A stretch of 64,000 nt of DNA, taken from the NCBI GenBank assembly GCA_903892415.1, contig CAITIQ010000344.1, forward strand, positions 248,001 to 312,000, read 5' to 3'. The position numbers and the translations under genes were made by a program. A model generated the notes under the pieces. That model saw nothing but the letters and a program-made list of their open reading frames with translations, was not told where the DNA came from and ran no database searches. Numbering within the stretch: position 1 is the stretch's first letter; every line of letters starts with the position of its first letter. The stretch is from an uncultured delta proteobacterium. Lineage in GTDB: Bacteria > Myxococcota_A > Polyangia > Polyangiales > Polyangiaceae. Of this stretch, positions 1 through 64,000 are shown in pieces.

Positions 1-863
1 TCGCCTCCCCCACGACCAGAGGTGCGCCCCGAGAAGCCATGGCGTGAACCGGCCTCCATGGGCAGGCGCACGGGGTCTACGGCCGGGTAGATGACGAGCT
101 CGCCGGAACTTGTCACCTCACGTGACTTCTCGAACAGCCCGAAGGGAAAGCGTGTGGCGATGCGAAAACCCGTGTGGTGGTCGAGCCCGCGCTTGGCCGG
201 GGTCCTGCGATAGGCAGCGACCTGAGCCGAATTAGGGCTGATCTTGAGAAAGAAACAGCGTTTGTCGGCGGGTTGCGCAGAGCGCAGATCCTCGACTTCG
301 ATGGCGTAGGAGGGCACGCGCGACTTGTGGTTGAAGACCTCGATCTCCACCAAATGTGGCCGGCCCACCTGAGCACGCAGCGGCAACCGCCTCGTCACGG
401 TGAGGGCTCGCAAAGAGAGCTCGCTCATCACGCCGGAGATCACGATCAGGGCGAGCAACATCCCCAGCAGCAGGTACAGCAGGTTGTTGCCGGTGTTGAT
501 TGCAGCAAATCCAACGCCGAGCGTGATGCCCAGGTAGTACTTACCTTCTCGCGTGAGTTTTAGCCGTCGCGTGGCCCGATGTCGCTTGCTGGGCGCAGGT
601 TTGACGCGCTCGGGGACGGGCTTCTCTTCCTCAGGGCTTACGACCTCTGGAACCTCGTCGGGGGACTCAGCGCGCCGGCGCGGTCGCTCGGCCGGCCGCA
701 ACGAAGGCCCGTCGTCGAAGAGTGATAGACCAACGAGGGACGGAGGCGGCTCCGGGATGACCAGATCGGGCGGCTGATCAGAGCCACCATTTCTCGTGGA
801 CGGAGGCGAACCGGGCTCACGGGGTCCGTTCGAGCTGGGTGCGGGCTTTTGCCCGTCGCTCAT
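1..863 (-). CDS. DUF58 domain protein (C-terminus beyond left edge)
   Basis: The ATG at 863 overlaps the TGA of the upstream MoxR gene by the ATGA arrangement, and the frame stays open to base 1, so about 287 codons are visible and the 3' end is missing. Residues 1-95 are a Pro/Glu/Arg-rich cytoplasmic tail. Two adjacent hydrophobic segments follow (around YYLGITLGVGFAAINTGNNL and LLYLLLGMLLALIVISGV), then a beta-rich stretch. This tail, two membrane spans, then beta domain is the usual DUF58 layout; the DUF58/vWA-like core should lie off the edge. MoxR ATPases and DUF58 proteins are commonly paired and thought to act together on envelope or enzyme maturation. The substrate cannot be told from the sequence. 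Confidence 0.85.
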   Translation of the reverse strand, partial: MSDGQKPAPSSNGPREPGSPPSTRNGGSDQPPDLVIPEPPPSLVGLSLFDDGPSLRPAERPRRRAESPDEVPEVVSPEEEKPVPERVKPAPSKRHRATRRLKLTREGKYYLGITLGVGFAAINTGNNLLYLLLGMLLALIVISGVMSELSLRALTVTRRLPLRAQVGRPHLVEIEVFNHKSRVPSYAIEVEDLRSAQPADKRCFFLKISPNSAQVAAYRRTPAKRGLDHHTGFRIATRFPFGLFEKSREVTSSGELVIYPAVDPVRLPMEAGSRHGFSGRTSGRGGG

Positions 864-1819
864 AGCGGCACAGGGACGCGAGCCACGAGATCGCGAATCG
901 CGGCTTCAGCCTCCTCGCGCGAGGGAACGTAACCCTCGGCGTGGGAGGCAAGCCGAACCCGGTGCGCCAAAACCGACGTTGCGAGATCGTGGATGTCGTC
1001 TGCGATGCAGTACGAACGACCCCGGAGCATCGCCCGGGCACGCGCAGCGCGACTCAGGTTGATACCAGCGCGGGGCGACGCACCGAGCGAAAGAGCCGGG
1101 CTGGTTCGAGTCGCCTGAAGCACGGCCTGCAGATAGGTGGCCAGCGACGGATCAAACTCCACACGATCCACGTCCCGTTGCAAGGCAACCAGCTGCGCTG
1201 GGTCAATCGCCTGTTGCACCGGCCGGTCTCCACCGGCCTCACCCAAGAGCAGGCGGGCCTCTACCGCAGGCGGCGGATAACCGATGCGAATCCGCATCAT
1301 GAAGCGGTCGAGCTGGGACTCGGGCAGCGGGTAGGTGCCTGCGAAATCTTGCGGGTTCTGCGTGGCTACGACGAAGAACGGGTCGGGCAGGGGCGTGCTC
1401 ACGCCATCCACGGAGACCTGCCCTTCATTCATGGCCTCCAACAAGGCCGACTGGGTCCGCGGACTTGCGCGATTAACCTCGTCTGCCAACAGCACGTTGC
1501 AAAACACAGGGCCTTGGCGAAACACGAACTCGCTCGTGCGCTGATCGTAGACGGTGACGCCAAGGACGTCGCTCGGGAGCAAGTCGTTGGTGAATTGAAC
1601 GCGCCGCCAATCTCCGCCGACCGCTTTGGCCAACGCTCGCGCCAGCGTGGTCTTGCCAACACCGGGCACGTCCTCGATCAAAAGGTGGCCGCGAGCAAGA
1701 AGCGTAATGAGCGATAACTCAACTGCTTCTGGCTTGCCTTCAAGGGCATGGTCCACGGAGGCCCGGAGCTTCTCCACCAGCGGAGACGGGGCTCGGGCCA
1801 GCGATAGGGCCGAGGTCAT
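860..1819 (-). CDS. MoxR-family AAA+ ATPase
   Basis: This 319-aa protein is a typical MoxR ATPase by length and motifs. It has Walker A VPGVGKTTLA near residue 55, the Walker B/sensor stretch LLADEVNRASPRTQSALLEA, an insert MNEGQVSVDG, sensor-1 VVATQNP and a C-terminal lid with SPRAGINL. MoxR proteins act as ATP-driven chaperone-like remodelers, usually with a DUF58/vWA partner, and that partner follows with a 4-base start/stop overlap. The gene is transcribed away from the prenyltransferase at 1984, leaving about 160 bases for divergent promoters. Function beyond family level is unknown. Confidence 0.93.
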   Translation of the reverse strand: MTSALSLARAPSPLVEKLRASVDHALEGKPEAVELSLITLLARGHLLIEDVPGVGKTTLARALAKAVGGDWRRVQFTNDLLPSDVLGVTVYDQRTSEFVFRQGPVFCNVLLADEVNRASPRTQSALLEAMNEGQVSVDGVSTPLPDPFFVVATQNPQDFAGTYPLPESQLDRFMMRIRIGYPPPAVEARLLLGEAGGDRPVQQAIDPAQLVALQRDVDRVEFDPSLATYLQAVLQATRTSPALSLGASPRAGINLSRAARARAMLRGRSYCIADDIHDLATSVLAHRVRLASHAEGYVPSREEAEAAIRDLVARVPVPL

Positions 1820-1983
1820 GGTTCGGATGCTAGCACGCCAAGGGACCGGAAAAGCGAGCGTTGCGTTGAACGAAGTTGGCCTAGCTGCCGCGCCCGTGGT
1901 TAACCAGCGGCTGTTTCACGCGACTTCGCCGTGTGCGAGGGGCCTTGCGGCCACCTCGAGATCGCGCCCAACTTCGGACAAGA

Positions 1984-2991
1984 ATGGCCTCCAACCCGCC
2001 CCAAGGCAGCTCGCAGCCGCCGCCTGAACAGCCCCAAGGCAGCTCGCAAACGGCGCTCGAGACCGGCCCGCCAGTCATTCCGGAGTTCAAAGAAGGAACC
2101 CTCCCTTGGCGGATTCGCGGCCTGATCAAGCAAATGCGGCCGGAGCAGTGGGTGAAGAACAGCTTCGTGCTGGCCCCGCTCGTGTTCGCGAAGCACCTCA
2201 ACCACCCCTCGATCATCATCTCCGCGGTCGGTGGCTTCGGCGTTTTCTGCCTGCTCGCGAGCGGCATCTACACCATGAACGACCTTGTCGACGTCGAGGC
2301 CGACCGGGTGCACCCGAAGAAGCGCTTTCGGCCAATCGCCTCGGGGCGCGTCCCGATTTGGGCGGGAAAGGCGCTCGCCTCTGTGTTGATCAGCGTCGCC
2401 CTGGTTGGCGCTGCCATTGGGCCACGGCCCTTTTTGTACACGGCGCTCGCATACTTGGGGCTGCAGGTCGCCTACTCGTTCAAGCTCAAGAAGATCGCCT
2501 ACCTCGACGTTGGCTGCATCTCGCTGGGCTTCGTGTTGCGGGTCTTGGCCGGCTCGTTCGCGGTCCGGGTGCCACCTTCGTTCTACATGTTGGCCTGCAC
2601 CGCGCTGCTGGCCCTCTTTCTCGGCTTTGGGAAGCGGCGTCACGAACTGGCCGGAAGCAACGCGGCCAAGCAGCGCGCCGCGCTCGAGCAGTATTCGCCG
2701 CGGGTGTTGACCATCGCCCTGGGCGTTACCGGCGTGCTCACGCTGGGGACGTATCTGGCCTACACCTTGGACCCCGCGACGCAGGCGGTGTTCAACAGCC
2801 CATGGCTGTGGATCACCACGATTCACCCTGTTTTCGGTGTGATTCGCTTCCTACAGCTGGTGGTCGGCGGTACCAAGTCGGAGTCCCCAACGCAGGAAAT
2901 TCTGCGTGACGTGCCCTTCATGATGAACCTCGTTTTGTACGTGATCGAGGTGATCGTGATCATCTACCAAGTCCGACCTGGCAGCGTTTGA
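1984..2991 (+). CDS. UbiA-family decaprenyl-phosphate phosphoribosyltransferase-like protein
   Basis: A 335-aa integral membrane protein with about eight hydrophobic segments after a 50-residue Pro/Gln/Ser-rich tail. The first Asp-rich motif and its extension, NDLVDVEADRVHPKKRFRP followed by IASG, match the subgroup that includes mycobacterial DPPR synthase (phosphoribosyl transfer to polyprenyl phosphate) rather than quinone prenyltransferases. KQMRPEQWVKN near the N-terminal membrane segment is also typical of that subgroup. It would make a polyprenyl-phosphoryl pentose donor for envelope glycans, but no arabinose epimerase (DprE1/2) is nearby, so the product is uncertain. The ATG at 1984 was chosen; an in-frame upstream ATG at 1933 would add a low-complexity Arg-rich start. 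Confidence 0.82.
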   Translation: MASNPPQGSSQPPPEQPQGSSQTALETGPPVIPEFKEGTLPWRIRGLIKQMRPEQWVKNSFVLAPLVFAKHLNHPSIIISAVGGFGVFCLLASGIYTMNDLVDVEADRVHPKKRFRPIASGRVPIWAGKALASVLISVALVGAAIGPRPFLYTALAYLGLQVAYSFKLKKIAYLDVGCISLGFVLRVLAGSFAVRVPPSFYMLACTALLALFLGFGKRRHELAGSNAAKQRAALEQYSPRVLTIALGVTGVLTLGTYLAYTLDPATQAVFNSPWLWITTIHPVFGVIRFLQLVVGGTKSESPTQEILRDVPFMMNLVLYVIEVIVIIYQVRPGSV

Positions 2992-2992
2992 C

Positions 2993-3715
2993 GTGAGCGA
3001 AGAGGTCTCTGAAACGTCCGAGCAATCTTCCAAGAGCGATGCTTGGACCGACCTCGGGCTGACGCTGCCCATCTTCGTGCTCTACCACCTTGGCGTGGTC
3101 TTCCTGCCCATGCGCAACGCCGCGGACATGGTCACCAGCAAGCTGACGGCCTTGGCGAATCAGAGCCTACCGCTGTACGCGAGCCTCACCGTCGGTATGG
3201 GTGGGGCCTACGTGCTCTTGATGTGGTTTTTGGGTCAGCGCCAAGTGCTCTCTGCCCAACGCTTTCTGTTTCTCGGCGTTGAAGGGGTTGCCTACGCCTT
3301 CGTGATGCGCCTCGTAGGCGGCTACGCGCTGGAGGCCCTGCCCTTGGCGTCCTCGAGCGGAGATTCCGCTTGGAGTTCGCTGGTGATGTCGTTCGGAGCA
3401 GGCTTCTACGAGGAGCTGATGTTCCGGGTTCTGCTCTTCGGTGGGGGCGCTTGGTTGGTCCGAACGATTGAAGGGCTGAGCGTCAACGGGGTGGTTCTGA
3501 CGCTGATTTGGGCTGTCCTTTGTGCGCTGGCGTTCTCAGGTTGGCACCACACGGGCCCCTCGGGGGACCCGTTCGACGCTCGGGTGTTCGCTTATCGAAC
3601 GGTCTGCGGGCTGGTTCTGACCGCGATCTTCTACTTGCGCGGCTTTGCGCCAGCGGTCTGGACCCACGTCCTCTACGACGTCTGGGCCATGGGTGTGCTC
3701 GGGGACGGCGGATAA
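2993..3715 (+). CDS. CPBP-family glutamic-type intramembrane protease, candidate myxosortase
   Basis: A 240-aa polytopic protein starting with GTG one base after the prenyltransferase stop, so the two are probably co-transcribed. It carries the CPBP/CAAX-protease motif GFYEELMFRVLL (EE-x3-R), a second His motif FSGWHHTGP and a third TH-x3-D motif near the C-terminus (WTHVLYDVW). Members of this fold cleave substrates in the membrane with a glutamate-activated water. In Myxococcota some are proposed to process MYXO-CTERM tails (myxosortases), and this window encodes a MYXO-CTERM protein at 32948-36562. Assignment to the myxosortase subgroup is inference. Confidence 0.85.
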   Translation: MSEEVSETSEQSSKSDAWTDLGLTLPIFVLYHLGVVFLPMRNAADMVTSKLTALANQSLPLYASLTVGMGGAYVLLMWFLGQRQVLSAQRFLFLGVEGVAYAFVMRLVGGYALEALPLASSSGDSAWSSLVMSFGAGFYEELMFRVLLFGGGAWLVRTIEGLSVNGVVLTLIWAVLCALAFSGWHHTGPSGDPFDARVFAYRTVCGLVLTAIFYLRGFAPAVWTHVLYDVWAMGVLGDGG

Positions 3716-3780
3716 CCAACCGGCTTGTTTGACCGCGGAAGCCCATCCGTGTACGCGAAACGCTCGGGAAGGAAGCCTCC

Positions 3781-5670
3781 ATGCATCGATCTTTCGTTCA
3801 ACTGGCCGCGCTGAGTTCGCTAGGCACCCTAGCCTTGCTCACACCAGCCTTGGCCGAAGCGCAGACTGCTGTCGCCGAGAACCTCACCAACGGTGACTCC
3901 GGAGCGGATACGCATCTATTCCGGCCGCCGGTCGACTCCAAAGGTTTCATCTCGGTCAACGGCGCGGACATCGTCGGTCACCTCGATTTCAGCCTCGGGC
4001 TGTTCCTCGACTACGGCTACGGCATCATGCCGGTGGCCGAGGGGCACGGCGAGGAGGCGAACTTCCTGCTCGATCACTCGTTCCAAGGCACCCTCCAGTT
4101 CGACCTCGGCCTGGCGAACTTCATGGTCGTCGGGCTCTCGCTACCAGTCGTCCTAGCTGGGCATGAGGCCATCACCGACATCGGCCCAACCGGCCAGCTC
4201 TATTCGGTGAAGAACGACTTCGCGCAGGGCCTCGGCTTCATCGGCGCACACGCCAAGTTCCGCATCATTCGTCCGGAAGACGGGCCTTCGGTCGGTCTCG
4301 CGGCGATCGTCCAAGGCGGCGTTGGCGTCGCCGGGACGGAGGATCTGATCGGTGAAAAGGGCGGCTTCGTTTGGCCGCAGGTCGTATTCGAGGCTCGGGT
4401 TGCTCCCGGCGGCATTTGGCGAATCGGCGTGAACGGCGGCTTCCGCGCCAACTTCGGAGGCACCAACGCCGTGTTCGGTTCAGACGCCAACGGTGTGCCG
4501 GTGCTCGAGAGCGGGGAGTTCGAATACGGTCAGCTGGTAACGGCTGGTCTCGGAACCAGCATCCGCGTAGTGGATCCGCTCGACATCGTCGCCGAGACCT
4601 ACTCGTCGATTTTGGTCACCGGTGAAAACGACGCTAAACAACGCATCAGCGCCGAGGCTATCGGTGGCCTCAAGGTCTTCATCGACGGACGCAGCTTTCT
4701 CTTCCTCGGCGGCGGAGCTGGGTACGCCCCGGGCTTCCAAACAGCTACAGCGCGCGGCACCGTCGGCTTCGTGTTTGAGCCCTCCATCGGCGACAGAGAC
4801 GGTGACGGCTTCAAGGACGACGAAGATGATTGCCCCGATCAACCCGAAGATCGCGACGGCTTCGAAGATACGCGCGATGAAGCACCGCCCGGCCAACTTG
4901 GTTGCCCGGATCCCGACAACGACAAGGACGGCATCCTCGATGTCGATGATCAGTGCATCAACAACCCCGAGGACAAAGACGGAGATGAAGACACCGACGG
5001 TTGTCCCGAGAGCCGCGACGGGGATCGAGATGGGGACGGCATCCTCGATTCGCGCGACAAGTGCCCGGATGATCCGGAGGACAAGGACGGCTTCGAGGAC
5101 AAGGACGGCTGTCCCGATCTCGACAACGACAAGGATGGCATCCCGGATGCCAACGACGCTTGCCGCGATGACCCCGAGGACAAGGACGGCAAGGAAGATG
5201 AAGACGGTTGCCCGGAGACCGAGCCGCAAGGGCCGGTCATCATCGAGGGCAACAACATCCTCATCTTCGAGAAGGTGCAGTTCGCGACCGGCAGCGCCAA
5301 GATCCTCCCCGCCTCCGATTCAATCCTCGAGGCCGTGAGCAAGACGCTTCTGGAGCACCCGGAGTTTGCTCTGATCGAGGTGCAAGGTCACGCTGACGAG
5401 CGCGCAGATGACCGCTTCAACCTCCAGCTCACCAAAGACCGCGCCAAGGCCGTCATGCAGGCGCTCGTGAAGCGCGGTGTGGAGGCCGGCCGCGTTCGCT
5501 CGATGGGCTTCGGCGAATATTGTCCGCAGGATCCCGAGTCGAACGAGAAGGCCTGGGAAACGAATCGGCGCGTCGAGTTCAAGATCGTCCGTACCAAAGA
5601 CGGTCCGACCGACGTCGTGCTCGGCTGTGATGCGGCTGCGGCTAAGGGCGTAAAGTCCCCACCGCCGTGA
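3781..5670 (+). CDS. OmpA-family outer-membrane protein with thrombospondin type-3-like Asp repeats
   Basis: This 629-aa protein has a signal peptide (cleavage probably after ALAEA) and a beta-rich domain up to about residue 335. An Asp-rich block at residues 339-479 contains repeated DxDxDGxxDxxDxCPDxPED units, the pattern of calcium-binding thrombospondin type-3 repeats. A C-terminal OmpA peptidoglycan-binding domain (about 490-605) has NLQLTKDRAKAV and ETNRRVEF. It likely links the outer membrane to peptidoglycan through a calcium-stiffened stalk. An AAGGA ribosome-binding site lies just before the ATG. It is followed directly by a strong terminator and appears monocistronic. Confidence 0.93.
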   Translation: MHRSFVQLAALSSLGTLALLTPALAEAQTAVAENLTNGDSGADTHLFRPPVDSKGFISVNGADIVGHLDFSLGLFLDYGYGIMPVAEGHGEEANFLLDHSFQGTLQFDLGLANFMVVGLSLPVVLAGHEAITDIGPTGQLYSVKNDFAQGLGFIGAHAKFRIIRPEDGPSVGLAAIVQGGVGVAGTEDLIGEKGGFVWPQVVFEARVAPGGIWRIGVNGGFRANFGGTNAVFGSDANGVPVLESGEFEYGQLVTAGLGTSIRVVDPLDIVAETYSSILVTGENDAKQRISAEAIGGLKVFIDGRSFLFLGGGAGYAPGFQTATARGTVGFVFEPSIGDRDGDGFKDDEDDCPDQPEDRDGFEDTRDEAPPGQLGCPDPDNDKDGILDVDDQCINNPEDKDGDEDTDGCPESRDGDRDGDGILDSRDKCPDDPEDKDGFEDKDGCPDLDNDKDGIPDANDACRDDPEDKDGKEDEDGCPETEPQGPVIIEGNNILIFEKVQFATGSAKILPASDSILEAVSKTLLEHPEFALIEVQGHADERADDRFNLQLTKDRAKAVMQALVKRGVEAGRVRSMGFGEYCPQDPESNEKAWETNRRVEFKIVRTKDGPTDVVLGCDAAAAKGVKSPPP

Positions 5671-5712
5671 GTCGCAGAGTCGTGACTCCACAGACGGTGG
5701 AGCAGTAAGGAA

Positions 5713-5744
5713 AAAAGGGCCGCCAGGAAGCTGGGGGCCCTTTT
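5713..5744. terminator. Rho-independent terminator between convergent genes
   Basis: AAAAGGGCC (5713-5721) pairs with GGCCCTTTT (5736-5744), with an inner CCAG/CTGG stem and a T-rich tail. It has A and T tracts on both sides, so it could serve both the OmpA gene (+) and the MFS gene (-). Confidence 0.85.
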
Positions 5745-5774
5745 CGTTTTAGCGAGTCTACCGTTCGCACAAGC

Positions 5775-6995
5775 CTACCGTTCGCGCGGCTGCGAGCGAA
5801 TCCAGAGCCACATCGCGACGGAAGCGCCCATGAGCACCAGCACCGTCGTCAGCAATGGCAGGCCGTGATCCAGCGCCCAACCGAACAGCACGGCGCTGGC
5901 GCTCATGCCCACCGTGAAGCCAAGCGAGTCGAGCGCAAGCATACGACCTCGCATCTCGGCGGAACTCCGTTGTTGGATCTCCGTTTGGGTGATCACCCAG
6001 ATGGCGCCACCACCCAACCCCCAAAGAAAGGCTCCCGTTAGCGAGCTCAATGGCCCATGCATGAGAGCGACGATCAGGTTTCCGCCGAACGCTACGAGCG
6101 CTGCAACGTGCGCGATACTTGCGTGTTGGCCAAAGCGGGCGGTCGCCGCGCGCGCGAGCAGCGGACCTATACCGGTGCCCACCCCGCGCACGGCCTGCAA
6201 GATCCCAAGCGTGGCCGCTGCGCCGTAGAGCCAGGGATGAGCCTGCGCGCCGACGTTGAGAGCTACCCAGGAGACCCCCGCGGCAACGCCTGTTGGCGTC
6301 TTTCCGAATACTCCGGCACGCAGCGCCGGACGCCGAGCTTCACGAACGGCCAAGCGCAAGTCACCGAACACGACCGCCAGCGCATTGCCCCGCACCGCCG
6401 CGCGATAGTTCGGCTGCAATCGTGGCAGAGACAGCAACACGAGCGCAGCAATGAAGAAGGTGGCTGCATCGATCACGAGCGCCGTGACCGCACCAATCTC
6501 GGTTGCGATTCCGCCTGCCGCCATCCCGAAGACGAACGTCGTGCTCCAAGCGGTTGCATTGAGCGCATTCGCGGTGGGCAGCTCACGCTCGTGCACCAAG
6601 CTTGGCAGCGCGGCGCCAGCAGCAGGTTCGCGCATCGCTGCAACCGCCGATCGCAAGAGCAGCAGCAGCTGCAAACCCGCCACAGAGTCCTTCATTGCGG
6701 CGAGCGTCATGCCGATGGTGATCAGTCCTTCGAGGACGTTGCCTGCAATCAGCACCACCCGCCGATCGAAACGGTCAGCAAGCCAACCAGAAACGGGCGC
6801 CAGCGCTGCGCCTGGAAGCAGGTGAGCAGCGAGCACCGTGGCCAAGGCGACTCCACCGGATTCGGGAGAACCGCGCGCCACCAGCACACTGATCGCAACC
6901 AGACTGAACCAGTCCCCGGTCACCGACACCACGTCCGCGATGAAGAGGGACCGATAGCCAGCCCGTTGCTTCAGCAGTTGGAGGTAGGTCGTCAT
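5775..6995 (-). CDS. MFS transporter
   Basis: A 406-aa protein with about 12 hydrophobic segments. The loop-2/3 motif is GWLADRFDRRVV, a good match to the MFS signature GxLaDRxGRR. Overall it resembles the MFS_3/EntS-like efflux group. The second half has a similar loop (EMRGRMLALDSL). The substrate cannot be inferred. It is divergent from the lipoprotein gene at 7159, with 163 bases between them, and its 3' end shares the bidirectional terminator with the OmpA gene. Confidence 0.9.
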   Translation of the reverse strand: MTTYLQLLKQRAGYRSLFIADVVSVTGDWFSLVAISVLVARGSPESGGVALATVLAAHLLPGAALAPVSGWLADRFDRRVVLIAGNVLEGLITIGMTLAAMKDSVAGLQLLLLLRSAVAAMREPAAGAALPSLVHERELPTANALNATAWSTTFVFGMAAGGIATEIGAVTALVIDAATFFIAALVLLSLPRLQPNYRAAVRGNALAVVFGDLRLAVREARRPALRAGVFGKTPTGVAAGVSWVALNVGAQAHPWLYGAAATLGILQAVRGVGTGIGPLLARAATARFGQHASIAHVAALVAFGGNLIVALMHGPLSSLTGAFLWGLGGGAIWVITQTEIQQRSSAEMRGRMLALDSLGFTVGMSASAVLFGWALDHGLPLLTTVLVLMGASVAMWLWIRSQPRER

Positions 6996-7158
6996 CGCGA
7001 TGGCAGGCTAGTCGCATCGAAGTGTCGCAACGTCAGCTCGCGCGAAACGAAGCTCACCCTCAGTCTTTCTTGGCGAAAACAGCACTGGCATCCGGCGTTC
7101 TTTGCTGACATGGTTCGCCCGCCCCCAGGGGATGTTGGTGGGGCGGGAGTTGAGCTTC

Positions 7159-8472
7159 ATGCGATCTAGCAACATTTTTGCGGGTTTCTTCGTTTCCGTT
7201 GCCTTCCTGTTGTCGGGCTGTGACGACATCAAGGACAAGCTGGGCATGGCCGACAAGAAGGAGTCGGCCTCCAAAGAGGATTCGAAGGATAAGAAAGACA
7301 AGAAGAAAGCCGCTGATGACGAGGAGGAGGACGAGAAGCCCAAGGCTGGTTCGTCAGCCTCCGCTGCGGCCCCCGCCTCCACCAGCGCGGCTCCAACTGC
7401 ACCGTCTGCTCCACTTGGCGCGCCCGGCAAAGCAGCAGCCCACCTCCCTTCTGATTGCGACGCGGTGGTGACCTTGAACATCGCCAAGGTGCTCGCGCAC
7501 CCGGCCTTTGCTGCGCAGGTTGTGCCGGCGCTGGACGAGGCGATGAAGAAGGCCTCGACCGAGGGACCGGACGCCGCAAAGGTAGACGCCTTCCTCAAAG
7601 AGACGGGCATCTCGCCCAAGGCGTTCTCCGACCTTGCGTTTTGTGTCAAAGACGGCGGGTCCGAGCCGCTGGTCGGCTTCGTTGCAGCAGGTTCCATCAC
7701 GCCGGACAGCGTCGTCCCAGCGATCGAAAAGGGTGACCCGTCGGCAAAGGACAAGATCAAAGACTTGGACGGACGGAAGGTGCTGAGCGACGGCAAGTTC
7801 ACCTTTGGCCAGTACTCGGACGGCTCGCTGGGCTTCGCCCAGACAGACGACATGTTCCGTGCGATGGGCGCCACCGGGGACGCAGCCACCAGCAAGTACC
7901 GAATCGACGGCAACAAGGAGATCTCCTTGGTGATCCCGGAAGGTTCCATCGCGAAGCTTGCCAAAGGCCAAGCACCCGCTGAACTTTCTTCGGTTAAGTC
8001 GCTCTCGATTTCGCTCGATCTCACTGGTGGAAAGGCTGTCGTGAGAGCCGCTACCACCAGCGCCGATGAAGCAAAGAAGCTCGAGGCGATGTTCACATTG
8101 CTCAAGAGCGAGGCCGGCGGAAAGCTCGCAGGCGCGCCGCCCGGCACTGCAGAGCTGCTGAAGAGCGCCACTACCCGCATTGAAGGCAATGATCTCGTGA
8201 TCGAGGCCGCGCTCCCCGCAGACGCGATGACCAGCCTCGCCACGCTGATCGCCGCGGGCCTAAAGGAAGAGTCCGGCGCTGCGGTGGACTCGCTGTTCAA
8301 GGGCGACGGCAAGACTGCGGCAAAGAATGAGCCTGCCAAGCCGGCCACCACGGCTGCAACTCCGGCGACCAAGCCCACCGCCACCACGCCGACCACGAAG
8401 CCCACGGCTACGACGCCTGCAGCAACGGGCAAGCGACCGACCGGCGGGCTGAAGCTGCCTGGCCGCAAGTAA
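7159..8472 (+). CDS. Predicted lipoprotein of unknown function
   Basis: The ATG at 7159 gives a lipoprotein signal (MRSSNIFAGFFVSVAFLLSGC), and a GGGCGGGAG stretch lies 8-13 bases upstream. After the Cys comes a Lys/Asp/Glu-rich segment, an Ala/Pro/Ser-rich spacer, a folded middle region from residue ~95 to ~390, and a Thr/Ala/Pro-rich C-terminal tail. The mature chain of about 420 residues has no Cys. I do not recognise a domain. The compartment should be periplasm or outer membrane. A strong terminator follows at 8494. Confidence 0.8.
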   Translation: MRSSNIFAGFFVSVAFLLSGCDDIKDKLGMADKKESASKEDSKDKKDKKKAADDEEEDEKPKAGSSASAAAPASTSAAPTAPSAPLGAPGKAAAHLPSDCDAVVTLNIAKVLAHPAFAAQVVPALDEAMKKASTEGPDAAKVDAFLKETGISPKAFSDLAFCVKDGGSEPLVGFVAAGSITPDSVVPAIEKGDPSAKDKIKDLDGRKVLSDGKFTFGQYSDGSLGFAQTDDMFRAMGATGDAATSKYRIDGNKEISLVIPEGSIAKLAKGQAPAELSSVKSLSISLDLTGGKAVVRAATTSADEAKKLEAMFTLLKSEAGGKLAGAPPGTAELLKSATTRIEGNDLVIEAALPADAMTSLATLIAAGLKEESGAAVDSLFKGDGKTAAKNEPAKPATTAATPATKPTATTPTTKPTATTPAATGKRPTGGLKLPGRK

Positions 8473-8493
8473 TCGGTCGACCATTCGCCAACG

Positions 8494-8521
8494 AAAACGC
8501 CCTCTTCAAGGAGGGCGTTTT
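8494..8521 (+). terminator. Rho-independent terminator of the lipoprotein gene
   Basis: AAAACGCCCTC (8494-8504), loop TTCAAG, GAGGGCGTTTT (8511-8521), followed by TTCGTTT. The 11-bp perfect stem with a T tract lies 21 bases after the stop codon. Confidence 0.92.
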
Positions 8522-8552
8522 TTCGTTTGTGCAACGGTCTTTTGACGAGCCG

Positions 8553-9236
8553 TCACATCAGCTGAAACTGCTCGCGCACCACAATGCGGCCCTCGCCCAT
8601 ATTGGTCGCTGACACAACTGCTCGGTAGTCGGAGAAGTTGAACTCCGAGGCGACCTGGCTCAGCTTGTTCTTCGAAAGGTAGCTGCTCGACTTCTCGCCT
8701 CGCTCTTTTGAGGGCGGCCCTGCAACCTCCTTGAGGCTCGTCGCCCGAGCTTGGACGAACTCCACAGCCGCTTCAGGCGCCATGCTGTTGCGAGTCACGC
8801 CAACGGTGACGAGGGCCTGAGCCGAGTCAAAAACGAAAAGCACCTCATCGGCGTCGGCCGACGAATCGATCGCCGCGCCAGCGACACTCACGCAGCGAAG
8901 TTCGTTGCTGCGAGCACCACTGCAGTTGACGCCGCGGTCGGCGGCCCAGCCTTCGACCGACGCTCGCGTGGTCTGGCCAAGCGTGAAGCCGAGTGCCGGC
9001 TTGCCCGAGGACTCGCCTTGCCCTCGAACCTTATCGAAAGCGAGCTCACGCGCTTGGTCACGTTGCTCGGGCGTAAGAGCAACGTCCATCCCCACCGGGC
9101 AGGCGCCCATCCCAGGGATATAGCGAAGCATCCAACGGCCAGATTTGGTGTGAGCAAATCCAATCACCCCGACCGCCAAAGCCGAGGTCAACACGAGACC
9201 TGCAGAGATACGAATCAGGATTGAACGCTTATTCAT
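8553..9236 (-). CDS. Membrane-anchored hypothetical protein
   Basis: This 227-aa protein starts at the ATG at 9236, which has GAGGACC just upstream; an in-frame ATG at 9260 is less well placed. One N-terminal hydrophobic segment (IRISAGLVLTSALAVGVIGF) is followed by an exported domain with three Cys, two of them in NCSGARSNELRCVSV, which could form a disulfide. No known family is recognised. It lies downstream of the globin lipoprotein on the same strand, with 60 bases between them containing a GC-rich stem-loop, so co-transcription is possible. The reading frame has normal codon use. Confidence 0.7.
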   Translation of the reverse strand: MNKRSILIRISAGLVLTSALAVGVIGFAHTKSGRWMLRYIPGMGACPVGMDVALTPEQRDQARELAFDKVRGQGESSGKPALGFTLGQTTRASVEGWAADRGVNCSGARSNELRCVSVAGAAIDSSADADEVLFVFDSAQALVTVGVTRNSMAPEAAVEFVQARATSLKEVAGPPSKERGEKSSSYLSKNKLSQVASEFNFSDYRAVVSATNMGEGRIVVREQFQLM

Positions 9237-9260
9237 TTGGTCCTCGAGGTGAGGCTCCAC

Positions 9261-9280
9261 CGGCTCGAAGGATCGAGCCG
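9261..9280. other. Perfect GC-rich stem-loop between two leftward genes
   Basis: CGGCTCG (9261-9267) and CGAGCCG (9274-9280) form a 7-bp stem with a 6-base loop. There is no T run, so it is more likely an RNA-stability or partial attenuation element than a full terminator. Confidence 0.35.
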
Positions 9281-9296
9281 ATGAAGCTCGAACACA

Positions 9297-9821
9297 TCAC
9301 TTGCCGATGAAGTCAGCGGCGAAGGTCGGATCCGTGAGCGCCGGAGCAAAACACTCACCGATGTAGTCATCGGGAACGCCTGCATCCGCGAGTACGCCTG
9401 CAATCAGGCCCACGAATGCGTCGTACTCCTCTTGCGTGATGTCGAGACCGGTGTGAGCCTCAACCATCGACGGTCCTTCGTACGTGCCCGTGGTGCAACC
9501 GTACGCATCCGAAACGAAGGCCGTGAGGCTCGCCTTGAAAGCGGTAACAGCGGCATCGCCCGCCATTACGAGCGGCGCAAAATCAGCCTCGAACTGGGGA
9601 TCAGTAGCGGCGCGATTCACGATCTCGTCAACAGCGGCCGGAACAGCAGCGCCGTAGTCGGTGCAAACGTCGCACTGCACGCCAGAGCCGCCCGTTCCGC
9701 CCTCGCCACCTGCACCACCGGTTGCGCCGCCGGTGCCACCGCCGCCGCTCGTCGAATCATCACCGCAACCAACTGCAACGAAAGCTGCGAAAAGTGCGCA
9801 GCTCAAAAACTTCAAAGCCAT
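9297..9821 (-). CDS. Lipid-anchored group 1 truncated hemoglobin-like protein
   Basis: The ATG at 9821 follows a strong TAGGAGG site and encodes a lipoprotein signal ending VAVGC (Cys19), then a GGxGG-rich spacer to about residue 47. Residues ~55-174 read like a group 1 truncated globin. The F-helix/F-loop stretch EGPSMVEAHTGLDITQEEYD matches the proximal-His region of that family, putting heme ligand His at residue 123; the helices ADAGVPDDYIGECF and DEIVNRAATDPQFEADF align with the G/H and B regions. The usual B10 Tyr seems replaced by an aliphatic residue. Most truncated globins are cytosolic, so a secreted, acylated form is unusual. Gas or redox chemistry at the envelope is inference. Confidence 0.72.
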   Translation of the reverse strand: MALKFLSCALFAAFVAVGCGDDSTSGGGGTGGATGGAGGEGGTGGSGVQCDVCTDYGAAVPAAVDEIVNRAATDPQFEADFAPLVMAGDAAVTAFKASLTAFVSDAYGCTTGTYEGPSMVEAHTGLDITQEEYDAFVGLIAGVLADAGVPDDYIGECFAPALTDPTFAADFIGK

Positions 9822-9884
9822 GAGGAACCTCCTAGTTCGGCGGGATACGTAGCAGCTTGCAGGCCGGTTGCCCAAGTTCGAACA

Positions 9885-9920
9885 AACGAGAAGAGGCCCC
9901 CGCTGGGACCTCTTCTCGTT
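9885..9920 (-). terminator. Rho-independent terminator
   Basis: AACGAGAAGAGG (9885-9896) pairs perfectly with CCTCTTCTCGTT (9909-9920). Read leftward the stem is followed by TGTTCG, so it best serves the leftward gene that ends at 9968. Confidence 0.8.
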
Positions 9921-9967
9921 GTCGAAGGTTTGGACGAGCCGTCGACGCTGGCTCGTTCGACCTGCAG

Positions 9968-11095
9968 TTACTGCGGAATTGGCTGAGTTCCGGTCGTGGT
10001 GCCGTCCGACTCGAACTTGAAGTTATCGATCAGGACGGTTGAATCCAAAACACCGTCACCCGAGTCCCAAATCGCAAAGTGGAGCGTGATGTCGGAGCCT
10101 GGCGTGTCGATCGGCGCTTTGGTCTCGAGCCAGCCGGTCGCAGCGCTGCCCAGCGTCTCCTCGAAGGTCTTGAAGTCGAGCGCCATCTGCTCGTCGAAGC
10201 CGGTTCCCATCAGCTCGGCGGTGCCTTGGGTGCAGGAGAAGTTCTTGCCACCGTGATTGCCGGGCGTGCAGACATCGAGAAAGCCTGCATTGACGCTGAT
10301 GGTGTTGCCGTCGGGATCGAAGGAGATGTTTCCATCGGGGAGGCCCGAAGGCGTGGGCGACATCATGGCGACGAAGAAGTCGTTGTACGTGTCGCAAATA
10401 TAGTTCGGGTACTCGTAGGTGTAGAAGTCGAGGTTGAAGGAGAAGCTCTTGGCGTCGATCGGCGTCTTGATCACCACCTTCAAACCTGCTGAGTCGTAGG
10501 GGTCACCCGTGACGCTACCGGGGCATGCAGGGGACTCCTTGGGATAGCCAGGCGGGGAGCCATGCGGGGATTGGTCTTTCCAATAGCCACCAACGCTCTG
10601 GTAGCCCGGATCATTCGGGCCGCGCGCAGACCCGGAAGAGAGCGCCAAAACCTTCGCTCCCTCACGCGGAGTAACGGGGCCGAGGCCGGCGAGAATGCCT
10701 TTGCCGTCGGCGAGGTTGCCGCTGAGCGGCTGGCCATCCGAACGAACCCACTCAGCGCTCTTCACGCCCCAGCTGTTGCCTTCGGCAACTTTGCAAAGGC
10801 CCATCGCGCGTGCGCCGTCCATTGCGTCGCCGCTGTCGATCGACAGCGTTCCGTCGCAATCACCCTGCGGGCTCGAGCCAACGCACTCCGGATCGGTGCA
10901 GTTGGAGACCACACCGGACGAGCTCGAACCGCCGCTCAACTGGAACGAACCCGTGGAACCATTGTTCCCAGCTCCGTCCGAACCTCCACCGCCATCGTTG
11001 TTGTTGGATGACCCAACGGTCGAGCCGACCCCGGGGCTACAAGCCACCACGAGTCCCGCAATCAACGAACCAAGAAGCGCCTGCCTGCTGCCCAT
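9968..11095 (-). CDS. Lipoprotein with choice-of-anchor L-type domain
   Basis: The 375-aa product starts MGSRQALLGSLIAGLVVAC, a lipoprotein signal; a GTG two codons upstream is the alternative start. A Gly/Ser/Asn/Asp-rich spacer follows. The domain from about residue 80 opens with DAMDGARAMGLCKVAEGNSWGVKSAEWV, a pattern I associate with the choice-of-anchor L domain frequent in myxobacterial surface proteins. It ends in a jelly-roll-like stretch (DITLHFAIWDSGDGVLDSTV) also seen in such proteins. Several Cys residues suggest disulfides outside the cytoplasm. Its biochemical role is unknown. A strong terminator lies just downstream. Confidence 0.75.
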   Translation of the reverse strand: MGSRQALLGSLIAGLVVACSPGVGSTVGSSNNNDGGGGSDGAGNNGSTGSFQLSGGSSSSGVVSNCTDPECVGSSPQGDCDGTLSIDSGDAMDGARAMGLCKVAEGNSWGVKSAEWVRSDGQPLSGNLADGKGILAGLGPVTPREGAKVLALSSGSARGPNDPGYQSVGGYWKDQSPHGSPPGYPKESPACPGSVTGDPYDSAGLKVVIKTPIDAKSFSFNLDFYTYEYPNYICDTYNDFFVAMMSPTPSGLPDGNISFDPDGNTISVNAGFLDVCTPGNHGGKNFSCTQGTAELMGTGFDEQMALDFKTFEETLGSAATGWLETKAPIDTPGSDITLHFAIWDSGDGVLDSTVLIDNFKFESDGTTTGTQPIPQ

Positions 11096-11195
11096 ACGCA
11101 CCTCGTTTTCCTTCCTGCGATGACCGGGGATGGCCGACTACAGAAGCGGAAGAGTTATCAGAGGATCGTACATCATTCTTAAGTCGCCGTATTGG

Positions 11196-12092
11196 TCAAA
11201 CGGAGGGCGTTCTCCGAAGAATTGCCTTCACATCCGACCAGGTCGCCCCGTCGATCGGCGCGTCCTCGTTCGGCTCCACGCCTCGCTCGAGGTCCTCCAA
11301 ACAGTACCGACCGGTCAAAAGGTCGCCTCCCACGCGAACGGCGCCCTGTTTGGTTGTGCACTCGAGATAGCCAATCGGCACCTCCAGCGTCGTCCCGAGC
11401 GCCGTCCAGCCCTCCGGCTCCGGCACCGTTTGCGGCTCGACCTGCACCAGCTCCAACGGCCGGCCTGCAGCAACCTCCTCGCACAATGCACTGCGCAAGC
11501 TCTCGATCCAAGCCGACGGATCGGCCGCTACCTCGACCAACGGCAACGTCGGTCGGGTGCCAAAGCGTTGCAGCGCAAGCTCCAGATCCGTCGCCTCCTC
11601 GCGAGGGACCCGCAGCTCACTGCGCAGCGAGCCGATCGCCTCGACCAGCACGACTCCTGCGCGCGTGACCTCGAAGCCCAACCCAAACAGGGCACGCCGC
11701 CCAGAGCTTGGGCCTGCGGAGATCCAATCTCGACCCAGGTAGACTGCAGGGCATCGAAGCCGCCGGAGAGCGCCCAACAGCGGTCGCACGTTGCGGTTGA
11801 GCAGCGTGCGCGACGAGGCGTCTTTGAACAGCGTATCGACGCTCGGCAGCGCCAACCCGACATAAACCGCATCATCCACGAGCAGAGGTGCTCCCGAAGA
11901 GACCCTTCTCGCGAGCTGGCTCGACACGGTGATGCGCGGCGCGTGCGCGTGTGCGCCGAGCACGAGGCCCCGCCCGCCAAGCTTTTCGACCGCGAGCGCC
12001 AAGCGGCCTGTGCTGCTCACGAGGTTCAACAGGCTCTGGCCCAAGCCAAGGCCATCACGCAGTCCGCAGGGCTGAGTCGGTCGTACGAGCAT
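11196..12092 (-). CDS. Lipoate/biotin-protein ligase-fold protein, probably lacking the catalytic Lys
   Basis: This 298-aa protein resembles LplA/BPL-like ligases. ARRVSSGAPLLVDDAVYVGL sits where the RRxSGGGxVxHD..L motif is expected. A helix (NRNVRPLLGALRRLRC) and GRDWISAGPSSGRRALFGLG follow where GRNDI...KVsG would lie. The Lys that contacts lipoyl-AMP in LplA is Arg here and the Gly-rich loop is degenerate, so ligase activity is doubtful. The C-terminal part (LTGRYCLEDLERG) is unlike canonical LplA. It is divergent from the MerR/isc operon. The family call is tentative; a plain hypothetical protein is the fallback. Confidence 0.5.
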   Translation of the reverse strand: MLVRPTQPCGLRDGLGLGQSLLNLVSSTGRLALAVEKLGGRGLVLGAHAHAPRITVSSQLARRVSSGAPLLVDDAVYVGLALPSVDTLFKDASSRTLLNRNVRPLLGALRRLRCPAVYLGRDWISAGPSSGRRALFGLGFEVTRAGVVLVEAIGSLRSELRVPREEATDLELALQRFGTRPTLPLVEVAADPSAWIESLRSALCEEVAAGRPLELVQVEPQTVPEPEGWTALGTTLEVPIGYLECTTKQGAVRVGGDLLTGRYCLEDLERGVEPNEDAPIDGATWSDVKAILRRTPSV

Positions 12093-12170
12093 CGGTTGAT
12101 TACGATACGGAACTTTTTTCTTGAAGACAGACGATCCAGAGACTACTAACTCTAACGCCCACGTAAGAGT

Positions 12171-12794
12171 ATGAGTGAATCATCCCGCACCAAGAACGAG
12201 CCGAACGACCACCGCGTCGTTCGTTTGCCGCTTTTGGACGCGGAGATGAAGCCGAGGCCGTGGGCTCAAACCCGCAAGCCGGCGGTAGCCAACCTGCAGG
12301 TCGGGGATCTCGCCAAAGCGGCCGGCAAGACGGTGCGCGCCATTCATCACTATGAGGAGCTTGGTCTACTGCGCCCCGACGCTCGGTCGAAGGGTCGGTT
12401 CCGGCTCTATGACGAGGGTGCCGTCGCTCGCGTTCGTTGGATCGGCAAGCTCCATGACCTGGGCATGAGCCTGCTCGAGATCCAAAAGGTGCTCGAGGCC
12501 TGGGAGAACGCTGAGGTGCCGGCGCGAGCCATGGCCGACGTTCGAACCGTCTACAGGAACCGGCTCGAAGAGACGCGCTCACAGATCGCCCGACTGCGCG
12601 CGCTCGAACAGGAGCTCGAGGCCAGCATCAACTACCTCGACACCTGTGACTCGTGTGCCCCACAACCGCAAGCCCTCGCCGAGCCGACCTCGGCCTTGCG
12701 TGAAAAGTCTTCCACTGAAGTGGTCTGTCGTTCGTGTGAGTTACGCGAGCGAGAGGCTGAACCCGATCTCGTTGCAGGCATCGTCGCCTCGTAG
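12171..12794 (+). CDS. MerR-family regulator with two CxxC motifs, heading the isc operon
   Basis: A 207-aa regulator with an unusual ~40-residue N-terminal extension before the MerR winged helix ([20 protein letters not shown], then [17 protein letters not shown]). A long dimerisation helix (about 115-155) follows. The tail contains C159-x2-C162 and C186-x2-C189, a candidate Fe-S or zinc site comparable in principle with the Cys cluster of SoxR. Its stop lies 28 bases before iscS, so it is probably part of the Fe-S assembly operon and its regulator in place of IscR. A small dyad ACTCT/AGAGT (12149-12170) touches the start and could be an autoregulatory site; this is weak. Confidence 0.85.
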
Positions 12795-12822
12795 CCCTCC
12801 GTTCAAACCGCAGAGACAAATC

Positions 12823-14046
12823 ATGGCGCTCCAACTCCCCGTTTACATGGACTATCACGCCACTACCCCGGCCGATCCGCGCGTGGTGGAAACGATGTTG
12901 CCGTACTTCACCGAGAAGTTTGGCAACGCGGCAAGCCGTAACCATGCCTTCGGCTGGACGGCGGAGGAGGCCGTCAGCGTCGCGCGCGAGCAGGTTGCGC
13001 GCTTGGTCGGCGCAAAGAACCCGAAGGAGATTGTCTTCACCTCCGGCGCCACCGAGTCGGACAACCTCGCAATCAAGGGCGTGGCCGAGTTCTACAAGGA
13101 CAAGGGCAACCACATCATCACCACGACGATCGAGCACAAAGCCGTGCTCGATACCTGCAAGCGACTCGAGAAAGAGGGCTTTGAGGTCACCTACCTTTCG
13201 GTCGGAAAAGACGGCCTGGTGGACCCCGATGACGTGAAGAACGCCCTCACCGACAAGACGATCCTGGTCTCGGTGATGTTGGCCAACAACGAGGTCGGCA
13301 CGGTGCAACCGCTCGAGGAGATCGGCGCGCTCACTCGGGCACGCGGCGTGCTCTTCCACTCGGACGCCGTGCAAGGGCTGGGCAAGGTCCCTTTCGACGT
13401 GGAGCGAATGAACCTGGATCTGGTGTCGATCACGGCCCACAAGATGTACGGCCCCAAGGGCGTTGGAGCGCTCTACGTGCGGCGTAGCAAGCCCCGCGTT
13501 CGCATCACGGCCATGCTCGATGGTGGTGGGCACGAGTTCGGCATGCGCTCAGGGACCTTGAACGTGCCCGCGATCGTCGGCTTCGGAAAGGCCGCGCAGA
13601 TCCTCGTGGAAGAAGGCCCCGCCGAGAGCGAGCGCATTCGAAAGCAGCGCGATCGGTTGCTGACTCGGCTCGAGGGCCAACTCGACGAGCTGAAGATCAA
13701 CGGCCACCGCGAGAAGCGACTCCCAGGCAACCTCAACATCAGCTTCGCCTTCGTTGAAGGAGAGGCGCTGCTGATGGCGATCAAAGACGTGGCTTGCTCC
13801 AGCGGCTCTGCCTGTACCAGCGCCAGCCTCGAGCCCTCCTACGTGCTGCACGCGATGGGCATCGGAGATGACCTGGCGCACTCATCGATTCGCTTTGGAC
13901 TCGGCCGCTTCACCACCGACGAAGAGGTGGACTTCGTGGCCGATCTCGTGAGCACCAAAGTGAAGAAGCTGCGCGATATGTCACCGCTCTATGAGATGCA
14001 CAAAGAAGGCATCGACCTGCAAACGGTGGAGTGGGCGGCTCACTGA
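12823..14046 (+). CDS. iscS: Cysteine desulfurase IscS
   Basis: The ATG at 12823 gives 407 aa, close to E. coli IscS (404). The N-terminus is [15 protein letters not shown]. The PLP Lys is K207 in [12 protein letters not shown], and the catalytic persulfide Cys is C331 in [17 protein letters not shown], the group I (IscS-type) loop. The C-terminal [17 protein letters not shown] is also IscS-like. It removes sulfur from L-cysteine and passes it to IscU. The reading frame extends further upstream, but that part only overlaps the end of the MerR gene and has no family similarity. Confidence 0.97.
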
Positions 14047-14086
14047 ACCGCCACCGCTAAACCTTTTCAACCTCGGAGAAACCATC

Positions 14087-14479
14087 ATGGCTTACAGCGA
14101 AAAAGTGATCGACCACTACGAGAACCCCCGCAACGTTGGCACGTTGGACAAAGCTGACGACAGCGTTGGCACCGGCCTCGTTGGCGCCCCCGCTTGCGGG
14201 GACGTCATGCGCCTTCAGATCAAGGTGAACGAGGGCGGCATCATCGAGGAGGCCAAATTCAAGACCTTCGGTTGCGGCTCTGCCATCGCCTCCTCGTCGC
14301 TCGCCACCGAGTGGCTCAAAGGCAAGTCGGTGGAAGAAGCCGAGACGATCAAGAACAGCATGATCGCCGAAGAGTTGAATCTGCCGCCGGTGAAGATCCA
14401 CTGCTCGGTCTTGGCCGAGGACGCGATCAAGTCGGCAATCGCCGACTACCGAGCCAAGAAGGCCGCTAAGTCCGCCTGA
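14087..14479 (+). CDS. iscU: Fe-S cluster assembly scaffold IscU
   Basis: This 130-aa protein is nearly collinear with IscU. It starts MAYSEKVIDHYENPRNVG and carries the three cluster-binding Cys in GAPACGDVMRL, TFGCGSAIASSS and KIHCSVLAEDAI, the Asp after the first Cys, and LPPVK, the HscA recognition motif. It assembles 2Fe-2S clusters with sulfur from IscS and releases them through HscA/HscB, all encoded here. The ATG at 14087 is preceded by CTCGGAG. It is 40 bases after iscS. Confidence 0.97.
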   Translation: MAYSEKVIDHYENPRNVGTLDKADDSVGTGLVGAPACGDVMRLQIKVNEGGIIEEAKFKTFGCGSAIASSSLATEWLKGKSVEEAETIKNSMIAEELNLPPVKIHCSVLAEDAIKSAIADYRAKKAAKSA

Positions 14480-14517
14480 CCACCAACGTCTCGACCTCCC
14501 CGCGAAACGACAGCGCC

Positions 14518-14937
14518 ATGACCTCACTGACAGAAGCCCAACAAGCCGCTTTCAAGCCCGTACCGAAGTTTGAGACGGGCGTAGCCAAAGACACGCTCGG
14601 CGTCTCGCCGAAGGCCGTCGAGGCGATCGAGGCCGCGCTCAAGAAGCGGGGAACTCCGGATGCGGCGCTGCGCGTCGGCATCCGCGGTGGAGGCTGCTCC
14701 GGCTTCTCCTACGTGATGGAGTTCTCGGATGACGCGCCACGCAGTGGCGACCGAGTGCTCGAACACACAGCAGCGAGCGGTGCCACCGTGCGAGTCTTCT
14801 GCGACAAGAAGAGCATCCTCTACTTGGGCGGCTCCGTACTCGACTACGAAAAGACGCTCATGTACCAGGGCTTCAAGTTCAAGAACCCGCAGGAAGCCTC
14901 CAAGTGCGGCTGCGGTCACTCCTTCACGGTCGCCTGA
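14518..14937 (+). CDS. iscA: IscA-type Fe-S carrier (HesB/IscA family)
   Basis: A 139-aa A-type carrier with the conserved Cys triad: GGGCSGFSYVMEF and the C-terminal KCGCGHSFTV. A ~30-residue N-terminal extension makes it longer than E. coli IscA (107 aa). It has VSPKAVEAIEAALKKRG, typical of the family N-terminus. It would receive clusters from IscU and deliver them to apo-proteins. It lies 38 bases after iscU in the same operon. ErpA or SufA subtype cannot be excluded, but the operon position supports IscA. Confidence 0.92.
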   Translation: MTSLTEAQQAAFKPVPKFETGVAKDTLGVSPKAVEAIEAALKKRGTPDAALRVGIRGGGCSGFSYVMEFSDDAPRSGDRVLEHTAASGATVRVFCDKKSILYLGGSVLDYEKTLMYQGFKFKNPQEASKCGCGHSFTVA

Positions 14938-14973
14938 GACTATTGCTCAGCAAGGGCCCAAGAGGAGCACTCC

Positions 14974-15543
14974 ATGGCGCGTTGTCCGTTCGACATCCTC
15001 GGTGTCGAGCCTCGTTTCGATCTCGATCTCAAAGCTGTTGCAGAAAACCATCGGGCTCTCGCCAAGACGCTGCACCCCGACAAGCACGCAGGCACCTCGG
15101 CCTCTGAGCGGCGTCTCGCGCTGGGTCACGCCATCGACGTAAACGACGCTGTTCGCGTTTTGAAAGATCCAATCAAACGCGCGGAGGCGCTGTTCACGCG
15201 GTTTGGTTTGGGCGCAGGCGAGGTCAGCGAGCCGAAGCCCAGCCCCGCGCTGCTGATGGAGATGATGGAGGCGCGCGAGGAGCTTGCGGAAGCCGTTCGC
15301 AAACGCGACATCGCCGAGGTCCGCTCGCTCAGCGCTAGAGTGAGCGCCACGAAGGACGCTGCGCTGGTCAAGCTATCGGCGGCCTTTCGTCAAGCCGACT
15401 CCACGCCGAACGATCGCACGTCGATTCTGCTCGCTGCGCTACCCGCCCTTGGCGAGCTTCGCTATGCCAAGCGCTTCGCAGATGAAGTGGCCGCCTTCGA
15501 AGAAGCGCTCGAAGACGACCCCCACCAAGATCGACCCACCTGA
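14974..15543 (+). CDS. hscB: Fe-S J-domain co-chaperone HscB
   Basis: A 189-aa protein with an N-terminal J-domain; the HPD tripeptide is at residues 34-36 in [10 protein letters not shown]. The C-terminal three-helix part is of HscB type ([19 protein letters not shown]), where IscU binds. E. coli HscB is 171 aa. It stimulates the HscA ATPase and brings IscU to it. Its TGA overlaps the hscA ATG by one base, implying coupled translation. Confidence 0.94.
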
Positions 15544-17477
15544 TGCTTCTTGAAATATTTGATCCCAAGGCTGCACCCCGTCCGATCGGCATTGATCTCG
15601 GGACGACAAATTCACTCGTAGCTCGCATGCGCGATGATGCGCCTGCGGTCATCCTCGACTGCAACCAAGCCTGGCTCGTCCCGTCGGTGGTTCACTACGC
15701 CGAGAGCGGCGCTGTCATCGTCGGCGAGGATGCAGAGCAGCTCGCGTTGCTCGACGCCTCCAACACCGTCGCCAGCGTCAAACGTCTGATGGGACGCGGT
15801 GGGGATGACGCCGAGACCAAGCGTCTCGGCTCACTCGAGTTCGCCATCGGTGAAACGGCCGAGGAAAGAAAGACCGTACGCATCAAGGTGCGCGACAAGA
15901 CGGTTACGCCAGTCGAGGTCTCCGCTGAGATCCTGAAGAAGCTGAAGCAGTTGGCGGTCGATGAGTTGCAGCGCGTGGGCGGGGCTGTGATCACCGTGCC
16001 CGCCTACTTCGACGATGCACAACGTCAGGCGACAAAAGACGCAGCAAAGCTCGCCGGGCTCGAGGTCTTGCGGCTGCTCAACGAGCCGACGGCAGCAGCG
16101 CTCGCGTACGGCTTGGAGAAGCGTAAAGACGGCCTTTTCGCTGTTTACGATCTTGGTGGCGGCACGTTCGACGTCACTGTGCTCAACCTCGATGACGGCC
16201 TCTTCGAAGTGAAGTCCACCGGCGGTGACAGCCAGCTGGGCGGGGACGACATGGATCGGCTGCTCGCTTCCGCCATCCTCGCCGAACACGGTCTTGTCGA
16301 GAGCGAGCTCAGTTCGGCGGAGAAGCGTGCAGCACTGGTTGCCGCTCGCCAAATCAAACACGCCCTGACGGACGCAAGCTCGGTTGAATTGGACCTCGCC
16401 GCCTTGGTCAAGAAGCCGGCGACCTTCAGCATCACGCGCGAGCGTTTCAACGAGCTGGTGAAGCCGCTGATCGAGAGGACGGGCAGCGCCTGTCGCCGTG
16501 CGCTTCGTGACGCAGGTGTCAAAGCCAGCGAGATCGACGGCGTGATCTTGGTAGGTGGCTCCACGCGCGTACCAGCCGTTCGAGCCTACGTGACCGAGCT
16601 CTTTGGCAAGGAGCCACTAGCCGACATCGATCCGGAGAAGGTGGTGGCGCTGGGTGCGGCCTTGCAGGCGCATCAGCTCGCCGGTGAAGGTCCCAAGGAA
16701 GACCTGCTCCTGCTCGACGTTTTGCCGCTCTCCCTCGGCATCGAGACGATGGGCGGCGTATGCGAGAAGATCCTCCCGCGCAACACGACGATTCCCACAG
16801 CCGCACGCCAAGTTTTCACGACCTACGCCGACAACCAGACCGGCTTTGAGCTGCACGTCGTCCAGGGCGAACGCGAGCTTGCTGCGGACTGTCGCTCGCT
16901 TGCTCGCGTCACCATGCGCGGGCTGCCCCCGCTGCCGGCGGGCTTGGCGCGCTTGGAGGTCACCTTCAAGGTCGACGCTGACGGCCTGCTTCAAGTGCAC
17001 GCCAAAGAGCTGACCACCGGCAAGGAGCAAACGATCGAAGTTCAACCGAGCTACGGCCTCAGTGAAGAGGAGATGGAGGGCATGCTGATGGCAGCGCTCG
17101 ACCACGGCGAGACCGATCTCGAGCACCGTCGTTTGATCGAGGAGCGCGTTGAAGCCGAGCGCGTGATCCTGGCGACGCAGAACGCTCTCAACGTGGACGC
17201 AGACCTGCTCAGCGCCGAGGAGCGCAGCGCAGTTGCAACGGCGTTGACCGAGCTCGCAGCAGCGCTGAAGGGCAGCTCTCCGAGCCTGATTCACGCGCGC
17301 ATCGAGATGCTCGATGGCGTCACAAAAGCGTGGGCTGGCCTGCGCATGGACCGAGCGATCGCGCGGGTGCTCGGTGGTAAAGGCATCGACGGAGTCGAAG
17401 AGACGGTGGCGCAAGCCAAAGGCGTGGATGAACACGTCGCGGCGCACGCTGAGGCACGAGCACGGGGAGCGATTTGA
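15543..17477 (+). CDS. hscA: Fe-S assembly Hsp70 chaperone HscA
   Basis: This 644-aa Hsp70 has the phosphate-1 loop [14 protein letters not shown], connect-1 [20 protein letters not shown], the phosphate-2 loop [16 protein letters not shown], adenosine motif [17 protein letters not shown], and a substrate-binding half from about residue 385. It shows HscA features such as [23 protein letters not shown]. It uses ATP to remodel IscU bound at LPPVK and drive cluster transfer. It lies between hscB (1-base overlap) and fdx (one base after the hscA stop). Confidence 0.95.
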
Positions 17478-17478
17478 G

Positions 17479-17841
17479 ATGCCGACAGTACGTTGGTTGG
17501 CTCACGGTACAAGCTGGGAAACAACGGTTGAACTCGGGACGGATCTGCGTGCCGCGTCGAAGTTGGTGGAGGCGCCCGAAGGCGACGCCTGCGGTGGCGT
17601 TTGCGCCTGTTCGACCTGCCACGTGTATGTGACCAAAGGTCGCGAGCTGCTCAGCCCGGCGGAAGAAGAAGAGGAGGACATCCTCGACAAGGCGTTCGAC
17701 GTGCGCGCCAATAGCCGGCTCGGCTGTCAGGCCAAAGTAATGAAAGACGGCCTGGTCGAGGTGGAGGTCACGCGGGAAAGCCTGGACGCCTTCTACAACG
17801 AACATCCGCAGGCGATCGATCCGCGCAAGAAGAAGCACTGA
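17479..17841 (+). CDS. fdx: Isc-type 2Fe-2S ferredoxin
   Basis: This 120-aa vertebrate/Isc-type ferredoxin begins at the ATG one base after the hscA stop. The ligand pattern is ACGGVCACSTCHVYV plus RLGCQAKV, giving C-x5-C-x2-C and a distal C exactly as in E. coli Fdx. An acidic EEEEEDILDKAFD helix would dock electron donors. It supplies electrons for cluster assembly on IscU. The tail DPRKKKH is Lys-rich. The isc transcript ends at the hairpin at 17863. Confidence 0.95.
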   Translation: MPTVRWLAHGTSWETTVELGTDLRAASKLVEAPEGDACGGVCACSTCHVYVTKGRELLSPAEEEEEDILDKAFDVRANSRLGCQAKVMKDGLVEVEVTRESLDAFYNEHPQAIDPRKKKH

Positions 17842-17862
17842 CCGTCGTTCGTAAACAAACGC

Positions 17863-17888
17863 AAGAAGGCTCCTCTCGGAGCCTTCTT
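17863..17888 (+). terminator. Rho-independent terminator of the isc operon
   Basis: AAGAAGGCTCC (17863-17873), tetraloop TCTC, GGAGCCTTCTT (17878-17888), then TGCTTC. The perfect 11-bp stem starts 22 bases after the fdx stop. The symmetric A/T ends mean it may also stop the leftward gene ending at 17908. Confidence 0.9.
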
Positions 17889-17907
17889 TGCTTCGAACCG
17901 CTAGGGT

Positions 17908-19179
17908 TCAGTTCGCTGCGGTGAGGTCCACCTTCAGCGCGTAGGCGCCTCGTTCAAAGTTGTCCGAGCCGTCCGCCAGACCGAGCCAACCATCAACGAA
18001 GACGAAGTAGTCGGTGTTGGGGGCGACAGCGAAGGTCACAGTTTCGGGCACGTAGTAGAGATTCGGGTCGTCCGAACAAGCTAGTTCGGTACCGGCGCCG
18101 CAGCTTGCCTGACGGACGTACAACGAGCGATCCCAGCAACCAGCGGGATAAGGCTGAGCCGGCTCCATGTTAACGTCAGGACCGCACTGCGGCACACCGT
18201 CAAGACCGAGGCCGACTGTAATGGTCATCGTCCCATTCACCGTTGAACGCACACGATAGACGTGGTCCGCCGCGTAGGTGTAGTCGGGCCCAAAGATCGA
18301 CGGGTCGAGCTGGCATGAACCGTTGGCGTTGTTGACCGCACCCAAGGTCGTCGGCAGCGGAGCAGCAGACGGAATGAAGGTGGTTCCAGGCGCAATCAGC
18401 TTGGCCGCGCCGGCTTCAGCCGCAGAGCAATCCTCGAGCGACGGATCGGCGTCTTCAATCACGCAGCTTGCATTACAACCGTCACCCGGTTGGGTGTTTC
18501 CGTCTTCACACTCTTCACCGGGATTGGCGACGAAGTCACCACAGGTCGGAACGCCGCACTCGATCTCGAGGTCGAAGTCACCAGGCTCGCCCTGAACAGC
18601 GAGCGTGTAGGCCCCCGCGTCGAGGTGGATCAGCAGGCGCTCCCCAGCAGACGTCGCGTTGGCGCAGAAGTCTGCGTCGGTCAGAGGGTCTTCACTGCAT
18701 ACGGAGCGCAACGAAATCTCGGTATCGCTCATGCTGAGCGTGCGGACGTTGAGGCTGCATGGGCCACTCAGATTGAGCTGGTAGGTGAGGTCACCCCAGG
18801 TATCCGGATTGTTGAATTCACCGTCAACGCAGGAGCTGTTGATCTCGTTGCCGGTCAGCTCGTCGATCGTTCCTGAGAAGTTGGCGGTGTCTCCTGGCGC
18901 GAGATCAACAGGCGTTGCCGTGCCGCAGTCCTCGTTCAACGGGGGCGCGCCACCGGCGCCAACGCCGCCATCACCGCCGTTGTTGCCGACTCCGCCATCG
19001 CCGCCGTTGTTGCCGACGCCACCGTCGCCACCGTTGTTGTTACCAACGCCGCCCTCGCCTGCGTTGGCACCGGTGCCAGTCCCGCCGCCGCCAGTCCCCG
19101 AGTCACCACAGCTGCAGGCTGCGAGCACAGCGAGCGAACCAACCGACGAGACCAACCACTGACTCATCCCCATACGCAT
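17908..19179 (-). CDS. Lipoprotein with Myxococcus Cys-rich repeat and Gly/Asn spacer
   Basis: A TAGGAGG site lies 7 bases before the ATG at 19179. The 423-aa product has a lipoprotein signal ending LAACSCGDS, a GGxGG spacer with three NNGGDGGVG repeats, then a domain with paired Cys. CGDFVANPGEECEDGNTQPG and DGCNASCVIED form the Myxococcus Cys-rich repeat (DUF4215-like). The C-terminal part (YYVPETVTFAVAPNTDYFVF) looks like a beta-sandwich. It is probably an outer-surface lipoprotein of unknown role. It points away from the lasso cluster and shares no obvious link with it. Confidence 0.8.
   Translation of the reverse strand: MRMGMSQWLVSSVGSLAVLAACSCGDSGTGGGGTGTGANAGEGGVGNNNGGDGGVGNNGGDGGVGNNGGDGGVGAGGAPPLNEDCGTATPVDLAPGDTANFSGTIDELTGNEINSSCVDGEFNNPDTWGDLTYQLNLSGPCSLNVRTLSMSDTEISLRSVCSEDPLTDADFCANATSAGERLLIHLDAGAYTLAVQGEPGDFDLEIECGVPTCGDFVANPGEECEDGNTQPGDGCNASCVIEDADPSLEDCSAAEAGAAKLIAPGTTFIPSAAPLPTTLGAVNNANGSCQLDPSIFGPDYTYAADHVYRVRSTVNGTMTITVGLGLDGVPQCGPDVNMEPAQPYPAGCWDRSLYVRQASCGAGTELACSDDPNLYYVPETVTFAVAPNTDYFVFVDGWLGLADGSDNFERGAYALKVDLTAAN
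18961..19041. repeat. Three 27-bp tandem repeats coding NNGGDGGVG
   Basis: Units at 18961-18987, 18988-19014 and 19015-19041 share the core CGCCGTTGTTGCC with changes mostly at third positions. They form the flexible spacer behind the lipid-bearing Cys of the leftward lipoprotein. Confidence 0.8.
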
Positions 19180-19276
19180 ACGCAAGCCTCCTAAAAGCGG
19201 GTTCGGTGAACAACGACCTGCAGACATTCACGACTGCGGCCGAGGTAAGGAAGAAACAAACATAGCAGGTGGTTGC

Positions 19277-20866
19277 TCACAGATCCCGTTCCTCGTGACG
19301 CTCCACCTGGACGCCCTCGAAAGTCGAGGGAACGACAGAATGGTGATGAGCGACGATCACCACCATTTTCTTGCTGGCCGTTCGCGCCAAGAGGGAATGC
19401 AGTCGCGTTCGCGAGGCCTCATCGAGGCCAGCCTCTGGTTCGTCCAGGAGCAGCAGCCGCGCCTCCGAAGCCAGCGCTCTGGCAAGCAGGACCCGACGTT
19501 GTTCTCCACCAGATAGCTCCCCCATCGGCAAATCGAGAGGGTCGCAGCCCTTGCGCTTGGCACGTCGGCGTAGGACCTCGCCCAGGCCGAGCTCCCCGAG
19601 TACGTTCATGGTCGCGTCGACCTGCAATGACGCTGTATCAAAAAGGCTCAAGTGCCAGCGCAAGGTTTCATCGGGCACCACGTGTGCGCGCTGCGGAAGT
19701 ACGCAGCTCTGCCTGCGTAGGTTGGCCCAACGCTCATCCGACGGCTGCTCCCCGTTTACGAGGATACCAGGTGCGTCGACGAGGCCGAGGAGCGCCATTA
19801 GCGTTGTGGTCTTGCCGCTGCCGTTGGGCCCGAGCAAAGCCACCCCGCCCGGAAATCGGAGCTCGAAGCTAAGCGCGTTGGGTGTGTCGGCGGTGGCACC
19901 AAGGTGCTTGTACGAGAAGGCGCGCGCCTCCAACCGCTCCAACGCCGGACCGGCGGTCACCGTCGGACTTGCGTCGTAGCGCCGAACCAGCGGAGCGAGG
20001 TAGCCAACCTTGCGCTGTAGAAAGGCGCCGACCATCTCGCGGCCGCCGACCCCGCGCGCGAGCGCCTCGAGCGAGGTGACGAGCGCCAGCGTCGCCGATA
20101 CTCCCGCTGCCGCCAGCACGCTGGCTTCACCCAACTTGTCTCGGACAATCATTTCGACCCAGCCCCGAGGCAGCAGGGCCACACCCAACGCGACAGCCGC
20201 AGGAATCAAGGCCGCGGTAATGCCAAGCCAGTGTGCCTGCCGCTCAAAGAAGGCGAGCTTGCGCACGAGCCCTCGGAAGTTCGCGTCCACACGCGCCTCG
20301 AGCCCTCCCCCTCGAATCTCGAACGATCCGAACATCAGCGCATCCAAGAGTCGCATGCCTCGAAAGTGCGTCTGCCAAGCGTTGTCGCGAGCTCGGCGTC
20401 CGCGAACCCGCAGCGGCCTCAACAAGAGCAGCATCAACAGAGCAGCTCCACCGCCCAACGCGACGTATTGCGGCCCCAGTCGAAGCGCGACCGCAGCTAG
20501 CACCACCATCAGCGTGAGCAGCGAAGCCACGCCATCGGGAAACGCAGTGGACTGCGTCATTGCCACGTCGAACGCTGCATCGGAGAGCGTTCCCGTAGCT
20601 TGCTTTGGTCGATTCGCGAGCAGCGTTGGAATGTCCTTTCTTCGCAGCTCCTCAGAGATGGCGAAGAACACATCCTCGATCCGGCGACGAAAGAGCTCAC
20701 CTTTGGCGAGCGTGCGCAACGCTGAGCTGAGCGTCGCCACACCGGAGGCAATGGCTGCAACCTGGAGCGGATTGTCCGGCGCGGTAAACAGCACGAACAG
20801 TGTCCCTAACAGGGTCACCTTCGACAGCGCCTCAAGCGCGATAACGAAGATAGTCCACGCCCTCAC
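19277..20866 (-). CDS. ABC transporter (fused permease/ATPase), lasso peptide exporter D
   Basis: The protein joins an N-terminal membrane half with about six hydrophobic segments to a C-terminal ATPase. The ATPase has Walker A LLGPNGSGKTTTLMAL, Q-loop LPQRAHVVP, signature GELSGGEQRRVLLARAL, Walker B RLLLLDEPEAGLD and an H-loop (IVAHHHSV). This half-transporter design fits the D protein that exports mature lasso peptides and gives self-immunity. It is divergent from B2. The GTG at 20866 gives 529 aa starting just before the first membrane segment; a start at 20974 would overlap B2 and add an unrelated hydrophilic leader, so I prefer 20866. Confidence 0.85.
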   Translation of the reverse strand: MRAWTIFVIALEALSKVTLLGTLFVLFTAPDNPLQVAAIASGVATLSSALRTLAKGELFRRRIEDVFFAISEELRRKDIPTLLANRPKQATGTLSDAAFDVAMTQSTAFPDGVASLLTLMVVLAAVALRLGPQYVALGGGAALLMLLLLRPLRVRGRRARDNAWQTHFRGMRLLDALMFGSFEIRGGGLEARVDANFRGLVRKLAFFERQAHWLGITAALIPAAVALGVALLPRGWVEMIVRDKLGEASVLAAAGVSATLALVTSLEALARGVGGREMVGAFLQRKVGYLAPLVRRYDASPTVTAGPALERLEARAFSYKHLGATADTPNALSFELRFPGGVALLGPNGSGKTTTLMALLGLVDAPGILVNGEQPSDERWANLRRQSCVLPQRAHVVPDETLRWHLSLFDTASLQVDATMNVLGELGLGEVLRRRAKRKGCDPLDLPMGELSGGEQRRVLLARALASEARLLLLDEPEAGLDEASRTRLHSLLARTASKKMVVIVAHHHSVVPSTFEGVQVERHEERDL

Positions 20867-20910
20867 CGCGGCACGTTCGCCCAGTTCGTTGCCGGGAGGA
20901 AGGCCGTTGC

Positions 20911-20932
20911 AGTTGTTCAACTCCCATGGGAG
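20911..20932. promoter_or_regulatory. Two overlapping perfect palindromes between exporter and B2
   Basis: AGTTGTTCAACT (20911-20922) and CTCCCATGGGAG (20921-20932) are perfect 12-base inverted repeats sharing two bases in the 75-base divergent intergenic region. The second covers the GGGAG ribosome-binding site of B2. They could be a regulator site or an RNA hairpin that controls B2 translation. No regulator gene is in the cluster. Confidence 0.4.
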
Positions 20933-20941
20933 CTTCGACCA

Positions 20942-21382
20942 ATGAGAGCCGGCACCGTGCACACGTGGCTCCACCTGGACAAACCTGAGCGTACTTTCGG
21001 CGCCTTGGCCTGGGCCTTGGCTACCCCGGTTGGGCTGGGCCTCCGCTTGGTCGGCTTTGCGCGTATGAAGGCGCTGGTGGATGAACTTCCACTGGGCTCA
21101 GACTCGCCTGGCGGAGGCGTTGCACCCGCGCGCGGGGAGGCCTTGGTCGCACGCGCCTTCGCGCATGCGCCGACCCGCCCAGGCTGTCTGCCCCAAGCGT
21201 TGGTGCAAGCAGCAGCGCATCGCTTGCTCGGTCGAGACGTGGTGCTGGTGATCGGCGTGAAACGCGCCGGGCGCCATTCCGCAGGGGACGCCGTGGAATT
21301 TGAAGCACACGCCTGGGTCGACGATCGCACGGGGTCACGCTCGGATCCAACCCATCACGAGATCTATCGGAGTTCGATTTGA
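20942..21382 (+). CDS. Lasso peptide B2 protein (transglutaminase-like leader peptidase)
   Basis: This 146-aa protein fits the B2 family (Transglut_core3). Its catalytic Cys is in TRPGCLPQALVQAAAHRLLG, the His in EFEAHAWVDDR, and the expected Asp follows. B2 cuts the leader from the precursor, guided by the B1 recognition protein. The N-terminal helix region (ALAWALATPVGLGLRLVG) is also usual for B2. GGGAG lies 9 bases before the ATG. The TGA overlaps a TTG that may start the cyclase gene, so B2 and C are probably coupled. Confidence 0.92.
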   Translation: MRAGTVHTWLHLDKPERTFGALAWALATPVGLGLRLVGFARMKALVDELPLGSDSPGGGVAPARGEALVARAFAHAPTRPGCLPQALVQAAAHRLLGRDVVLVIGVKRAGRHSAGDAVEFEAHAWVDDRTGSRSDPTHHEIYRSSI

Positions 21383-23211
21383 ACCACCTCGTGGCCTTGT
21401 TCGACCGATGCGAGGTGAAACCGCTCGCGGAGCAAGCGCTCGCAACGCGCCGTGGACCCAGTTGGGATCGCGTGGATCGCTTCACGGATGGCTTTGCTGA
21501 TATCGCGGTCGGAACGTACGCAACGAGCTCGCGTGACGTTGGTCGCTCGGGGCTTGTGGTTGATACCGAGTCACCCATCGTCTTCGCCTTTGACGGCTTC
21601 CTTGGCGCACATGAGGAGTTGCAGCAGTGGCTCGGGCCGCTTGGTGAAGCTAGCCAACCGGAGATCGCCTTACGCGCCTTCAGGCGCTTTAGCGAAGCAA
21701 CCGCGCAAATGTTGAGCGGCGACTTTGCCTTCGTAGCCTACAACCGAGAGACACGGCGCGTCGTGGCCGCCGTCGATCCCTTCGCAACGCGTCCCCTACA
21801 CCGCGGCAGTCATGGGTCTTCTTTCTGTTTCGCTAGCAGTCAGCGGGCGGTTCGTAGCGCGCTTGCGCAGCCTTTGCTGGCCGATGCTGACAGCCTCGCA
21901 GCGATGCTCTTCTACGAGCTCGTCACCCGCGAGCGCAGTCTGTACCAGGGGGTACGAACGCTGAGCCCTGGGTCGTGCGTCAGAGTAGAAGACGGCGTCA
22001 CCGACACCCGCAACTACTTTGAATTCGAACCGTGGGAGCAGCAGCTGCCCGTTCGAGTGCACTTGGAACGAGTGGGGCAAGCGCTTGAACGCGCGACTGC
22101 GGACCGCCTAAGGGAAGTCGAGCGGGTCGGTATCCTCGCGTCGGGAGGCTTGGACTCAACGGTCATTGCAACGCTGGTCACCAAGGAATGTCGCCGTCGC
22201 GGGAGTCCGCCGCCCCTCCTGCTGCATTTTCGGGCACGCGGCTTCGAGGCCGATGAGTTTCACTACGCCAAGCAGCTTGCGGATTATCTCGATGTCGAGC
22301 TTTTGAGCTTCGAGCGAAACGAGCCGTATCTCCCAGGCAAACCTCTTCACGACTTCTCCCAGCCGTCGAGCGCGGCACACCGGGCCATGTTTCGAGCAGC
22401 CACTCAGCGGGGGATTCGCGTGCTGTTTACAGGCCAGGGTAGCGACGAGCTGCAGTGGCGGAATGGGCGAGAAATCGACGGTGCCTTGAGTGCCGGTCAA
22501 TGGTTGCAGGCGGCGCGCTTCGCCGGCATCAACGATGAGCCGGTAGCGCTCGCGAGCTACCGTCGATTCGCCGGGGGTGTTCTTCGGGCAATGAAGCCAG
22601 CGTCTCGCCACCGCGCAAAGGAGCGAGAGAACCTCGTTGCGCGGCTGCCTGCGTGGCTGACCGAGCGGGGTAGGCGAGCGGTGATCGCTGCGCATGAGGA
22701 CTGGGCCAATGCCGAGGCAGCCATCCCGCACCCCGACGCGGCGAGGCGATCATTGTGCGCAGAGCTGGTTTGGTCCACCGGGATGACCTTCGGTCATCAG
22801 AGTGAGTTCTCGTTTGCCTCCGAGCACGGCATCGAGCTGAGGCACCCATTCATGGACGCGCGAGTGAGCGCTGCCTTTCTTCAGGTTCCCACCGCCGAGC
22901 TCGTCTCACGCGAGCTGATCAAGCCCTTCACCCGCAAGTTGGCTGAACAGCTCGTTCCATTGGAGCTGGCCTATCGTCCGCCGCCCTCCGACTATTGGGG
23001 CGCTATCAGCTCCGCATGGGAGCACGCGGGGCTTTGGATTCAGGCGCTCGAGCAAAGCGGGCTGCTATTCGAAACCGGTATCGTCGAGCGCAATCTCCTG
23101 CTCGGCACGCTGCGCTCAAAACCTGTCGGCGCGTTCACCTTTCCGGAGATGGCGTGCCTTCAGGCTGAAGATTGGCTGAACGGATTATCCTCAAGCCAAG
23201 CGTGCTTTTGA
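21379..23211 (+). CDS. Lasso peptide cyclase C (asparagine synthetase-like)
   Basis: A 610-aa asparagine-synthetase-fold protein. The N-terminal glutaminase-like half lacks the nucleophilic Cys2, and the synthetase half has the PP-loop VGILASGGLDSTVIATLV and VLFTGQGSDELQW. In lasso pathways such proteins adenylate the Asp/Glu side chain at core position 7-9 and close the macrolactam. The TTG at 21379 (overlapping the B2 stop) or the GTG at 21391 is the start. The gene is followed 63 bases later by the precursor gene, an order (B2-C-A) that differs from the common A-first arrangement. Confidence 0.9.
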   Translation: MNHLVALFDRCEVKPLAEQALATRRGPSWDRVDRFTDGFADIAVGTYATSSRDVGRSGLVVDTESPIVFAFDGFLGAHEELQQWLGPLGEASQPEIALRAFRRFSEATAQMLSGDFAFVAYNRETRRVVAAVDPFATRPLHRGSHGSSFCFASSQRAVRSALAQPLLADADSLAAMLFYELVTRERSLYQGVRTLSPGSCVRVEDGVTDTRNYFEFEPWEQQLPVRVHLERVGQALERATADRLREVERVGILASGGLDSTVIATLVTKECRRRGSPPPLLLHFRARGFEADEFHYAKQLADYLDVELLSFERNEPYLPGKPLHDFSQPSSAAHRAMFRAATQRGIRVLFTGQGSDELQWRNGREIDGALSAGQWLQAARFAGINDEPVALASYRRFAGGVLRAMKPASRHRAKERENLVARLPAWLTERGRRAVIAAHEDWANAEAAIPHPDAARRSLCAELVWSTGMTFGHQSEFSFASEHGIELRHPFMDARVSAAFLQVPTAELVSRELIKPFTRKLAEQLVPLELAYRPPPSDYWGAISSAWEHAGLWIQALEQSGLLFETGIVERNLLLGTLRSKPVGAFTFPEMACLQAEDWLNGLSSSQACF

Positions 23212-23274
23212 TGAATGCGCCTGGGGGTACGCACAACTCATGGTAGGCTGGAAGCCTTTCCGAGGAACTAGAGC

Positions 23275-23451
23275 ATGGCAAAGACTAAAGAGAATTCATC
23301 TGACGCTGTTGTTGGCTCGGCACGCGAGGCCTCGCCTCGGCGTCCCTACGCGAAGCCCGAGCTCTTGGTCTACGGTCGGATTGAAGACATGACGCGAGCC
23401 AGCGGAAAGTCTGGCAAAGAGGGTGGACCGGGCGCAAAGCCTCGCAACTGA
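23275..23451 (+). CDS. Lasso peptide precursor (58 aa)
   Basis: This short gene has GAGGAAC 8 bases before the ATG. The leader carries YAKPELLVYGRIEDMT (residues 25-40), which exactly fits Y-x2-P-x-L-x3-G-x5-T, the B1-recognised lasso leader motif with Thr at the penultimate leader position. Cleavage after Arg41 gives the core ASGKSGKEGGPGAKPRN, where Glu8 (residue 49) could form the isopeptide bond with Ala1. The core has no aromatic or bulky hydrophobic residue, is rich in Gly and Lys, and ends in Asn. The steric plug would have to be Lys/Arg/Pro. A small hairpin AGGCT/AGCCT (23245-23257) lies upstream. The kinase gene starts 14 bases after the stop. Confidence 0.9.
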   Translation: MAKTKENSSDAVVGSAREASPRRPYAKPELLVYGRIEDMTRASGKSGKEGGPGAKPRN

Positions 23452-23465
23452 GCGCCCCCCTTGAA

Positions 23466-24293
23466 GTGAGCTTTGTTGTCGATTGGGGGCCTGATTCGGA
23501 GCCGAACGCAGAGGAGAGCTGGTTCGTCGTCTACGAAAGCAACGGCCAGCGGAACGTCGCGGTTGCGCGCGTCGGCACGGGCTACTTGGTGCGCGTGTTT
23601 GGAGTAAGTGACTACGAGGTGGGGTCCTCGAGAGTCACCTTCCGACCGCTCCGTGGCGTTGCCCCAACCGCAGTTGAGGACGCCTATAAGCTAGCGGTTC
23701 TACCCGCTCTGCATCAGCTCAACGGCCGGCCCGCGTTGCACGCTTCGGCGGTCGCCAACGATCAAGGAGCGGTAGCGTTTGTTGGACCGTCCGGCCGCGG
23801 AAAATCAACGCTAGCGGCCTTGCTCTCGAGCGGCGGCCACTTCCGTCTGATGGCCGATGACTACCTGCCGCTTCACCTTGATAGGGCTGGACAGGTCTGG
23901 GCTTCGCCCACGTCGACGGCCGTTCGCCTACGCGGACCAGCGGCCGAGCAGCTCAACGAAACCACGGTTTTCCATCAAGGGAAGTTCGTCGCGGAAAGGC
24001 CGGTGACGCCAGAGCCGCGGCCGCTCTTGCGTGTTTACGCCATCACCGTCGGCACGGATACCCGCGTCATCTCGATGAAGGGCCGGGACGCTGTGGCCGT
24101 GGTTGCAGAACATATGCAGCGCCTCGATCCGCATGACCCTGAGCTGCTGCGGGTCGAGTTCGAGTTCATCGATACGCTGGTCAAGCGCGTTCGCGTCGCG
24201 GAGCTCAGCTACCCAAGCCGCTACGAAACGGCTGCGATCGAGGCAGCGATTGCGCTCGACCTGCAGAGCGACTCGCGGGAGCAAGTTAGGTAA
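23466..24293 (+). CDS. HprK-like kinase, putative lasso peptide tailoring enzyme
   Basis: The 275-aa protein has the lasso-associated HPr-kinase-like pattern: LHASAV before the P-loop, VGPSGRGKSTLAALLSSGG (P-loop 107-114) and LMADDYLPL after it. In paeninodin-type pathways a homologue phosphorylates the C-terminal Ser of the precursor. Here the precursor ends in Asn and its only core Ser residues are at core positions 2 and 5, so the target is unclear. The start is a GTG at 23466 with a poor ribosome-binding site, 14 bases after the precursor stop. Its 3' end overlaps the oppositely oriented B1 gene by 8 bases. Confidence 0.85.
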   Translation: MSFVVDWGPDSEPNAEESWFVVYESNGQRNVAVARVGTGYLVRVFGVSDYEVGSSRVTFRPLRGVAPTAVEDAYKLAVLPALHQLNGRPALHASAVANDQGAVAFVGPSGRGKSTLAALLSSGGHFRLMADDYLPLHLDRAGQVWASPTSTAVRLRGPAAEQLNETTVFHQGKFVAERPVTPEPRPLLRVYAITVGTDTRVISMKGRDAVAVVAEHMQRLDPHDPELLRVEFEFIDTLVKRVRVAELSYPSRYETAAIEAAIALDLQSDSREQVR

Positions 24294-24573
24294 CGACCAC
24301 CAACTTTGCGTTCAACAGCGAGTCCAACAGCTCCGACAGATCTGCCTGTATTTTCTCCCCATCCGCGTCAAACTCAGCACCGAGCTGATCGCAGAGACCT
24401 CCAAACGATATGCCCTCACCAATGAGTTCCCAGGCACGCGTGGCGACCTCATTCATGCCGCAATACGTGCCTGTCCCGAGGTTCAAAAGCACCGCTTCCT
24501 CGTCGATCACGCGAGACAAGACCTGGGGTGAGCGAACGATGCGAGTGTCGCGAGAGACCATGGGTTTGAGCAT
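24286..24573 (-). CDS. Lasso peptide B1 protein (PqqD-like RiPP recognition element)
   Basis: The 95-aa protein is a stand-alone PqqD-fold recognition element: EEAVLLNLGTGTYCGMNEVA, then TRAWELIGEGISFGGLCDQL and an acidic helix ending LLDSLLNAKLVVV. B1 binds the Y-P-L-G leader motif and presents the precursor to B2. It is encoded on the opposite strand to B2, C, the precursor and the kinase, overlapping the kinase tail-to-tail by 8 bases. Separate promoters are therefore needed, unlike most lasso clusters, where B1 is in the same operon. The start may be 24573 or 24561. Confidence 0.88.
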   Translation of the reverse strand: MLKPMVSRDTRIVRSPQVLSRVIDEEAVLLNLGTGTYCGMNEVATRAWELIGEGISFGGLCDQLGAEFDADGEKIQADLSELLDSLLNAKLVVVT

Positions 24574-24670
24574 AGATCAGGCCTGCCGAAGGAAGGGTGA
24601 CTGGGATGCAGCAGGTTAGTTGCACGATACCGTTGCGGGGATCAGCCGTTGTGCTCGAGGTGCTTCGCTA

Positions 24671-25186
24671 ATGGCCGACCTCGTCGAAGAAGCGTCGCGG
24701 CTTTGTCGTGAGTGCCAGGCTTGCTGCGACGGCACCATGTTTTCGATGGTGGAAGTGGACGCCGACGAGCTTCCGCTGGAATCGAGGCGACGCCTCAAGA
24801 TCGTTGATGGGCCCACTCATATCGCACAGCCGTGCAGGCATTTGGAGGCCTCAGGTTGTGGTGCGTATCAAGACAGGCCGGCTCGCTGCAGGTCCTACGC
24901 CTGCAAACAGCAACGGGACCACCTTGAGAGTGGTGGGGATCTTGAGGCTCGACTGAAGAAAGTCCGCGCGATTCGCGCAATCGCCGCGCGGCTCCGTGAA
25001 GTCGGCGGCAGTCATTGGGAACTGCAGCTGCGAGATCCCCTGTCGTTGCCGAGCGAAGTCTCGCTGGATTTGGTGGAGTTGGCGGTGCGGTTGCACCGTG
25101 ATCTCGGTTGGCGTCCCTACCGCAAGGAAGAGCCAGCGGCGCCGATGCGTGCAGAGCCTTCGGCTGACGACCCCTCGGAGCCGTGA
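24671..25186 (+). CDS. YkgJ-family cysteine cluster protein
   Basis: The ATG at 24671 gives 171 aa. Eight Cys lie in the pattern CRECQACCDG, CRHLEASGCGAY and RPARCRSYAC, the metal or Fe-S binding cluster (CxxCxxCC...C...C...C) of the YkgJ/UPF0153 family, whose members have mostly unknown function. It is divergent from B1 and overlaps the oxidoreductase at 25183 by the GTGA arrangement, so those two form one unit. Whether it belongs to the lasso cluster or to the polysaccharide locus is open. Confidence 0.8.
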   Translation: MADLVEEASRLCRECQACCDGTMFSMVEVDADELPLESRRRLKIVDGPTHIAQPCRHLEASGCGAYQDRPARCRSYACKQQRDHLESGGDLEARLKKVRAIRAIAARLREVGGSHWELQLRDPLSLPSEVSLDLVELAVRLHRDLGWRPYRKEEPAAPMRAEPSADDPSEP

Positions 25187-26187
25187 TACGGGAGCGCGTG
25201 ACCAATCCGAGCGGGCGTCGAGACCCAGTTCGTTGCGCAGTGGTCGGCATTGGCCGCTGGGGCGCCCACTACCTCAAGGTCCTTGCAGAGACGCCGGGCG
25301 CCGAACTGGCGTCGCTGTGTGACACCAGCGAGCGCGCTCGTACGGTGGCGCTCGCAGCGCTTCCCACGGCGACTGCGTTCGCGCGGCTGGCCGACCTCGA
25401 CCCTGCAGGCTTGGATGCGGTCGTCATCGCCACACCCACGGAGACCCATGCGGAGCTCGCGTGTGAAGCCTTTTCCAAGGGGTTCCACGTATTGGTTGAA
25501 AAACCGCTCGCGATCACGACAGCCGACGCTCTCCGCGTGGTGAGCTCCGCACGAAGGGCAGGAAGGGTGATCGCAACGGGCTACCAAATGGTGCATCACC
25601 CTGGGCACAGAGCTCTTGTTGAGGCCGCAATGGCACTCGGGCCGGTTGAGCACGTTCGAACCACCCGCTCGAGTCTCAGCCGCGAGCGACAGGACCCGTT
25701 GCTTCATGCGCTCGCTCCCCATGATCTCGCAACCTTCGCGCTGTTTTCCCGCAAACAGAACGGCGAGATTGCCCCGCAATGCGAAGGGATATCGGGAGAC
25801 GGCTTGAGCGAGCTAACAGCACATTTGCGCAGCGTTGGAGCCAACGAGTTCACCGCCGAGCTGAACTGGTCCCGTGGCAAGCCGCTGCGCCGGACCGAGA
25901 TCTTTTGCACCAACGGCAGTCTCTCCTTCGACGAGGCCAGCGGAGAGGTCACAGAAAACGGTCTCAATCCCAGGACTTTCACTGGGGCGCCGCTCAACCT
26001 GCAGTGCACGGAGTTCATTCAGACCATCGCGAGCTTGCGCCGCGGACCAGTGCTCCCCGGTGCCCTCGAGAACGTTGGGCTCGTCACGGCCGCCGACGCG
26101 ATCGTCGTCTCGCGCCTGATCGAGCAGCTTGGAGCTTTGAGCCGAGCCCTCGCCAGCGTTCCGACGAGAGCCGTGCTCAGTCTATGA
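25183..26187 (+). CDS. Gfo/Idh/MocA-family oxidoreductase
   Basis: A 334-aa protein with a Rossmann start (RCAVVGIGRWGAHYLKVL), AVVIATPTETHAELA, the conserved EKP motif in FHVLVEKPLAI, and HALAPHDLATF, where polysaccharide-locus members have a conserved APHD. Enzymes of this subgroup oxidise UDP-amino sugars at C3 (WbpB-like role), the step before an aminotransferase and N-acetyltransferase. That fused pair lies at 48613-50319, so this gene may supply its substrate. It overlaps the YkgJ-family gene by four bases. Confidence 0.85.
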   Translation: MIRERVTNPSGRRDPVRCAVVGIGRWGAHYLKVLAETPGAELASLCDTSERARTVALAALPTATAFARLADLDPAGLDAVVIATPTETHAELACEAFSKGFHVLVEKPLAITTADALRVVSSARRAGRVIATGYQMVHHPGHRALVEAAMALGPVEHVRTTRSSLSRERQDPLLHALAPHDLATFALFSRKQNGEIAPQCEGISGDGLSELTAHLRSVGANEFTAELNWSRGKPLRRTEIFCTNGSLSFDEASGEVTENGLNPRTFTGAPLNLQCTEFIQTIASLRRGPVLPGALENVGLVTAADAIVVSRLIEQLGALSRALASVPTRAVLSL

Positions 26188-26292
26188 ACCTTCCAGTGCA
26201 GGCCAGCATCAGAGCAGGGGTTAAACGCTACTAGAATCCCGCACAAGGCCGCACTAAACGGCTCAGACTACGTCTCGCCGAGAATCGAAGCA

Positions 26293-28590
26293 GTGATCCC
26301 TACTCCCAAAAGCAAAGCGGCTGCGCCGAACGAGGCAACGGGCGACCGTGAGCCGCTCGTCGATATCCTCGCGGTATGGCGGCCAATTCGGAAGCATTGG
26401 CTCACTGCGCTGTCCACGGCTGCATTGGTCACCGTTGGCGTCGGCTTCTGGACGATGCGCCAGACCAAGATCTATCAGGCATCCGCAGTCGTCCAGTTCG
26501 ATCCCAATCCACCACGTCCACTCGGCGGCAAAGTGGAGAGCGTCGTCGAAATCGGCTCCGGGGCAATGTGGGACACCCGCGAGTACTACGAAACGCAGTA
26601 CCAAATCATCCAGTCGCGGCGTGTTTCCCTGGCAGTCGTTCGGCAGCTCAACCTCAATTCAGATTGGGCGTTCATCAGCAACCTTCCGAAGGGTGTTCAA
26701 GCCCCCGATCGCGAGCCGCTCTCCGAAGAGGACGCCGCGGACGTACTTCGCGGTCGCATCAGCGTAGAGCCGGTCAAGCAGTCGCGACTCGCGACAGTGA
26801 AGTTTCAGGACGCCAACCCGGAGCGTGCCGCCGAGCTGCTCAAGCAAGTCGTGCGCACCTACAAGGAACAGAACGTCGACATCGCTCTCGAGTCGATGGA
26901 TGAGGCGGCACGCTTCCTACGCACTGAACACGACAAGCTCAAGAAGGAGCTCGAGTCGAGCGAGATGGATCTCCACAACTACAAGGAGAAGAACAACATC
27001 CTCTCGGTTGAGTTCGAGGACAAGTCGAGCCTGTTCCGCGATCAGATTACCCAACTCTCCAACACGCTTACGTCGGTCCGTACCAAGCGGGAGCAGGTCG
27101 CCGCTCGCCGAGCACAACTTGCCAAGGTCAGCGGCGAGGACCCCGCAGTACTTCCCGCAGGGGAGCTCTTGCAATCGGTCTTCCTTCAGGGGCTGCGCAC
27201 GCAGTACGTGCAAGCCACCCAAGACCGTGACGCCCTGCTCAACAGTGGAATGGGGAAGAACCACCCGGACGTTATTGCTGCCACAACCCGCATGGAGACT
27301 TCGCGGGCAGCGCTTCTTGGTGAAGTCAGAAACATCCAAGGTGCCCTCGATAGTGAGTTAGCCGCCATTCAGCGAGAGGAGGGTGGCGTTGCTGGACTCT
27401 TTGAGCAGTCGAAGAAAGAAGCGCTCGACCTGAACCTGCTTGAGATTGAGTACAACCGCCTCAAGCGCTCCAAGGAGAACACCGAGAAGCTTTACGGCGT
27501 ATTGTTGGAGCGCTCCACCGAGAGCGCTTTAACCAGCCAAATGCGCATGAACAACGTCTCCATCGTGGACGAGCCGATGGTGCCCGGTGGGCCGATTCGA
27601 CCCAACCTCCCGCTGAACGTCACCGGCGGTGCTGCCATGGGGCTCGTGATCGGCGCTGCTGCCGCTATGGCACGGTCGATGTTGGACCGGACCATGAAGT
27701 CGCCGGAAGACGTTGAGCACGTGCTCGGCGCAACCTTCCTCGGCCTCCTCCCAGAGTTCGACCCGGCAGCGGTTGGTCCAGGCAAAAGCCGCAGGCGCAG
27801 AGGTGCCTTGCGTCACCCCGAGCTCGTCGTGCACGAAGAGCCAATGAGCGGCGTCGCCGAGGCCTCACGCTCCATCCGCACGAGCCTCATGTTCATGGCG
27901 CCCGACAAGCCGATGCGGACGCTGCTGATTACCAGCGCTGGCCCGTCTGAGGGCAAGACCACCGTGGCCTGCTGCATCGCTACAGCGATGGCGCAGGCTG
28001 GTAAAAAGGTCGTGCTGATTGATTGCGACCTCCGCCGACCACGAGTTCATCGCATCTTCCGTGGGCGTGGGCATGACGTTGGTCCTGGCCTCACTTCGGC
28101 CTTGCTCGATGAGCCGCTGGATAATTGCGTAATCACGTCGGAGGTTCCCAATCTATGGGTGATTCCTGCCGGCCCCATCCCGCCGAACCCTTCGGAACTC
28201 CTACAGAGTGAACGCTTCAAGACCGTCCTGGCGCAGCTGCAACAGCGCTATGACCATGTCATCCTTGATAGTCCCCCAGTCGTCGCCGTGACGGATGCAG
28301 TCATCCTCTCAACGATGGTGGATACGACGGTGCTGGTCATTCGCGCCCTGAAGACGACGAAGGAGATTGGTAAGCACGCCACGCGAATGCTGCGTGACGT
28401 CGGGGCGAACCTCGCCGGGGTAGTGCTCAATGCGGTCAACGTGAACCGGGACGAATACGACTACTGGTATAAGTACTACCGTCGTGATGGTGGCTACTCA
28501 TCCAATGCTCAGACCGTCACGCCGATGAACGAGCCATCGTCGCCACAAGACGACGGCGGGCACGGCAGACCGCCCGCCCCAATGGCCTAG
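26293..28590 (+). CDS. Polysaccharide co-polymerase / BY-type tyrosine autokinase (Wzc-like)
   Basis: The 765-aa protein starts with GTG. An N-terminal Wzz domain has a first membrane segment near residue 45 (LTALSTAALVTVGVGFW), a long periplasmic coiled-coil, and a second segment near residue 450 (GGAAMGLVIGAAAAMA). The BY-kinase domain has Walker A SAGPSEGKTTVACC (from 548), Walker A' VVLIDCDLRRPRVHR and Walker B HVILDSPPV. The Tyr cluster YDYWYKYYRRDGGY near the C-terminus is the autophosphorylation tail. It controls chain length and export of the surface polysaccharide. No Wza or Wzb partner is in the window. Confidence 0.94.
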   Translation: MIPTPKSKAAAPNEATGDREPLVDILAVWRPIRKHWLTALSTAALVTVGVGFWTMRQTKIYQASAVVQFDPNPPRPLGGKVESVVEIGSGAMWDTREYYETQYQIIQSRRVSLAVVRQLNLNSDWAFISNLPKGVQAPDREPLSEEDAADVLRGRISVEPVKQSRLATVKFQDANPERAAELLKQVVRTYKEQNVDIALESMDEAARFLRTEHDKLKKELESSEMDLHNYKEKNNILSVEFEDKSSLFRDQITQLSNTLTSVRTKREQVAARRAQLAKVSGEDPAVLPAGELLQSVFLQGLRTQYVQATQDRDALLNSGMGKNHPDVIAATTRMETSRAALLGEVRNIQGALDSELAAIQREEGGVAGLFEQSKKEALDLNLLEIEYNRLKRSKENTEKLYGVLLERSTESALTSQMRMNNVSIVDEPMVPGGPIRPNLPLNVTGGAAMGLVIGAAAAMARSMLDRTMKSPEDVEHVLGATFLGLLPEFDPAAVGPGKSRRRRGALRHPELVVHEEPMSGVAEASRSIRTSLMFMAPDKPMRTLLITSAGPSEGKTTVACCIATAMAQAGKKVVLIDCDLRRPRVHRIFRGRGHDVGPGLTSALLDEPLDNCVITSEVPNLWVIPAGPIPPNPSELLQSERFKTVLAQLQQRYDHVILDSPPVVAVTDAVILSTMVDTTVLVIRALKTTKEIGKHATRMLRDVGANLAGVVLNAVNVNRDEYDYWYKYYRRDGGYSSNAQTVTPMNEPSSPQDDGGHGRPPAPMA

Positions 28591-28676
28591 CGGCGATAGC
28601 GGCAGCCTGGGCGCTAGCGGTAGCAAGGGTGCTCTAAGGCTGATTGTCCTCTAGGCAGAGTGTGCCCTGCGTAGGC

Positions 28677-31223
28677 TCAGCGCTTGCGCGGGTGCTTCTC
28701 ACTCAATCGCGCGAAGCGCTCAGCATTGGCCGGCTCCTTCGCATCCTTCTTGGTCGCAGCTTCACCTAGCGCCTGAGCCACCACCGCAGACAGCCCAGCC
28801 TGATCGGCAGCGTCCGCGAGTTCCAACCAACGAGTCGCTGTGGGCTCCTGTCGCGCCGCGCGCTCATACCAAGTGACGGCTTGTTGCCGATTGCCGACGG
28901 TAACGTGTACTCCGGCGACCCAACGGTTTGTCTCGGCGCAGCCAAGACGCTGTGAACAAGCAGTCGAAACTACTTTTTCCAAAACAGTGTTGAGTTCATC
29001 GGAGGACCCGAGCGACGCGAGAGTCTGAGCCAGCAGCTGCAGGCATGGGAGCTTCTCCTCCGGCAGCTCACAGCTGGCGCGCAAGATCGTCAAAGCGCTC
29101 TCCTTGCGTCCTTCAAGCAACTCGACTCTGGCTCGCAAGCGCCCGGGCAGGGTGTGATTGGGATATTTCGTCGCAATTACCTGCGCGTCTGACTCCAACT
29201 TGCTGAGACAGTTCGACCGCTCGATTGCACAGGGTGCCTTCTTCGATTCGAGAGCCAGCAGTAGGTCTTCAGCGAGCCGGCGGCGTGGAGAAAGCTGGTC
29301 TGGGTCTCGAACCAGCGCCTCGCGATCCAAAGCTTGGCGAACCTCGAGCTTGGCTGCGGTACCAAAGCTTATCGAAAAGACTTCGAGAGCAAAGCTCCCC
29401 TGGTCTCCCTGTGGGACCGCGGCAAAAACCGCTTCGGTCGTTGAGGCATATCGCACTACGAGCGGCGCTGCTGTAGAGGCCAACGTGGGCTCGTACTCGA
29501 GCGCAAGGCGTACCTCCATCAGCCCCTGGTTGGAAAGACCACGGACAAGTAGGTATTCAGCGAGGAGCAGATGCGTGCGCCCTACCGTTGGTCCGCGTTC
29601 GAGCGCCCGTTGCACCCAGACAATCGGGTTCTCGCCCAATTGGCGCGCAGTGTAAGCACCCACCAACGGGAAATAGTAGTCAGCTGGATGACGCTCCATC
29701 AAACTCCCGAGACGCTCTTTCAGCGCGCCAGCGCGAGCGCTGTCTCTCGAGTTTGTGGCGGCCAGCAGCTCTCGCTGCACGCTGGCTCGGTCCTCTTCAA
29801 GGTTCGTCGGTCCACGCCAGAGCAAAAGGCAGCCGACCACGAGGGCTCCACCAAGCGCGATCCTAAGCGTCCAGACCGATGGGGCAGGACTAGCACTCTC
29901 GCGACGCGGAGCAGCGGACCACACGCAGCCGAGCGTGGCGGCTACAGCTGTACCAACGCCGGCGAGCTCCAAGCCCAGATCGACGAGGTTCTGCAAGATC
30001 AACACGCCCACACCAAACAAGGCGCCGAGCAAGACGGCGCTGCGCAAGATGCTTTGCCGCGCACTCCAGAAACCCCAAAGCAGCACGAGCGAGGCGACGA
30101 CGGGGACGATAACCCCCCACTCAGCAACCCATTGAACAGCGACGTTCTCTGGGTGGGTATAAGCGATATTGCCCGGGGTTTGTGGGCGATAGGCGAAGAA
30201 CACACTGGCGAATGCCCCACGCCCAATCCCGAAGACGGGGTGATCCTTGATTACTGGAAGGCTCCACACCGGCAACTGAAGTTTGGCCACATTCTCACTC
30301 AAGAGAGAGGGCCAGAAATCCTTTTCAGCGCCCAAGAGCGCGAACCCGGCCCCGACAAACAAGGCGGCAGTGGTTGCATAGCTAATGATCTTGGCCGACG
30401 CTAACTTGGCTTTGCGAGCGAAGGTCGCCCATATGCCAAAAGCAACCAACCCGACGACCAACGAGGCAACGCCGCCACGAGAGGCTGTTCTAAGCGAGAC
30501 GGCCAATAGGATGATCAAGCCAGTTCCAAGCAACCAGCGTGAGGTCGGTGGCCGCTTCGAGAGCGCGAGCCCCGAGCCGATCAGAATATTTAGGTTGAGA
30601 TAGCCCGCTAGATTGTTGGGGTTGATGAGGGGGCCTGCATCTCCGGGCTCCACGGGATGCAGGGGCTCGTAGATGCCAAACACGTGAACCGCAGAGAGCA
30701 ACGCGTGGCCCATCGACACCAGCGCCACGACGACGGCCGTGGCGAACACTGCCAGGAGCGGAGCCGGTGCACCGTAGCGCCGCGCCATCCTAAGCGAGAG
30801 CAAAAAGGTCCCAGCGTAGGAAGCCCACTTGAAGGCTTCGAACAAAGTCGCGTCGGGGGAAAGCGACAAACTGGCTGTTTCTCGAACCCTGTCGAGCGGG
30901 AGCAAGCACCGCTCCCAAACATCGGCCGCTGCAGGCGACAGGACCTTCACCCACGAAAGTGGTAACGGCAACGCCTGGACGACGCAGTACAGAGCCAAGC
31001 AAGCAAGCACGAGCGCCGGAGCGAGCCGGCTCGCTCGGCTTTGAGCCGGCCGAATGGAGTCGAACAGGCCGCCGGCAAGCGCGAGCGCTCCAACCGGCAA
31101 AAATAGCCGTGGCGTAATGCCGCCGACCAACAACACGCTCAGACTGAGCACGAGGACCAAGAGCACAAACAGCCCTCGCTCGAGGCGCTCTTCCGCCACA
31201 GTCCGTTTATTTGATGAAGCCAA
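28677..31223 (-). CDS. O-antigen ligase/polymerase family protein with C-terminal TPR region
   Basis: An 848-aa protein with about 12 membrane segments in residues 1-480. The Wzy_C-type periplasmic loop has INPNNLAGYLNL, RTASRGGVAS, HPVFGIGRGAF and YTHPENVAVQW, where the family His/Pro residues occur. A ~360-residue soluble helical part of TPR type follows (ERGPTVGRTHLLLAEYLLVR and similar). It could ligate or polymerise the glycan repeat units. The start is probably the TTG at 31223 (CGGAG upstream); a GTG at 31199 is possible. It is convergent with the Wzc gene. Confidence 0.87.
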   Translation of the reverse strand: MASSNKRTVAEERLERGLFVLLVLVLSLSVLLVGGITPRLFLPVGALALAGGLFDSIRPAQSRASRLAPALVLACLALYCVVQALPLPLSWVKVLSPAAADVWERCLLPLDRVRETASLSLSPDATLFEAFKWASYAGTFLLSLRMARRYGAPAPLLAVFATAVVVALVSMGHALLSAVHVFGIYEPLHPVEPGDAGPLINPNNLAGYLNLNILIGSGLALSKRPPTSRWLLGTGLIILLAVSLRTASRGGVASLVVGLVAFGIWATFARKAKLASAKIISYATTAALFVGAGFALLGAEKDFWPSLLSENVAKLQLPVWSLPVIKDHPVFGIGRGAFASVFFAYRPQTPGNIAYTHPENVAVQWVAEWGVIVPVVASLVLLWGFWSARQSILRSAVLLGALFGVGVLILQNLVDLGLELAGVGTAVAATLGCVWSAAPRRESASPAPSVWTLRIALGGALVVGCLLLWRGPTNLEEDRASVQRELLAATNSRDSARAGALKERLGSLMERHPADYYFPLVGAYTARQLGENPIVWVQRALERGPTVGRTHLLLAEYLLVRGLSNQGLMEVRLALEYEPTLASTAAPLVVRYASTTEAVFAAVPQGDQGSFALEVFSISFGTAAKLEVRQALDREALVRDPDQLSPRRRLAEDLLLALESKKAPCAIERSNCLSKLESDAQVIATKYPNHTLPGRLRARVELLEGRKESALTILRASCELPEEKLPCLQLLAQTLASLGSSDELNTVLEKVVSTACSQRLGCAETNRWVAGVHVTVGNRQQAVTWYERAARQEPTATRWLELADAADQAGLSAVVAQALGEAATKKDAKEPANAERFARLSEKHPRKR

Positions 31224-31348
31224 GGTACTCCGCAGGAAAGGTAGACGCTTCGTTGCGCGCTAGGGTCGAATATTCGAGCGTTCTTTCTTCTGTTTTTCCG
31301 CTAGGCCCGACGTGCAGAGCATGCTCCCGCCGTGGTACAAATCGCCCC

Positions 31349-32065
31349 GTGAGTTGGCAGCAAGGTTACTTGAATCGCTATTACGACAAGAGCCGCGGTT
31401 GGGTCGACGGCACCACGGAGTTTCACGATTTGTGCCGTAGCGCGATCGCGCCAAACGGGAAGATCCTCGAGATCGGAGCCGGCCCCACCAATAGGACGTC
31501 CCAGTTTCTGGCTTCTCTAGGAGAGACGTACGGCGTCGACATTGACCCCGATGTACACAACAACACTGCGCTGTCTCAGGCCCATACCATTAGTGGAGAC
31601 AGCTATCCCTATGGCGACGCTACCTTTGACGCCTGCATATCCAACTATGTAGCGGAGCACGTTGAAGATCCCAAGGCGCACCTCGAGGAGGTTGCGCGGG
31701 TGCTGAAGCCCGGCGGGGCTTATCTGCTCCGCACGCCGAACCTCTATCACTATGTCTCACTCATTTCCTGGCTCACCCCGCATTGGTTCCACACGGCAGT
31801 AGCAAATCGCCTGCGCAACCAGCGTGGCCACCATGATCCCTACCCCACAGTGTACGCCATGAACACAAAGCAGGCGCTCACCAACCTCGCGCATAGCGCT
31901 GGCTTTGAGGTGGAGCGGCTTTCGCTCGTGGAGAAGGAGCCTTCCTATGGACTTTACGCGAGGCCTCTATTCTTCGCCTTCATGGCCTATGAACGGCTGG
32001 TCAACTCGTCCGAACTGGTAGCGCCGCTCCGCTCCAACCTCTTCGTCATCTTGCGCAAGCGCTGA
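31349..32065 (+). CDS. Class I SAM-dependent methyltransferase
   Basis: The GTG at 31349 gives 238 aa beginning MSWQQGYLNRYYDKS, a typical start for small glycan-locus methyltransferases. Motif I is ILEIGAGPTNRTSQFL, the acidic residue after strand 2 lies in YGVDIDPDV, and the post-II region FDACISNYVAEHVEDPKAHL then LEEVARVLKPGGAYLL is of Methyltransf_11 type. The target is probably a sugar hydroxyl or carrier-linked glycan, judged only by context. The frame stays open upstream, but that part is unlike the family. The nucleotidyltransferase-like gene follows after 9 bases. Confidence 0.85.
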   Translation: MSWQQGYLNRYYDKSRGWVDGTTEFHDLCRSAIAPNGKILEIGAGPTNRTSQFLASLGETYGVDIDPDVHNNTALSQAHTISGDSYPYGDATFDACISNYVAEHVEDPKAHLEEVARVLKPGGAYLLRTPNLYHYVSLISWLTPHWFHTAVANRLRNQRGHHDPYPTVYAMNTKQALTNLAHSAGFEVERLSLVEKEPSYGLYARPLFFAFMAYERLVNSSELVAPLRSNLFVILRKR

Positions 32066-32074
32066 GCAAGCCGC

Positions 32075-33004
32075 ATGGCAGCGCTACCAACAGCACCCAA
32101 GCTCGAACTGCTCAGTTGGGTCCGTGAACCACATACCGAGCTTCAGCGCCACGCCGAGCAAGCGCTCTATCTCGCAAGGACTCACTTGGTTGAGCAGCTC
32201 GACCACAGCATCGGGATGGAGCTCCCAGTGTTGTTGGTCAAGGGCGCAGCCTTGGCGCTCAGCACGTACCCGACGCCGTGGGAACGCGCGATGTCAGATG
32301 TGGACTTGCTCGTCGATAGCTCTCGCTTTCTCGCGCTCATAAAACTGTTGAAGCGGAAGGGCTATGAGGAGGTTCAGCCTCAGGTTCGAGAACACTCTCG
32401 CAGCTTGCTGGAGGCGGTGCTGCTTCCTCCGGCGCCGATGCCTAGCATTCCGGTCGAAGTGCACGCGAGCTTGGATAAGGTCGCTCCCAGGCGCTGGCCC
32501 TTCTATCGTCTTTGGGAGCGAGGGGAGTCAGTAGGCAACGGTCTTCTACGGATCCCGAGTCTCGAGGATCACGTACTGCTCGTGGCGATTCACCTGGCAA
32601 GCGACGAGTTTGCGCATGCTTGGGGTCTTGTCGATTTGGAGGCATTGATCCGCAAAGGCGCGGACCTCAAGGTGGTCGAAGAGCGAGCGCGAATGTGTGG
32701 CGCAAGCACCGCCTTGCGACTTGCGCTGATGGCCCTCAAACATCGTCTTCCCGCCATACTCAGTGAGAGCGACCTTCCGCACGGAGTCGCATCGGTTGCG
32801 CGTGCACGCCTACTGAGCAAGCTTTTCGATCCATCGACCTGGCCTGTCTCCAAGACGAAGCCCAGCCTAGGCTGGGCTTGGATTGCAAAGCAGGCCGCCC
32901 TTCGTGACGACCCGCTTCACTTCCTCGAGGGTGTTGGCGCCTACGCTCTAGCGCGAGCTCTCGACCGAGCTCCGTCGCGACCTGCGCACGCGGGTAAGCG
33001 CTAG
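32075..33004 (+). CDS. Nucleotidyltransferase-fold protein (NTP_transf_5-like)
   Basis: The 309-aa protein has PVLLVKGAALALSTYP followed by RAMSDVDLLVD, the Lys-Gly and DxD motifs of the NTP_transf_5 family (PF14907), and a helical C-terminal half with VEVHASLDK and HLLV-like residues. Members occur in exopolysaccharide loci and also beside some lasso clusters; their reaction is largely uncharacterised. Here it follows a methyltransferase by 9 bases and is 8 kb from the lasso genes, so a polysaccharide role is more likely. Its last 57 bases overlap the oppositely oriented surface-protein gene. Confidence 0.78.
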   Translation: MAALPTAPKLELLSWVREPHTELQRHAEQALYLARTHLVEQLDHSIGMELPVLLVKGAALALSTYPTPWERAMSDVDLLVDSSRFLALIKLLKRKGYEEVQPQVREHSRSLLEAVLLPPAPMPSIPVEVHASLDKVAPRRWPFYRLWERGESVGNGLLRIPSLEDHVLLVAIHLASDEFAHAWGLVDLEALIRKGADLKVVEERARMCGASTALRLALMALKHRLPAILSESDLPHGVASVARARLLSKLFDPSTWPVSKTKPSLGWAWIAKQAALRDDPLHFLEGVGAYALARALDRAPSRPAHAGKR

Positions 33005-36000
33005 TGCCGCAAGCCCCACCATCAACCAACCGCCACGAGTGGAGTTGGGAACGGTGAACTCGCAGGCGCAGCCACCCGAGACGCCGTAACGCGGCCCGTT
33101 CGACTCCTCGTCCACATCTCCGCTTTCAACGTCTTCCCCGGTGGGACTCCAATCGCTGGGGGTCCCCACGGGCGAGCCTTCTCCACCTTGTGAGGCGAAC
33201 GTCACGAAGCCGCCTTCGCTCACCTGTGCAGCCAGAGAGAGCGAACTACCAAGCCCCGCCGAGTCGGTCACCAGAAGTGTCACGTTGACGCTCGTTCCCC
33301 AAGTGTTTTCAGGCGCCTTGAAGCTCAAAGTCGCGGAGTTCTGAGCACCATGAAGCGCGCTCTCCGCGACCAGGGTGGCTGCTTCCCCGGCCTCAACGGT
33401 CACCAAAGCGACGTCGAGCGCAACGTTGTCCGTGGCTGCGAGCTCGACCGTTGGACTGATCCCATCTTGCGCCACCACAGTGAGGCTCGGCGCGTCATGG
33501 TCGTTGATCATGAAGGGGACGGAGAGTGCTTCTTGACCGGGGTTATCTCCTGCTGCGCGAACCACTACGCGGTAGGGGCGAGCCGCGAGCGCGCCCTTGA
33601 GATCGATGGAGGTGGAGGTGCCGTTGATTGACGAATAGGCCGGGTCCCACACAGGCTTGTCATCCGGACCAATGAGCGCCACTTCGTACGAGGTCACGCC
33701 ATCAAGCTGATCCCACGTAACATGGAGCAACTGGCCGACCTCTACCATGGTGGGGCCGTTCTCCGACTGCCCGGAGAGGCTGATAAGCGGGGCCGGGAAG
33801 GAGAAGTTGTCGAGACCGTAGAGGAAGCCGTCAGCACCACCAACGAGGATCTCGTCCTCACCGTCGCCGTCGGAATCAGCAATCACAGGCTCCCCCACGG
33901 AAACCCCAAGATCCGCTGACCAGCGCACATCCATCGAGCACGGATCGATGACGTACACATGGCCGTCGGAGGAACCAACGACTGCGGCTGGACTCCCATC
34001 GAGATTAGCTACGCCATTGACGTTGCTGAAAATCCCCGTTGCCTTCCCCGCCGCGTTTGCCTCCTCGACGGAGGCATACGCCACACCGTCTGCGTAGGTG
34101 CGGCTACCAACCATCGCCCCGGACGAAACGTCATAAAACGTCAGGGTTGAGGAGAGCACCGCTGGCGTCACGTAGCGTTGCGCTGAGCCGCAAGAAAGCA
34201 CCACCCCCGCCATACCGTTTACTGGCTTATTGAGATCCGCTTGCCAGGCCACAGCACCATTACCACTTACGAGAGCCGGACCATCATAGCCCGCTTGCAA
34301 GAGCAAGCGTCGGTCGCCGCTGGGACTCTCGGTCACCATCGGAAGGGAGTAGTTCATATCCGGAAGGCTTGCGATCGCGGTGGCCTGCCCCGTCTCCGAG
34401 CTGCGCTGCCAGAGCGACGCGAACGTCATCGAATACCACTCATCGACGCCGTCGCTGTTCAGGTCCCCCACCGAAGAGCCAAAGAACCCACCCGTCAGAA
34501 TCGGCGCGCCGACGAAGGTGGTTGCGCCCGTCTGAAAGTCCACGGCTGTTTGGTGGATCTGCCCGCCGTAGTTTCGCCAATCGACCCCGACCAAGGTTTC
34601 GGCGCCATTCTTGAGCGCAACGGGCGCTCCCCACGCAAAGCCGCTGGGCATTGCGATGGGGGCAGAGGCCGTACCCGATTGCGAGTCGATCGAGACCAAC
34701 TTGGTTCCGTCCTCGACGCCTACGACTCTCGTACCGTTGTTCAACTCGAGGATCGAGCTACTGTTCAGATTCGGATTCCACCAGCGGGGGATGGGAGGAA
34801 TGATCCACGAGGCGTAGCTGGCATCCGCGACGACAGTGCCAAGCGCGGTGCCGGAGAGCAGGACGAACGGACCTTGCGCATCACTTGCCACGAGTGGCGC
34901 AGCCCGCAGCGAGCCACCTCCGACGAAGGCCCCAAGGTGAGATCCATCAACCCAGGTCAGGCCGTTGGTGACCTCCATGAATTGATTGAGCACCTGCACG
35001 ATACCGGTGCTCTCACCGACCGCAATCTGAGGGTAGGGTCGAGTCGAGTAGTCCGCCGTCATCAAACCGGTGATCGAGCCCAGGATAGGCTCATGGGTCG
35101 CTACTAACTGCCACTCATTACCCAATAGCTCATAGCCCTCGAGCAACCGAAAGGAGCCAACATTGGAAAGGGTGTAATCACCCTCTGCTTCACCCGCCAA
35201 AAGCAAGGGTTGGTTGTTGGGCCGCGGCAACACCGCCAGCCGATGGTCAATCGCGGCGGAAGACCGCCTTGAAGCGTCCGTCAGCCGTAAGGCCCGCCGG
35301 TTGGGCAAGCTCGACCCAAGCTGAGCGAACGGAACCAAGTTGGCCGGGCTGTACTTGAATACGGAGAGACCGTTTGCGCCAGCAAGGACCAACTCAGCGC
35401 CCAACTCACCGTCGAGGTTGTGAGCTCCCTCGAAGCGAGCCGCAGAGATCTCCTGCAGCAACGAACCATCGACTCCGGACAATACCCGCGTTGTCCAGTC
35501 AGCGTCGGCTGCGTTCTTGAAGGAGAATACGACCTCGGAAAGACCGTCCCCGTCGAGGTCTGTCGCAACATCGGTGGTAGCTGCAAACTCTGCCTCGAAA
35601 GAGCCAGACGCTACGGCCCACATGAACTCGTTTTGGCCGGTCGCCACGTCCACACGAAAGGCCGATATGCTTGGTCCTACCTGACTGGCGACGTGCGAGT
35701 TTTGTTGCACCAGCAGAACCTCGAGGTCGCCTTGCCCGTCGAGATCGACCGCATACGCCGAGGCGTGGATGAACGGCCAACCGGCGACACCTTGGGCCTC
35801 GAGACTGGCCAGAAGCGAGCCATCACTGCCACGAAGGACCCGCGCGTTGGTGAAGGAGGTAAGCACGACCTCCATCTCACCATCACCGTTAAGGTCGAGC
35901 AGCGCGTCTGTGCCCGAGCTAATGGTCATTGGGTCGGAGGCGACGGGGAAGTCCCAAAGCTTGGAAGCTTGGCCGGCTGCGAAGGAGTAGGCGGAAGCGG

Positions 36001-36562
36001 CGTCGATCCCCCACTTTGCACCAATCGCGTTGTCGATGTAGACGTCAGCTAAGCCATCGCCATCGACGTCCCGAACTCGAACCACGCCAACCTGCTCAAC
36101 CAGTTCGAGCGAGGAGCGCCAACGCTCTACCCCGGTGCTTCCCTCGAGCACGATGGCATGCTCCTGGATCTGCACCACTACCTCGACGGTCCCGTCCCCA
36201 TCGAGGTCGGCAATGCCCGCAACCTGGCCTGGACCGAGCACCTCGGTTTGCCACAGCGTTTGCTGCGTTGCCATGTTGAGCGCCACGAAACGTCCACCGC
36301 GGGCGACGATCGCGTGGTCATGCGGCAGGCCCGCGAGCATCGGCGCATTCGCAAACGTCACTGTTTGGTTGGAGGGGGCGCCGCCTAGGAAGGTGCGCCA
36401 GGCCACGTTGGGCCCTGCGAGATTCACCGGACCGGAAGCGACAGCTGTGCGCCCTTGGTCCCGCCTCGGCACTCGCCATTCATCACCGTGCGAGGCTGCT
36501 GGAATTGCGTAGGCCGCACCGACAAGACACAGAAGAAGGCTCGTTCGTTGAAACCGTCGCAT
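32948..36562 (-). CDS. Large FG-GAP/VCBS repeat surface protein with MYXO-CTERM tail
   Basis: The ATG at 36562 gives 1204 aa with a signal peptide (MRRFQRTSLLLCLVGAAYAI...ASHG). The long body repeats beta-propeller units rich in DLDGDG-type calcium loops (IADLDGDGTVEVVVQ, DVDGDGLADVYI, DLNGDGEMEVVL and more), plus a fibronectin-like segment near residue 960. The C-terminus GGCACEFTVPNSTRGG then WLMVGLAALALTRVRRSRR is a MYXO-CTERM sorting signal: invariant Cys, membrane helix, Arg cluster. It should be secreted, cleaved and anchored at the outer surface. A role in matrix or adhesion within this polysaccharide locus is inference. Confidence 0.88.
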   Translation of the reverse strand: MRRFQRTSLLLCLVGAAYAIPAASHGDEWRVPRRDQGRTAVASGPVNLAGPNVAWRTFLGGAPSNQTVTFANAPMLAGLPHDHAIVARGGRFVALNMATQQTLWQTEVLGPGQVAGIADLDGDGTVEVVVQIQEHAIVLEGSTGVERWRSSLELVEQVGVVRVRDVDGDGLADVYIDNAIGAKWGIDAASAYSFAAGQASKLWDFPVASDPMTISSGTDALLDLNGDGEMEVVLTSFTNARVLRGSDGSLLASLEAQGVAGWPFIHASAYAVDLDGQGDLEVLLVQQNSHVASQVGPSISAFRVDVATGQNEFMWAVASGSFEAEFAATTDVATDLDGDGLSEVVFSFKNAADADWTTRVLSGVDGSLLQEISAARFEGAHNLDGELGAELVLAGANGLSVFKYSPANLVPFAQLGSSLPNRRALRLTDASRRSSAAIDHRLAVLPRPNNQPLLLAGEAEGDYTLSNVGSFRLLEGYELLGNEWQLVATHEPILGSITGLMTADYSTRPYPQIAVGESTGIVQVLNQFMEVTNGLTWVDGSHLGAFVGGGSLRAAPLVASDAQGPFVLLSGTALGTVVADASYASWIIPPIPRWWNPNLNSSSILELNNGTRVVGVEDGTKLVSIDSQSGTASAPIAMPSGFAWGAPVALKNGAETLVGVDWRNYGGQIHQTAVDFQTGATTFVGAPILTGGFFGSSVGDLNSDGVDEWYSMTFASLWQRSSETGQATAIASLPDMNYSLPMVTESPSGDRRLLLQAGYDGPALVSGNGAVAWQADLNKPVNGMAGVVLSCGSAQRYVTPAVLSSTLTFYDVSSGAMVGSRTYADGVAYASVEEANAAGKATGIFSNVNGVANLDGSPAAVVGSSDGHVYVIDPCSMDVRWSADLGVSVGEPVIADSDGDGEDEILVGGADGFLYGLDNFSFPAPLISLSGQSENGPTMVEVGQLLHVTWDQLDGVTSYEVALIGPDDKPVWDPAYSSINGTSTSIDLKGALAARPYRVVVRAAGDNPGQEALSVPFMINDHDAPSLTVVAQDGISPTVELAATDNVALDVALVTVEAGEAATLVAESALHGAQNSATLSFKAPENTWGTSVNVTLLVTDSAGLGSSLSLAAQVSEGGFVTFASQGGEGSPVGTPSDWSPTGEDVESGDVDEESNGPRYGVSGGCACEFTVPNSTRGGWLMVGLAALALTRVRRSRRSSVESSR

Positions 36563-36888
36563 ACCCCCACACTCCTTCGAACTTCGGCCAAGAGCATCTC
36601 GCGTGAGCGCCTCAGCCGCAACAGGCGCCGCCCAATCCACATCCGCCGAGCAATGCCGCTGGGCGCCCAAGCTGATCACAAAAACCGTGCTAGCGAAGTG
36701 CAATGGGAAAACGCTTATGATTTCGGCCTCGGAAGAACGCGGCGGCGGCAGGAACTCACGCCAAACATTTGACGCTGCGCCAAGATTACGGCGTTAGCAG
36801 CGGTGCCTAGCGACTCCGACCTGAACGCTCCTCTGGCCTGGGGCAACCTATGGCAAGCTGCATCGGCTGCTCGACGCAAAGGATCTCG
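36563..36888. other. 326-base divergent intergenic region
   Basis: Between the leftward MYXO-CTERM gene and the rightward polymerase. I see no gene, RNA or strong repeat; short open frames here lack a ribosome-binding site and family similarity. A TATGAT box at 36715-36720 could be part of a rightward promoter but has no convincing -35. Confidence 0.5.
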
Positions 36889-38436
36889 ATGCCTGGTTCT
36901 CTCACTCATCTGAACAAGCGAGTCGCTCAAAACCAGCGCCAGGTCGTCGTAGCCGTGCCGATGTTGGTTGGGGTGGCGGTCACGCTGGGGTGGGCATTCG
37001 TTGCCTTTGCCATGGCTGATTCGCTGTACGGCCCCTCAGCCGTCGTGGCCTCGATTGCCACCGTTGCCGCGACCGTTGCCATGTTCTTGTGGCGACCTGC
37101 CGAGGGCCGCGAGCCCGTTCGCGTGGTCGGCCTGATGGTGCTCGTTCAGACCTTCCTGAGCGCAGGTATGTCCGTCCTCCGAGAGGTCGACCCGGCGACG
37201 GCGCATTCGCGACCTTCTCCCGAGGCGTACACCTTTGCCACCGTCTCCAGCGTGGTCTTCACGCTCTGCTTCTTGGCTGGTCTTTGGGTGGGTGCGCCCG
37301 GGCCATCGAAGAAGCTACCGGATCCAGTGACGAACTCCTCGGGGCCGACGCAAAGTAACATTCTCATCCTTGGGGTCATCACAACCATCGTAGTTCTTGC
37401 GATGTCTCTGGGCGTGGGTAGGAGCCTAGGCATACTGCCCACAATCCTGTTCAATACCTCACTTACGATCCCGCTGTTTACTGCACACTACCTGATGAAG
37501 GGAGGCAGCCGGCTTCCGCTTTACTTGTCGCTCGCCGCACAGGTTTTTTTGGCGATTTACACCAGCATGTTGGGGCTGGCCATTCTCCCCATACGGGATG
37601 TTTTGCTCACGTACGTGGGCTTACGAAAGCGGGTTCCGTGGGGGTTCGTGGCGCTATCCGTCATCGCGTTCATGGTCCTGAATCCTGCGAAGGCTTTGTT
37701 TCGTCAGCAAGTCGCTGATAGCGGGCCTATCACCTTCGAACAGGCCTTGGTGGTTTGGGAAGATTCGCTTGCAGACACGTGGTCAACACAAACTATTGAG
37801 CGGTCGGAAGCGCGAGAGGGGGCGCTGCGTACGACAACCGAGCGCCTCGACTACAATTGGCTCTCCGCCCACGTGTACACGGTCGTGCCCGACCGCATAC
37901 CGTATCAGCTTGGGCGCACCTACGAAGACGTGCCGCTCTTGTTGGTCCCGCGGGTCCTCTACCCTGACAAGCCCACCAGCCAGGGAAAGACCCGCAGCCG
38001 TTGGCTAGTTGAACTGGGAGTCCAGAGCTCAACCTCGACCGACACGGTAGCCATCTCTCTTCCAGCGTCCGCCGAAGCGTACTGGAATTTTGGTTGGCTG
38101 GGCGTTTTCGTCGTCGGAACTATCTTGGGTCTGAGCGTTGGTGCGCTATTCCGAATTCGCATTGCCGATCCACTCGGCCGCGTCGCTTGGACAGTCATGG
38201 TGGCTACCACCTGCACCTTCTTCTTGGACATGGTCGTCTGGATGGTGCCGCAGATTGTCATCGCGCTGATCTGCGTACCGCTGGTCACCTTCTACTGCGG
38301 GCTTGGCAGAACGAGGCTCAAACAGTCATTGAGCAGCAGCGGTAGGGGCCAGTCAGACATCAACCAGGACCAGCGACAGAGCATAGCTGACGGCGAGGCA
38401 CTATCACTTACCAGCCCGCTGAACGACCGCCCCTAG
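36889..38436 (+). CDS. Wzy-type oligosaccharide repeat unit polymerase
   Basis: The ATG at 36889, with AAAGGA upstream, gives 515 aa with about 11-12 membrane segments. The large loop around residues 290-400 contains YTVVPDRIPYQLGRTY and VPRVLYPDKPTSQG. Then comes ISLPASAEAYWNFGWLGVFV, the late motif typical of O-antigen polymerase (EpsG/Wzy)-like proteins. It would join undecaprenyl-linked repeat units in the periplasm. It is a second polymerase-like protein besides the one at 28677, and the two are not similar. Its 3' end overlaps the convergent glycosyltransferase gene by 33 bases. Confidence 0.82.
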   Translation: MPGSLTHLNKRVAQNQRQVVVAVPMLVGVAVTLGWAFVAFAMADSLYGPSAVVASIATVAATVAMFLWRPAEGREPVRVVGLMVLVQTFLSAGMSVLREVDPATAHSRPSPEAYTFATVSSVVFTLCFLAGLWVGAPGPSKKLPDPVTNSSGPTQSNILILGVITTIVVLAMSLGVGRSLGILPTILFNTSLTIPLFTAHYLMKGGSRLPLYLSLAAQVFLAIYTSMLGLAILPIRDVLLTYVGLRKRVPWGFVALSVIAFMVLNPAKALFRQQVADSGPITFEQALVVWEDSLADTWSTQTIERSEAREGALRTTTERLDYNWLSAHVYTVVPDRIPYQLGRTYEDVPLLLVPRVLYPDKPTSQGKTRSRWLVELGVQSSTSTDTVAISLPASAEAYWNFGWLGVFVVGTILGLSVGALFRIRIADPLGRVAWTVMVATTCTFFLDMVVWMVPQIVIALICVPLVTFYCGLGRTRLKQSLSSSGRGQSDINQDQRQSIADGEALSLTSPLNDRP

Positions 38437-39600
38437 TGCCTCGAGGATGCCGTTTACACCAACCTCATAGTTCCACGGTTGGATTAGCTCAAAGGAGCGA
38501 GCGCCCATTTCCGCGAGGCGTTGAGGGTCAGCAATCACCTCATCAATCCTGTTAGCTAGTTCCTTGACGTTGCCCATGGGGAAGGTGAAGCCGTTGCGCC
38601 CCTCTTCAATGAAGTCTCCGGCTGACTGAACACGGTCTGAGGTGATGACCGGTAAGCCAAAGCACATCGCTTCACGAACTGTTAGCGGGTTCACCTCGTG
38701 TTCCGATGGTAGTACGAATACGCTTGCCAATGCATAGTAGCGGCCGAGCGTGCTCATGTTCTGTGGGCCGACGAACTTCACACGCGGGAGCGCCTTCTCG
38801 CGACAATACGTTTGCAGTTCCTCGTTCATCGGCCCCCCACCAACCATGACCAGATTGGCCGGCGTCTTCAGCTGCTCGAACGCAAGTAGCAGGTCTTTCG
38901 GCCGCTTGACCGGACGCATCAACGAGACGTGCAACAGCGTCGGGAGGGATGGATCGAGTCCTAGCTCGCGCAGCGCCGACTCACGATCGCCTCGGCGCTC
39001 CTGCGCTTCCCGCATCCAGCGCTCATTGTCCACGGCCAACGGTGACCAGAAGATCCGCTCAGCAGGCACGCCGTAGTGTTGATAGAAGGCGCGCGCTCTC
39101 CCGCTCATTGCCAGCGCTGCATCAATGTTCGCCGTAAACTGACGTCTAAACGTCTCACGTAGCCAAGCGGGGCGCTGCGAGTTCGAGTCGAGCACGGTAT
39201 CTCCGTGGAAGAGGATTGGAAGGCGCAGCGCCTTGGCACAGCCGAAGGCCAGAATCTCCGTCGCCGCCACATACCCATGCAGATACAAGGCGTCGAAGCG
39301 ACCAAGTAGTAGCTCGTTGGCGATCCCCAGGTTGAGCTTGGCCGTGGGCCGTTGGCGATGCGGGTGGGGGCTGTAGTTGCGGAGGAATTTATGCCGATAC
39401 CCTTCCAGAAGTGGAATATCCCAGACGAACGTTTGCCCGAGCCCCTCCACGACAGCGGGCTTGATGCCAACCTCACTCATGTAGAACACGGTAAGGTCAA
39501 CCTCAGGTCGTTTGGCGAGCCGCTGCAGCAGCGGTACGATGTACTGGATTGGATGTGAAATCAGCGCAGCTAACTTAGTGGGACGATCGGCTGCGAGCAT
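38404..39600 (-). CDS. GT4-type glycosyltransferase
   Basis: This 398-aa GT-B fold protein starts at the ATG at 39600. The N-terminal domain begins KLAALISHPIQYIVPLLQRLA. The C-terminal domain has LLHVSLMRPVKRPKDLLLAF, LVMVGGGP and the donor-binding VFVLPSEHEVNPLTVREAM (E-x7-E motif). The HPIQY start is common in glycan-locus transferases, but neither donor nor acceptor is known. It is divergent from the transferase at 39762. Confidence 0.88.
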   Translation of the reverse strand: MLAADRPTKLAALISHPIQYIVPLLQRLAKRPEVDLTVFYMSEVGIKPAVVEGLGQTFVWDIPLLEGYRHKFLRNYSPHPHRQRPTAKLNLGIANELLLGRFDALYLHGYVAATEILAFGCAKALRLPILFHGDTVLDSNSQRPAWLRETFRRQFTANIDAALAMSGRARAFYQHYGVPAERIFWSPLAVDNERWMREAQERRGDRESALRELGLDPSLPTLLHVSLMRPVKRPKDLLLAFEQLKTPANLVMVGGGPMNEELQTYCREKALPRVKFVGPQNMSTLGRYYALASVFVLPSEHEVNPLTVREAMCFGLPVITSDRVQSAGDFIEEGRNGFTFPMGNVKELANRIDEVIADPQRLAEMGARSFELIQPWNYEVGVNGILEALGAVVQRAGK

Positions 39601-39761
39601 GCCCTTGCCTACTACTCGCACGGTGGCTGTGCAAGTGATGAGCCCGACGATCGAGAGAGCAAGGCTTTACAGAGCCGCGCGGGGATGCTTGGATTCTCCG
39701 GTGTCATCTACTGAGCTCGCCGGTCACTCCTGCCTGAGCAAGCGGCCCTCGCTTCGCTGAC

Positions 39762-40754
39762 ATGTTGCGCGTCCACTATTTTCAACGCCGACGGCGGCCA
39801 AACGCCAACTTCAGTCTGGAGTTCATCTTTGACGACGTGCGCAAACGCCTTCGCAGCGAGGTGGACGCCCGTGTGGTGACAGCGCCTTGTTACAGCAACG
39901 GATTTTCTCGCAGAGTTGCGATCGCTGCCCATGCCGCAGTTCAACAGGGGGAGATCAACCACATCACTGGCGACATTACCTTCGTAGCCATCCCGCTGCG
40001 CAAAGAGCGCACGGTGCTCACCATGCTCGATTGCGGTAGCGTCTTGCACGCCCGTGGCCTCAAGCGCCTACTGCTTCAGAAGGTGTGGCTGGAGTTGCCT
40101 GTCGCTGGCAGCGCCGTGGTGACGACGATCTCCCAGCAAGCCAAGGCAGAGATTGTCGCTCTGACCGGCTGTGACCCGGCCAAAGTCATCGTCATCCCAG
40201 TCGCGATTTCGCAGCAGTTTCAGTTCACGCCACGAGAATTCAATCAAGAGCGGCCGCGGATCCTCGCGCTCGGCACCGCTCCGAACAAGAACCTGGAGCG
40301 GCTCATCGCTGCGATTGATGGTCTCGCCTGCACCCTGGTCATCATTGGGCAGTTGCCGCAAGAACATCGCGACGCCCTTGTTCAGCGGCAGATTCAGTTT
40401 GAGAACTATTACAATCTAAGCAGTGAGGCCGTGATAGAGCAGTATCATCGCTCTGACTTAGTGAGCTTCGTGTCCACCTACGAAGGCTTCGGTATGCCAA
40501 TCCTGGAAGCTCAGGCTGTAGGTCGTCCGGTGATAACGAGCAACCTGAGCTCGATGCCTGAGGTAGCTGGGGACGCTGCATGTCTCGTCAATCCACTGGA
40601 CGTAGCCTCGATTCGCAGCGGGCTTCTCCGTGTAATCGAGGACGCACCCTATCGAGAACAGCTCGTCGTGCGTGGCCGAGAGAACGTGAAACGCTTCGAT
40701 CCCGAGAGGATCGCTCGGCAATATCTCGAGGTCTATCAAAAGCTAGCGAGCTGA
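39762..40754 (+). CDS. Glycosyltransferase family 4/1 protein
   Basis: A 330-aa GT-B protein. The C-terminal half has ILALGTAPNKNLERLIAAI, the acceptor-domain helix, and SFVSTYEGFGMPILEAQAVG, the E-x7-E nucleotide-sugar signature, then RPVITSNLSSMPEVAGDAA. The N-terminal half lacks the common Gly-rich GGxxR start and opens LRVHYFQRRRRPNANFSLE. It adds one sugar to the lipid-linked repeat in the cytoplasm. It overlaps the convergent dehydratase gene by 12 bases. Confidence 0.88.
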   Translation: MLRVHYFQRRRRPNANFSLEFIFDDVRKRLRSEVDARVVTAPCYSNGFSRRVAIAAHAAVQQGEINHITGDITFVAIPLRKERTVLTMLDCGSVLHARGLKRLLLQKVWLELPVAGSAVVTTISQQAKAEIVALTGCDPAKVIVIPVAISQQFQFTPREFNQERPRILALGTAPNKNLERLIAAIDGLACTLVIIGQLPQEHRDALVQRQIQFENYYNLSSEAVIEQYHRSDLVSFVSTYEGFGMPILEAQAVGRPVITSNLSSMPEVAGDAACLVNPLDVASIRSGLLRVIEDAPYREQLVVRGRENVKRFDPERIARQYLEVYQKLAS

Positions 40755-41705
40755 AGGAGTGGCCGGACTCAACATCTTGCGCGCAATCTCCGCCATCTTT
40801 GTTTTCGCCTCCCAGTGAAGGATCTCTCTCGCCCGCGCTGGGTTTCCGCAGCTTCGTCGAATGTCACTTGGACGCAGCAATTCAGGGTCGGTGTCGACGT
40901 GCTCCTGATAGTCGAGACCTAGCTCGGCAAACACCGAGGCCACAAAGTCGCGCAGGGAGTGAGTCTCCCCAGTAGCAATCACGAAGTCCTGCGGCTTTTC
41001 GATCTGCAGCATGCTCGCCATAGCCTCGACATACTCAGGTGCCCAACCCCAATCGCGCTCGATATCGACGTTGCCGAGCTTGAGCCTTTCTTTGCTCCCG
41101 CCCGCTATTCTCTTGGCAGACTCAATCACTTTGCGAGTTACGAAGCGCTCGGGCCTCAAGGGGGATTCGTGATTGAAGAGGATCCCTGAACAAGCCCAAA
41201 TGCCATAGGCGTCTCGGTAGTTCGCTACAGTCCAATAGGCGGTGGCCTTGGCGACACCGTACGGGCTTCGTGGCATAAAGGGAGAGACCTCTGTTGCTCC
41301 GCCGGGCGGTGTCTCTCCGAAGCACTCACTGGAGCAGGCGTTGTAGAAGCGCGCTTTGCTCTTGAGCACCCGCAGCACCTCGAGGATGTTGAGCGTACCG
41401 AAGGCGATGCTCTCCAAGGTTTCTACCGGCTGCTCGAACGAGAGGCCCACCGAGCTTTGCCCCGCGAGGTTGTAGATCTCATCGGGAGTGTGCTTCAGCA
41501 ATGCTTGGAGAACGCTTCTAAAGTCCGTGAGCGCCATCGAGATGAGGGTCACCTCGTTCTTGATGCCGAGGGTGTTCAGTCCGGAAAAGCTTGAGAGCTG
41601 GGCGTCACGTGAGGTGCCAATGACTTGATAGCCGCGCTCGAGCAGGGTGCGCGCGAGGTAAGCGCCATCCTGGCCAGACACTCCACTGATCAGCGCTCGC
41701 TTCAT
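40743..41705 (-). CDS. gmd: GDP-mannose 4,6-dehydratase
   Basis: A 320-aa short-chain dehydrogenase with ALISGVSGQDGAYLARTLL, the GMD-specific cofactor loop, YNLAGQSSVGLSFEQPVET, the catalytic ACSSECFG region, and YGVAKATAYWTV with the active Tyr/Lys. It also has LFNHESPLRPERFVTRKV and LGNVDIERDWGWAPEYVEAM, diagnostic of GMD. It makes GDP-4-keto-6-deoxy-mannose, precursor of GDP-fucose, rhamnose or perosamine. No fucose synthase is adjacent, though the epimerase at 43070 or the aminotransferase could act later. Confidence 0.92.
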   Translation of the reverse strand: MKRALISGVSGQDGAYLARTLLERGYQVIGTSRDAQLSSFSGLNTLGIKNEVTLISMALTDFRSVLQALLKHTPDEIYNLAGQSSVGLSFEQPVETLESIAFGTLNILEVLRVLKSKARFYNACSSECFGETPPGGATEVSPFMPRSPYGVAKATAYWTVANYRDAYGIWACSGILFNHESPLRPERFVTRKVIESAKRIAGGSKERLKLGNVDIERDWGWAPEYVEAMASMLQIEKPQDFVIATGETHSLRDFVASVFAELGLDYQEHVDTDPELLRPSDIRRSCGNPARAREILHWEAKTKMAEIARKMLSPATPSAR

Positions 41706-41803
41706 GTTCGTTCTGTAGCTCCAATTGGCACCGCCACCAAGTTAAGGAGTGTCTCTAACAAAGCTGGGCAGCACAGCCGTGGCGGTCGTGATAGGAGGTG
41801 GCT

Positions 41804-42904
41804 GTGAAGCTCGTCTACATCGTTGATTGGCTCCCGCCAGACTACGGGGCAATCGGCCAATATGCGCTGAAGGAGGCGCGCGAGCGGGCCGAGCATGGGG
41901 ATGAGGTTCACCTTTGGGGCCTTTCTTCCAGGCAAAGCAGCGAAGAAGTCGAGCTCTTGGGGGCAGGCAGACTCGTGATTCACCGCCTGCTTTCGGGCGC
42001 TGTACCGCGCAGCAACCTCCGCGAGCGAGCCCGTTGGACGCTCGGGACCAACGCACGTCTTGTTGCGAGCGCCCTTCCTCAGATGCGCAGTGCAGACGAG
42101 ATCTTGTTCACGGCCAGCCCGCCGTTTTTGGAACACCTCATCATTCCGCTGAGGCGGTTGCTGAAGGGTCAGGTGATCTTCCGCATCGCCGACGTTCACC
42201 CGGAAGTGTTGATGAATGAAGTGGGCCGGGTTCCAGCCTGGTTACGTGCGTTTCACGCACTGACCCTGCGCCGACGGCGTGAAGTGAGTGTGCTGGAGGT
42301 GCTGGGCGAGGACCAGCGTGAGCTCATGATCGCGAATGGCGTAGCTCCAGAGCGAGTGCGCTTGCGCCGGAGTGGGTCCCCCATTTCCTGGGACAGTCAG
42401 TGCGGAAAACTCGCTCGACCGCCAGCGCTCGACGGTCTCGCAATACTGCTTTATTCAGGCGCGGTTGGTCATGCACACGAGATCGACACCTTCGTCGCGG
42501 GCTATGCACTCCACCATCAACGGGGGTTGGGCGGCGTGGGCCTATGGCTGAACGCCGAGGGAACCTTTGCCGACCGCTTCGAGCAAGAGGTCCGCTCCCG
42601 CGGGCTGCCGATTCACCGCTCGAAGACGGTTCCACTCGCAGAGCTTTGCAGCCTACTCAATACGGCTGACGCACACCTGATCACGCTCAAGGACGCCTAT
42701 GTCGGCTTGGTCGTCCCATCCAAGATGTACGCCTGCTTGGCCTCGGGAAAGGACATTCTCTACGTCGGAAGCCCGCGGTCAGACGTGGACCTCTTGTGCC
42801 GACGGCAACGACCAGACGGCTACTTCCAAGCAGCTGTTGGTAACTCCGACGGGGTAGCAGCCGCGCTAAACGCACTCTCTCGGCGCGTGTCCGAGGGCTC
42901 GTAA
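41804..42904 (+). CDS. Glycosyltransferase (WbuB-like GT4)
   Basis: AGGAGGT lies 5 bases before the GTG at 41804, giving 366 aa beginning MKLVYIVDWLPPDYGAIGQY; an earlier GTG at 41798 sits inside the ribosome-binding site. The opening (WLPPDYGAIGQYALKEARERAEHGDEVHLW) is the WbuB-type N-terminal motif, though the Cys and Gly residues differ. The C-terminal half has ILLYSGAVGHAHEIDTF and VPSKMYACLASGKDILYVG, a donor-binding pattern. A transferase for the repeat unit is inferred from context; specificity is unknown. Confidence 0.85.
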   Translation: MKLVYIVDWLPPDYGAIGQYALKEARERAEHGDEVHLWGLSSRQSSEEVELLGAGRLVIHRLLSGAVPRSNLRERARWTLGTNARLVASALPQMRSADEILFTASPPFLEHLIIPLRRLLKGQVIFRIADVHPEVLMNEVGRVPAWLRAFHALTLRRRREVSVLEVLGEDQRELMIANGVAPERVRLRRSGSPISWDSQCGKLARPPALDGLAILLYSGAVGHAHEIDTFVAGYALHHQRGLGGVGLWLNAEGTFADRFEQEVRSRGLPIHRSKTVPLAELCSLLNTADAHLITLKDAYVGLVVPSKMYACLASGKDILYVGSPRSDVDLLCRRQRPDGYFQAAVGNSDGVAAALNALSRRVSEGS

Positions 42905-43069
42905 CGTTGTCCGCGACGCTGAACTCGCTCTGAACGTAAACGCCACCACCCGCAACAAACCCACTGCCTTCGCCATGAAGGCTTCTGCACCCACAAGAAT
43001 GATCGCGCAGCGCTCGCGCTTGCCGGGGGAGGCTTCCCGGGATACGAGTGCGCCCGCAAAGGTGAACGT

Positions 43070-44062
43070 ATGAGCCAGCCCTCCACTCGCAAATCCATCC
43101 TCGTTACCGGCGGAGCCGGGTTTATCGGTTCCCATCTCAGTGAGAGGCTTCTCGCTGCCGGCCACAAGGTGTCGGTGATCGACGATTTGTCGACTGGTTC
43201 ACTCAAGAACATCGAGCATCTCCGGTCGAACCCCGACTACCACTTCTGCCGAGATACGGTCCTCAACAACCTGGTTCTGGATCGGCTCATTTCCCAAGCA
43301 GACGTGGTGGTGCACCTGGCCGCGGCGGTGGGTGTGCAGCTGATCGTAGAGCGGCCGGTGCACACGATTGAAACCAACGTTGCCGGCACGGAGACGGTGC
43401 TGCGTACGGCCTTGCGCTACGGCGCGAAGGTGCTGATTGCCTCTACCTCCGAGGTGTACGGCAAAGGCTCCAAGATCCCCTTCAATGAGGAGGATGACGT
43501 GCTTCTGGGCAGCACCGCCAAGAGCCGGTGGGCCTACGCCGCCAGCAAGATGGTCGACGAGTTTCTCGGCCTTGCATACCACCGCGAGCACAACCTCGAG
43601 GTCGTTTGCTTCCGTCTCTTCAATACCGTTGGTCCTCGCCAGACGGGCCACTACGGAATGGTGATCCCGCGCTTCGTTAAGGCCGGACTCGCCGGCGAGT
43701 CGATTCCCATCTACGGGGACGGCTCGCAGTCACGTTGCTTTTGCGACGTCGCCGACGTGATTCGCGCCATTCACGGGCTGATGGATCACCCGGATGCAGT
43801 GGGTCGCGTGTTCAACATCGGTGGCCTCCAAGAGATCAGCATTGCCGGCCTCGCTGAGAAAATTCGGGATCTGACTGGCGGCAAGTCCGCCATCCAGAAG
43901 ATCCCCTACTCGGAGGCCTACGCTCCTGGATTTGAGGACATGCAGCGACGCCAACCCGACATCTCACGTATCAATGAGCTGATTGGTTGGAAGCCGGAGC
44001 TCACGCTTGACGAGATCCTCGTGCGCGTTCGTGATTGGATGGTTGATTCTCGGAGAAGCTGA
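43070..44062 (+). CDS. NAD-dependent epimerase/dehydratase
   Basis: This 330-aa extended SDR protein has ILVTGGAGFIGSHLSERLL, the VVHLAAAVGV loop, the STSEVYG active-site strand, YAASKMVDEFLG with catalytic Tyr and Lys, and CFRLFNTVGPRQTGHYGMV. This looks like a UDP-sugar 4-epimerase or decarboxylase, subgroup unresolved. It likely makes or interconverts a nucleotide sugar for the locus. It is preceded by 165 bases without a gene. Its TGA overlaps the next gene's ATG by one base. Confidence 0.88.
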   Translation: MSQPSTRKSILVTGGAGFIGSHLSERLLAAGHKVSVIDDLSTGSLKNIEHLRSNPDYHFCRDTVLNNLVLDRLISQADVVVHLAAAVGVQLIVERPVHTIETNVAGTETVLRTALRYGAKVLIASTSEVYGKGSKIPFNEEDDVLLGSTAKSRWAYAASKMVDEFLGLAYHREHNLEVVCFRLFNTVGPRQTGHYGMVIPRFVKAGLAGESIPIYGDGSQSRCFCDVADVIRAIHGLMDHPDAVGRVFNIGGLQEISIAGLAEKIRDLTGGKSAIQKIPYSEAYAPGFEDMQRRQPDISRINELIGWKPELTLDEILVRVRDWMVDSRRS

Positions 44063-45093
44063 TGTCTCTGTCCGTTCTGATCCTCGGCGTTGAAGGCGAC
44101 TGGGGATTGATGGGCTCGTACGGTAGAGCCTTCGCCGAAGTGGGCGGAGATGTATCGTATTGGAACTTTAGTGCCGCAGTCGCGGCCCACGCACGGTTTG
44201 GGAAGGTCGGGCAGCGAATCGCTGGCTACCTTCCAATCGAGCCTTGGATCCTCAAGGCCAACCGAGACCTGATTACGACTGTCATGGAACGCAAGCCAGA
44301 CGTGGTCGCGTTCACCGGCGCGGACTTGCGAGCTGGCGCGTTGGCGCAGCTAAAGATTGCCTGCCCCAAGACCAAGCTCGTCTTACTTTGGCAAGACACG
44401 CTGTTGAACCTTGGTGACGCGCTACTCAATTGCATGCGGGTGGTGGACATCGTGGGCTGCTACTCCCAAACCGCAATTGCCCAACTTGAGTCGCTCGGGG
44501 CAAAGAAGGTCCTCTGGACGCCTTTCGCAATGGATTGCGAGTTATTTTCCGAGCAGGTCGATATCAGCCCGAGCGAGCGTCTCTCCTTTCAGAGTGACGT
44601 GAGCTTCATTGGTAACCATCGACCAGAGCGTGAGCGCGACATCCTTCGGTTGCTGGACGCTGGGGTAAAAGTAAAGGTTTGGGCAGCAGCTACCTGGCCG
44701 AAGTTGGCGAGGAACAAGGACCGAGTAGCTGAGTATTTTCAGGGTAAGCCACTGTTCGGCAAGGACGTCGTCAAGGCGATGCGCTGCTCGACTCTAGCGC
44801 TCAATCTCATCGACCCTTTGAACTTCCCGGCGGCCAATATGCGTGTCTTCGAGACCTATGCATGTTCGGCCACTCCGCTATGTTCTCGTTGTCCTGAGGT
44901 TGAGAGTATTTTTCCAGATCGGGAGGCGGCGTTTTACTTCGATGATGCCCAGCTGTCGCAAACGGCGCTCGCGCTTTTGAAGCAGAGTGAGCTCGTCAAG
45001 GCGGTCGGGGAGCGCGGGCGTCAAGCGGCATTGGCGGCGCACAAATACGCGCACCGAGCTCACGCTATCCTTCACGCGCTGGAGTTGAATTGA
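44062..45093 (+). CDS. CgeB-like glycosyltransferase
   Basis: This 343-aa protein follows the pattern of the CgeB/Glyco_trans_1_2 group: SVLILGVEGDWGLMGSYGRA, DVSFIGNHRPERERDILRLL, GKDVVKAMRCSTLALNLID, NMRVFETYACSATPLC and FPDREAAFYFDD near the C-terminus. Members are GT-B transferases from spore-coat and capsule loci. The ATG overlaps the epimerase stop by one base, so the two are coupled. The FkbM gene follows after 34 bases, probably in the same transcript. Confidence 0.83.
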   Translation: MSLSVLILGVEGDWGLMGSYGRAFAEVGGDVSYWNFSAAVAAHARFGKVGQRIAGYLPIEPWILKANRDLITTVMERKPDVVAFTGADLRAGALAQLKIACPKTKLVLLWQDTLLNLGDALLNCMRVVDIVGCYSQTAIAQLESLGAKKVLWTPFAMDCELFSEQVDISPSERLSFQSDVSFIGNHRPERERDILRLLDAGVKVKVWAAATWPKLARNKDRVAEYFQGKPLFGKDVVKAMRCSTLALNLIDPLNFPAANMRVFETYACSATPLCSRCPEVESIFPDREAAFYFDDAQLSQTALALLKQSELVKAVGERGRQAALAAHKYAHRAHAILHALELN

Positions 45094-45127
45094 GCTTCCT
45101 CGTTTACCAACCTAACGGAACTACTCG

Positions 45128-45958
45128 GTGACCTCGATGTTAAGGCAGCTAAAGTCAATGCTCCCCAGTCCAGTAAAAGCGGGGCTCCGGCAGGTTGCCT
45201 ACGCATCCTTTGCAGCAGATCCCAAGAGCTATTGGGACTACCTGAGATTGACTCAGGCACCGAGGGGCCGGAGCGCAGAGGCCGCAATGGCGCAAATCCG
45301 GGTGCGGCAGTTGGGTGGCTCGGAGGTTTCGCTCAGGCCAGGGACAACGGATGCAACCACGGTCTTCACCACCTTCGTGCACCGGTATCACCGTCCCCCA
45401 CGAGACGCCCAGATTCGGCACGCGCCTGTAATCATGGACCTTGGGGCCAACATCGGTCTAACGATGGCCGATTTTGCCACCGCCTACCCCGAGAGTCGTG
45501 TCATAGGCGTGGAACTCGACCATCAAAACGCCGAGATCTGCCGACGTAACATCAGCCCCTGGCGCAATCGACTCCAACTCGTCGAAGGAGCGGTTTGGTT
45601 CGAGGACGGCCAATTGACCTATGAGGTCAGCTTTGGCTCCGAGGACGCCTTCACGGTGTCGCCTTCGGAGAAATCCACGCGCGGAACAGCCGTCACCGCA
45701 CGCGCCATGAGCATTACGAGCATTCTGCGCGAGGTAGGCGACCCGCCCATCATCGATTTCCTGAAGATGGATATCGAGGGCGCCGAAAGCTCCGTCCTTG
45801 AGAAGAATACGGATTGGGCCGCTCGCGTGAAGGCGATCAAGGTGGAGCTCCACCACGGCTACACGCATGACGCCGCGATCGCTGCGCTTGAGCGGATGGG
45901 GTTTTCAGCGCGCCGAGCTTCGGATCACGTCGACTCAGTAGAAGGTGTTCGTCCCTGA
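45128..45958 (+). CDS. FkbM-family methyltransferase
   Basis: The 276-aa protein has MDLGANIGLTMADFATAYP (SAM motif I), GVELDHQNAEICRRNI, and IIDFLKMDIEGAESSVLEK, the FkbM signature. Such enzymes O-methylate sugars or aglycones. The start is the GTG at 45128 or the ATG at 45137. It is the last rightward gene of a likely epimerase-CgeB-FkbM unit. Its 3' end overlaps the convergent acyltransferase gene by 34 bases. Confidence 0.9.
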   Translation: MTSMLRQLKSMLPSPVKAGLRQVAYASFAADPKSYWDYLRLTQAPRGRSAEAAMAQIRVRQLGGSEVSLRPGTTDATTVFTTFVHRYHRPPRDAQIRHAPVIMDLGANIGLTMADFATAYPESRVIGVELDHQNAEICRRNISPWRNRLQLVEGAVWFEDGQLTYEVSFGSEDAFTVSPSEKSTRGTAVTARAMSITSILREVGDPPIIDFLKMDIEGAESSVLEKNTDWAARVKAIKVELHHGYTHDAAIAALERMGFSARRASDHVDSVEGVRP

Positions 45959-46968
45959 GGCGGCCCATTCGTTGCGTTGGGGCTGCGCGCCAGCAGCCTT
46001 TGACGAATAGCGAGGAAGGGTCGTTCTACCAAATGGTGCACGAATAGTGCGGCTCCCGCCATACAGATAAAGCGCCAGAGCATGCCCTTCAGGGTGCCGG
46101 CGCCACCCATCATTTCGACCAACGATCGCGGCAGCACATTGTGCGTTAAATAGATGGCGTAAGTCAGACCTCCCAAGTATGTGAGGCCGCGGAAAGAGAA
46201 TCGCGACCACGCAGAACTCCCATGCACGCATGGGAGGAATACCATTGCAAAGGTCCACGTTCCGAGGGTGGGAGCGGCGATGAACATCCAACGGCTTGGA
46301 GGCGGAGGAACGGTCACGAGCACCGCGATGGTGCCGACAATCCCCACAACACCAAGCAGCGTTGCCATGCGACCTAGACGCTCCCAGACCAAAGGATGCC
46401 GCTGATACATGAGTGCAAATAGCAACCCCAGGAACAGCCCGTGACTCCGCTCATGGGTAAGGAATGGAATTGTTTCGTTTGCCTCAAAGTTGGCGAACCT
46501 CGACCCGACTGCCACAGCCTCCAAGGCAAACGTTAGAAGCAACGCAATTGGTAGAGACCGGACCTTCCGCAACAGAAGCACAACGAGCGGCAGCACTAGA
46601 TAGAAGTGCTCCTCGACACAAAGCGACCAGGAGATCATGTATCGGAGATCTCCGCCGTACACCTGGGTAAAGGTTAGGTGCGTAAGGATGACCTTCCAGG
46701 ATTGTGGCCCATGAAACTCAGGGGCTCCCGGGAGGAAGTAGAGCGTGAGCAACATGAAGTAATAGGGCGGTAGCGTTCTCATCCAGCGCTTGAAGTAGAA
46801 GCGCCACGGTTTCATTGGGCCCCTCTCATCTTCCCGAAGGAGCTGCCCGCCGAGCAGCCAGCCACTAATGAGCATGAACAGGTCAACGCCCATCCAAAGC
46901 GCGTTGCGTGTCGACGCTAAGCCCGGCACCTTCAGCACGAGATTCGGCGTATGGGCCAATACCGTCAT
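45925..46968 (-). CDS. Acyltransferase 3 (OafA-like), 5' end apparently frameshifted
   Basis: The open frame encodes 347 aa of an acyltransferase-3 protein: about 10 membrane segments, GVDLFMLISGWLLGGQLL, YMISWSLCVEEHFYLVLPLV, and GGLTYAIYLTHNVLP. The usual start with the RAxAxxxVxxxH segment is missing. In another frame the ATG at 47011, 21 bases after the upstream transferase stop, encodes MRQAELRFPTLDLL, exactly such a start, and then runs into the wrong frame at CTGCATG. The expected junction is LDLL(RA)MTVLAHT. So the gene seems to be 47011-45925 with a small deletion or sequence error near 46969. It may O-acetylate the polysaccharide if intact. Confidence 0.8.
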   Translation of the reverse strand: MTVLAHTPNLVLKVPGLASTRNALWMGVDLFMLISGWLLGGQLLREDERGPMKPWRFYFKRWMRTLPPYYFMLLTLYFLPGAPEFHGPQSWKVILTHLTFTQVYGGDLRYMISWSLCVEEHFYLVLPLVVLLLRKVRSLPIALLLTFALEAVAVGSRFANFEANETIPFLTHERSHGLFLGLLFALMYQRHPLVWERLGRMATLLGVVGIVGTIAVLVTVPPPPSRWMFIAAPTLGTWTFAMVFLPCVHGSSAWSRFSFRGLTYLGGLTYAIYLTHNVLPRSLVEMMGGAGTLKGMLWRFICMAGAALFVHHLVERPFLAIRQRLLARSPNATNGPPQGRTPSTEST

Positions 46969-47032
46969 GCAGAAGATCGAGCGTCGGAAAGCGCAGCTCG
47001 GCTTGTCTCATTCGACCGACGGACTCCGTGCC

Positions 47033-48508
47033 TCAGAGCGCTTCAGAGCGGGTGAACTCTGCGCTGGGGCGCTCACTCTCGAGCGGGATGACGAGCTCGC
47101 TGCCAACGCGCACGAGATGCTCTTCCAACGCGTCCACCACCATCTGAACGAGCATCTCTGACTGCGGGTTTGCCTCGCCCTGCTCGCTGCGCCATTTCAC
47201 GCAGACCGTCAGAGAGCCAAGCTTAAAGGTGGAGGTGGCATCTCCTACAGCCCCCAATTGAACCTCACGTACGACCTCCTGGGTGAGCGGGCGGGTGAGT
47301 GTAAAATTTGAGATCTCGGCTTCTTCGCAGAAGCTCTTGAGGACTTCAAAGATCTCGTTGGTATTGGAGGCGCTGCGCAGCTTTGCCGGCAACTTCGGCA
47401 CCAGGCGGCGGAAGCGGTCTGCATCCACGGTGCGCATGAAGGCGCGTCGTTCTCGCGCTGCACGAAAGTAGTCGGCGAAACCAGCGAGCCGAACTAACGC
47501 TGCGAGCACCAGGCTCGATACCAAGAGGGCTAGGCCCACCTGCCACCAACGACCGATGTAAAGCGCGATAGCCGTAGCGGTGAACACCACGCTCACACCG
47601 TAGATGATGAGCACAGCGCGCCGATGCGTGAGGCCCATATCGAGCAGCCGGTGGTGGAGATGTCCGCGATCGGGCGAAAAGATCGAGCGGCGCTCGAGGA
47701 TGCGTCGGACCATCGCCAACAGCACATCAAAGATGGGAACGCCGAGAGCCACGATGGGCACCAGCAGCGCAACCGGCGTGGAAGCGCGAGGCCCCCCAGC
47801 GAGCGAGGTGACGGCCAGGACAAAGCCGAGGAAGTAGCTGCCTGAATCCCCCATGAAGATGCGAGCGGGGTTGAAGTTGTGAAACAGGAAGCCGATGACC
47901 GCGCCCATGGTGGCTGCCATCAGCAGGCACACCCAAACCACGTTGCCGACATAGCCAACGGTGAAGATGGTCACGCAGGCGAAGAACACGACTCCCGCGG
48001 CCAAGCCATCCAACCCGTCAATCAGGTTGACTGCGTTGATGATGCCGACGATCCAGAAAACGGTAAACGGCAAGGCAAAAATGCCTGTGCCCACCGTCAT
48101 GGTGGTGAGCGGTAGCTGGATTGAGTCAATGCCGTAACCACATGCGTACGCAAAGACCGCGACGATGACTTGGGCAAACAACTTGTAGAGAGCGCGAATG
48201 CCGCGCAGATCATCCACATAGCCGACCGCGCACATGACGCTGCCACCAACGAACAGCCCAAGAACCCGCTTGGCGTCGCCAGTGAAAGACTCTGCCACTA
48301 CTGACTCAACGAAGAATAGGAGCAACAGCGGTGTGAAGAACGCGAGCGCGATGGCGATGCCACCCAGGCGGGGAATCACAGTCGCGTTGACGTTGCGCCC
48401 CCCGGGCTTGGATACGGCGCCGAGTCGCAAAGCAAGGCGGCTCACCAGCGGCGTAAGGATTGCCCCCACTAGCGCTGCGACCAAGAACGCCGCGACAAAG
48501 CTCCTCAT
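47033..48508 (-). CDS. WecA/MraY-like undecaprenyl-phosphate sugar-1-phosphate transferase
   Basis: The 491-aa protein has about 11 membrane segments and the family motifs GYVDDLRGI, AVNLIDGLDGLAAG, FMGDSGSYFLGFVL and DRGHLHHRLLDMG. The His-containing loop resembles the WecA/TagO branch. A soluble C-terminal extension of about 130 residues (REVQLGAVGDATSTFKLGSL) is unusual for WecA, and its role is unknown. It should start the lipid-linked repeat unit by moving an amino-sugar phosphate onto undecaprenyl phosphate. The upstream gene ends 104 bases before. Confidence 0.87.
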   Translation of the reverse strand: MRSFVAAFLVAALVGAILTPLVSRLALRLGAVSKPGGRNVNATVIPRLGGIAIALAFFTPLLLLFFVESVVAESFTGDAKRVLGLFVGGSVMCAVGYVDDLRGIRALYKLFAQVIVAVFAYACGYGIDSIQLPLTTMTVGTGIFALPFTVFWIVGIINAVNLIDGLDGLAAGVVFFACVTIFTVGYVGNVVWVCLLMAATMGAVIGFLFHNFNPARIFMGDSGSYFLGFVLAVTSLAGGPRASTPVALLVPIVALGVPIFDVLLAMVRRILERRSIFSPDRGHLHHRLLDMGLTHRRAVLIIYGVSVVFTATAIALYIGRWWQVGLALLVSSLVLAALVRLAGFADYFRAARERRAFMRTVDADRFRRLVPKLPAKLRSASNTNEIFEVLKSFCEEAEISNFTLTRPLTQEVVREVQLGAVGDATSTFKLGSLTVCVKWRSEQGEANPQSEMLVQMVVDALEEHLVRVGSELVIPLESERPSAEFTRSEAL

Positions 48509-48566
48509 ACCCTGGCTTGCTCCTACCAGACTTGGTTGCGGGGGTCTTTGCAGAGTTCACGCTCAA

Positions 48567-48582
48567 TCAACGAGTTCGTTGA
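48567..48582. other. Perfect palindrome upstream of the WecA-like gene
   Basis: TCAACGA (48567-48573), 2-base spacer, TCGTTGA (48576-48582) in the 104-base gap between the fused aminotransferase gene and the transferase gene, both leftward. It could be an operator or RNA hairpin; there is no T run for termination. Confidence 0.3.
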
Positions 48583-48612
48583 CTGGCCGCCCAACGCTCG
48601 TTCAGCAGAGCC

Positions 48613-50319
48613 TCACTTGTCTTGTTTCGAGCCGTAAAAGGCTCTGAAAGTGTCAATTATGTGACGGCGATCTCGCTCTCGGAGGTAGGGGTGCACCGGG
48701 ATGGCCAGCACCTCTCGCGCTGCGATCTCCGCCTCGGGAAGTTGGGGAACCTCCTGACCCCAGTCGCTCCAAAGCCTCTGAAACAAGGTGGTCTTGTGGA
48801 TCGGGGTTGGGTAGTAGACCATCGTCTCGATCTGCTGCTGCTCGAGGTAGGCACGGAGCTCTTCACGCTGGGGCGTGCGAACCACGTAGTGATGGAAGAC
48901 CGACTGTTCGAGCGTTGGCAGGGTGAGCTCAGCCGCTACAGCGATCGGCGAAAGCTCCTGCTGATAGAACGCGGCGTTCGCGCGGCGCGCGGCGGTGAGA
49001 CGGTCGAGCTCGGGCAGCTTGGCACGTAGCAGCGCGGCCTGCAGGGCATCCAATCGGAAGTTACCGCCCAAGAGCTGGTGGTCATAACGACGCTCAGCTC
49101 CGTGGTTGCGGATGGCACGAACCCGGCGCGCGAAGTCCTCGTCGTTCGTCAGCACGATGCCGCCATCACCGAGACCGCCAAGGTTCTTGGTCGGGAAGAA
49201 GGAGAAGCAACCAGCGAGACCGAGCGTGCCGACTACACCGTGTTCGGTCTCGGCGAAGGCGGCCTGCGCTGCGTCTTCCACCACCGGCAGGTTGTGCGCA
49301 CGTGCAATGGCGAAGACCTCCGGGTGAACCGGCCTACCGAAGAGGTGCACAGGGAGAATGGCCTTGGTCTTTGGCGTGATCGCGACAGCGAGCTTGCTCG
49401 GGTCGAGGTTGAAGCTCGCCGGATCGATGTCGACGAAGACCGGCCTGGCACCGACCCGCACGATGCAGGTGGCCGAGGCAATGAACGAGAACGGCGTTGT
49501 TATGACCTCATCCCCGGCGCCCACGCCCAGAGCCATCAACGTCGCTACGAGAGCATCACTGCCGCTGGAGACGCCGATCGCGTGGGCCACGCGAGCGCGC
49601 TCAGCGACCTCGCGCTCGAAGGCGAGCACCTCCTCCCCGAGAATGAAGGTCCCACGCGACAAGGTGCGCTCGAACGCCGCCTGCAAACGCTCGCGAAAAA
49701 ACGCGACTTCAGCCTGAACTTCGCTGATGCGAACTCGCTCCGGCAGAGAGCCGGACTCAACGAGGACGCAGCTGGTCTCGCTGACTTCGTAACTTTCACC
49801 ACCCACCGGACAGCGAACGAGGCCGCTCCCGGAGAGACGTTCACCCGCCTTGGAGACCCAGCCAATGCGCTTGGCGGGGTTACCGACGACGAGCGCGTGC
49901 TCCGGCACGTCATGCGTTACCACAGCTCCAGCGCCGACAAAGGCATAGCGTCCGATTCGCTTGCCGCACACGATCACGGCGGCCGCGCCGATGGTTGCGC
50001 CCGCACCGATCACCGTCTCCGCGCGCTCGCCAGAACGAAATGCGCGGGGCCGCTCAACGTTGGTGAACACAGCATGCGGCCCAATGAAGACCCCGTCTTC
50101 GACCCGCAGACCCTTGTACAGCGAGACGCCGTTTTGCACCCGCACGCCGTTGCCAATGACTGCTCCGTCGGCGACGAAGCAGTCTTTCCCGAATGAACAG
50201 TCTTCGCCGATCGTTGCGCCTTTCATCACGTGGCAGTGGTGCCAAAGCTTGGTGCCTTTGCCAATCGATGCGCCGTCTTCGACGATCGCGCTGGGATGAA
50301 GGGTCACGTCATTCATCAT
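48613..50319 (-). CDS. Fused WbpD-type N-acetyltransferase and WbpE-type aminotransferase
   Basis: The ATG at 50319 overlaps the stop of the upstream transferase (ATGATGA), giving 568 aa. Residues 1-195 are a left-handed beta-helix acyltransferase with WbpD hallmarks: LHPSAIVEDGASIG, KLWHHCHVMKGATIGE, GVFIGPHAVFTNVERPR and AVIVCGKRIG. Residues ~205-568 are a DegT/DnrJ/EryC1 aminotransferase: SRGTFILGEEVLAFE, GDEVITTPFSFIA, VEDAAQA, PLP Lys378 in SFFPTKNLGGLGDGG, and the end HPYLRERD. In Pseudomonas and Bordetella these are separate enzymes acting in turn on UDP-3-keto-GlcNAcA. One chain for both steps is unusual. Confidence 0.88.
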   Translation of the reverse strand: MMNDVTLHPSAIVEDGASIGKGTKLWHHCHVMKGATIGEDCSFGKDCFVADGAVIGNGVRVQNGVSLYKGLRVEDGVFIGPHAVFTNVERPRAFRSGERAETVIGAGATIGAAAVIVCGKRIGRYAFVGAGAVVTHDVPEHALVVGNPAKRIGWVSKAGERLSGSGLVRCPVGGESYEVSETSCVLVESGSLPERVRISEVQAEVAFFRERLQAAFERTLSRGTFILGEEVLAFEREVAERARVAHAIGVSSGSDALVATLMALGVGAGDEVITTPFSFIASATCIVRVGARPVFVDIDPASFNLDPSKLAVAITPKTKAILPVHLFGRPVHPEVFAIARAHNLPVVEDAAQAAFAETEHGVVGTLGLAGCFSFFPTKNLGGLGDGGIVLTNDEDFARRVRAIRNHGAERRYDHQLLGGNFRLDALQAALLRAKLPELDRLTAARRANAAFYQQELSPIAVAAELTLPTLEQSVFHHYVVRTPQREELRAYLEQQQIETMVYYPTPIHKTTLFQRLWSDWGQEVPQLPEAEIAAREVLAIPVHPYLRERDRRHIIDTFRAFYGSKQDK

Positions 50320-51779
50320 GGGTCTCTTCGGTAAAGGCAAAGCTCGCGATGGCACAGTAAGGTCGTTGCGGGAAACGGCGGATCGCTGGTGAACGGTCCC
50401 ACGAGATGAGTTGCGCCGACGCGTTGGGCTGCGCAAAAAAAATCGCTGGCGCTGGTTGATGCGTTCAAGAGCGGGCCCACCGGGCGATCGGGGAAAACCT
50501 GGCCCGGCCGTGCGGCAGCCGCTTGCACAGCGAAATGACCGAAGTCGGTGGCGCTCACGATCACGCGGTCTTTCTCGCTGATTGTGCGCCCGATGGCGCG
50601 ACCGATCACGACTTCACGTTCCCGCGCGGCAAACGCTTCCCGCCGCAAAACGGCCACTCGCAAGAGCGCGCTGATCGCGAGACAGCCCACGGCGTAACCC
50701 AACGCTGGTCGGGTTGGCCGAATGATCCCTGTGCGCCAAAGGTCGACAGCGAGCCCGGCGTCGATCAGCGTCAGATACAGATGCGCGGCATAGATTGCGC
50801 GCTCGGAGTGATGAGTGGGACCACCTCCGCGCAGACCGAGCAGGGTCAGGAGCACGATGAACGCCCCGAAGCACGCGAGCGCAAGACGATGCTGCTGAAA
50901 GAGCTGGCCCCGCAGTTGCCGACGAGCAACCACCAACAGAAGCGCACTGCCGATCAAGAGCTCGGGCTCTGCCCGGCCCAAAGCGCGGATGTACTCGAGC
51001 GCGCGCAGCGCCTGGTTCGCCCCCTCGAGCGTGTTCTTGTAGTCGGTGACCACGTGCAGAAAGTGCAGCGGGTCTGCGTAGGTTTGGTGGTTCCAGACCA
51101 ACCACGCTGCGGGCCCGAGAGCGAGTAGGGCGAGAGCGGTGATCGCGCGGAGCTGCTGCGACCGCGCTGACTTACGCAAGAGCGAGGCGGCGATCACGAG
51201 CCCCAGCGGAAGTGCGAGCACCCAAGCGTCATAGCGTGACAGACACGCACAAAGCATGAATGCCGACGAAAGTAGGTACAAAGGCTTTGCACCGCTGGCG
51301 TAGGCGACAGCCGCAACCAGCAGACCCGCGACGAAGAGATCGGGGACCGCCGAAGCACCCAGCCGAAGACTCCAAGGAAGGACGCTCGCAAGCGCAGCAG
51401 CGAGCAACGCCTTGGTGCCATCGCCATCGTGGACTCTGCGCGCTGAGAAGTAGACGAGCAGGCTCGCGACCGCGCCCAACACAACGCCCACACCTTGCGC
51501 GACCGCGAGGCTGCCGCCAAACGCCCGCATCGCTAGGCCGGTAAGCCAAAAAGGCAGCGGTAACCAACTGGTCTGGCTTGGGTCGTCCACCGCGACTTCG
51601 CTCGGGCTGAACCGTGGTGCGAGAGCGAAGTATTGCGCAATCACGGTGCGCGAAAAGTCGTCGTCGCTGATGCCTTCAAAACCCAACGCGAGGGTCAGAA
51701 GACCAGCCAGCAACTTGAACGCACTGAGCGGTAAAACAGCCCAGGAGGTACACAACAACCCGACGAACCGGCCCTTCAA
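50316..51779 (-). CDS. GT39-like integral membrane glycosyltransferase
   Basis: This 487-aa GT-C type protein has about 10-11 membrane segments. An acidic motif in the first periplasmic loop (GFEGISDDDFSRTVIAQY) is followed by PSQTSWLPLPFWLTGLAMRAFG, typical of the ArnT/PMT superfamily, which uses a polyprenyl-linked sugar as donor. It could add a side sugar in the periplasm to the glycan or a lipid. The stop overlaps the fused acetyltransferase gene's ATG, and secG lies 14 bases upstream. Confidence 0.82.
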   Translation of the reverse strand: MKGRFVGLLCTSWAVLPLSAFKLLAGLLTLALGFEGISDDDFSRTVIAQYFALAPRFSPSEVAVDDPSQTSWLPLPFWLTGLAMRAFGGSLAVAQGVGVVLGAVASLLVYFSARRVHDGDGTKALLAAALASVLPWSLRLGASAVPDLFVAGLLVAAVAYASGAKPLYLLSSAFMLCACLSRYDAWVLALPLGLVIAASLLRKSARSQQLRAITALALLALGPAAWLVWNHQTYADPLHFLHVVTDYKNTLEGANQALRALEYIRALGRAEPELLIGSALLLVVARRQLRGQLFQQHRLALACFGAFIVLLTLLGLRGGGPTHHSERAIYAAHLYLTLIDAGLAVDLWRTGIIRPTRPALGYAVGCLAISALLRVAVLRREAFAAREREVVIGRAIGRTISEKDRVIVSATDFGHFAVQAAAARPGQVFPDRPVGPLLNASTSASDFFCAAQRVGATHLVGPFTSDPPFPATTLLCHRELCLYRRDP

Positions 51780-51793
51780 CGGGCTGCTTTGCG

Positions 51794-52078
51794 TCAGGGA
51801 GCGGGCTCGGTCGGAGTCTCCTCGAACTCGCGCAGTGCGCGGTCACCGCCGGAGGAGATGTACGCCAAGGCCACGCTGGTCAGCATGAAGATGATGGCGC
51901 TAGCGGCCGTGAGCCGCGTCATGAAGTTACCTGCGCCGCGACCGCCAAACACCTGCCCGGCCGTTGCTCCGCCCAACCCCGCGAGGCCCCCGCCGCCTTT
52001 GCCTTGCTGAAGGAGCACGACGAGGATCAGGAAGAAGCAAACGATCACGTGCACGACGTTGAGAATCGAGTGAAGCAT
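51794..52078 (-). CDS. secG: SecG protein-export membrane subunit
   Basis: This 94-aa protein matches SecG: first membrane helix HSILNVVHVIVCFFLILVVL, then LLQQGKGGGGLAGLGGATAG, the conserved LLQ.GKGGG loop, second helix MTRLTAASAIIFMLTSVALA, and a short Pro/Glu tail. It aids SecYE in protein export. It sits directly ahead of the GT39-like gene with 14 bases between, so the sec gene and the glycan genes may be co-transcribed. Confidence 0.95.
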   Translation of the reverse strand: MLHSILNVVHVIVCFFLILVVLLQQGKGGGGLAGLGGATAGQVFGGRGAGNFMTRLTAASAIIFMLTSVALAYISSGGDRALREFEETPTEPAP

Positions 52079-52130
52079 GGGTGCTGGGCTGGTTTACTCG
52101 GTTCGCTGAAGGAGCGCCAGCTTTGAAAGG

Positions 52131-52508
52131 TCAGTTGGGGTCTCCAGCTGCACCGCCCGCACCGCCCGCACCACCTGCACCGCCCGCTCCACCAGCTCCA
52201 CCAGCTCCACCAGCTCCACCAGCTCCACCAGCTCCACCTGCACCGCCGTCACCGCCAGCTCCGCCCGCACCACCGTCACCGCCAGCTCCGCCTGCGCTGC
52301 CGCCGTTACCGCCGGCGCCCGCCTCGTTTCCGCCGCCGGCCCCGCCCAAAGCATCTCGGCCTCCTGAGCCGCCAATCCCAGTGCCATTGGCACCGCCGGC
52401 TTCGCTTCCTCCACCGGCCCCGGTGTCGAAGTCGTTCGGCGGATCTGGCTGCGGATCGAACACACAGCCAGCGATCAGCAAGATGCCTGTGAGAAGCAGA
52501 GCCTTCAT
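52131..52508 (-). CDS. Gly-triplet-repeat lipoprotein, twin 1
   Basis: The 125-aa product has a lipoprotein signal ending LLIAGC, then VFDPQPDPP directly after the Cys. The rest is almost entirely Gly/Ala repeats such as GGAGGAGGAGGAG and GGDGGAGGAG. Nothing suggests a folded domain, and the repeats may form a flexible or polyglycine-like surface stalk. The ATG overlaps the stop of twin 2 by ATGA, so the two are coupled. Both twins begin CxFDPQPDPP, so they are tandem duplicates. Confidence 0.7.
   Translation of the reverse strand: MKALLLTGILLIAGCVFDPQPDPPNDFDTGAGGGSEAGGANGTGIGGSGGRDALGGAGGGNEAGAGGNGGSAGGAGGDGGAGGAGGDGGAGGAGGAGGAGGAGGAGGAGGAGGAGGAGGAAGDPN
52186..52239. repeat. Six tandem 9-bp units (GCTCCACCA)
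   Basis: Six near-perfect copies of GCTCCACCA, the last ending CCT, coding Gly-Gly-Ala triplets in lipoprotein twin 1. Such units can change number by slippage. Confidence 0.9.
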
Positions 52509-52867
52509 TGTGATCCCCCTGCACCGCCGCTGCCGCCCGCACCGCCGCTGCCGCCTGCACCGCCGCTACCGCCCGCACCGCCGCTGCCGCCTGCACCGCC
52601 GCTGCCGCCTGCACCGCCGCTGCCGCCTGCACCGCCGCTGCCGCCTGCACTCAGGCCACCGCCGCCTCCACCGCCCGCATCGGCGCCTCCGCCAACGCCG
52701 TAACCACCAGGAGAGTCGCCAGCACCCGAGCCGCTGGTTTGGCCCGCCCCATCCCCTGCGTTCTCAGCTCCCGGCGGATCTGGCTGCGGATCAAAGATGC
52801 ATGCACTCAGCAGGCAACCCCAAACGGCCAGCCACTTGAGTCGTGGTGATAGGGAGGAGCTAAGCAT
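52505..52867 (-). CDS. Gly-triplet-repeat lipoprotein, twin 2
   Basis: The ATG at 52867 gives 120 aa with a signal ending CLLSAC, then IFDPQPDPPG, a Gly/Asp/Ser spacer, and seven GGAGGS-type repeats to the end; an in-frame ATG at 52909 is a longer alternative. It ends in an ATGA overlap with twin 1. The shared CxFDPQPDPP head and different repeat sequence suggest duplication followed by separate repeat expansion. A surface-exposed spacer protein is likely, but its role is unknown. Confidence 0.68.
   Translation of the reverse strand: MLSSSLSPRLKWLAVWGCLLSACIFDPQPDPPGAENAGDGAGQTSGSGAGDSPGGYGVGGGADAGGGGGGGLSAGGSGGAGGSGGAGGSGGAGGSGGAGGSGGAGGSGGAGGSGGAGGSQ
52521..52646. repeat. Seven tandem 18-bp units (GCACCGCCGCTGCCGCCT)
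   Basis: Seven head-to-tail copies with few base changes, coding GGSGGA-type units (on the complement) in lipoprotein twin 2. Confidence 0.92.
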
Positions 52868-53059
52868 AGACAAGGTAATCCATGGTACGCGCAGCATGAG
52901 CCATGCCACAGCGTCTTTCTTCGATCTGCGCTCAATTTAGGGAAAAGCAGTTCAACGAGAGCTCGTCGGCCGGCACTGATTGGCACAAATTCGACGGGAG
53001 CCGCCAGCTGGGCACTTGTTCTCATGGGGCTGGCAGGTCCGACGACGCCCTTGTAAGAG

Positions 53060-53734
53060 ATGCGAGTGACCGTTGCCGATCGCCTGAATGACATCCGCTC
53101 TCGCGTTCAAGCTGCGTCGAAGCGAGCTGCGCTCGCGTCACCCGTAACGTTGATTGCGGTTTCAAAAACTCAACCAGCCTCGGCTGTTCGTGAAGCGTAC
53201 GCGGCTGGCCAGCGGGACTTTGGCGAGAACTACGTGCAGGAGCTTGTCGCCAAAGCGAAAGAGCTGTCCGACCTCCCGGACCTACGCTGGCACTTCATCG
53301 GTCACTTGCAGCGCAACAAGGTGAAGGACGTCCTGCCGATCGCTTCCCTCGTCCAAGCGGTGGACCGAATCGAGCTCGCGCAGGAGATCAACAAGCGCGC
53401 AAGCAAGCGAGTTCCGGTGCTGATCGAGGTGAACCTGGCTGGTGAAGAGCAAAAGGCTGGAGCTGCAATCGCTGCGCTACCTGAGCTGATTGAGGCCATT
53501 CGAGCGCTGCCACTGCTTGAGCTACGCGGCCTTATGGCAGTACCACCGGCCTCCGAAGATCCGGAGCTGACGCGGCCCTACTTTCAGCAGCTGCGAGAGC
53601 TCGCACGAGCGAACGAGGGAGCCTCGCACCTCGAGCTTTCGATGGGGATGTCGAGCGACTTCGAGGTGGCTGTCGAGGAAGGAGCGAGCATCGTACGTGT
53701 TGGCTCTTCGATCTTTGGGTCGCGGGTGCGATGA
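53060..53734 (+). CDS. YggS-family PLP homeostasis protein
   Basis: A 224-aa single-domain PLP-binding protein with [18 protein letters not shown] (PLP Lys in VSKT), [44 protein letters not shown] and [23 protein letters not shown] followed by IFG. All are hallmarks of YggS/PROSC/YlmE, which buffers free pyridoxal phosphate. Its TGA overlaps the rarA ATG (ATGA). In many bacteria it lies beside cell-division or proC genes, so this pairing is different. Confidence 0.94.
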
Positions 53735-55074
53735 GCAAACGGCGACCCGCTCCCGAGCCTGCGCCGACGCTATTTGAAGCTGCTTCGCGCGGGGGAACGG
53801 GCAGTTCGAGCAACGTACCGTTGGCCGAGCGCATGCGTCCGCGCACGCTCGAAGATTTGGTCGGTCAGGCGAAGCTGTTCGACCGTGACGCGGCCTTCGC
53901 CAAGAGCATAGCGGCCGATCGCGTGCGCTCGATGATCCTGTGGGGACCGCCTGGCTCGGGCAAGACGACGCTGGCGAAGATCATCGCCGAGACGACGAAG
54001 GCTCGCTTCGTCGCGCTCAACGCGGTGCTCGCCGGCGTTGCTGACGTTCGAGAGGCCACGCGCGCTGCTGGCGAGGCCCGTCGCTACGAAGGCAAACGCA
54101 CAATCCTCTTTCTCGACGAGATCCATCGCTTCAACAAGTCGCAACAAGACGCGTTGCTGCCTCACGTCGAGGACGGCACCTTCACGCTCGTTGGCGCCAC
54201 CACCGAGAACCCGTCGTTCTCGGTGAACGCGCCGCTGCTCTCACGCTGCAAGGTGTTCCGCTTGAGCGGCCTGACCGACGACAACTTGGTCGAGCTGCTG
54301 CAACGCGCCCTCACTTCGGCTCAGGGGCTTGCTGCGGAGTTTGAGGCCGATCACGAGGTGCTCTTGGCGATCGCCAAGCTCGCGCAGGGCGACGCGCGGC
54401 GGGCCCTGACGTCGCTCGAGCTCTGCGCTGATATCGCCCGCGCGGAGGGCACGCGAACGATCAGCGTGGAGCAGTTGGCCGCCCAGGCGGAACACAAAAC
54501 GTTGCTCTACGACAAGTCGGGCGAAGAGCATTTCAACGTGATCTCGGCCTTCATCAAGTCGATGCGAGGCAGCGATGCCAACGCTTCGATCTATTGGATG
54601 ATGCGCATGGTCGAGGCCGGCGATGATCCGCTGTTCATCCTGCGCCGCATGATCATCTTCGCCTCGGAGGACATCGGCAACGCCGACCCACGGGCGCTCG
54701 AGATCGCGATCGCGGCGGACGTCGCGTTCCGACGGTTGGGCATGCCCGAAGGGCTCTACTCGATGTCGCAGGCGGCGCTCTATCTCGCTACTGCGCCCAA
54801 GTCGAACGCGTGCAACGTGGCTTGGCACTTGGCGCAAACGGCCGTGCGAACCCACGGAGCTTTGCCGGTTCCGCATCATCTGCGAAATGCGCCCACCAAG
54901 CTGATGAAAGCTGAGGGCTATGGCGCCGGCTACCGCTACCCGCACGATGAACCAGGAGGAGTAGCGGCCGGCGCGACGTACCTCCCCGAAGAACTCGCAC
55001 AGGAGGTCTTCTACGAGCCGACCGATCGCGGCTATGAACGGACGATCGCCGAGCGCCTACGGCGCGGCGGTTAG
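53731..55074 (+). CDS. rarA: Replication-associated recombination protein A (RarA/MgsA)
   Basis: The 447-aa AAA+ ATPase has [17 protein letters not shown], Walker [18 protein letters not shown], Walker [22 protein letters not shown], sensor 1 [14 protein letters not shown], and the C-terminal part with [19 protein letters not shown] and [11 protein letters not shown]. These are RarA/WRNIP1 signatures; the protein acts at stalled forks with SSB and RecA. It overlaps yggS by 4 bases and is convergent with the TPR gene, 9 bases apart. Confidence 0.95.
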
Positions 55075-55083
55075 AAGCAAGCG

Positions 55084-55395
55084 CTAGGCGAGCCGGGCCA
55101 GCGCATCTCCGATTTCACCGAGGGCCTTCGAATCTCCGGCACGGCCAGCGGCTTCTTTACCTGCTAACAGCCACTCGCGCGCTTCATCGGGCCGTTGGGC
55201 ATCGATAAGCATGGTGCCGCACATCAGGTACATCGGTACGTAGGCCGCATCTTTGGCACGCAGCGCTTGGAACGTTGCCACCGCGTCGTCCACGCGTGAA
55301 AGGCCCTTGTATTCGAGGGCGAGGCAGTAGTGTCCAAAGCTGTCGGCTTTGCCATCGGCGAGCATTTTCTCGAGAAAGAGCAGGCGCTTACTCAT
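55084..55395 (-). CDS. Small TPR-like protein
   Basis: The 103-aa helical protein has DSFGHYCLALEYKGLSRVDD, then AVATFQALRAKDAAYVPMYL and AQRPDEAREWLLAGKEAAGR, the spacing of TPR helices, with no signal peptide. It starts 4 bases after the hpt stop. Similar short TPR proteins are found in many Myxococcota, but no function is known. It is probably a scaffold or adaptor. Confidence 0.78.
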   Translation of the reverse strand: MSKRLLFLEKMLADGKADSFGHYCLALEYKGLSRVDDAVATFQALRAKDAAYVPMYLMCGTMLIDAQRPDEAREWLLAGKEAAGRAGDSKALGEIGDALARLA

Positions 55396-55398
55396 GGC

Positions 55399-55926
55399 TT
55401 ACTCGCCGCTTTCTACGACGCTGATGGCCGGGAGATTGCGGTACTTCTCGGACCAGTCGAGCCCATAACCGACGACGAACTTGTCCTCGATCGTGAAGCC
55501 CAAATAGTCGATCGGCACTTGGATGCGCGTGCGCGCCGGCTTGTGAAGCAGCGCACAGACCTTGATGCTGTTGGGCCTGCGCGTGCGGAAGAGGTCGAGC
55601 AAGTGTGCGATTGTCAGGCCCGTATCAACGATGTCCTCGACGATCAGCACGTCCTCGCCCTCGATCGGCCGGGAGAGGTCTTGCGTGATCTGAACCACGC
55701 CGCTCGAGGCCGTGCCTTCACCGTAACTGCGCACGCCCAGGAACTCGATGCGCATGTTGGCATCGATGGAACGCGCTAAATCCGCCGTGAAGACGAAGCT
55801 TCCCTTCAAGACGCACACCAGCACGAGATTCTTGTTGCCGTAGTCTCGAGCGATCTCCGCACCGAGCTCGGCCACGCGCTTCTTGATCTCCTCTTCGGAG
55901 ATCATCGTGACGATTCGCTGTCCCAT
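55399..55926 (-). CDS. hpt: Hypoxanthine phosphoribosyltransferase
   Basis: The 175-aa enzyme has the PRPP-binding loop VLIVEDIVDTGLTIAHL, LVCVLKGSFVFTADLARSI (the PPi loop LKGS), and the C-terminal FVVGYGLDWSEKYRNLPAI (DW purine-recognition and RNLP). It makes IMP or GMP from hypoxanthine or guanine and PRPP. It is divergent from the thioesterase gene with 48 bases between them, and leads the small TPR gene. Confidence 0.95.
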   Translation of the reverse strand: MGQRIVTMISEEEIKKRVAELGAEIARDYGNKNLVLVCVLKGSFVFTADLARSIDANMRIEFLGVRSYGEGTASSGVVQITQDLSRPIEGEDVLIVEDIVDTGLTIAHLLDLFRTRRPNSIKVCALLHKPARTRIQVPIDYLGFTIEDKFVVGYGLDWSEKYRNLPAISVVESGE

Positions 55927-55974
55927 GACTCGGGGGTTACCAAAGGGGCGCGTTCGCTGCTACACGAAAGCACC

Positions 55975-56409
55975 GTGCTTGCAGAACGTCCCCCCCAGAG
56001 CAGTCATGCGTTCCGCGTCCGCTTCTTCGAGACCGACTTGATGGGCATCGTTCACCACGCTGCCTACCTCACCTACTTCGAGGCCGGACGCGTTGACTAC
56101 CTTCACAAGCGCGGAGTCCGCTACGACAGCTGGGTGACCGCCGGCATTCATCTGCCGGTGGTCGAAGCCAACGCTCGCTACCGCAGAGCCGCGAAGTTCG
56201 ATGATCGGCTCGAGGTGGTAACGAGCTTGGGCGCCATCTCGCGCGTGACGGTGCGCTTCGACTATCGCGTGCAGCGCGGCGAGGAGCTCTTGTGTGAAGG
56301 CTTCACGCTGCTGGCTTGCGTTGGCTCCGATCTCGCTCCCAAGCGCTTCCCCGAATGGGTCTCATCAGTCTTGACCGGCGCTGAGAAGCCCAGCGAAGAG
56401 TGGACGTGA
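55975..56409 (+). CDS. YbgC/FadM-type acyl-CoA thioesterase
   Basis: A 144-aa hot-dog protein starting with GTG. It has FRVRFFETDLMGIVHHAAYL with the catalytic Asp, YLTYFEAGRVDYLHKRG, and SRVTVRFDYRVQRGEELLCE. It is the 4-hydroxybenzoyl-CoA thioesterase-like subgroup; substrates are CoA thioesters, chain length unknown. No Tol-Pal genes adjoin it, unlike ybgC in enterobacteria. It is convergent with the PEGA-like gene, 10 bases apart. Confidence 0.88.
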   Translation: MLAERPPQSSHAFRVRFFETDLMGIVHHAAYLTYFEAGRVDYLHKRGVRYDSWVTAGIHLPVVEANARYRRAAKFDDRLEVVTSLGAISRVTVRFDYRVQRGEELLCEGFTLLACVGSDLAPKRFPEWVSSVLTGAEKPSEEWT

Positions 56410-56419
56410 GCGGAGCCGC

Positions 56420-57679
56420 TCAGAAGCGGCCTGTAACGCCAACGAAGCCAGGACCGACGACGGGCATGATTGCGGTCTGAGCTTGCTCACCACCGCCTGG
56501 CACCAACCACAACACGGTAGCGAGGATGCCAACGGCTCCCGCTCCGGCGAGGATGCCGATGCCCGCGTAAAGAAAGGTGGTGCGTTCAGAGTCGATGCTC
56601 TCGATGTCTGCGAAGTCGGACACGGGCAGGTCGGTACCGGGCTCGCGCTCGGCCGCAGCGTCCTCGAGATCATTCTTGCGCAGCTCGGAGTTGATCAGGA
56701 GCACTCCACCGGCGACGCCCAAGGCCAACGCAGTACCGGTCGTGACCCACGGCCATACGCGCGACGGCTCCTGTTCCGATGGCGCTAACGTCACCTGCGC
56801 TAGACCGCCTCTCGCGAGCTCAACACTGGTCTCCGCGTAGGCTCCGCTCGGTAAGGTGAGCCGTACTTCATGAGAGCCGGCGGTTGCCGGAATGAGCCCG
56901 GCGCCATCCGGCTTGATGTCGTCACCGTCCAAACGAACGCGCCCACCTTCGGGGATGGCGCCCAACGAGATGGCGGCCTCATTCTCGGGAACGCTGACGG
57001 TCTCCGAATGAATGGCGTCCCCGAGGTCTCCAAAGCGATCTTGCGCGACCAGTCGCAACGTCAACTTCGACTTGGGCCGAATCCAAGCGGAGTCCAACGT
57101 GCCCAACAGAAGGCCTTCTTCCGACGGTACCAGCGGCACGTCGAAGGAGCCTTCAAGCGCGCTGCTCTCGACGCGAACGATCATGCGCAACCACGGCGCG
57201 GACTTGGCGAGCTTGGCCGAGAAGCGAACGGCCTGGTACGCGACGCTCGGCTTCTCGACTTCCAGCGGGCTCGGCTTGACGCCCGCTTCGGTCAGGCGAT
57301 CTGCGCGGACCTTCTTGGCTGCTGCTTTGCAAACCTCGCGCACCTTCGGCGAGAGCTCGCGAGCCACGTCGGGGTCATAGGCGGCGGCAACCACCGCGCG
57401 ACCGCAGGCTTCACGCGCGGCCTCGGCGCTCTGACTCACGAGCGAGCCAGTCGTCTCGAGCAGCGCCACTTCGATCGCGAGTTGCGTCGGCAGCGTCTTG
57501 CCTCGCAAGCTCGAGAGCGTGCGCATGCCGTCGGTGTAGTTGCCTGCGTCCATCTGCTCGCGAGCACGCGCGACCACGGCGGACATGTCTTGAGCGCTGG
57601 CAACGCGTGCACCGGTCAGTGGAAAGACGAGGCAAAGCCCAACCAGTGCGGTAAACCAAGACGATCGCCGTTGCTTCAT
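56420..57679 (-). CDS. Membrane protein with PEGA-like domain, coupled to a Ser/Thr kinase
   Basis: The 419-aa protein has a signal peptide (TALVGLCLVFPLTGARVASAQ), a helical repeat region (residues ~30-120), and a beta region including the PEGA-like stretch PEGGRVRLDGDDIKPDGAGL then IPATAGSHEVRLTLPSG. Two membrane segments follow (ATGTALALGVAGGVLLINSE type, and GIGILAGAGAVGILATVLWL). The start overlaps the kinase stop by ATGA. Such proteins often accompany Myxococcota PEGA kinases and may be a sensor or output partner. Function is otherwise unknown. Confidence 0.75.
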   Translation of the reverse strand: MKQRRSSWFTALVGLCLVFPLTGARVASAQDMSAVVARAREQMDAGNYTDGMRTLSSLRGKTLPTQLAIEVALLETTGSLVSQSAEAAREACGRAVVAAAYDPDVARELSPKVREVCKAAAKKVRADRLTEAGVKPSPLEVEKPSVAYQAVRFSAKLAKSAPWLRMIVRVESSALEGSFDVPLVPSEEGLLLGTLDSAWIRPKSKLTLRLVAQDRFGDLGDAIHSETVSVPENEAAISLGAIPEGGRVRLDGDDIKPDGAGLIPATAGSHEVRLTLPSGAYAETSVELARGGLAQVTLAPSEQEPSRVWPWVTTGTALALGVAGGVLLINSELRKNDLEDAAAEREPGTDLPVSDFADIESIDSERTTFLYAGIGILAGAGAVGILATVLWLVPGGGEQAQTAIMPVVGPGFVGVTGRF

Positions 57680-59436
57680 TCGCTCTTCTTTAGGTCAAAG
57701 CGGATGGCGCTCGACTTACCGGAGACGATCTTCACGCTGGCCGAACGACTCGCGCCGAGCTCGGGGTTCGTCACCACGACCGTGTGCGTTCCGGCGGGCA
57801 GCGAGATGGCACCGAGCGGCGTCGTTCCGTACGAGCGCCCATCCACCGAAACGGTGCCCCACGGATTGACGGCGACCTGCAGCGTACCAGTGCCTGATGA
57901 ATCGACTTCTTCCGCGGTTTTAACAGCGGCACTTTTGGGCGTGACCGGAACGCGACCCGTCTTCGACGTCGGCAGAGTGGCGCTGTTAGTCCCGATAGCG
58001 ACGGCCGTCTCCACCGGTTTGCTGCTCGCAACAGGCTCGGTCTTCGCACCGCTTGGCATTGTGTCTGCGCTCCCCGTGTTTGGCGCAGCCGCCTCGGTCG
58101 AGGGCTTTGACTTACCCGGTTGAAGCAACAGAATCCACGCTGCCCCGAACAAGGAGCCCAGGACCAAGGCCGCACAGATCGCGAAGAAGACAGTGCGTGA
58201 GTTGCGCGACGGCGTGACCGATGGGCTCGCATCACGAATGCTTGCGATCCGCGTCACGCTAGCTGCATTGGGCGCGTCCGGCGGTGGTACCGAGGTCGGC
58301 TCCCGCCGAAAGGAACCACTCGGCGGCTGAGGTTGCTGAACCAGACCTGCTGATGGATAGGAGCCACTCATCGACGAGTTCGGGTGCGATCCAGACATCG
58401 ATGAGTTGGGGTAGGAGCCGCTCGTCGATGGTCGTGCCGAGTTGGCGTAGGCCTGGTTTTCACCCGAGAGCGCGAGGCTCCACGGTTGGCGATTGGCAGC
58501 CGTTGAAGCGCTGCTGACCGCCTGCACTCTTTCCATCAGCTCGGCGATGGCTTGCTCCTCCGCGTTCGCTCCGAGCTGGTAGAGCACGTTGTGAAGCTGA
58601 CCGGCGAGGTGTCCGGCTGAGGGCATGCGATGCTCCGAATTGAATTCGGTGGCTTGATCGATCACAGCCGCTAGGTCCGCGCGGATGTGAGGAGCGACTT
58701 CGCCTACGCGAGGCGGGCGTTCGGTGGCGATCATCGCGATCAACTGGCCTTGCGTCTCGGCTTTGCGGAGTCGCGTACCGATCAGCCCCTCGAACAGCGT
58801 GATGCCGAGCGAGAAAATATCGGCGCGCCCATCAAAGGGTGTTCCGGTGGCCTGCTCCGGCGGCATGTAAGGCAGCTTGCCTTTGAACACGCCCGTCTCG
58901 GTCTTCTCACCTCCCAAACCGTGAATGCGCGCGACGCCGAAGTCGCTTAGGCGCACGCGACCGTCGCGCCCGACCAGGATGTTGGCGGGGCTGATGTCGC
59001 GGTGAACGACGCCGAGGTTCTGACCGTTCGCGTCGCGCATGGTGTGAACCGCGTCCAAGGCTTTCGCGACTTCGCGCCCAATCAGCGCGACTGCCTTTTC
59101 GGACAGCGGGCCGCGGCGAATCACGCGGTCGAGCGCTGCACCGTCGATGTAATCCAGCACCAGGTAGAGGCCTCGATCATCGGACTCCCCCAGCTCGATC
59201 AAACGGACGATGTTCGGATGATCGAGGCGAGCGATGACCTGCGCTTCTGCGACGAACGATTCACGCGCGTACTCGCTGAAGCCCTCGGTGATCAGCAGAC
59301 GCTTCACCGCGACTTGGCGTTGGAAGTTGCGCGGCCCTACCTCATTCGCAAGCCAAACCTCGCCCATCGCGCCTCGACCGAGGAGCCGCACGAGCTGGAA
59401 CTTTCCGGCGAAGATTTCGGGTGACGCCTGCGACAT
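57676..59436 (-). CDS. Ser/Thr protein kinase with C-terminal PEGA domain
   Basis: The ATG at 59436 (preferred over a TTG at 59454) gives 586 aa. The kinase domain (about 8-285) has the Gly-rich loop LLGRGAMGEVWLA, VAVKRLL, GVVHRDISPANILVGRDG (HRD with Ile), LSDFGVARIHG and APE-like MPPEQATG. A Ser/Asn/Gly/Pro linker repeats NSSMSGSYPNSSMSG, then comes a single membrane helix (TVFFAICAALVLGSLFGAAW), and an exported PEGA domain near 510-580 (VNPWGTVSVDGRSYGTTPLG). It senses something outside the membrane; the ligand is unknown. It overlaps the next gene by 4 bases. Confidence 0.92.
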   Translation of the reverse strand: MSQASPEIFAGKFQLVRLLGRGAMGEVWLANEVGPRNFQRQVAVKRLLITEGFSEYARESFVAEAQVIARLDHPNIVRLIELGESDDRGLYLVLDYIDGAALDRVIRRGPLSEKAVALIGREVAKALDAVHTMRDANGQNLGVVHRDISPANILVGRDGRVRLSDFGVARIHGLGGEKTETGVFKGKLPYMPPEQATGTPFDGRADIFSLGITLFEGLIGTRLRKAETQGQLIAMIATERPPRVGEVAPHIRADLAAVIDQATEFNSEHRMPSAGHLAGQLHNVLYQLGANAEEQAIAELMERVQAVSSASTAANRQPWSLALSGENQAYANSARPSTSGSYPNSSMSGSHPNSSMSGSYPSAGLVQQPQPPSGSFRREPTSVPPPDAPNAASVTRIASIRDASPSVTPSRNSRTVFFAICAALVLGSLFGAAWILLLQPGKSKPSTEAAAPNTGSADTMPSGAKTEPVASSKPVETAVAIGTNSATLPTSKTGRVPVTPKSAAVKTAEEVDSSGTGTLQVAVNPWGTVSVDGRSYGTTPLGAISLPAGTHTVVVTNPELGASRSASVKIVSGKSSAIRFDLKKSE

Positions 59437-59519
59437 GAAGACCGACGAAGCCAAAGCACGCCAAAGAGCGTGGACGACTCGAGTGTAACGCCAACCCGCG
59501 GCCGCGGCTTAGATTTGCG

Positions 59520-60809
59520 TCAAAGAGGGACTGTCGATGCGCGGATGACGGCTCGGTCGTCCGCCACGTCGAGCCAGACCACAAACAGCGTATTGCTGAC
59601 CGCTACCGCCCGGACGCTACCGATATCCATCGAGGATCTACGCTGGATTTCAGCGATAACGCTGGTTTCGGCTGTGCTTGTGTCCACTGACAATACTTTG
59701 AGTACAGGGCTCGCAAGCTCAGCCCCTGGCGTCACCAACACCGCCTGTCCCGGGTCAAGGTTCACCCAGGCCAGCCCTGGGTTATCACGGGTGGTAGGAA
59801 GTTCACCGACGAGTTCGGGCTTTGCGCTTGAAGTAAAATCGCGACGATAGAGCTTCGCCGGCCCTGCGACAGGATCGTCAGGCAACTTGTCACCTTGCCG
59901 CGGTGACGGCTCAACGAAAAGCAAGCCATTGTCATCGGTCAAGACCGGCACAGAAAGAGCCGGGAGCGCCACTTCGGTGGTAGGCCCACCAAGACGCATC
60001 CAGGAAGGGCGGGTTTCATCGATGAACCAATCAGCCCCGGCGGTCGTCGCTTTTACCGACGCGACCCCAGCTGCCAACGATCCGGTGCGATCACTCACCA
60101 GACAAATGTGCGCTGGGCAGCACGTATCGTCAGCGAGCGAGCAATCATCCAGGGCCGAGGTCAAGGCCCCGTTGGCGTCGAGCTCGAAGACGGCGAGTCG
60201 CCCCGTCGTTTCACCCTCGAGGACCTTCGCCTCGAAGTAGCCAAGCTCAAGACCGCCGTCGGCCGTGCTCACGAAGCGCGCTTGGGAGACGTTGCCATAG
60301 CCGATGGTACCCATGCGGATCTCGCGGTCCCACACCGGTTCCACCTCACCCCCGAGGGAGGCTCGGAAGACCCGCACGCGCGGTCGCGGATCATCGTCCA
60401 CGCTACTGGCCGACATGGCCACGAGCACGGTCTCGCTGTCGACGCTGTAGAGGTCGAAGAAGGGCTCGACTGCGCCGGGATCCCCTTGCCAGGTACTCTC
60501 GAGCACGAGTTCCTCCGAGAGCGTACCGTCTCTACTCAAGCGCTTACCGAGCACGGCTTGGCCGCGTGGTGCATACGGGTACGACTCCCAACCGATCAGG
60601 ACGTCTTCACCAACGACAACCAGCTTGATGTCACCGCCACGTTGATTCCCGAGCTGCGCAACGGTGATCGGCACTTCACTGCCGGGCGGGGCGCATACAC
60701 CGTGAATACAGTCGTAGCCATCGGGACATTCGCCGTCCGAACACTTTGACGGGAGCTCTCCCAGGTCGACCGTGCAGCCAGCGGCGAACAGCAACAACCA
60801 GCGTGACAT
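59520..60809 (-). CDS. Lipoprotein with Cys-rich EGF-like head, paralogue 2
   Basis: The ATG at 60809 follows the preceding gene in a TGATG overlap. The 429-aa product starts MSRWLLLFAAGCTVDLGELP, then a compact Cys cluster (KCSDGECPDGYDCIHGVCAP), then a beta-propeller-like body of repeats such as DIKLVVVGEDVLIGWES and ends in a globular tail. Overall pattern and position match paralogue 1 upstream. The head is a GxCPxGYxCxxGxC knot common in Myxococcota lipoproteins. Ligand or enzyme role is unknown. Confidence 0.78.
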   Translation of the reverse strand: MSRWLLLFAAGCTVDLGELPSKCSDGECPDGYDCIHGVCAPPGSEVPITVAQLGNQRGGDIKLVVVGEDVLIGWESYPYAPRGQAVLGKRLSRDGTLSEELVLESTWQGDPGAVEPFFDLYSVDSETVLVAMSASSVDDDPRPRVRVFRASLGGEVEPVWDREIRMGTIGYGNVSQARFVSTADGGLELGYFEAKVLEGETTGRLAVFELDANGALTSALDDCSLADDTCCPAHICLVSDRTGSLAAGVASVKATTAGADWFIDETRPSWMRLGGPTTEVALPALSVPVLTDDNGLLFVEPSPRQGDKLPDDPVAGPAKLYRRDFTSSAKPELVGELPTTRDNPGLAWVNLDPGQAVLVTPGAELASPVLKVLSVDTSTAETSVIAEIQRRSSMDIGSVRAVAVSNTLFVVWLDVADDRAVIRASTVPL

Positions 60810-62041
60810 CACTGGCTCTCCGTCGAGGCGATCCACAGGTCCATCAGGTCCTCGCGCAGGGCGGTCCAGGCAATGTAGACGCGGCCGTTGGAGCGGAAAC
60901 TGCGCCCCGAATAGAGGTTGTCTACACCCCTTCGATCGACCGAAGCGAGCTTGCTCGGGCTGCTTGGATCCGTGAGATCGAGAACGTCCAAGCTATCGAA
61001 ATCATCGGTCGACGAGCGCGGCCCGAGCAGCAACGCCCCCACCGACGGCACCGCCGTATGCGGCTCCAGCGTTTCTTGCGTCCAGCCGATACCGTGGGCG
61101 CCCAAATTGGTTCCACTCCAATCAAATTGCACGATCTCTGCTTCGCCGCCCTCGTTGACAACGACGGAGAGCAGCCGCTCCGGATCAGCATGAACCACGA
61201 GGCCATCCACGGTGAGCGGCGGGTCCACGTCCTCTGCCGCCATCGCTGAGTCGGCGATGCGATAAAGCAGCGGCACGTCCAGCCCGACCCGGACGAACAA
61301 TTCATCCTCGCCTTCCCAGAGGAAGCAATCACCAGACAGCGGTAGAACGCTGCTAGGCAAAGGCAACACCAAGCGCCGTATCACCGAGCTACCTTCGAGG
61401 TGAATCAGGCTCAGACGTCCGCCATCGGAAGCATCGCTGAAGCAGAGATCGGCGCCACCCTTGCGAGCGAGCGCGCTGACGTAGGGCGGCTCTGTGCCAC
61501 CAACGAATGGCACCGTCTCTTCCAACAAGATCTCCGTACTGACGTCGCTTCCTTCACGCGCGACCTGCGTAAAGCGGAGCGTCTCAGCGGACTCATCAAC
61601 GGCTGGAAAGCGCAGCGAGAGCACGCCGTAGCTGGATTCATTCAGCGCGACGACCGCCGAGGATGTTGGGTAGTCCTCGGCGAAGTCCAAGATCGCCTTG
61701 GGCTTGGAGACCACGCCCGACGAGTCGACTTCAATTTCATAAAGGCCGCGTAGCGAAGGCGTGAAACCGTCGTTCACCACCAAGGTTGCACCGTTGGTCT
61801 TCGCGCTCGCAAACCAGTACATCTCGGCCGAGTTGATCCAGGTCACGCGCATTGCGCGCACGTCAGCCGGCACCTCCCCCTCGACGACACACAACCCGGA
61901 AACGCAGGCGTAGCCGCTTGGGCACAGCTCATTTTCGACGCAGGAAAATGGCTCATTGCCGAGTTCGACAGCACAGCTCGCAAGCAGGCCACCCGTAAGG
62001 AACGCCGCTGCGCCACCCAACCATTTCGCGTGGAGCTTCAC
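60809..62041 (-). CDS. Lipoprotein with Cys-rich EGF-like head, paralogue 1
   Basis: The GTG at 62041 overlaps the stop of the upstream HD-GYP-like gene by GTGA. The 410-aa product has a signal ending LLASC, then AVELGNEPFSCVENELCPSG and YACVSGLCVV, a Cys knot matching that of its downstream neighbour, and a beta-rich body (VSALARKGGADLCFSDASDG and others). It is a tandem duplicate of the following gene, and both are translationally coupled in one operon. Confidence 0.78.
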   Translation of the reverse strand: MKLHAKWLGGAAAFLTGGLLASCAVELGNEPFSCVENELCPSGYACVSGLCVVEGEVPADVRAMRVTWINSAEMYWFASAKTNGATLVVNDGFTPSLRGLYEIEVDSSGVVSKPKAILDFAEDYPTSSAVVALNESSYGVLSLRFPAVDESAETLRFTQVAREGSDVSTEILLEETVPFVGGTEPPYVSALARKGGADLCFSDASDGGRLSLIHLEGSSVIRRLVLPLPSSVLPLSGDCFLWEGEDELFVRVGLDVPLLYRIADSAMAAEDVDPPLTVDGLVVHADPERLLSVVVNEGGEAEIVQFDWSGTNLGAHGIGWTQETLEPHTAVPSVGALLLGPRSSTDDFDSLDVLDLTDPSSPSKLASVDRRGVDNLYSGRSFRSNGRVYIAWTALREDLMDLWIASTESQ

Positions 62042-64000
62042 TTCTTCTGATCCCGCCGAGGATTCGCCCACGAGGCAGTTCCAGCTTTGGCTCGACGATC
62101 GCGAGCAGGGTCTCCCGAAGAAACAGGAACCTCAACGACGGGCTCCTCTGAAGGCGCCGCTGGCTGCTCGGCTGTGGGTGCGGAATCAGGCTGACGCGAC
62201 TTGCGAGGGGATGCCCAACTCGAGGTGGTCTTGGCGCGCACGGAGCGCGGCGCGAGCGAAAGGTTGGGTGCGGCAGCGCCTGAAGCGGTAGAAGCTGCGG
62301 CCGACGGCGACGGAGTTGCCGCCGCTCCGGGCGACGGCGACGGTGTTGCGGTGGCTGCGGTGGCGCCCTCCACTGGGCTCGTCGGCCCGAGTGAGGCCGG
62401 CGCGCGGGAGGACGCTATAGGCGGAGTTGGAGCATCACGGAGCGCCGAAACCGCTGGCATCGCGCGAACGGTTGCTTTGAGCGGTGGTCTCGCACCGGGA
62501 GGCATTCGCAAAGCCAGAGGAGTCTTGACGAGCGGACTCGGCGGTGGCTCAGCTGCGGTGTGACTGGCCTCGGCCGGAGGATTGGCTTGCGGAGCGGGGG
62601 TAGGACGGCCTGATCGCGCAGCGGGCTGCGCAGGAAACACTTCATCCCAGTCGTCGTCACCACCTTTGCTTTCGGGGAAAACCGGTTGGCCAACAGGAGC
62701 GTTTGTTGGCGAACCTGCGTTGGAAGGAGGGCCTTCCGCGTCGAACGACGACGACTTGCCGGAGGAGGTCCAACGCAATCCCCAGCTTGGACTCGAAAGC
62801 GGTTCGGCGCCCTGACTCGAACGATTGGCGTCATCCGAAAGATACGCCGCAAGAATCGAGTCCGTTGCCGAATCCCCTGGGGCCTTTCGAGCGTTCTCGA
62901 GCTCCTTGCCAATCTCGCCCCAGCTCACCGAGCGAGTCTCCGCGGGGGGCTCCGCGCGTTGCGACAAAGCTTGCTTGCCCTGAGCTGGTGCGCCTGCACC
63001 AGCCTCCTCCGAACGTGGATCCCAGCGTCGCGTTGGATGCTTGATCTTGGGTGCTTCAACGGGCTGCTTCACGGCACTGATTGCCTGCCCGGCCGATGGG
63101 CTCGATATCTCGCCCGGCAAACTTGGGCGCGACAAAGCGGAGGACCCAAAGCTCGAGGAGACGTCACTCGGAATTTCGCGACTGTTGCTTACGGGCGCTT
63201 CATCCGAAGCCTGACGCGAGCGCCGCGATGCGACCTGCATTACGTAAGCGCGCATCTGCCGCATCTGCTGATCGGTTGAGTCGATCGCTTTGCGAATCGT
63301 GCGAACCCTGCCGTCCTTCGTTACGGCTACCGAAAGATCCACGTCCGCTGGCTCGGGCAACAACTGAGCGTTTTCGTCGTAGAGAATTCGCACCGGCGGA
63401 CGCGAGAAGTCGACAGGGAGATTCGGCGTCGCGAGCACCACGCCCATCTCGCCAGTCGAAAGCTCGACCATGGTGCCGGCGGGGAAGATACCTAGCGCTC
63501 CGAGGAGCAACTTCACCAGTGCTCGACCAGTGTTATCGGCCGCCTGGCCGTCGAGCACCTGAATTGCGTCGTCCAACCCCAACGCCGAACTTGTGGCGGA
63601 CGGCGTCCTCAACTCGACGAAGGAGCGAGCTACCACCAGGATGCGCGAAGCCAACGTCGGAGTTCGCTTACCTCGGTAAGGGGTGACGCCGTTCTTCAGC
63701 GCGTGGACCTCCTGCAGCAACACTGCGCGCGTGAGGTTGGGTGGATGCAGCTTGCCCAAGGCTGTTGCGGCCACCAAGACGCTCGTCATCTGCAGCGACT
63801 CTTCGTCGGCATTGAGTTGTCGCGGTGTGCTGGCTCCAATCCCAACCAAGCGTGGGCGCCCGATATCGTAAAGCAGGGCGGCACTGACGATGGCCGATAG
63901 CAGCGCTCGATCGGTCGATAGCTGGCTCGCCATCGCTAGTGCGACCACCGCCGAGGAGAGCAAGGTCTGCGTGCGATCGGCGTCGACGCTAGGCACGGCC
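62038..64000 (-). CDS. HD-GYP-like protein with degenerate motif, 5' end beyond right edge
   Basis: Visible from the right edge (open frame, no reliable start; a GTG at 63996 is in frame but may be internal). The N-terminal ~130 residues have an HD-domain pattern: AIVSAALLYDIGRPRLVG where LLHDIGK is usual, and EVHALKNGVTPYRGKRTP in place of HHERxDGxGYP. The HD and GYP residues are largely lost, so a phosphodiesterase role is doubtful. The C-terminal ~400 residues are disordered Pro/Ala/Ser-rich (PSPSPGAAATPSPSAAAST and Arg/Lys patches). Coupled to the lipoprotein gene by a GTGA overlap. Confidence 0.7.
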   Translation of the reverse strand, partial: AVPSVDADRTQTLLSSAVVALAMASQLSTDRALLSAIVSAALLYDIGRPRLVGIGASTPRQLNADEESLQMTSVLVAATALGKLHPPNLTRAVLLQEVHALKNGVTPYRGKRTPTLASRILVVARSFVELRTPSATSSALGLDDAIQVLDGQAADNTGRALVKLLLGALGIFPAGTMVELSTGEMGVVLATPNLPVDFSRPPVRILYDENAQLLPEPADVDLSVAVTKDGRVRTIRKAIDSTDQQMRQMRAYVMQVASRRSRQASDEAPVSNSREIPSDVSSSFGSSALSRPSLPGEISSPSAGQAISAVKQPVEAPKIKHPTRRWDPRSEEAGAGAPAQGKQALSQRAEPPAETRSVSWGEIGKELENARKAPGDSATDSILAAYLSDDANRSSQGAEPLSSPSWGLRWTSSGKSSSFDAEGPPSNAGSPTNAPVGQPVFPESKGGDDDWDEVFPAQPAARSGRPTPAPQANPPAEASHTAAEPPPSPLVKTPLALRMPPGARPPLKATVRAMPAVSALRDAPTPPIASSRAPASLGPTSPVEGATAATATPSPSPGAAATPSPSAAASTASGAAAPNLSLAPRSVRAKTTSSWASPRKSRQPDSAPTAEQPAAPSEEPVVEVPVSSGDPARDRRAKAGTASWANPRRDQKK

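Follow-up and report, generated by a model that had tools for sequence, protein, structure and literature searches.

To our knowledge, work on bacterial truncated globins has treated them almost exclusively as proteins of the cytosol, and what they do is disputed. The known group-1 truncated hemoglobins are usually cytosolic, carry a tyrosine at position B10 and often have polar residues at E7 and E11. A survey of clade N truncated hemoglobins showed that leucine and other hydrophobic residues at E7, E11 and G8 correlate with low O2 affinity; large k-off values together with open tunnels were read as O2 storage or transport, and NO detoxification was suggested for a high-affinity subgroup (PMC4720485). 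Localisation was not considered in that survey, and no exported form or partner was described. Exported truncated globins have been reported from cable bacteria. In lPHCtX they are fused to a pentaheme cytochrome (PMC11976967, citing Kjeldsen et al. 2019), and a periplasmic truncated hemoglobin has also been described (PMC12093952).

Here, we investigated a truncated globin gene in a 64,000-nucleotide stretch of DNA from an uncultured delta proteobacterium of the Polyangiaceae (the window). The features of the locus are as follows.

9297 to 9821, minus strand: lipoprotein globin gene, a 174-aa open reading frame with an ATG start (from the reading frame, globin homology and fold)
9765 to 9821, minus strand: predicted signal peptide and lipobox, AVG followed by C19, residues 1–19 (from sequence; the lipobox has the same place in relatives with a complete N-terminus)
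9681 to 9764, minus strand: Gly-rich linker, residues 20–47 (from sequence; composition differs among relatives)
9300 to 9674, minus strand: truncated-globin domain, residues 50–174, 125 residues (from homology and fold searches)
9453 to 9455, minus strand: codon of His123, the proximal HisF8 (His in 61/61 relatives' domains)
9618 to 9620, minus strand: B10 position, Val68, which is Tyr in HbN and GlbN (from alignment)
9525 to 9539, minus strand: E7 (Phe95) to E11 (Leu99), apolar distal face (from the alignment of 61 domains)
8553 to 9236, minus strand: partner gene, 227-aa single-pass membrane protein (from adjacency, motif count and model)
9881 to 9923, minus strand: GC-rich hairpin (−31.5 kcal/mol, z −6.0) that separates the globin gene from the gene upstream of it

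The window protein alone scored 12.6 bits against Bac_globin (PF01152), below the 21-bit Pfam cut-off, and the same scan found no domain besides this sub-threshold globin; the case for a globin was therefore built on profiles and relatives. Among PDB sequences, phmmer matched the window protein to Synechocystis cyanoglobin (E = 5.7e-5) and M. tuberculosis HbN (E = 0.0008–0.002). A profile of ten close domains reached HbN at 4.4e-11 to 4.5e-10, and PF01152 was matched by 10/10 close members (best 4e-8). The top PDB entry for this profile was an engineered TyrB10Phe/GlnE11Val double mutant (46.7 bits versus 43.4 for the wild type), which fits an apolar pocket. The AlphaFold model, computed from an alignment of two sequences, had modest confidence (pLDDT 61.5). 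Foldseek ranks 1–30 for the model were all group-1 truncated hemoglobins, and VIA-align gave Z 8–9 over about 112 residues against the best of them. His123, the sole histidine of the 174-aa protein, aligned with the proximal HisF8, which in M. tuberculosis HbN is H81. A group 1 truncated-globin-like domain with its proximal His at residue 123 had been proposed in a preliminary description of this DNA, with structure prediction and alignment to trHbN as the check, and both claims were borne out by the sequence searches, the family profile and the model. Thus, sequence and model together make it well supported that the product is a group-1-type truncated globin with a 2-on-2 fold, its similarity being beyond chance.

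Group-1 truncated hemoglobins were the best PDB matches in both sequence and fold. The window protein resembles M. tuberculosis HbN, Synechocystis GlbN and the Tetrahymena protein in its predicted 2-on-2 fold, HisF8, CD1 Phe, YxG motif and similar length. At the sites of the group-1 Gly-Gly motifs, EF reads Gly108-Cys109, where the second Gly is found in 27/61 relatives, and AB reads YGA, with one Gly. Unlike the known group-1 proteins, it is a predicted lipoprotein, its B10, E7 and E11 residues are apolar, it contains additional cysteines and its gene is linked to that of a membrane partner. A sub-threshold NCBIfam match to an NHLP RiPP leader (24 versus 40 bits, 19 residues) was seen in the window member alone.

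Within its own genome, the full-length globin query matched mostly other Gly-linker lipoproteins that share the signal and linker alone, so later searches used only the globin domain. Of the 184 same-order genomes searched, 28 held a match to this domain, the closest being 64% identical, and a scan of IMG/VR found no viral relatives. The only Bac_globin match above threshold in the own genome (G000:C157:15886-16194, L001) is a different, cytosolic-looking truncated globin lacking a lipobox.

The protein starts with MALKFLSCALFAAFVAVGCGDD, and its N-terminal signal, MALKFLSCALFAAFVAVG followed by C19GDD, is that of a lipoprotein with Cys19 as the predicted lipidation site, ahead of the Gly-rich spacer. 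The signal peptide call is based on the lipobox and hydrophobicity. A hydrophobic signal precedes the globin in 44 of 47 ORFs of relatives, and in all 44 this signal ends at a lipobox Cys (recognised by pattern in 42 and by eye in two, which have TYAC); the available sequences of the other three are incomplete at the N-terminus. The linkers of relatives, built of Gly, Thr, Asp-Thr or Glu-Gly, are wholly divergent, whereas the lipobox is retained; the nearest relative (L023) has a run of about 25 Thr in place of the Gly linker, and Asp-Thr repeats occur in others. Two or three globin domains are present in 13/47 of these ORFs. Exported globin domains contain on average 3.0 Cys versus 0–1 in cytosolic controls, as would be expected for a location outside the cytoplasm; the four in the domain region of the window protein are at 50, 53, 109 and 157. 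The globin is under purifying selection (dN/dS 0.13–0.23).

It is therefore well supported by these sequence features that the globin is exported, and it is predicted to be lipidated at Cys19 and tethered to the envelope. The preliminary description had placed a lipobox and Gly-rich spacer ahead of the globin and a lipid-anchored product outside the cytoplasm, and the lipobox in 44/44 complete relatives agrees with both predictions. Its remark that the class is generally cytosolic holds for the known members, which are usually so, but lipobox globins are widespread in related genomes and exported ones occur in cable bacteria (PMC11976967, PMC12093952). As in lPHCtX, the truncated globin domain would lie outside the cytoplasm and sometimes occurs more than once per protein; unlike lPHCtX, which is fused to a multiheme cytochrome, the window globin is a stand-alone lipoprotein. 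Inspection of its sequence revealed no CxxCH motif.

To describe the heme pocket, we aligned 61 globin domains from partner-retrieved loci with HbN, GlbN and the Tetrahymena protein. HisF8 (61/61), CD1 Phe (60/61; Phe81 in the window) and the Tyr of YxG (61/61) were conserved. On the distal side, E7 was apolar in 60/61 domains (one Thr) and E11 was Leu, Phe or Met in 61/61. At B10 we found Val, Leu or Ile in 48 domains, Thr in three, Phe in one and Tyr in none; with Glu in eight and Asp in one, some branches depart from the apolar pattern. Thus, the B10 Tyr had rightly been suspected of being replaced, and E7 and E11 of the window globin are apolar too. The pocket is predicted to keep its heme-side residues and to have lost the distal hydrogen-bond donors that stabilise O2. 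Tyr B10, Gln E7 and Gln E11 are kept in two of four cytosolic truncated globins of the same order and absent in the other two, so the loss is not simply lineage-wide. The family resembles the low-affinity subclades Na and Nc of clade N, in which hydrophobic E7, E11 and G8 residues are linked with fast O2 release (PMC4720485). A second same-order family of lipoprotein-like truncated globins (L038, L042, L043, L045, L047) also has apolar B10, E7 and E11, apparently without a partner.

The partner gene lies 60 nt downstream of the globin gene; among the globin's neighbours in the window, it alone is found again next to the globins of relatives. A globin was found within about 1 kb of the partner in 41/41 testable loci (full-length partner, strong matches, no cut by a contig end), a count that is not wholly independent since about 10 of the 41 loci came via the globin search and the rest via the partner profile alone. 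Start and stop codons overlap or abut in several pairs (L054, L055, L058), and the gene order is reversed in L089. The converse was weaker: around the close globins L172–L174, no partner lies within some 2.5 kb; two of these three genomes hold a second, paired copy. The pairing of the two genes is well supported by these sequence comparisons, and they are probably co-transcribed; the hairpin at 9881–9923 is a probable terminator isolating the two-gene unit. Both the adjacent partner and the family-wide conservation of lipobox and partner go beyond the preliminary description.

Elsewhere in the window, at 12171–17477 (plus strand), the gene of a MerR-family regulator whose C-terminus contains Cys lies directly 5′ of an isc-type Fe-S assembly gene cluster that encodes cysteine desulfurase, NifU_N scaffold, A-type carrier, HscB and HscA-like Hsp70; IscR is the usual regulator at isc clusters, and MerR is unusual there. 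The gene at 3781–5670 (plus strand) encodes a protein of the OmpA family in which Asp-rich, thrombospondin type 3-like repeats are numerous.

The partner has a TM segment at about residues 10–27, His29 directly after it, Cys46-Pro47, a conserved Cys105/Cys115 pair and a soluble alpha/beta domain at about 79–227 (pLDDT about 70–93 over most of residues 81–170 and 191–227). The His and Cys-Pro just outside the TM are present in 42/43 full-length partners, and the gene is under purifying selection (dN/dS 0.23–0.50). The Pfam search matched no family to the partner, and structure searches found no heme-binding fold. DUF4309 (B. subtilis YjgB, 4ygt) was the top structural match (Z 8.8, with an rmsd of 5.0 across 125 residues), yet at 6% identity and barely over the usual noise it was not read as a sign of kinship; a GST match at 0.007 was not taken as homology, and the DcrB, START-like and YidC periplasmic domains (Foldseek E 0.02–0.1) were not accepted. 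The partner profile matched in 33/179 same-order genomes and in 35/379 genomes sampled across the phylum, where the weakest matches were to the soluble domain alone. L146–L149, which are lipoproteins or TM-anchored, have only this soluble domain without the TM/His/Cys-Pro part and no globin within about 5 kb; they were excluded from the partner count. The partner is thus a membrane protein family without an earlier description, and its soluble domain belongs to a broader undescribed domain family.

Our best overall explanation, which we put forward tentatively, is an exported heme-binding lipidated globin with a dedicated partner for reversible gas handling at the membrane. The globin would be exported, lipidated at Cys19 and held at the envelope by its flexible linker, and heme would be loaded outside the cytoplasm; binding of heme in vivo is suggested by the conserved ligand. 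The product of 8553–9236 may dock or service the globin through physical interaction. Because the distal pocket is apolar, O2 would be bound weakly and released very fast, and NO or CO would be bound normally. The likeliest job may be to buffer O2 or facilitate its supply to the respiratory chain, or to capture NO or CO, rather than HbN-type NO dioxygenation. No respiratory, NO, heme (uptake, export, ccm), kinase or regulator gene was conserved beside the pair when the neighbours of relatives were compared.

The pair could instead be an extracytoplasmic heme carrier or chaperone, in which the globin holds heme and the partner passes it on through its membrane-proximal His and Cys-Pro ligands. 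These residues, present beside the TM in 42/43 full-length partners, an apolar pocket that requires no gas chemistry and tandem domains (13/47 ORFs) that would increase heme capacity all agree with this. However, heme uptake, export and ccm genes are not conserved nearby, the His and Cys-Pro may be merely structural and no heme-binding fold was detected in the partner, so that we regard a carrier as unlikely. Rather more unlikely is an envelope sensor of NO, CO or O2, whose ligand would alter the globin–partner complex and relay a signal onward. An apolar pocket would favour NO or CO over O2, and the membrane partner is always close by (41/41 testable partner loci), but this partner has a short cytoplasmic N-terminus and the neighbourhood no conserved kinase or regulator. 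The envelope heme sensor of the preliminary description is thus conceivable, but a recognisable output domain was found in neither the globin nor the partner.

A non-heme derivative acting as a binding module only had also been suggested; the sub-threshold Pfam score of the window protein and the lost distal residues would fit it. It is improbable because the conserved residues are those of the heme side (HisF8 61/61, CD1 Phe 60/61 and the invariant YxG Tyr). Terminal O2 reduction, proposed for the exported truncated globins of cable bacteria with their multiheme fusions (PMC11976967, PMC12093952), appears very improbable here, where neither a multiheme cytochrome domain nor such a neighbour was found at the globin locus. 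The least probable reading is a trHbN/trHbO-type NO dioxygenase or peroxidase relocated to the envelope. It would account for the group-1 fold and proximal His, but the route needs a stabilised oxy-heme. Unlike HbN, the family lacks TyrB10 (0/61) and GlnE11 (Leu, Phe or Met in 61/61), no polar residue stands at E7 or E11 (the logic follows PMC4720485) and no reductase is linked. The earlier idea of an NO scavenger is accordingly disfavoured for the HbN dioxygenase route.

The lipid-tethered gas-handling globin is thus preferred. Export of truncated globins is already known from cable bacteria, and the lipoprotein form with a dedicated partner is a new variant; our search of the open literature, which covered truncated globins in lipoprotein, exported, tandem or myxobacterial form, found no description of this family. 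The pair may represent a previously undescribed two-component heme/gas module of the envelope, a proposal to which we give somewhat less than even weight, composed of one to three lipid-tethered apolar-pocket globin domains and a new membrane family with His and Cys-Pro just outside the membrane. The family is large, consistently exported by prediction, has lost O2-stabilising residues and has a constant partner. The two-gene unit would therefore offer a genetic handle on the role of a low-affinity globin at the bacterial envelope.
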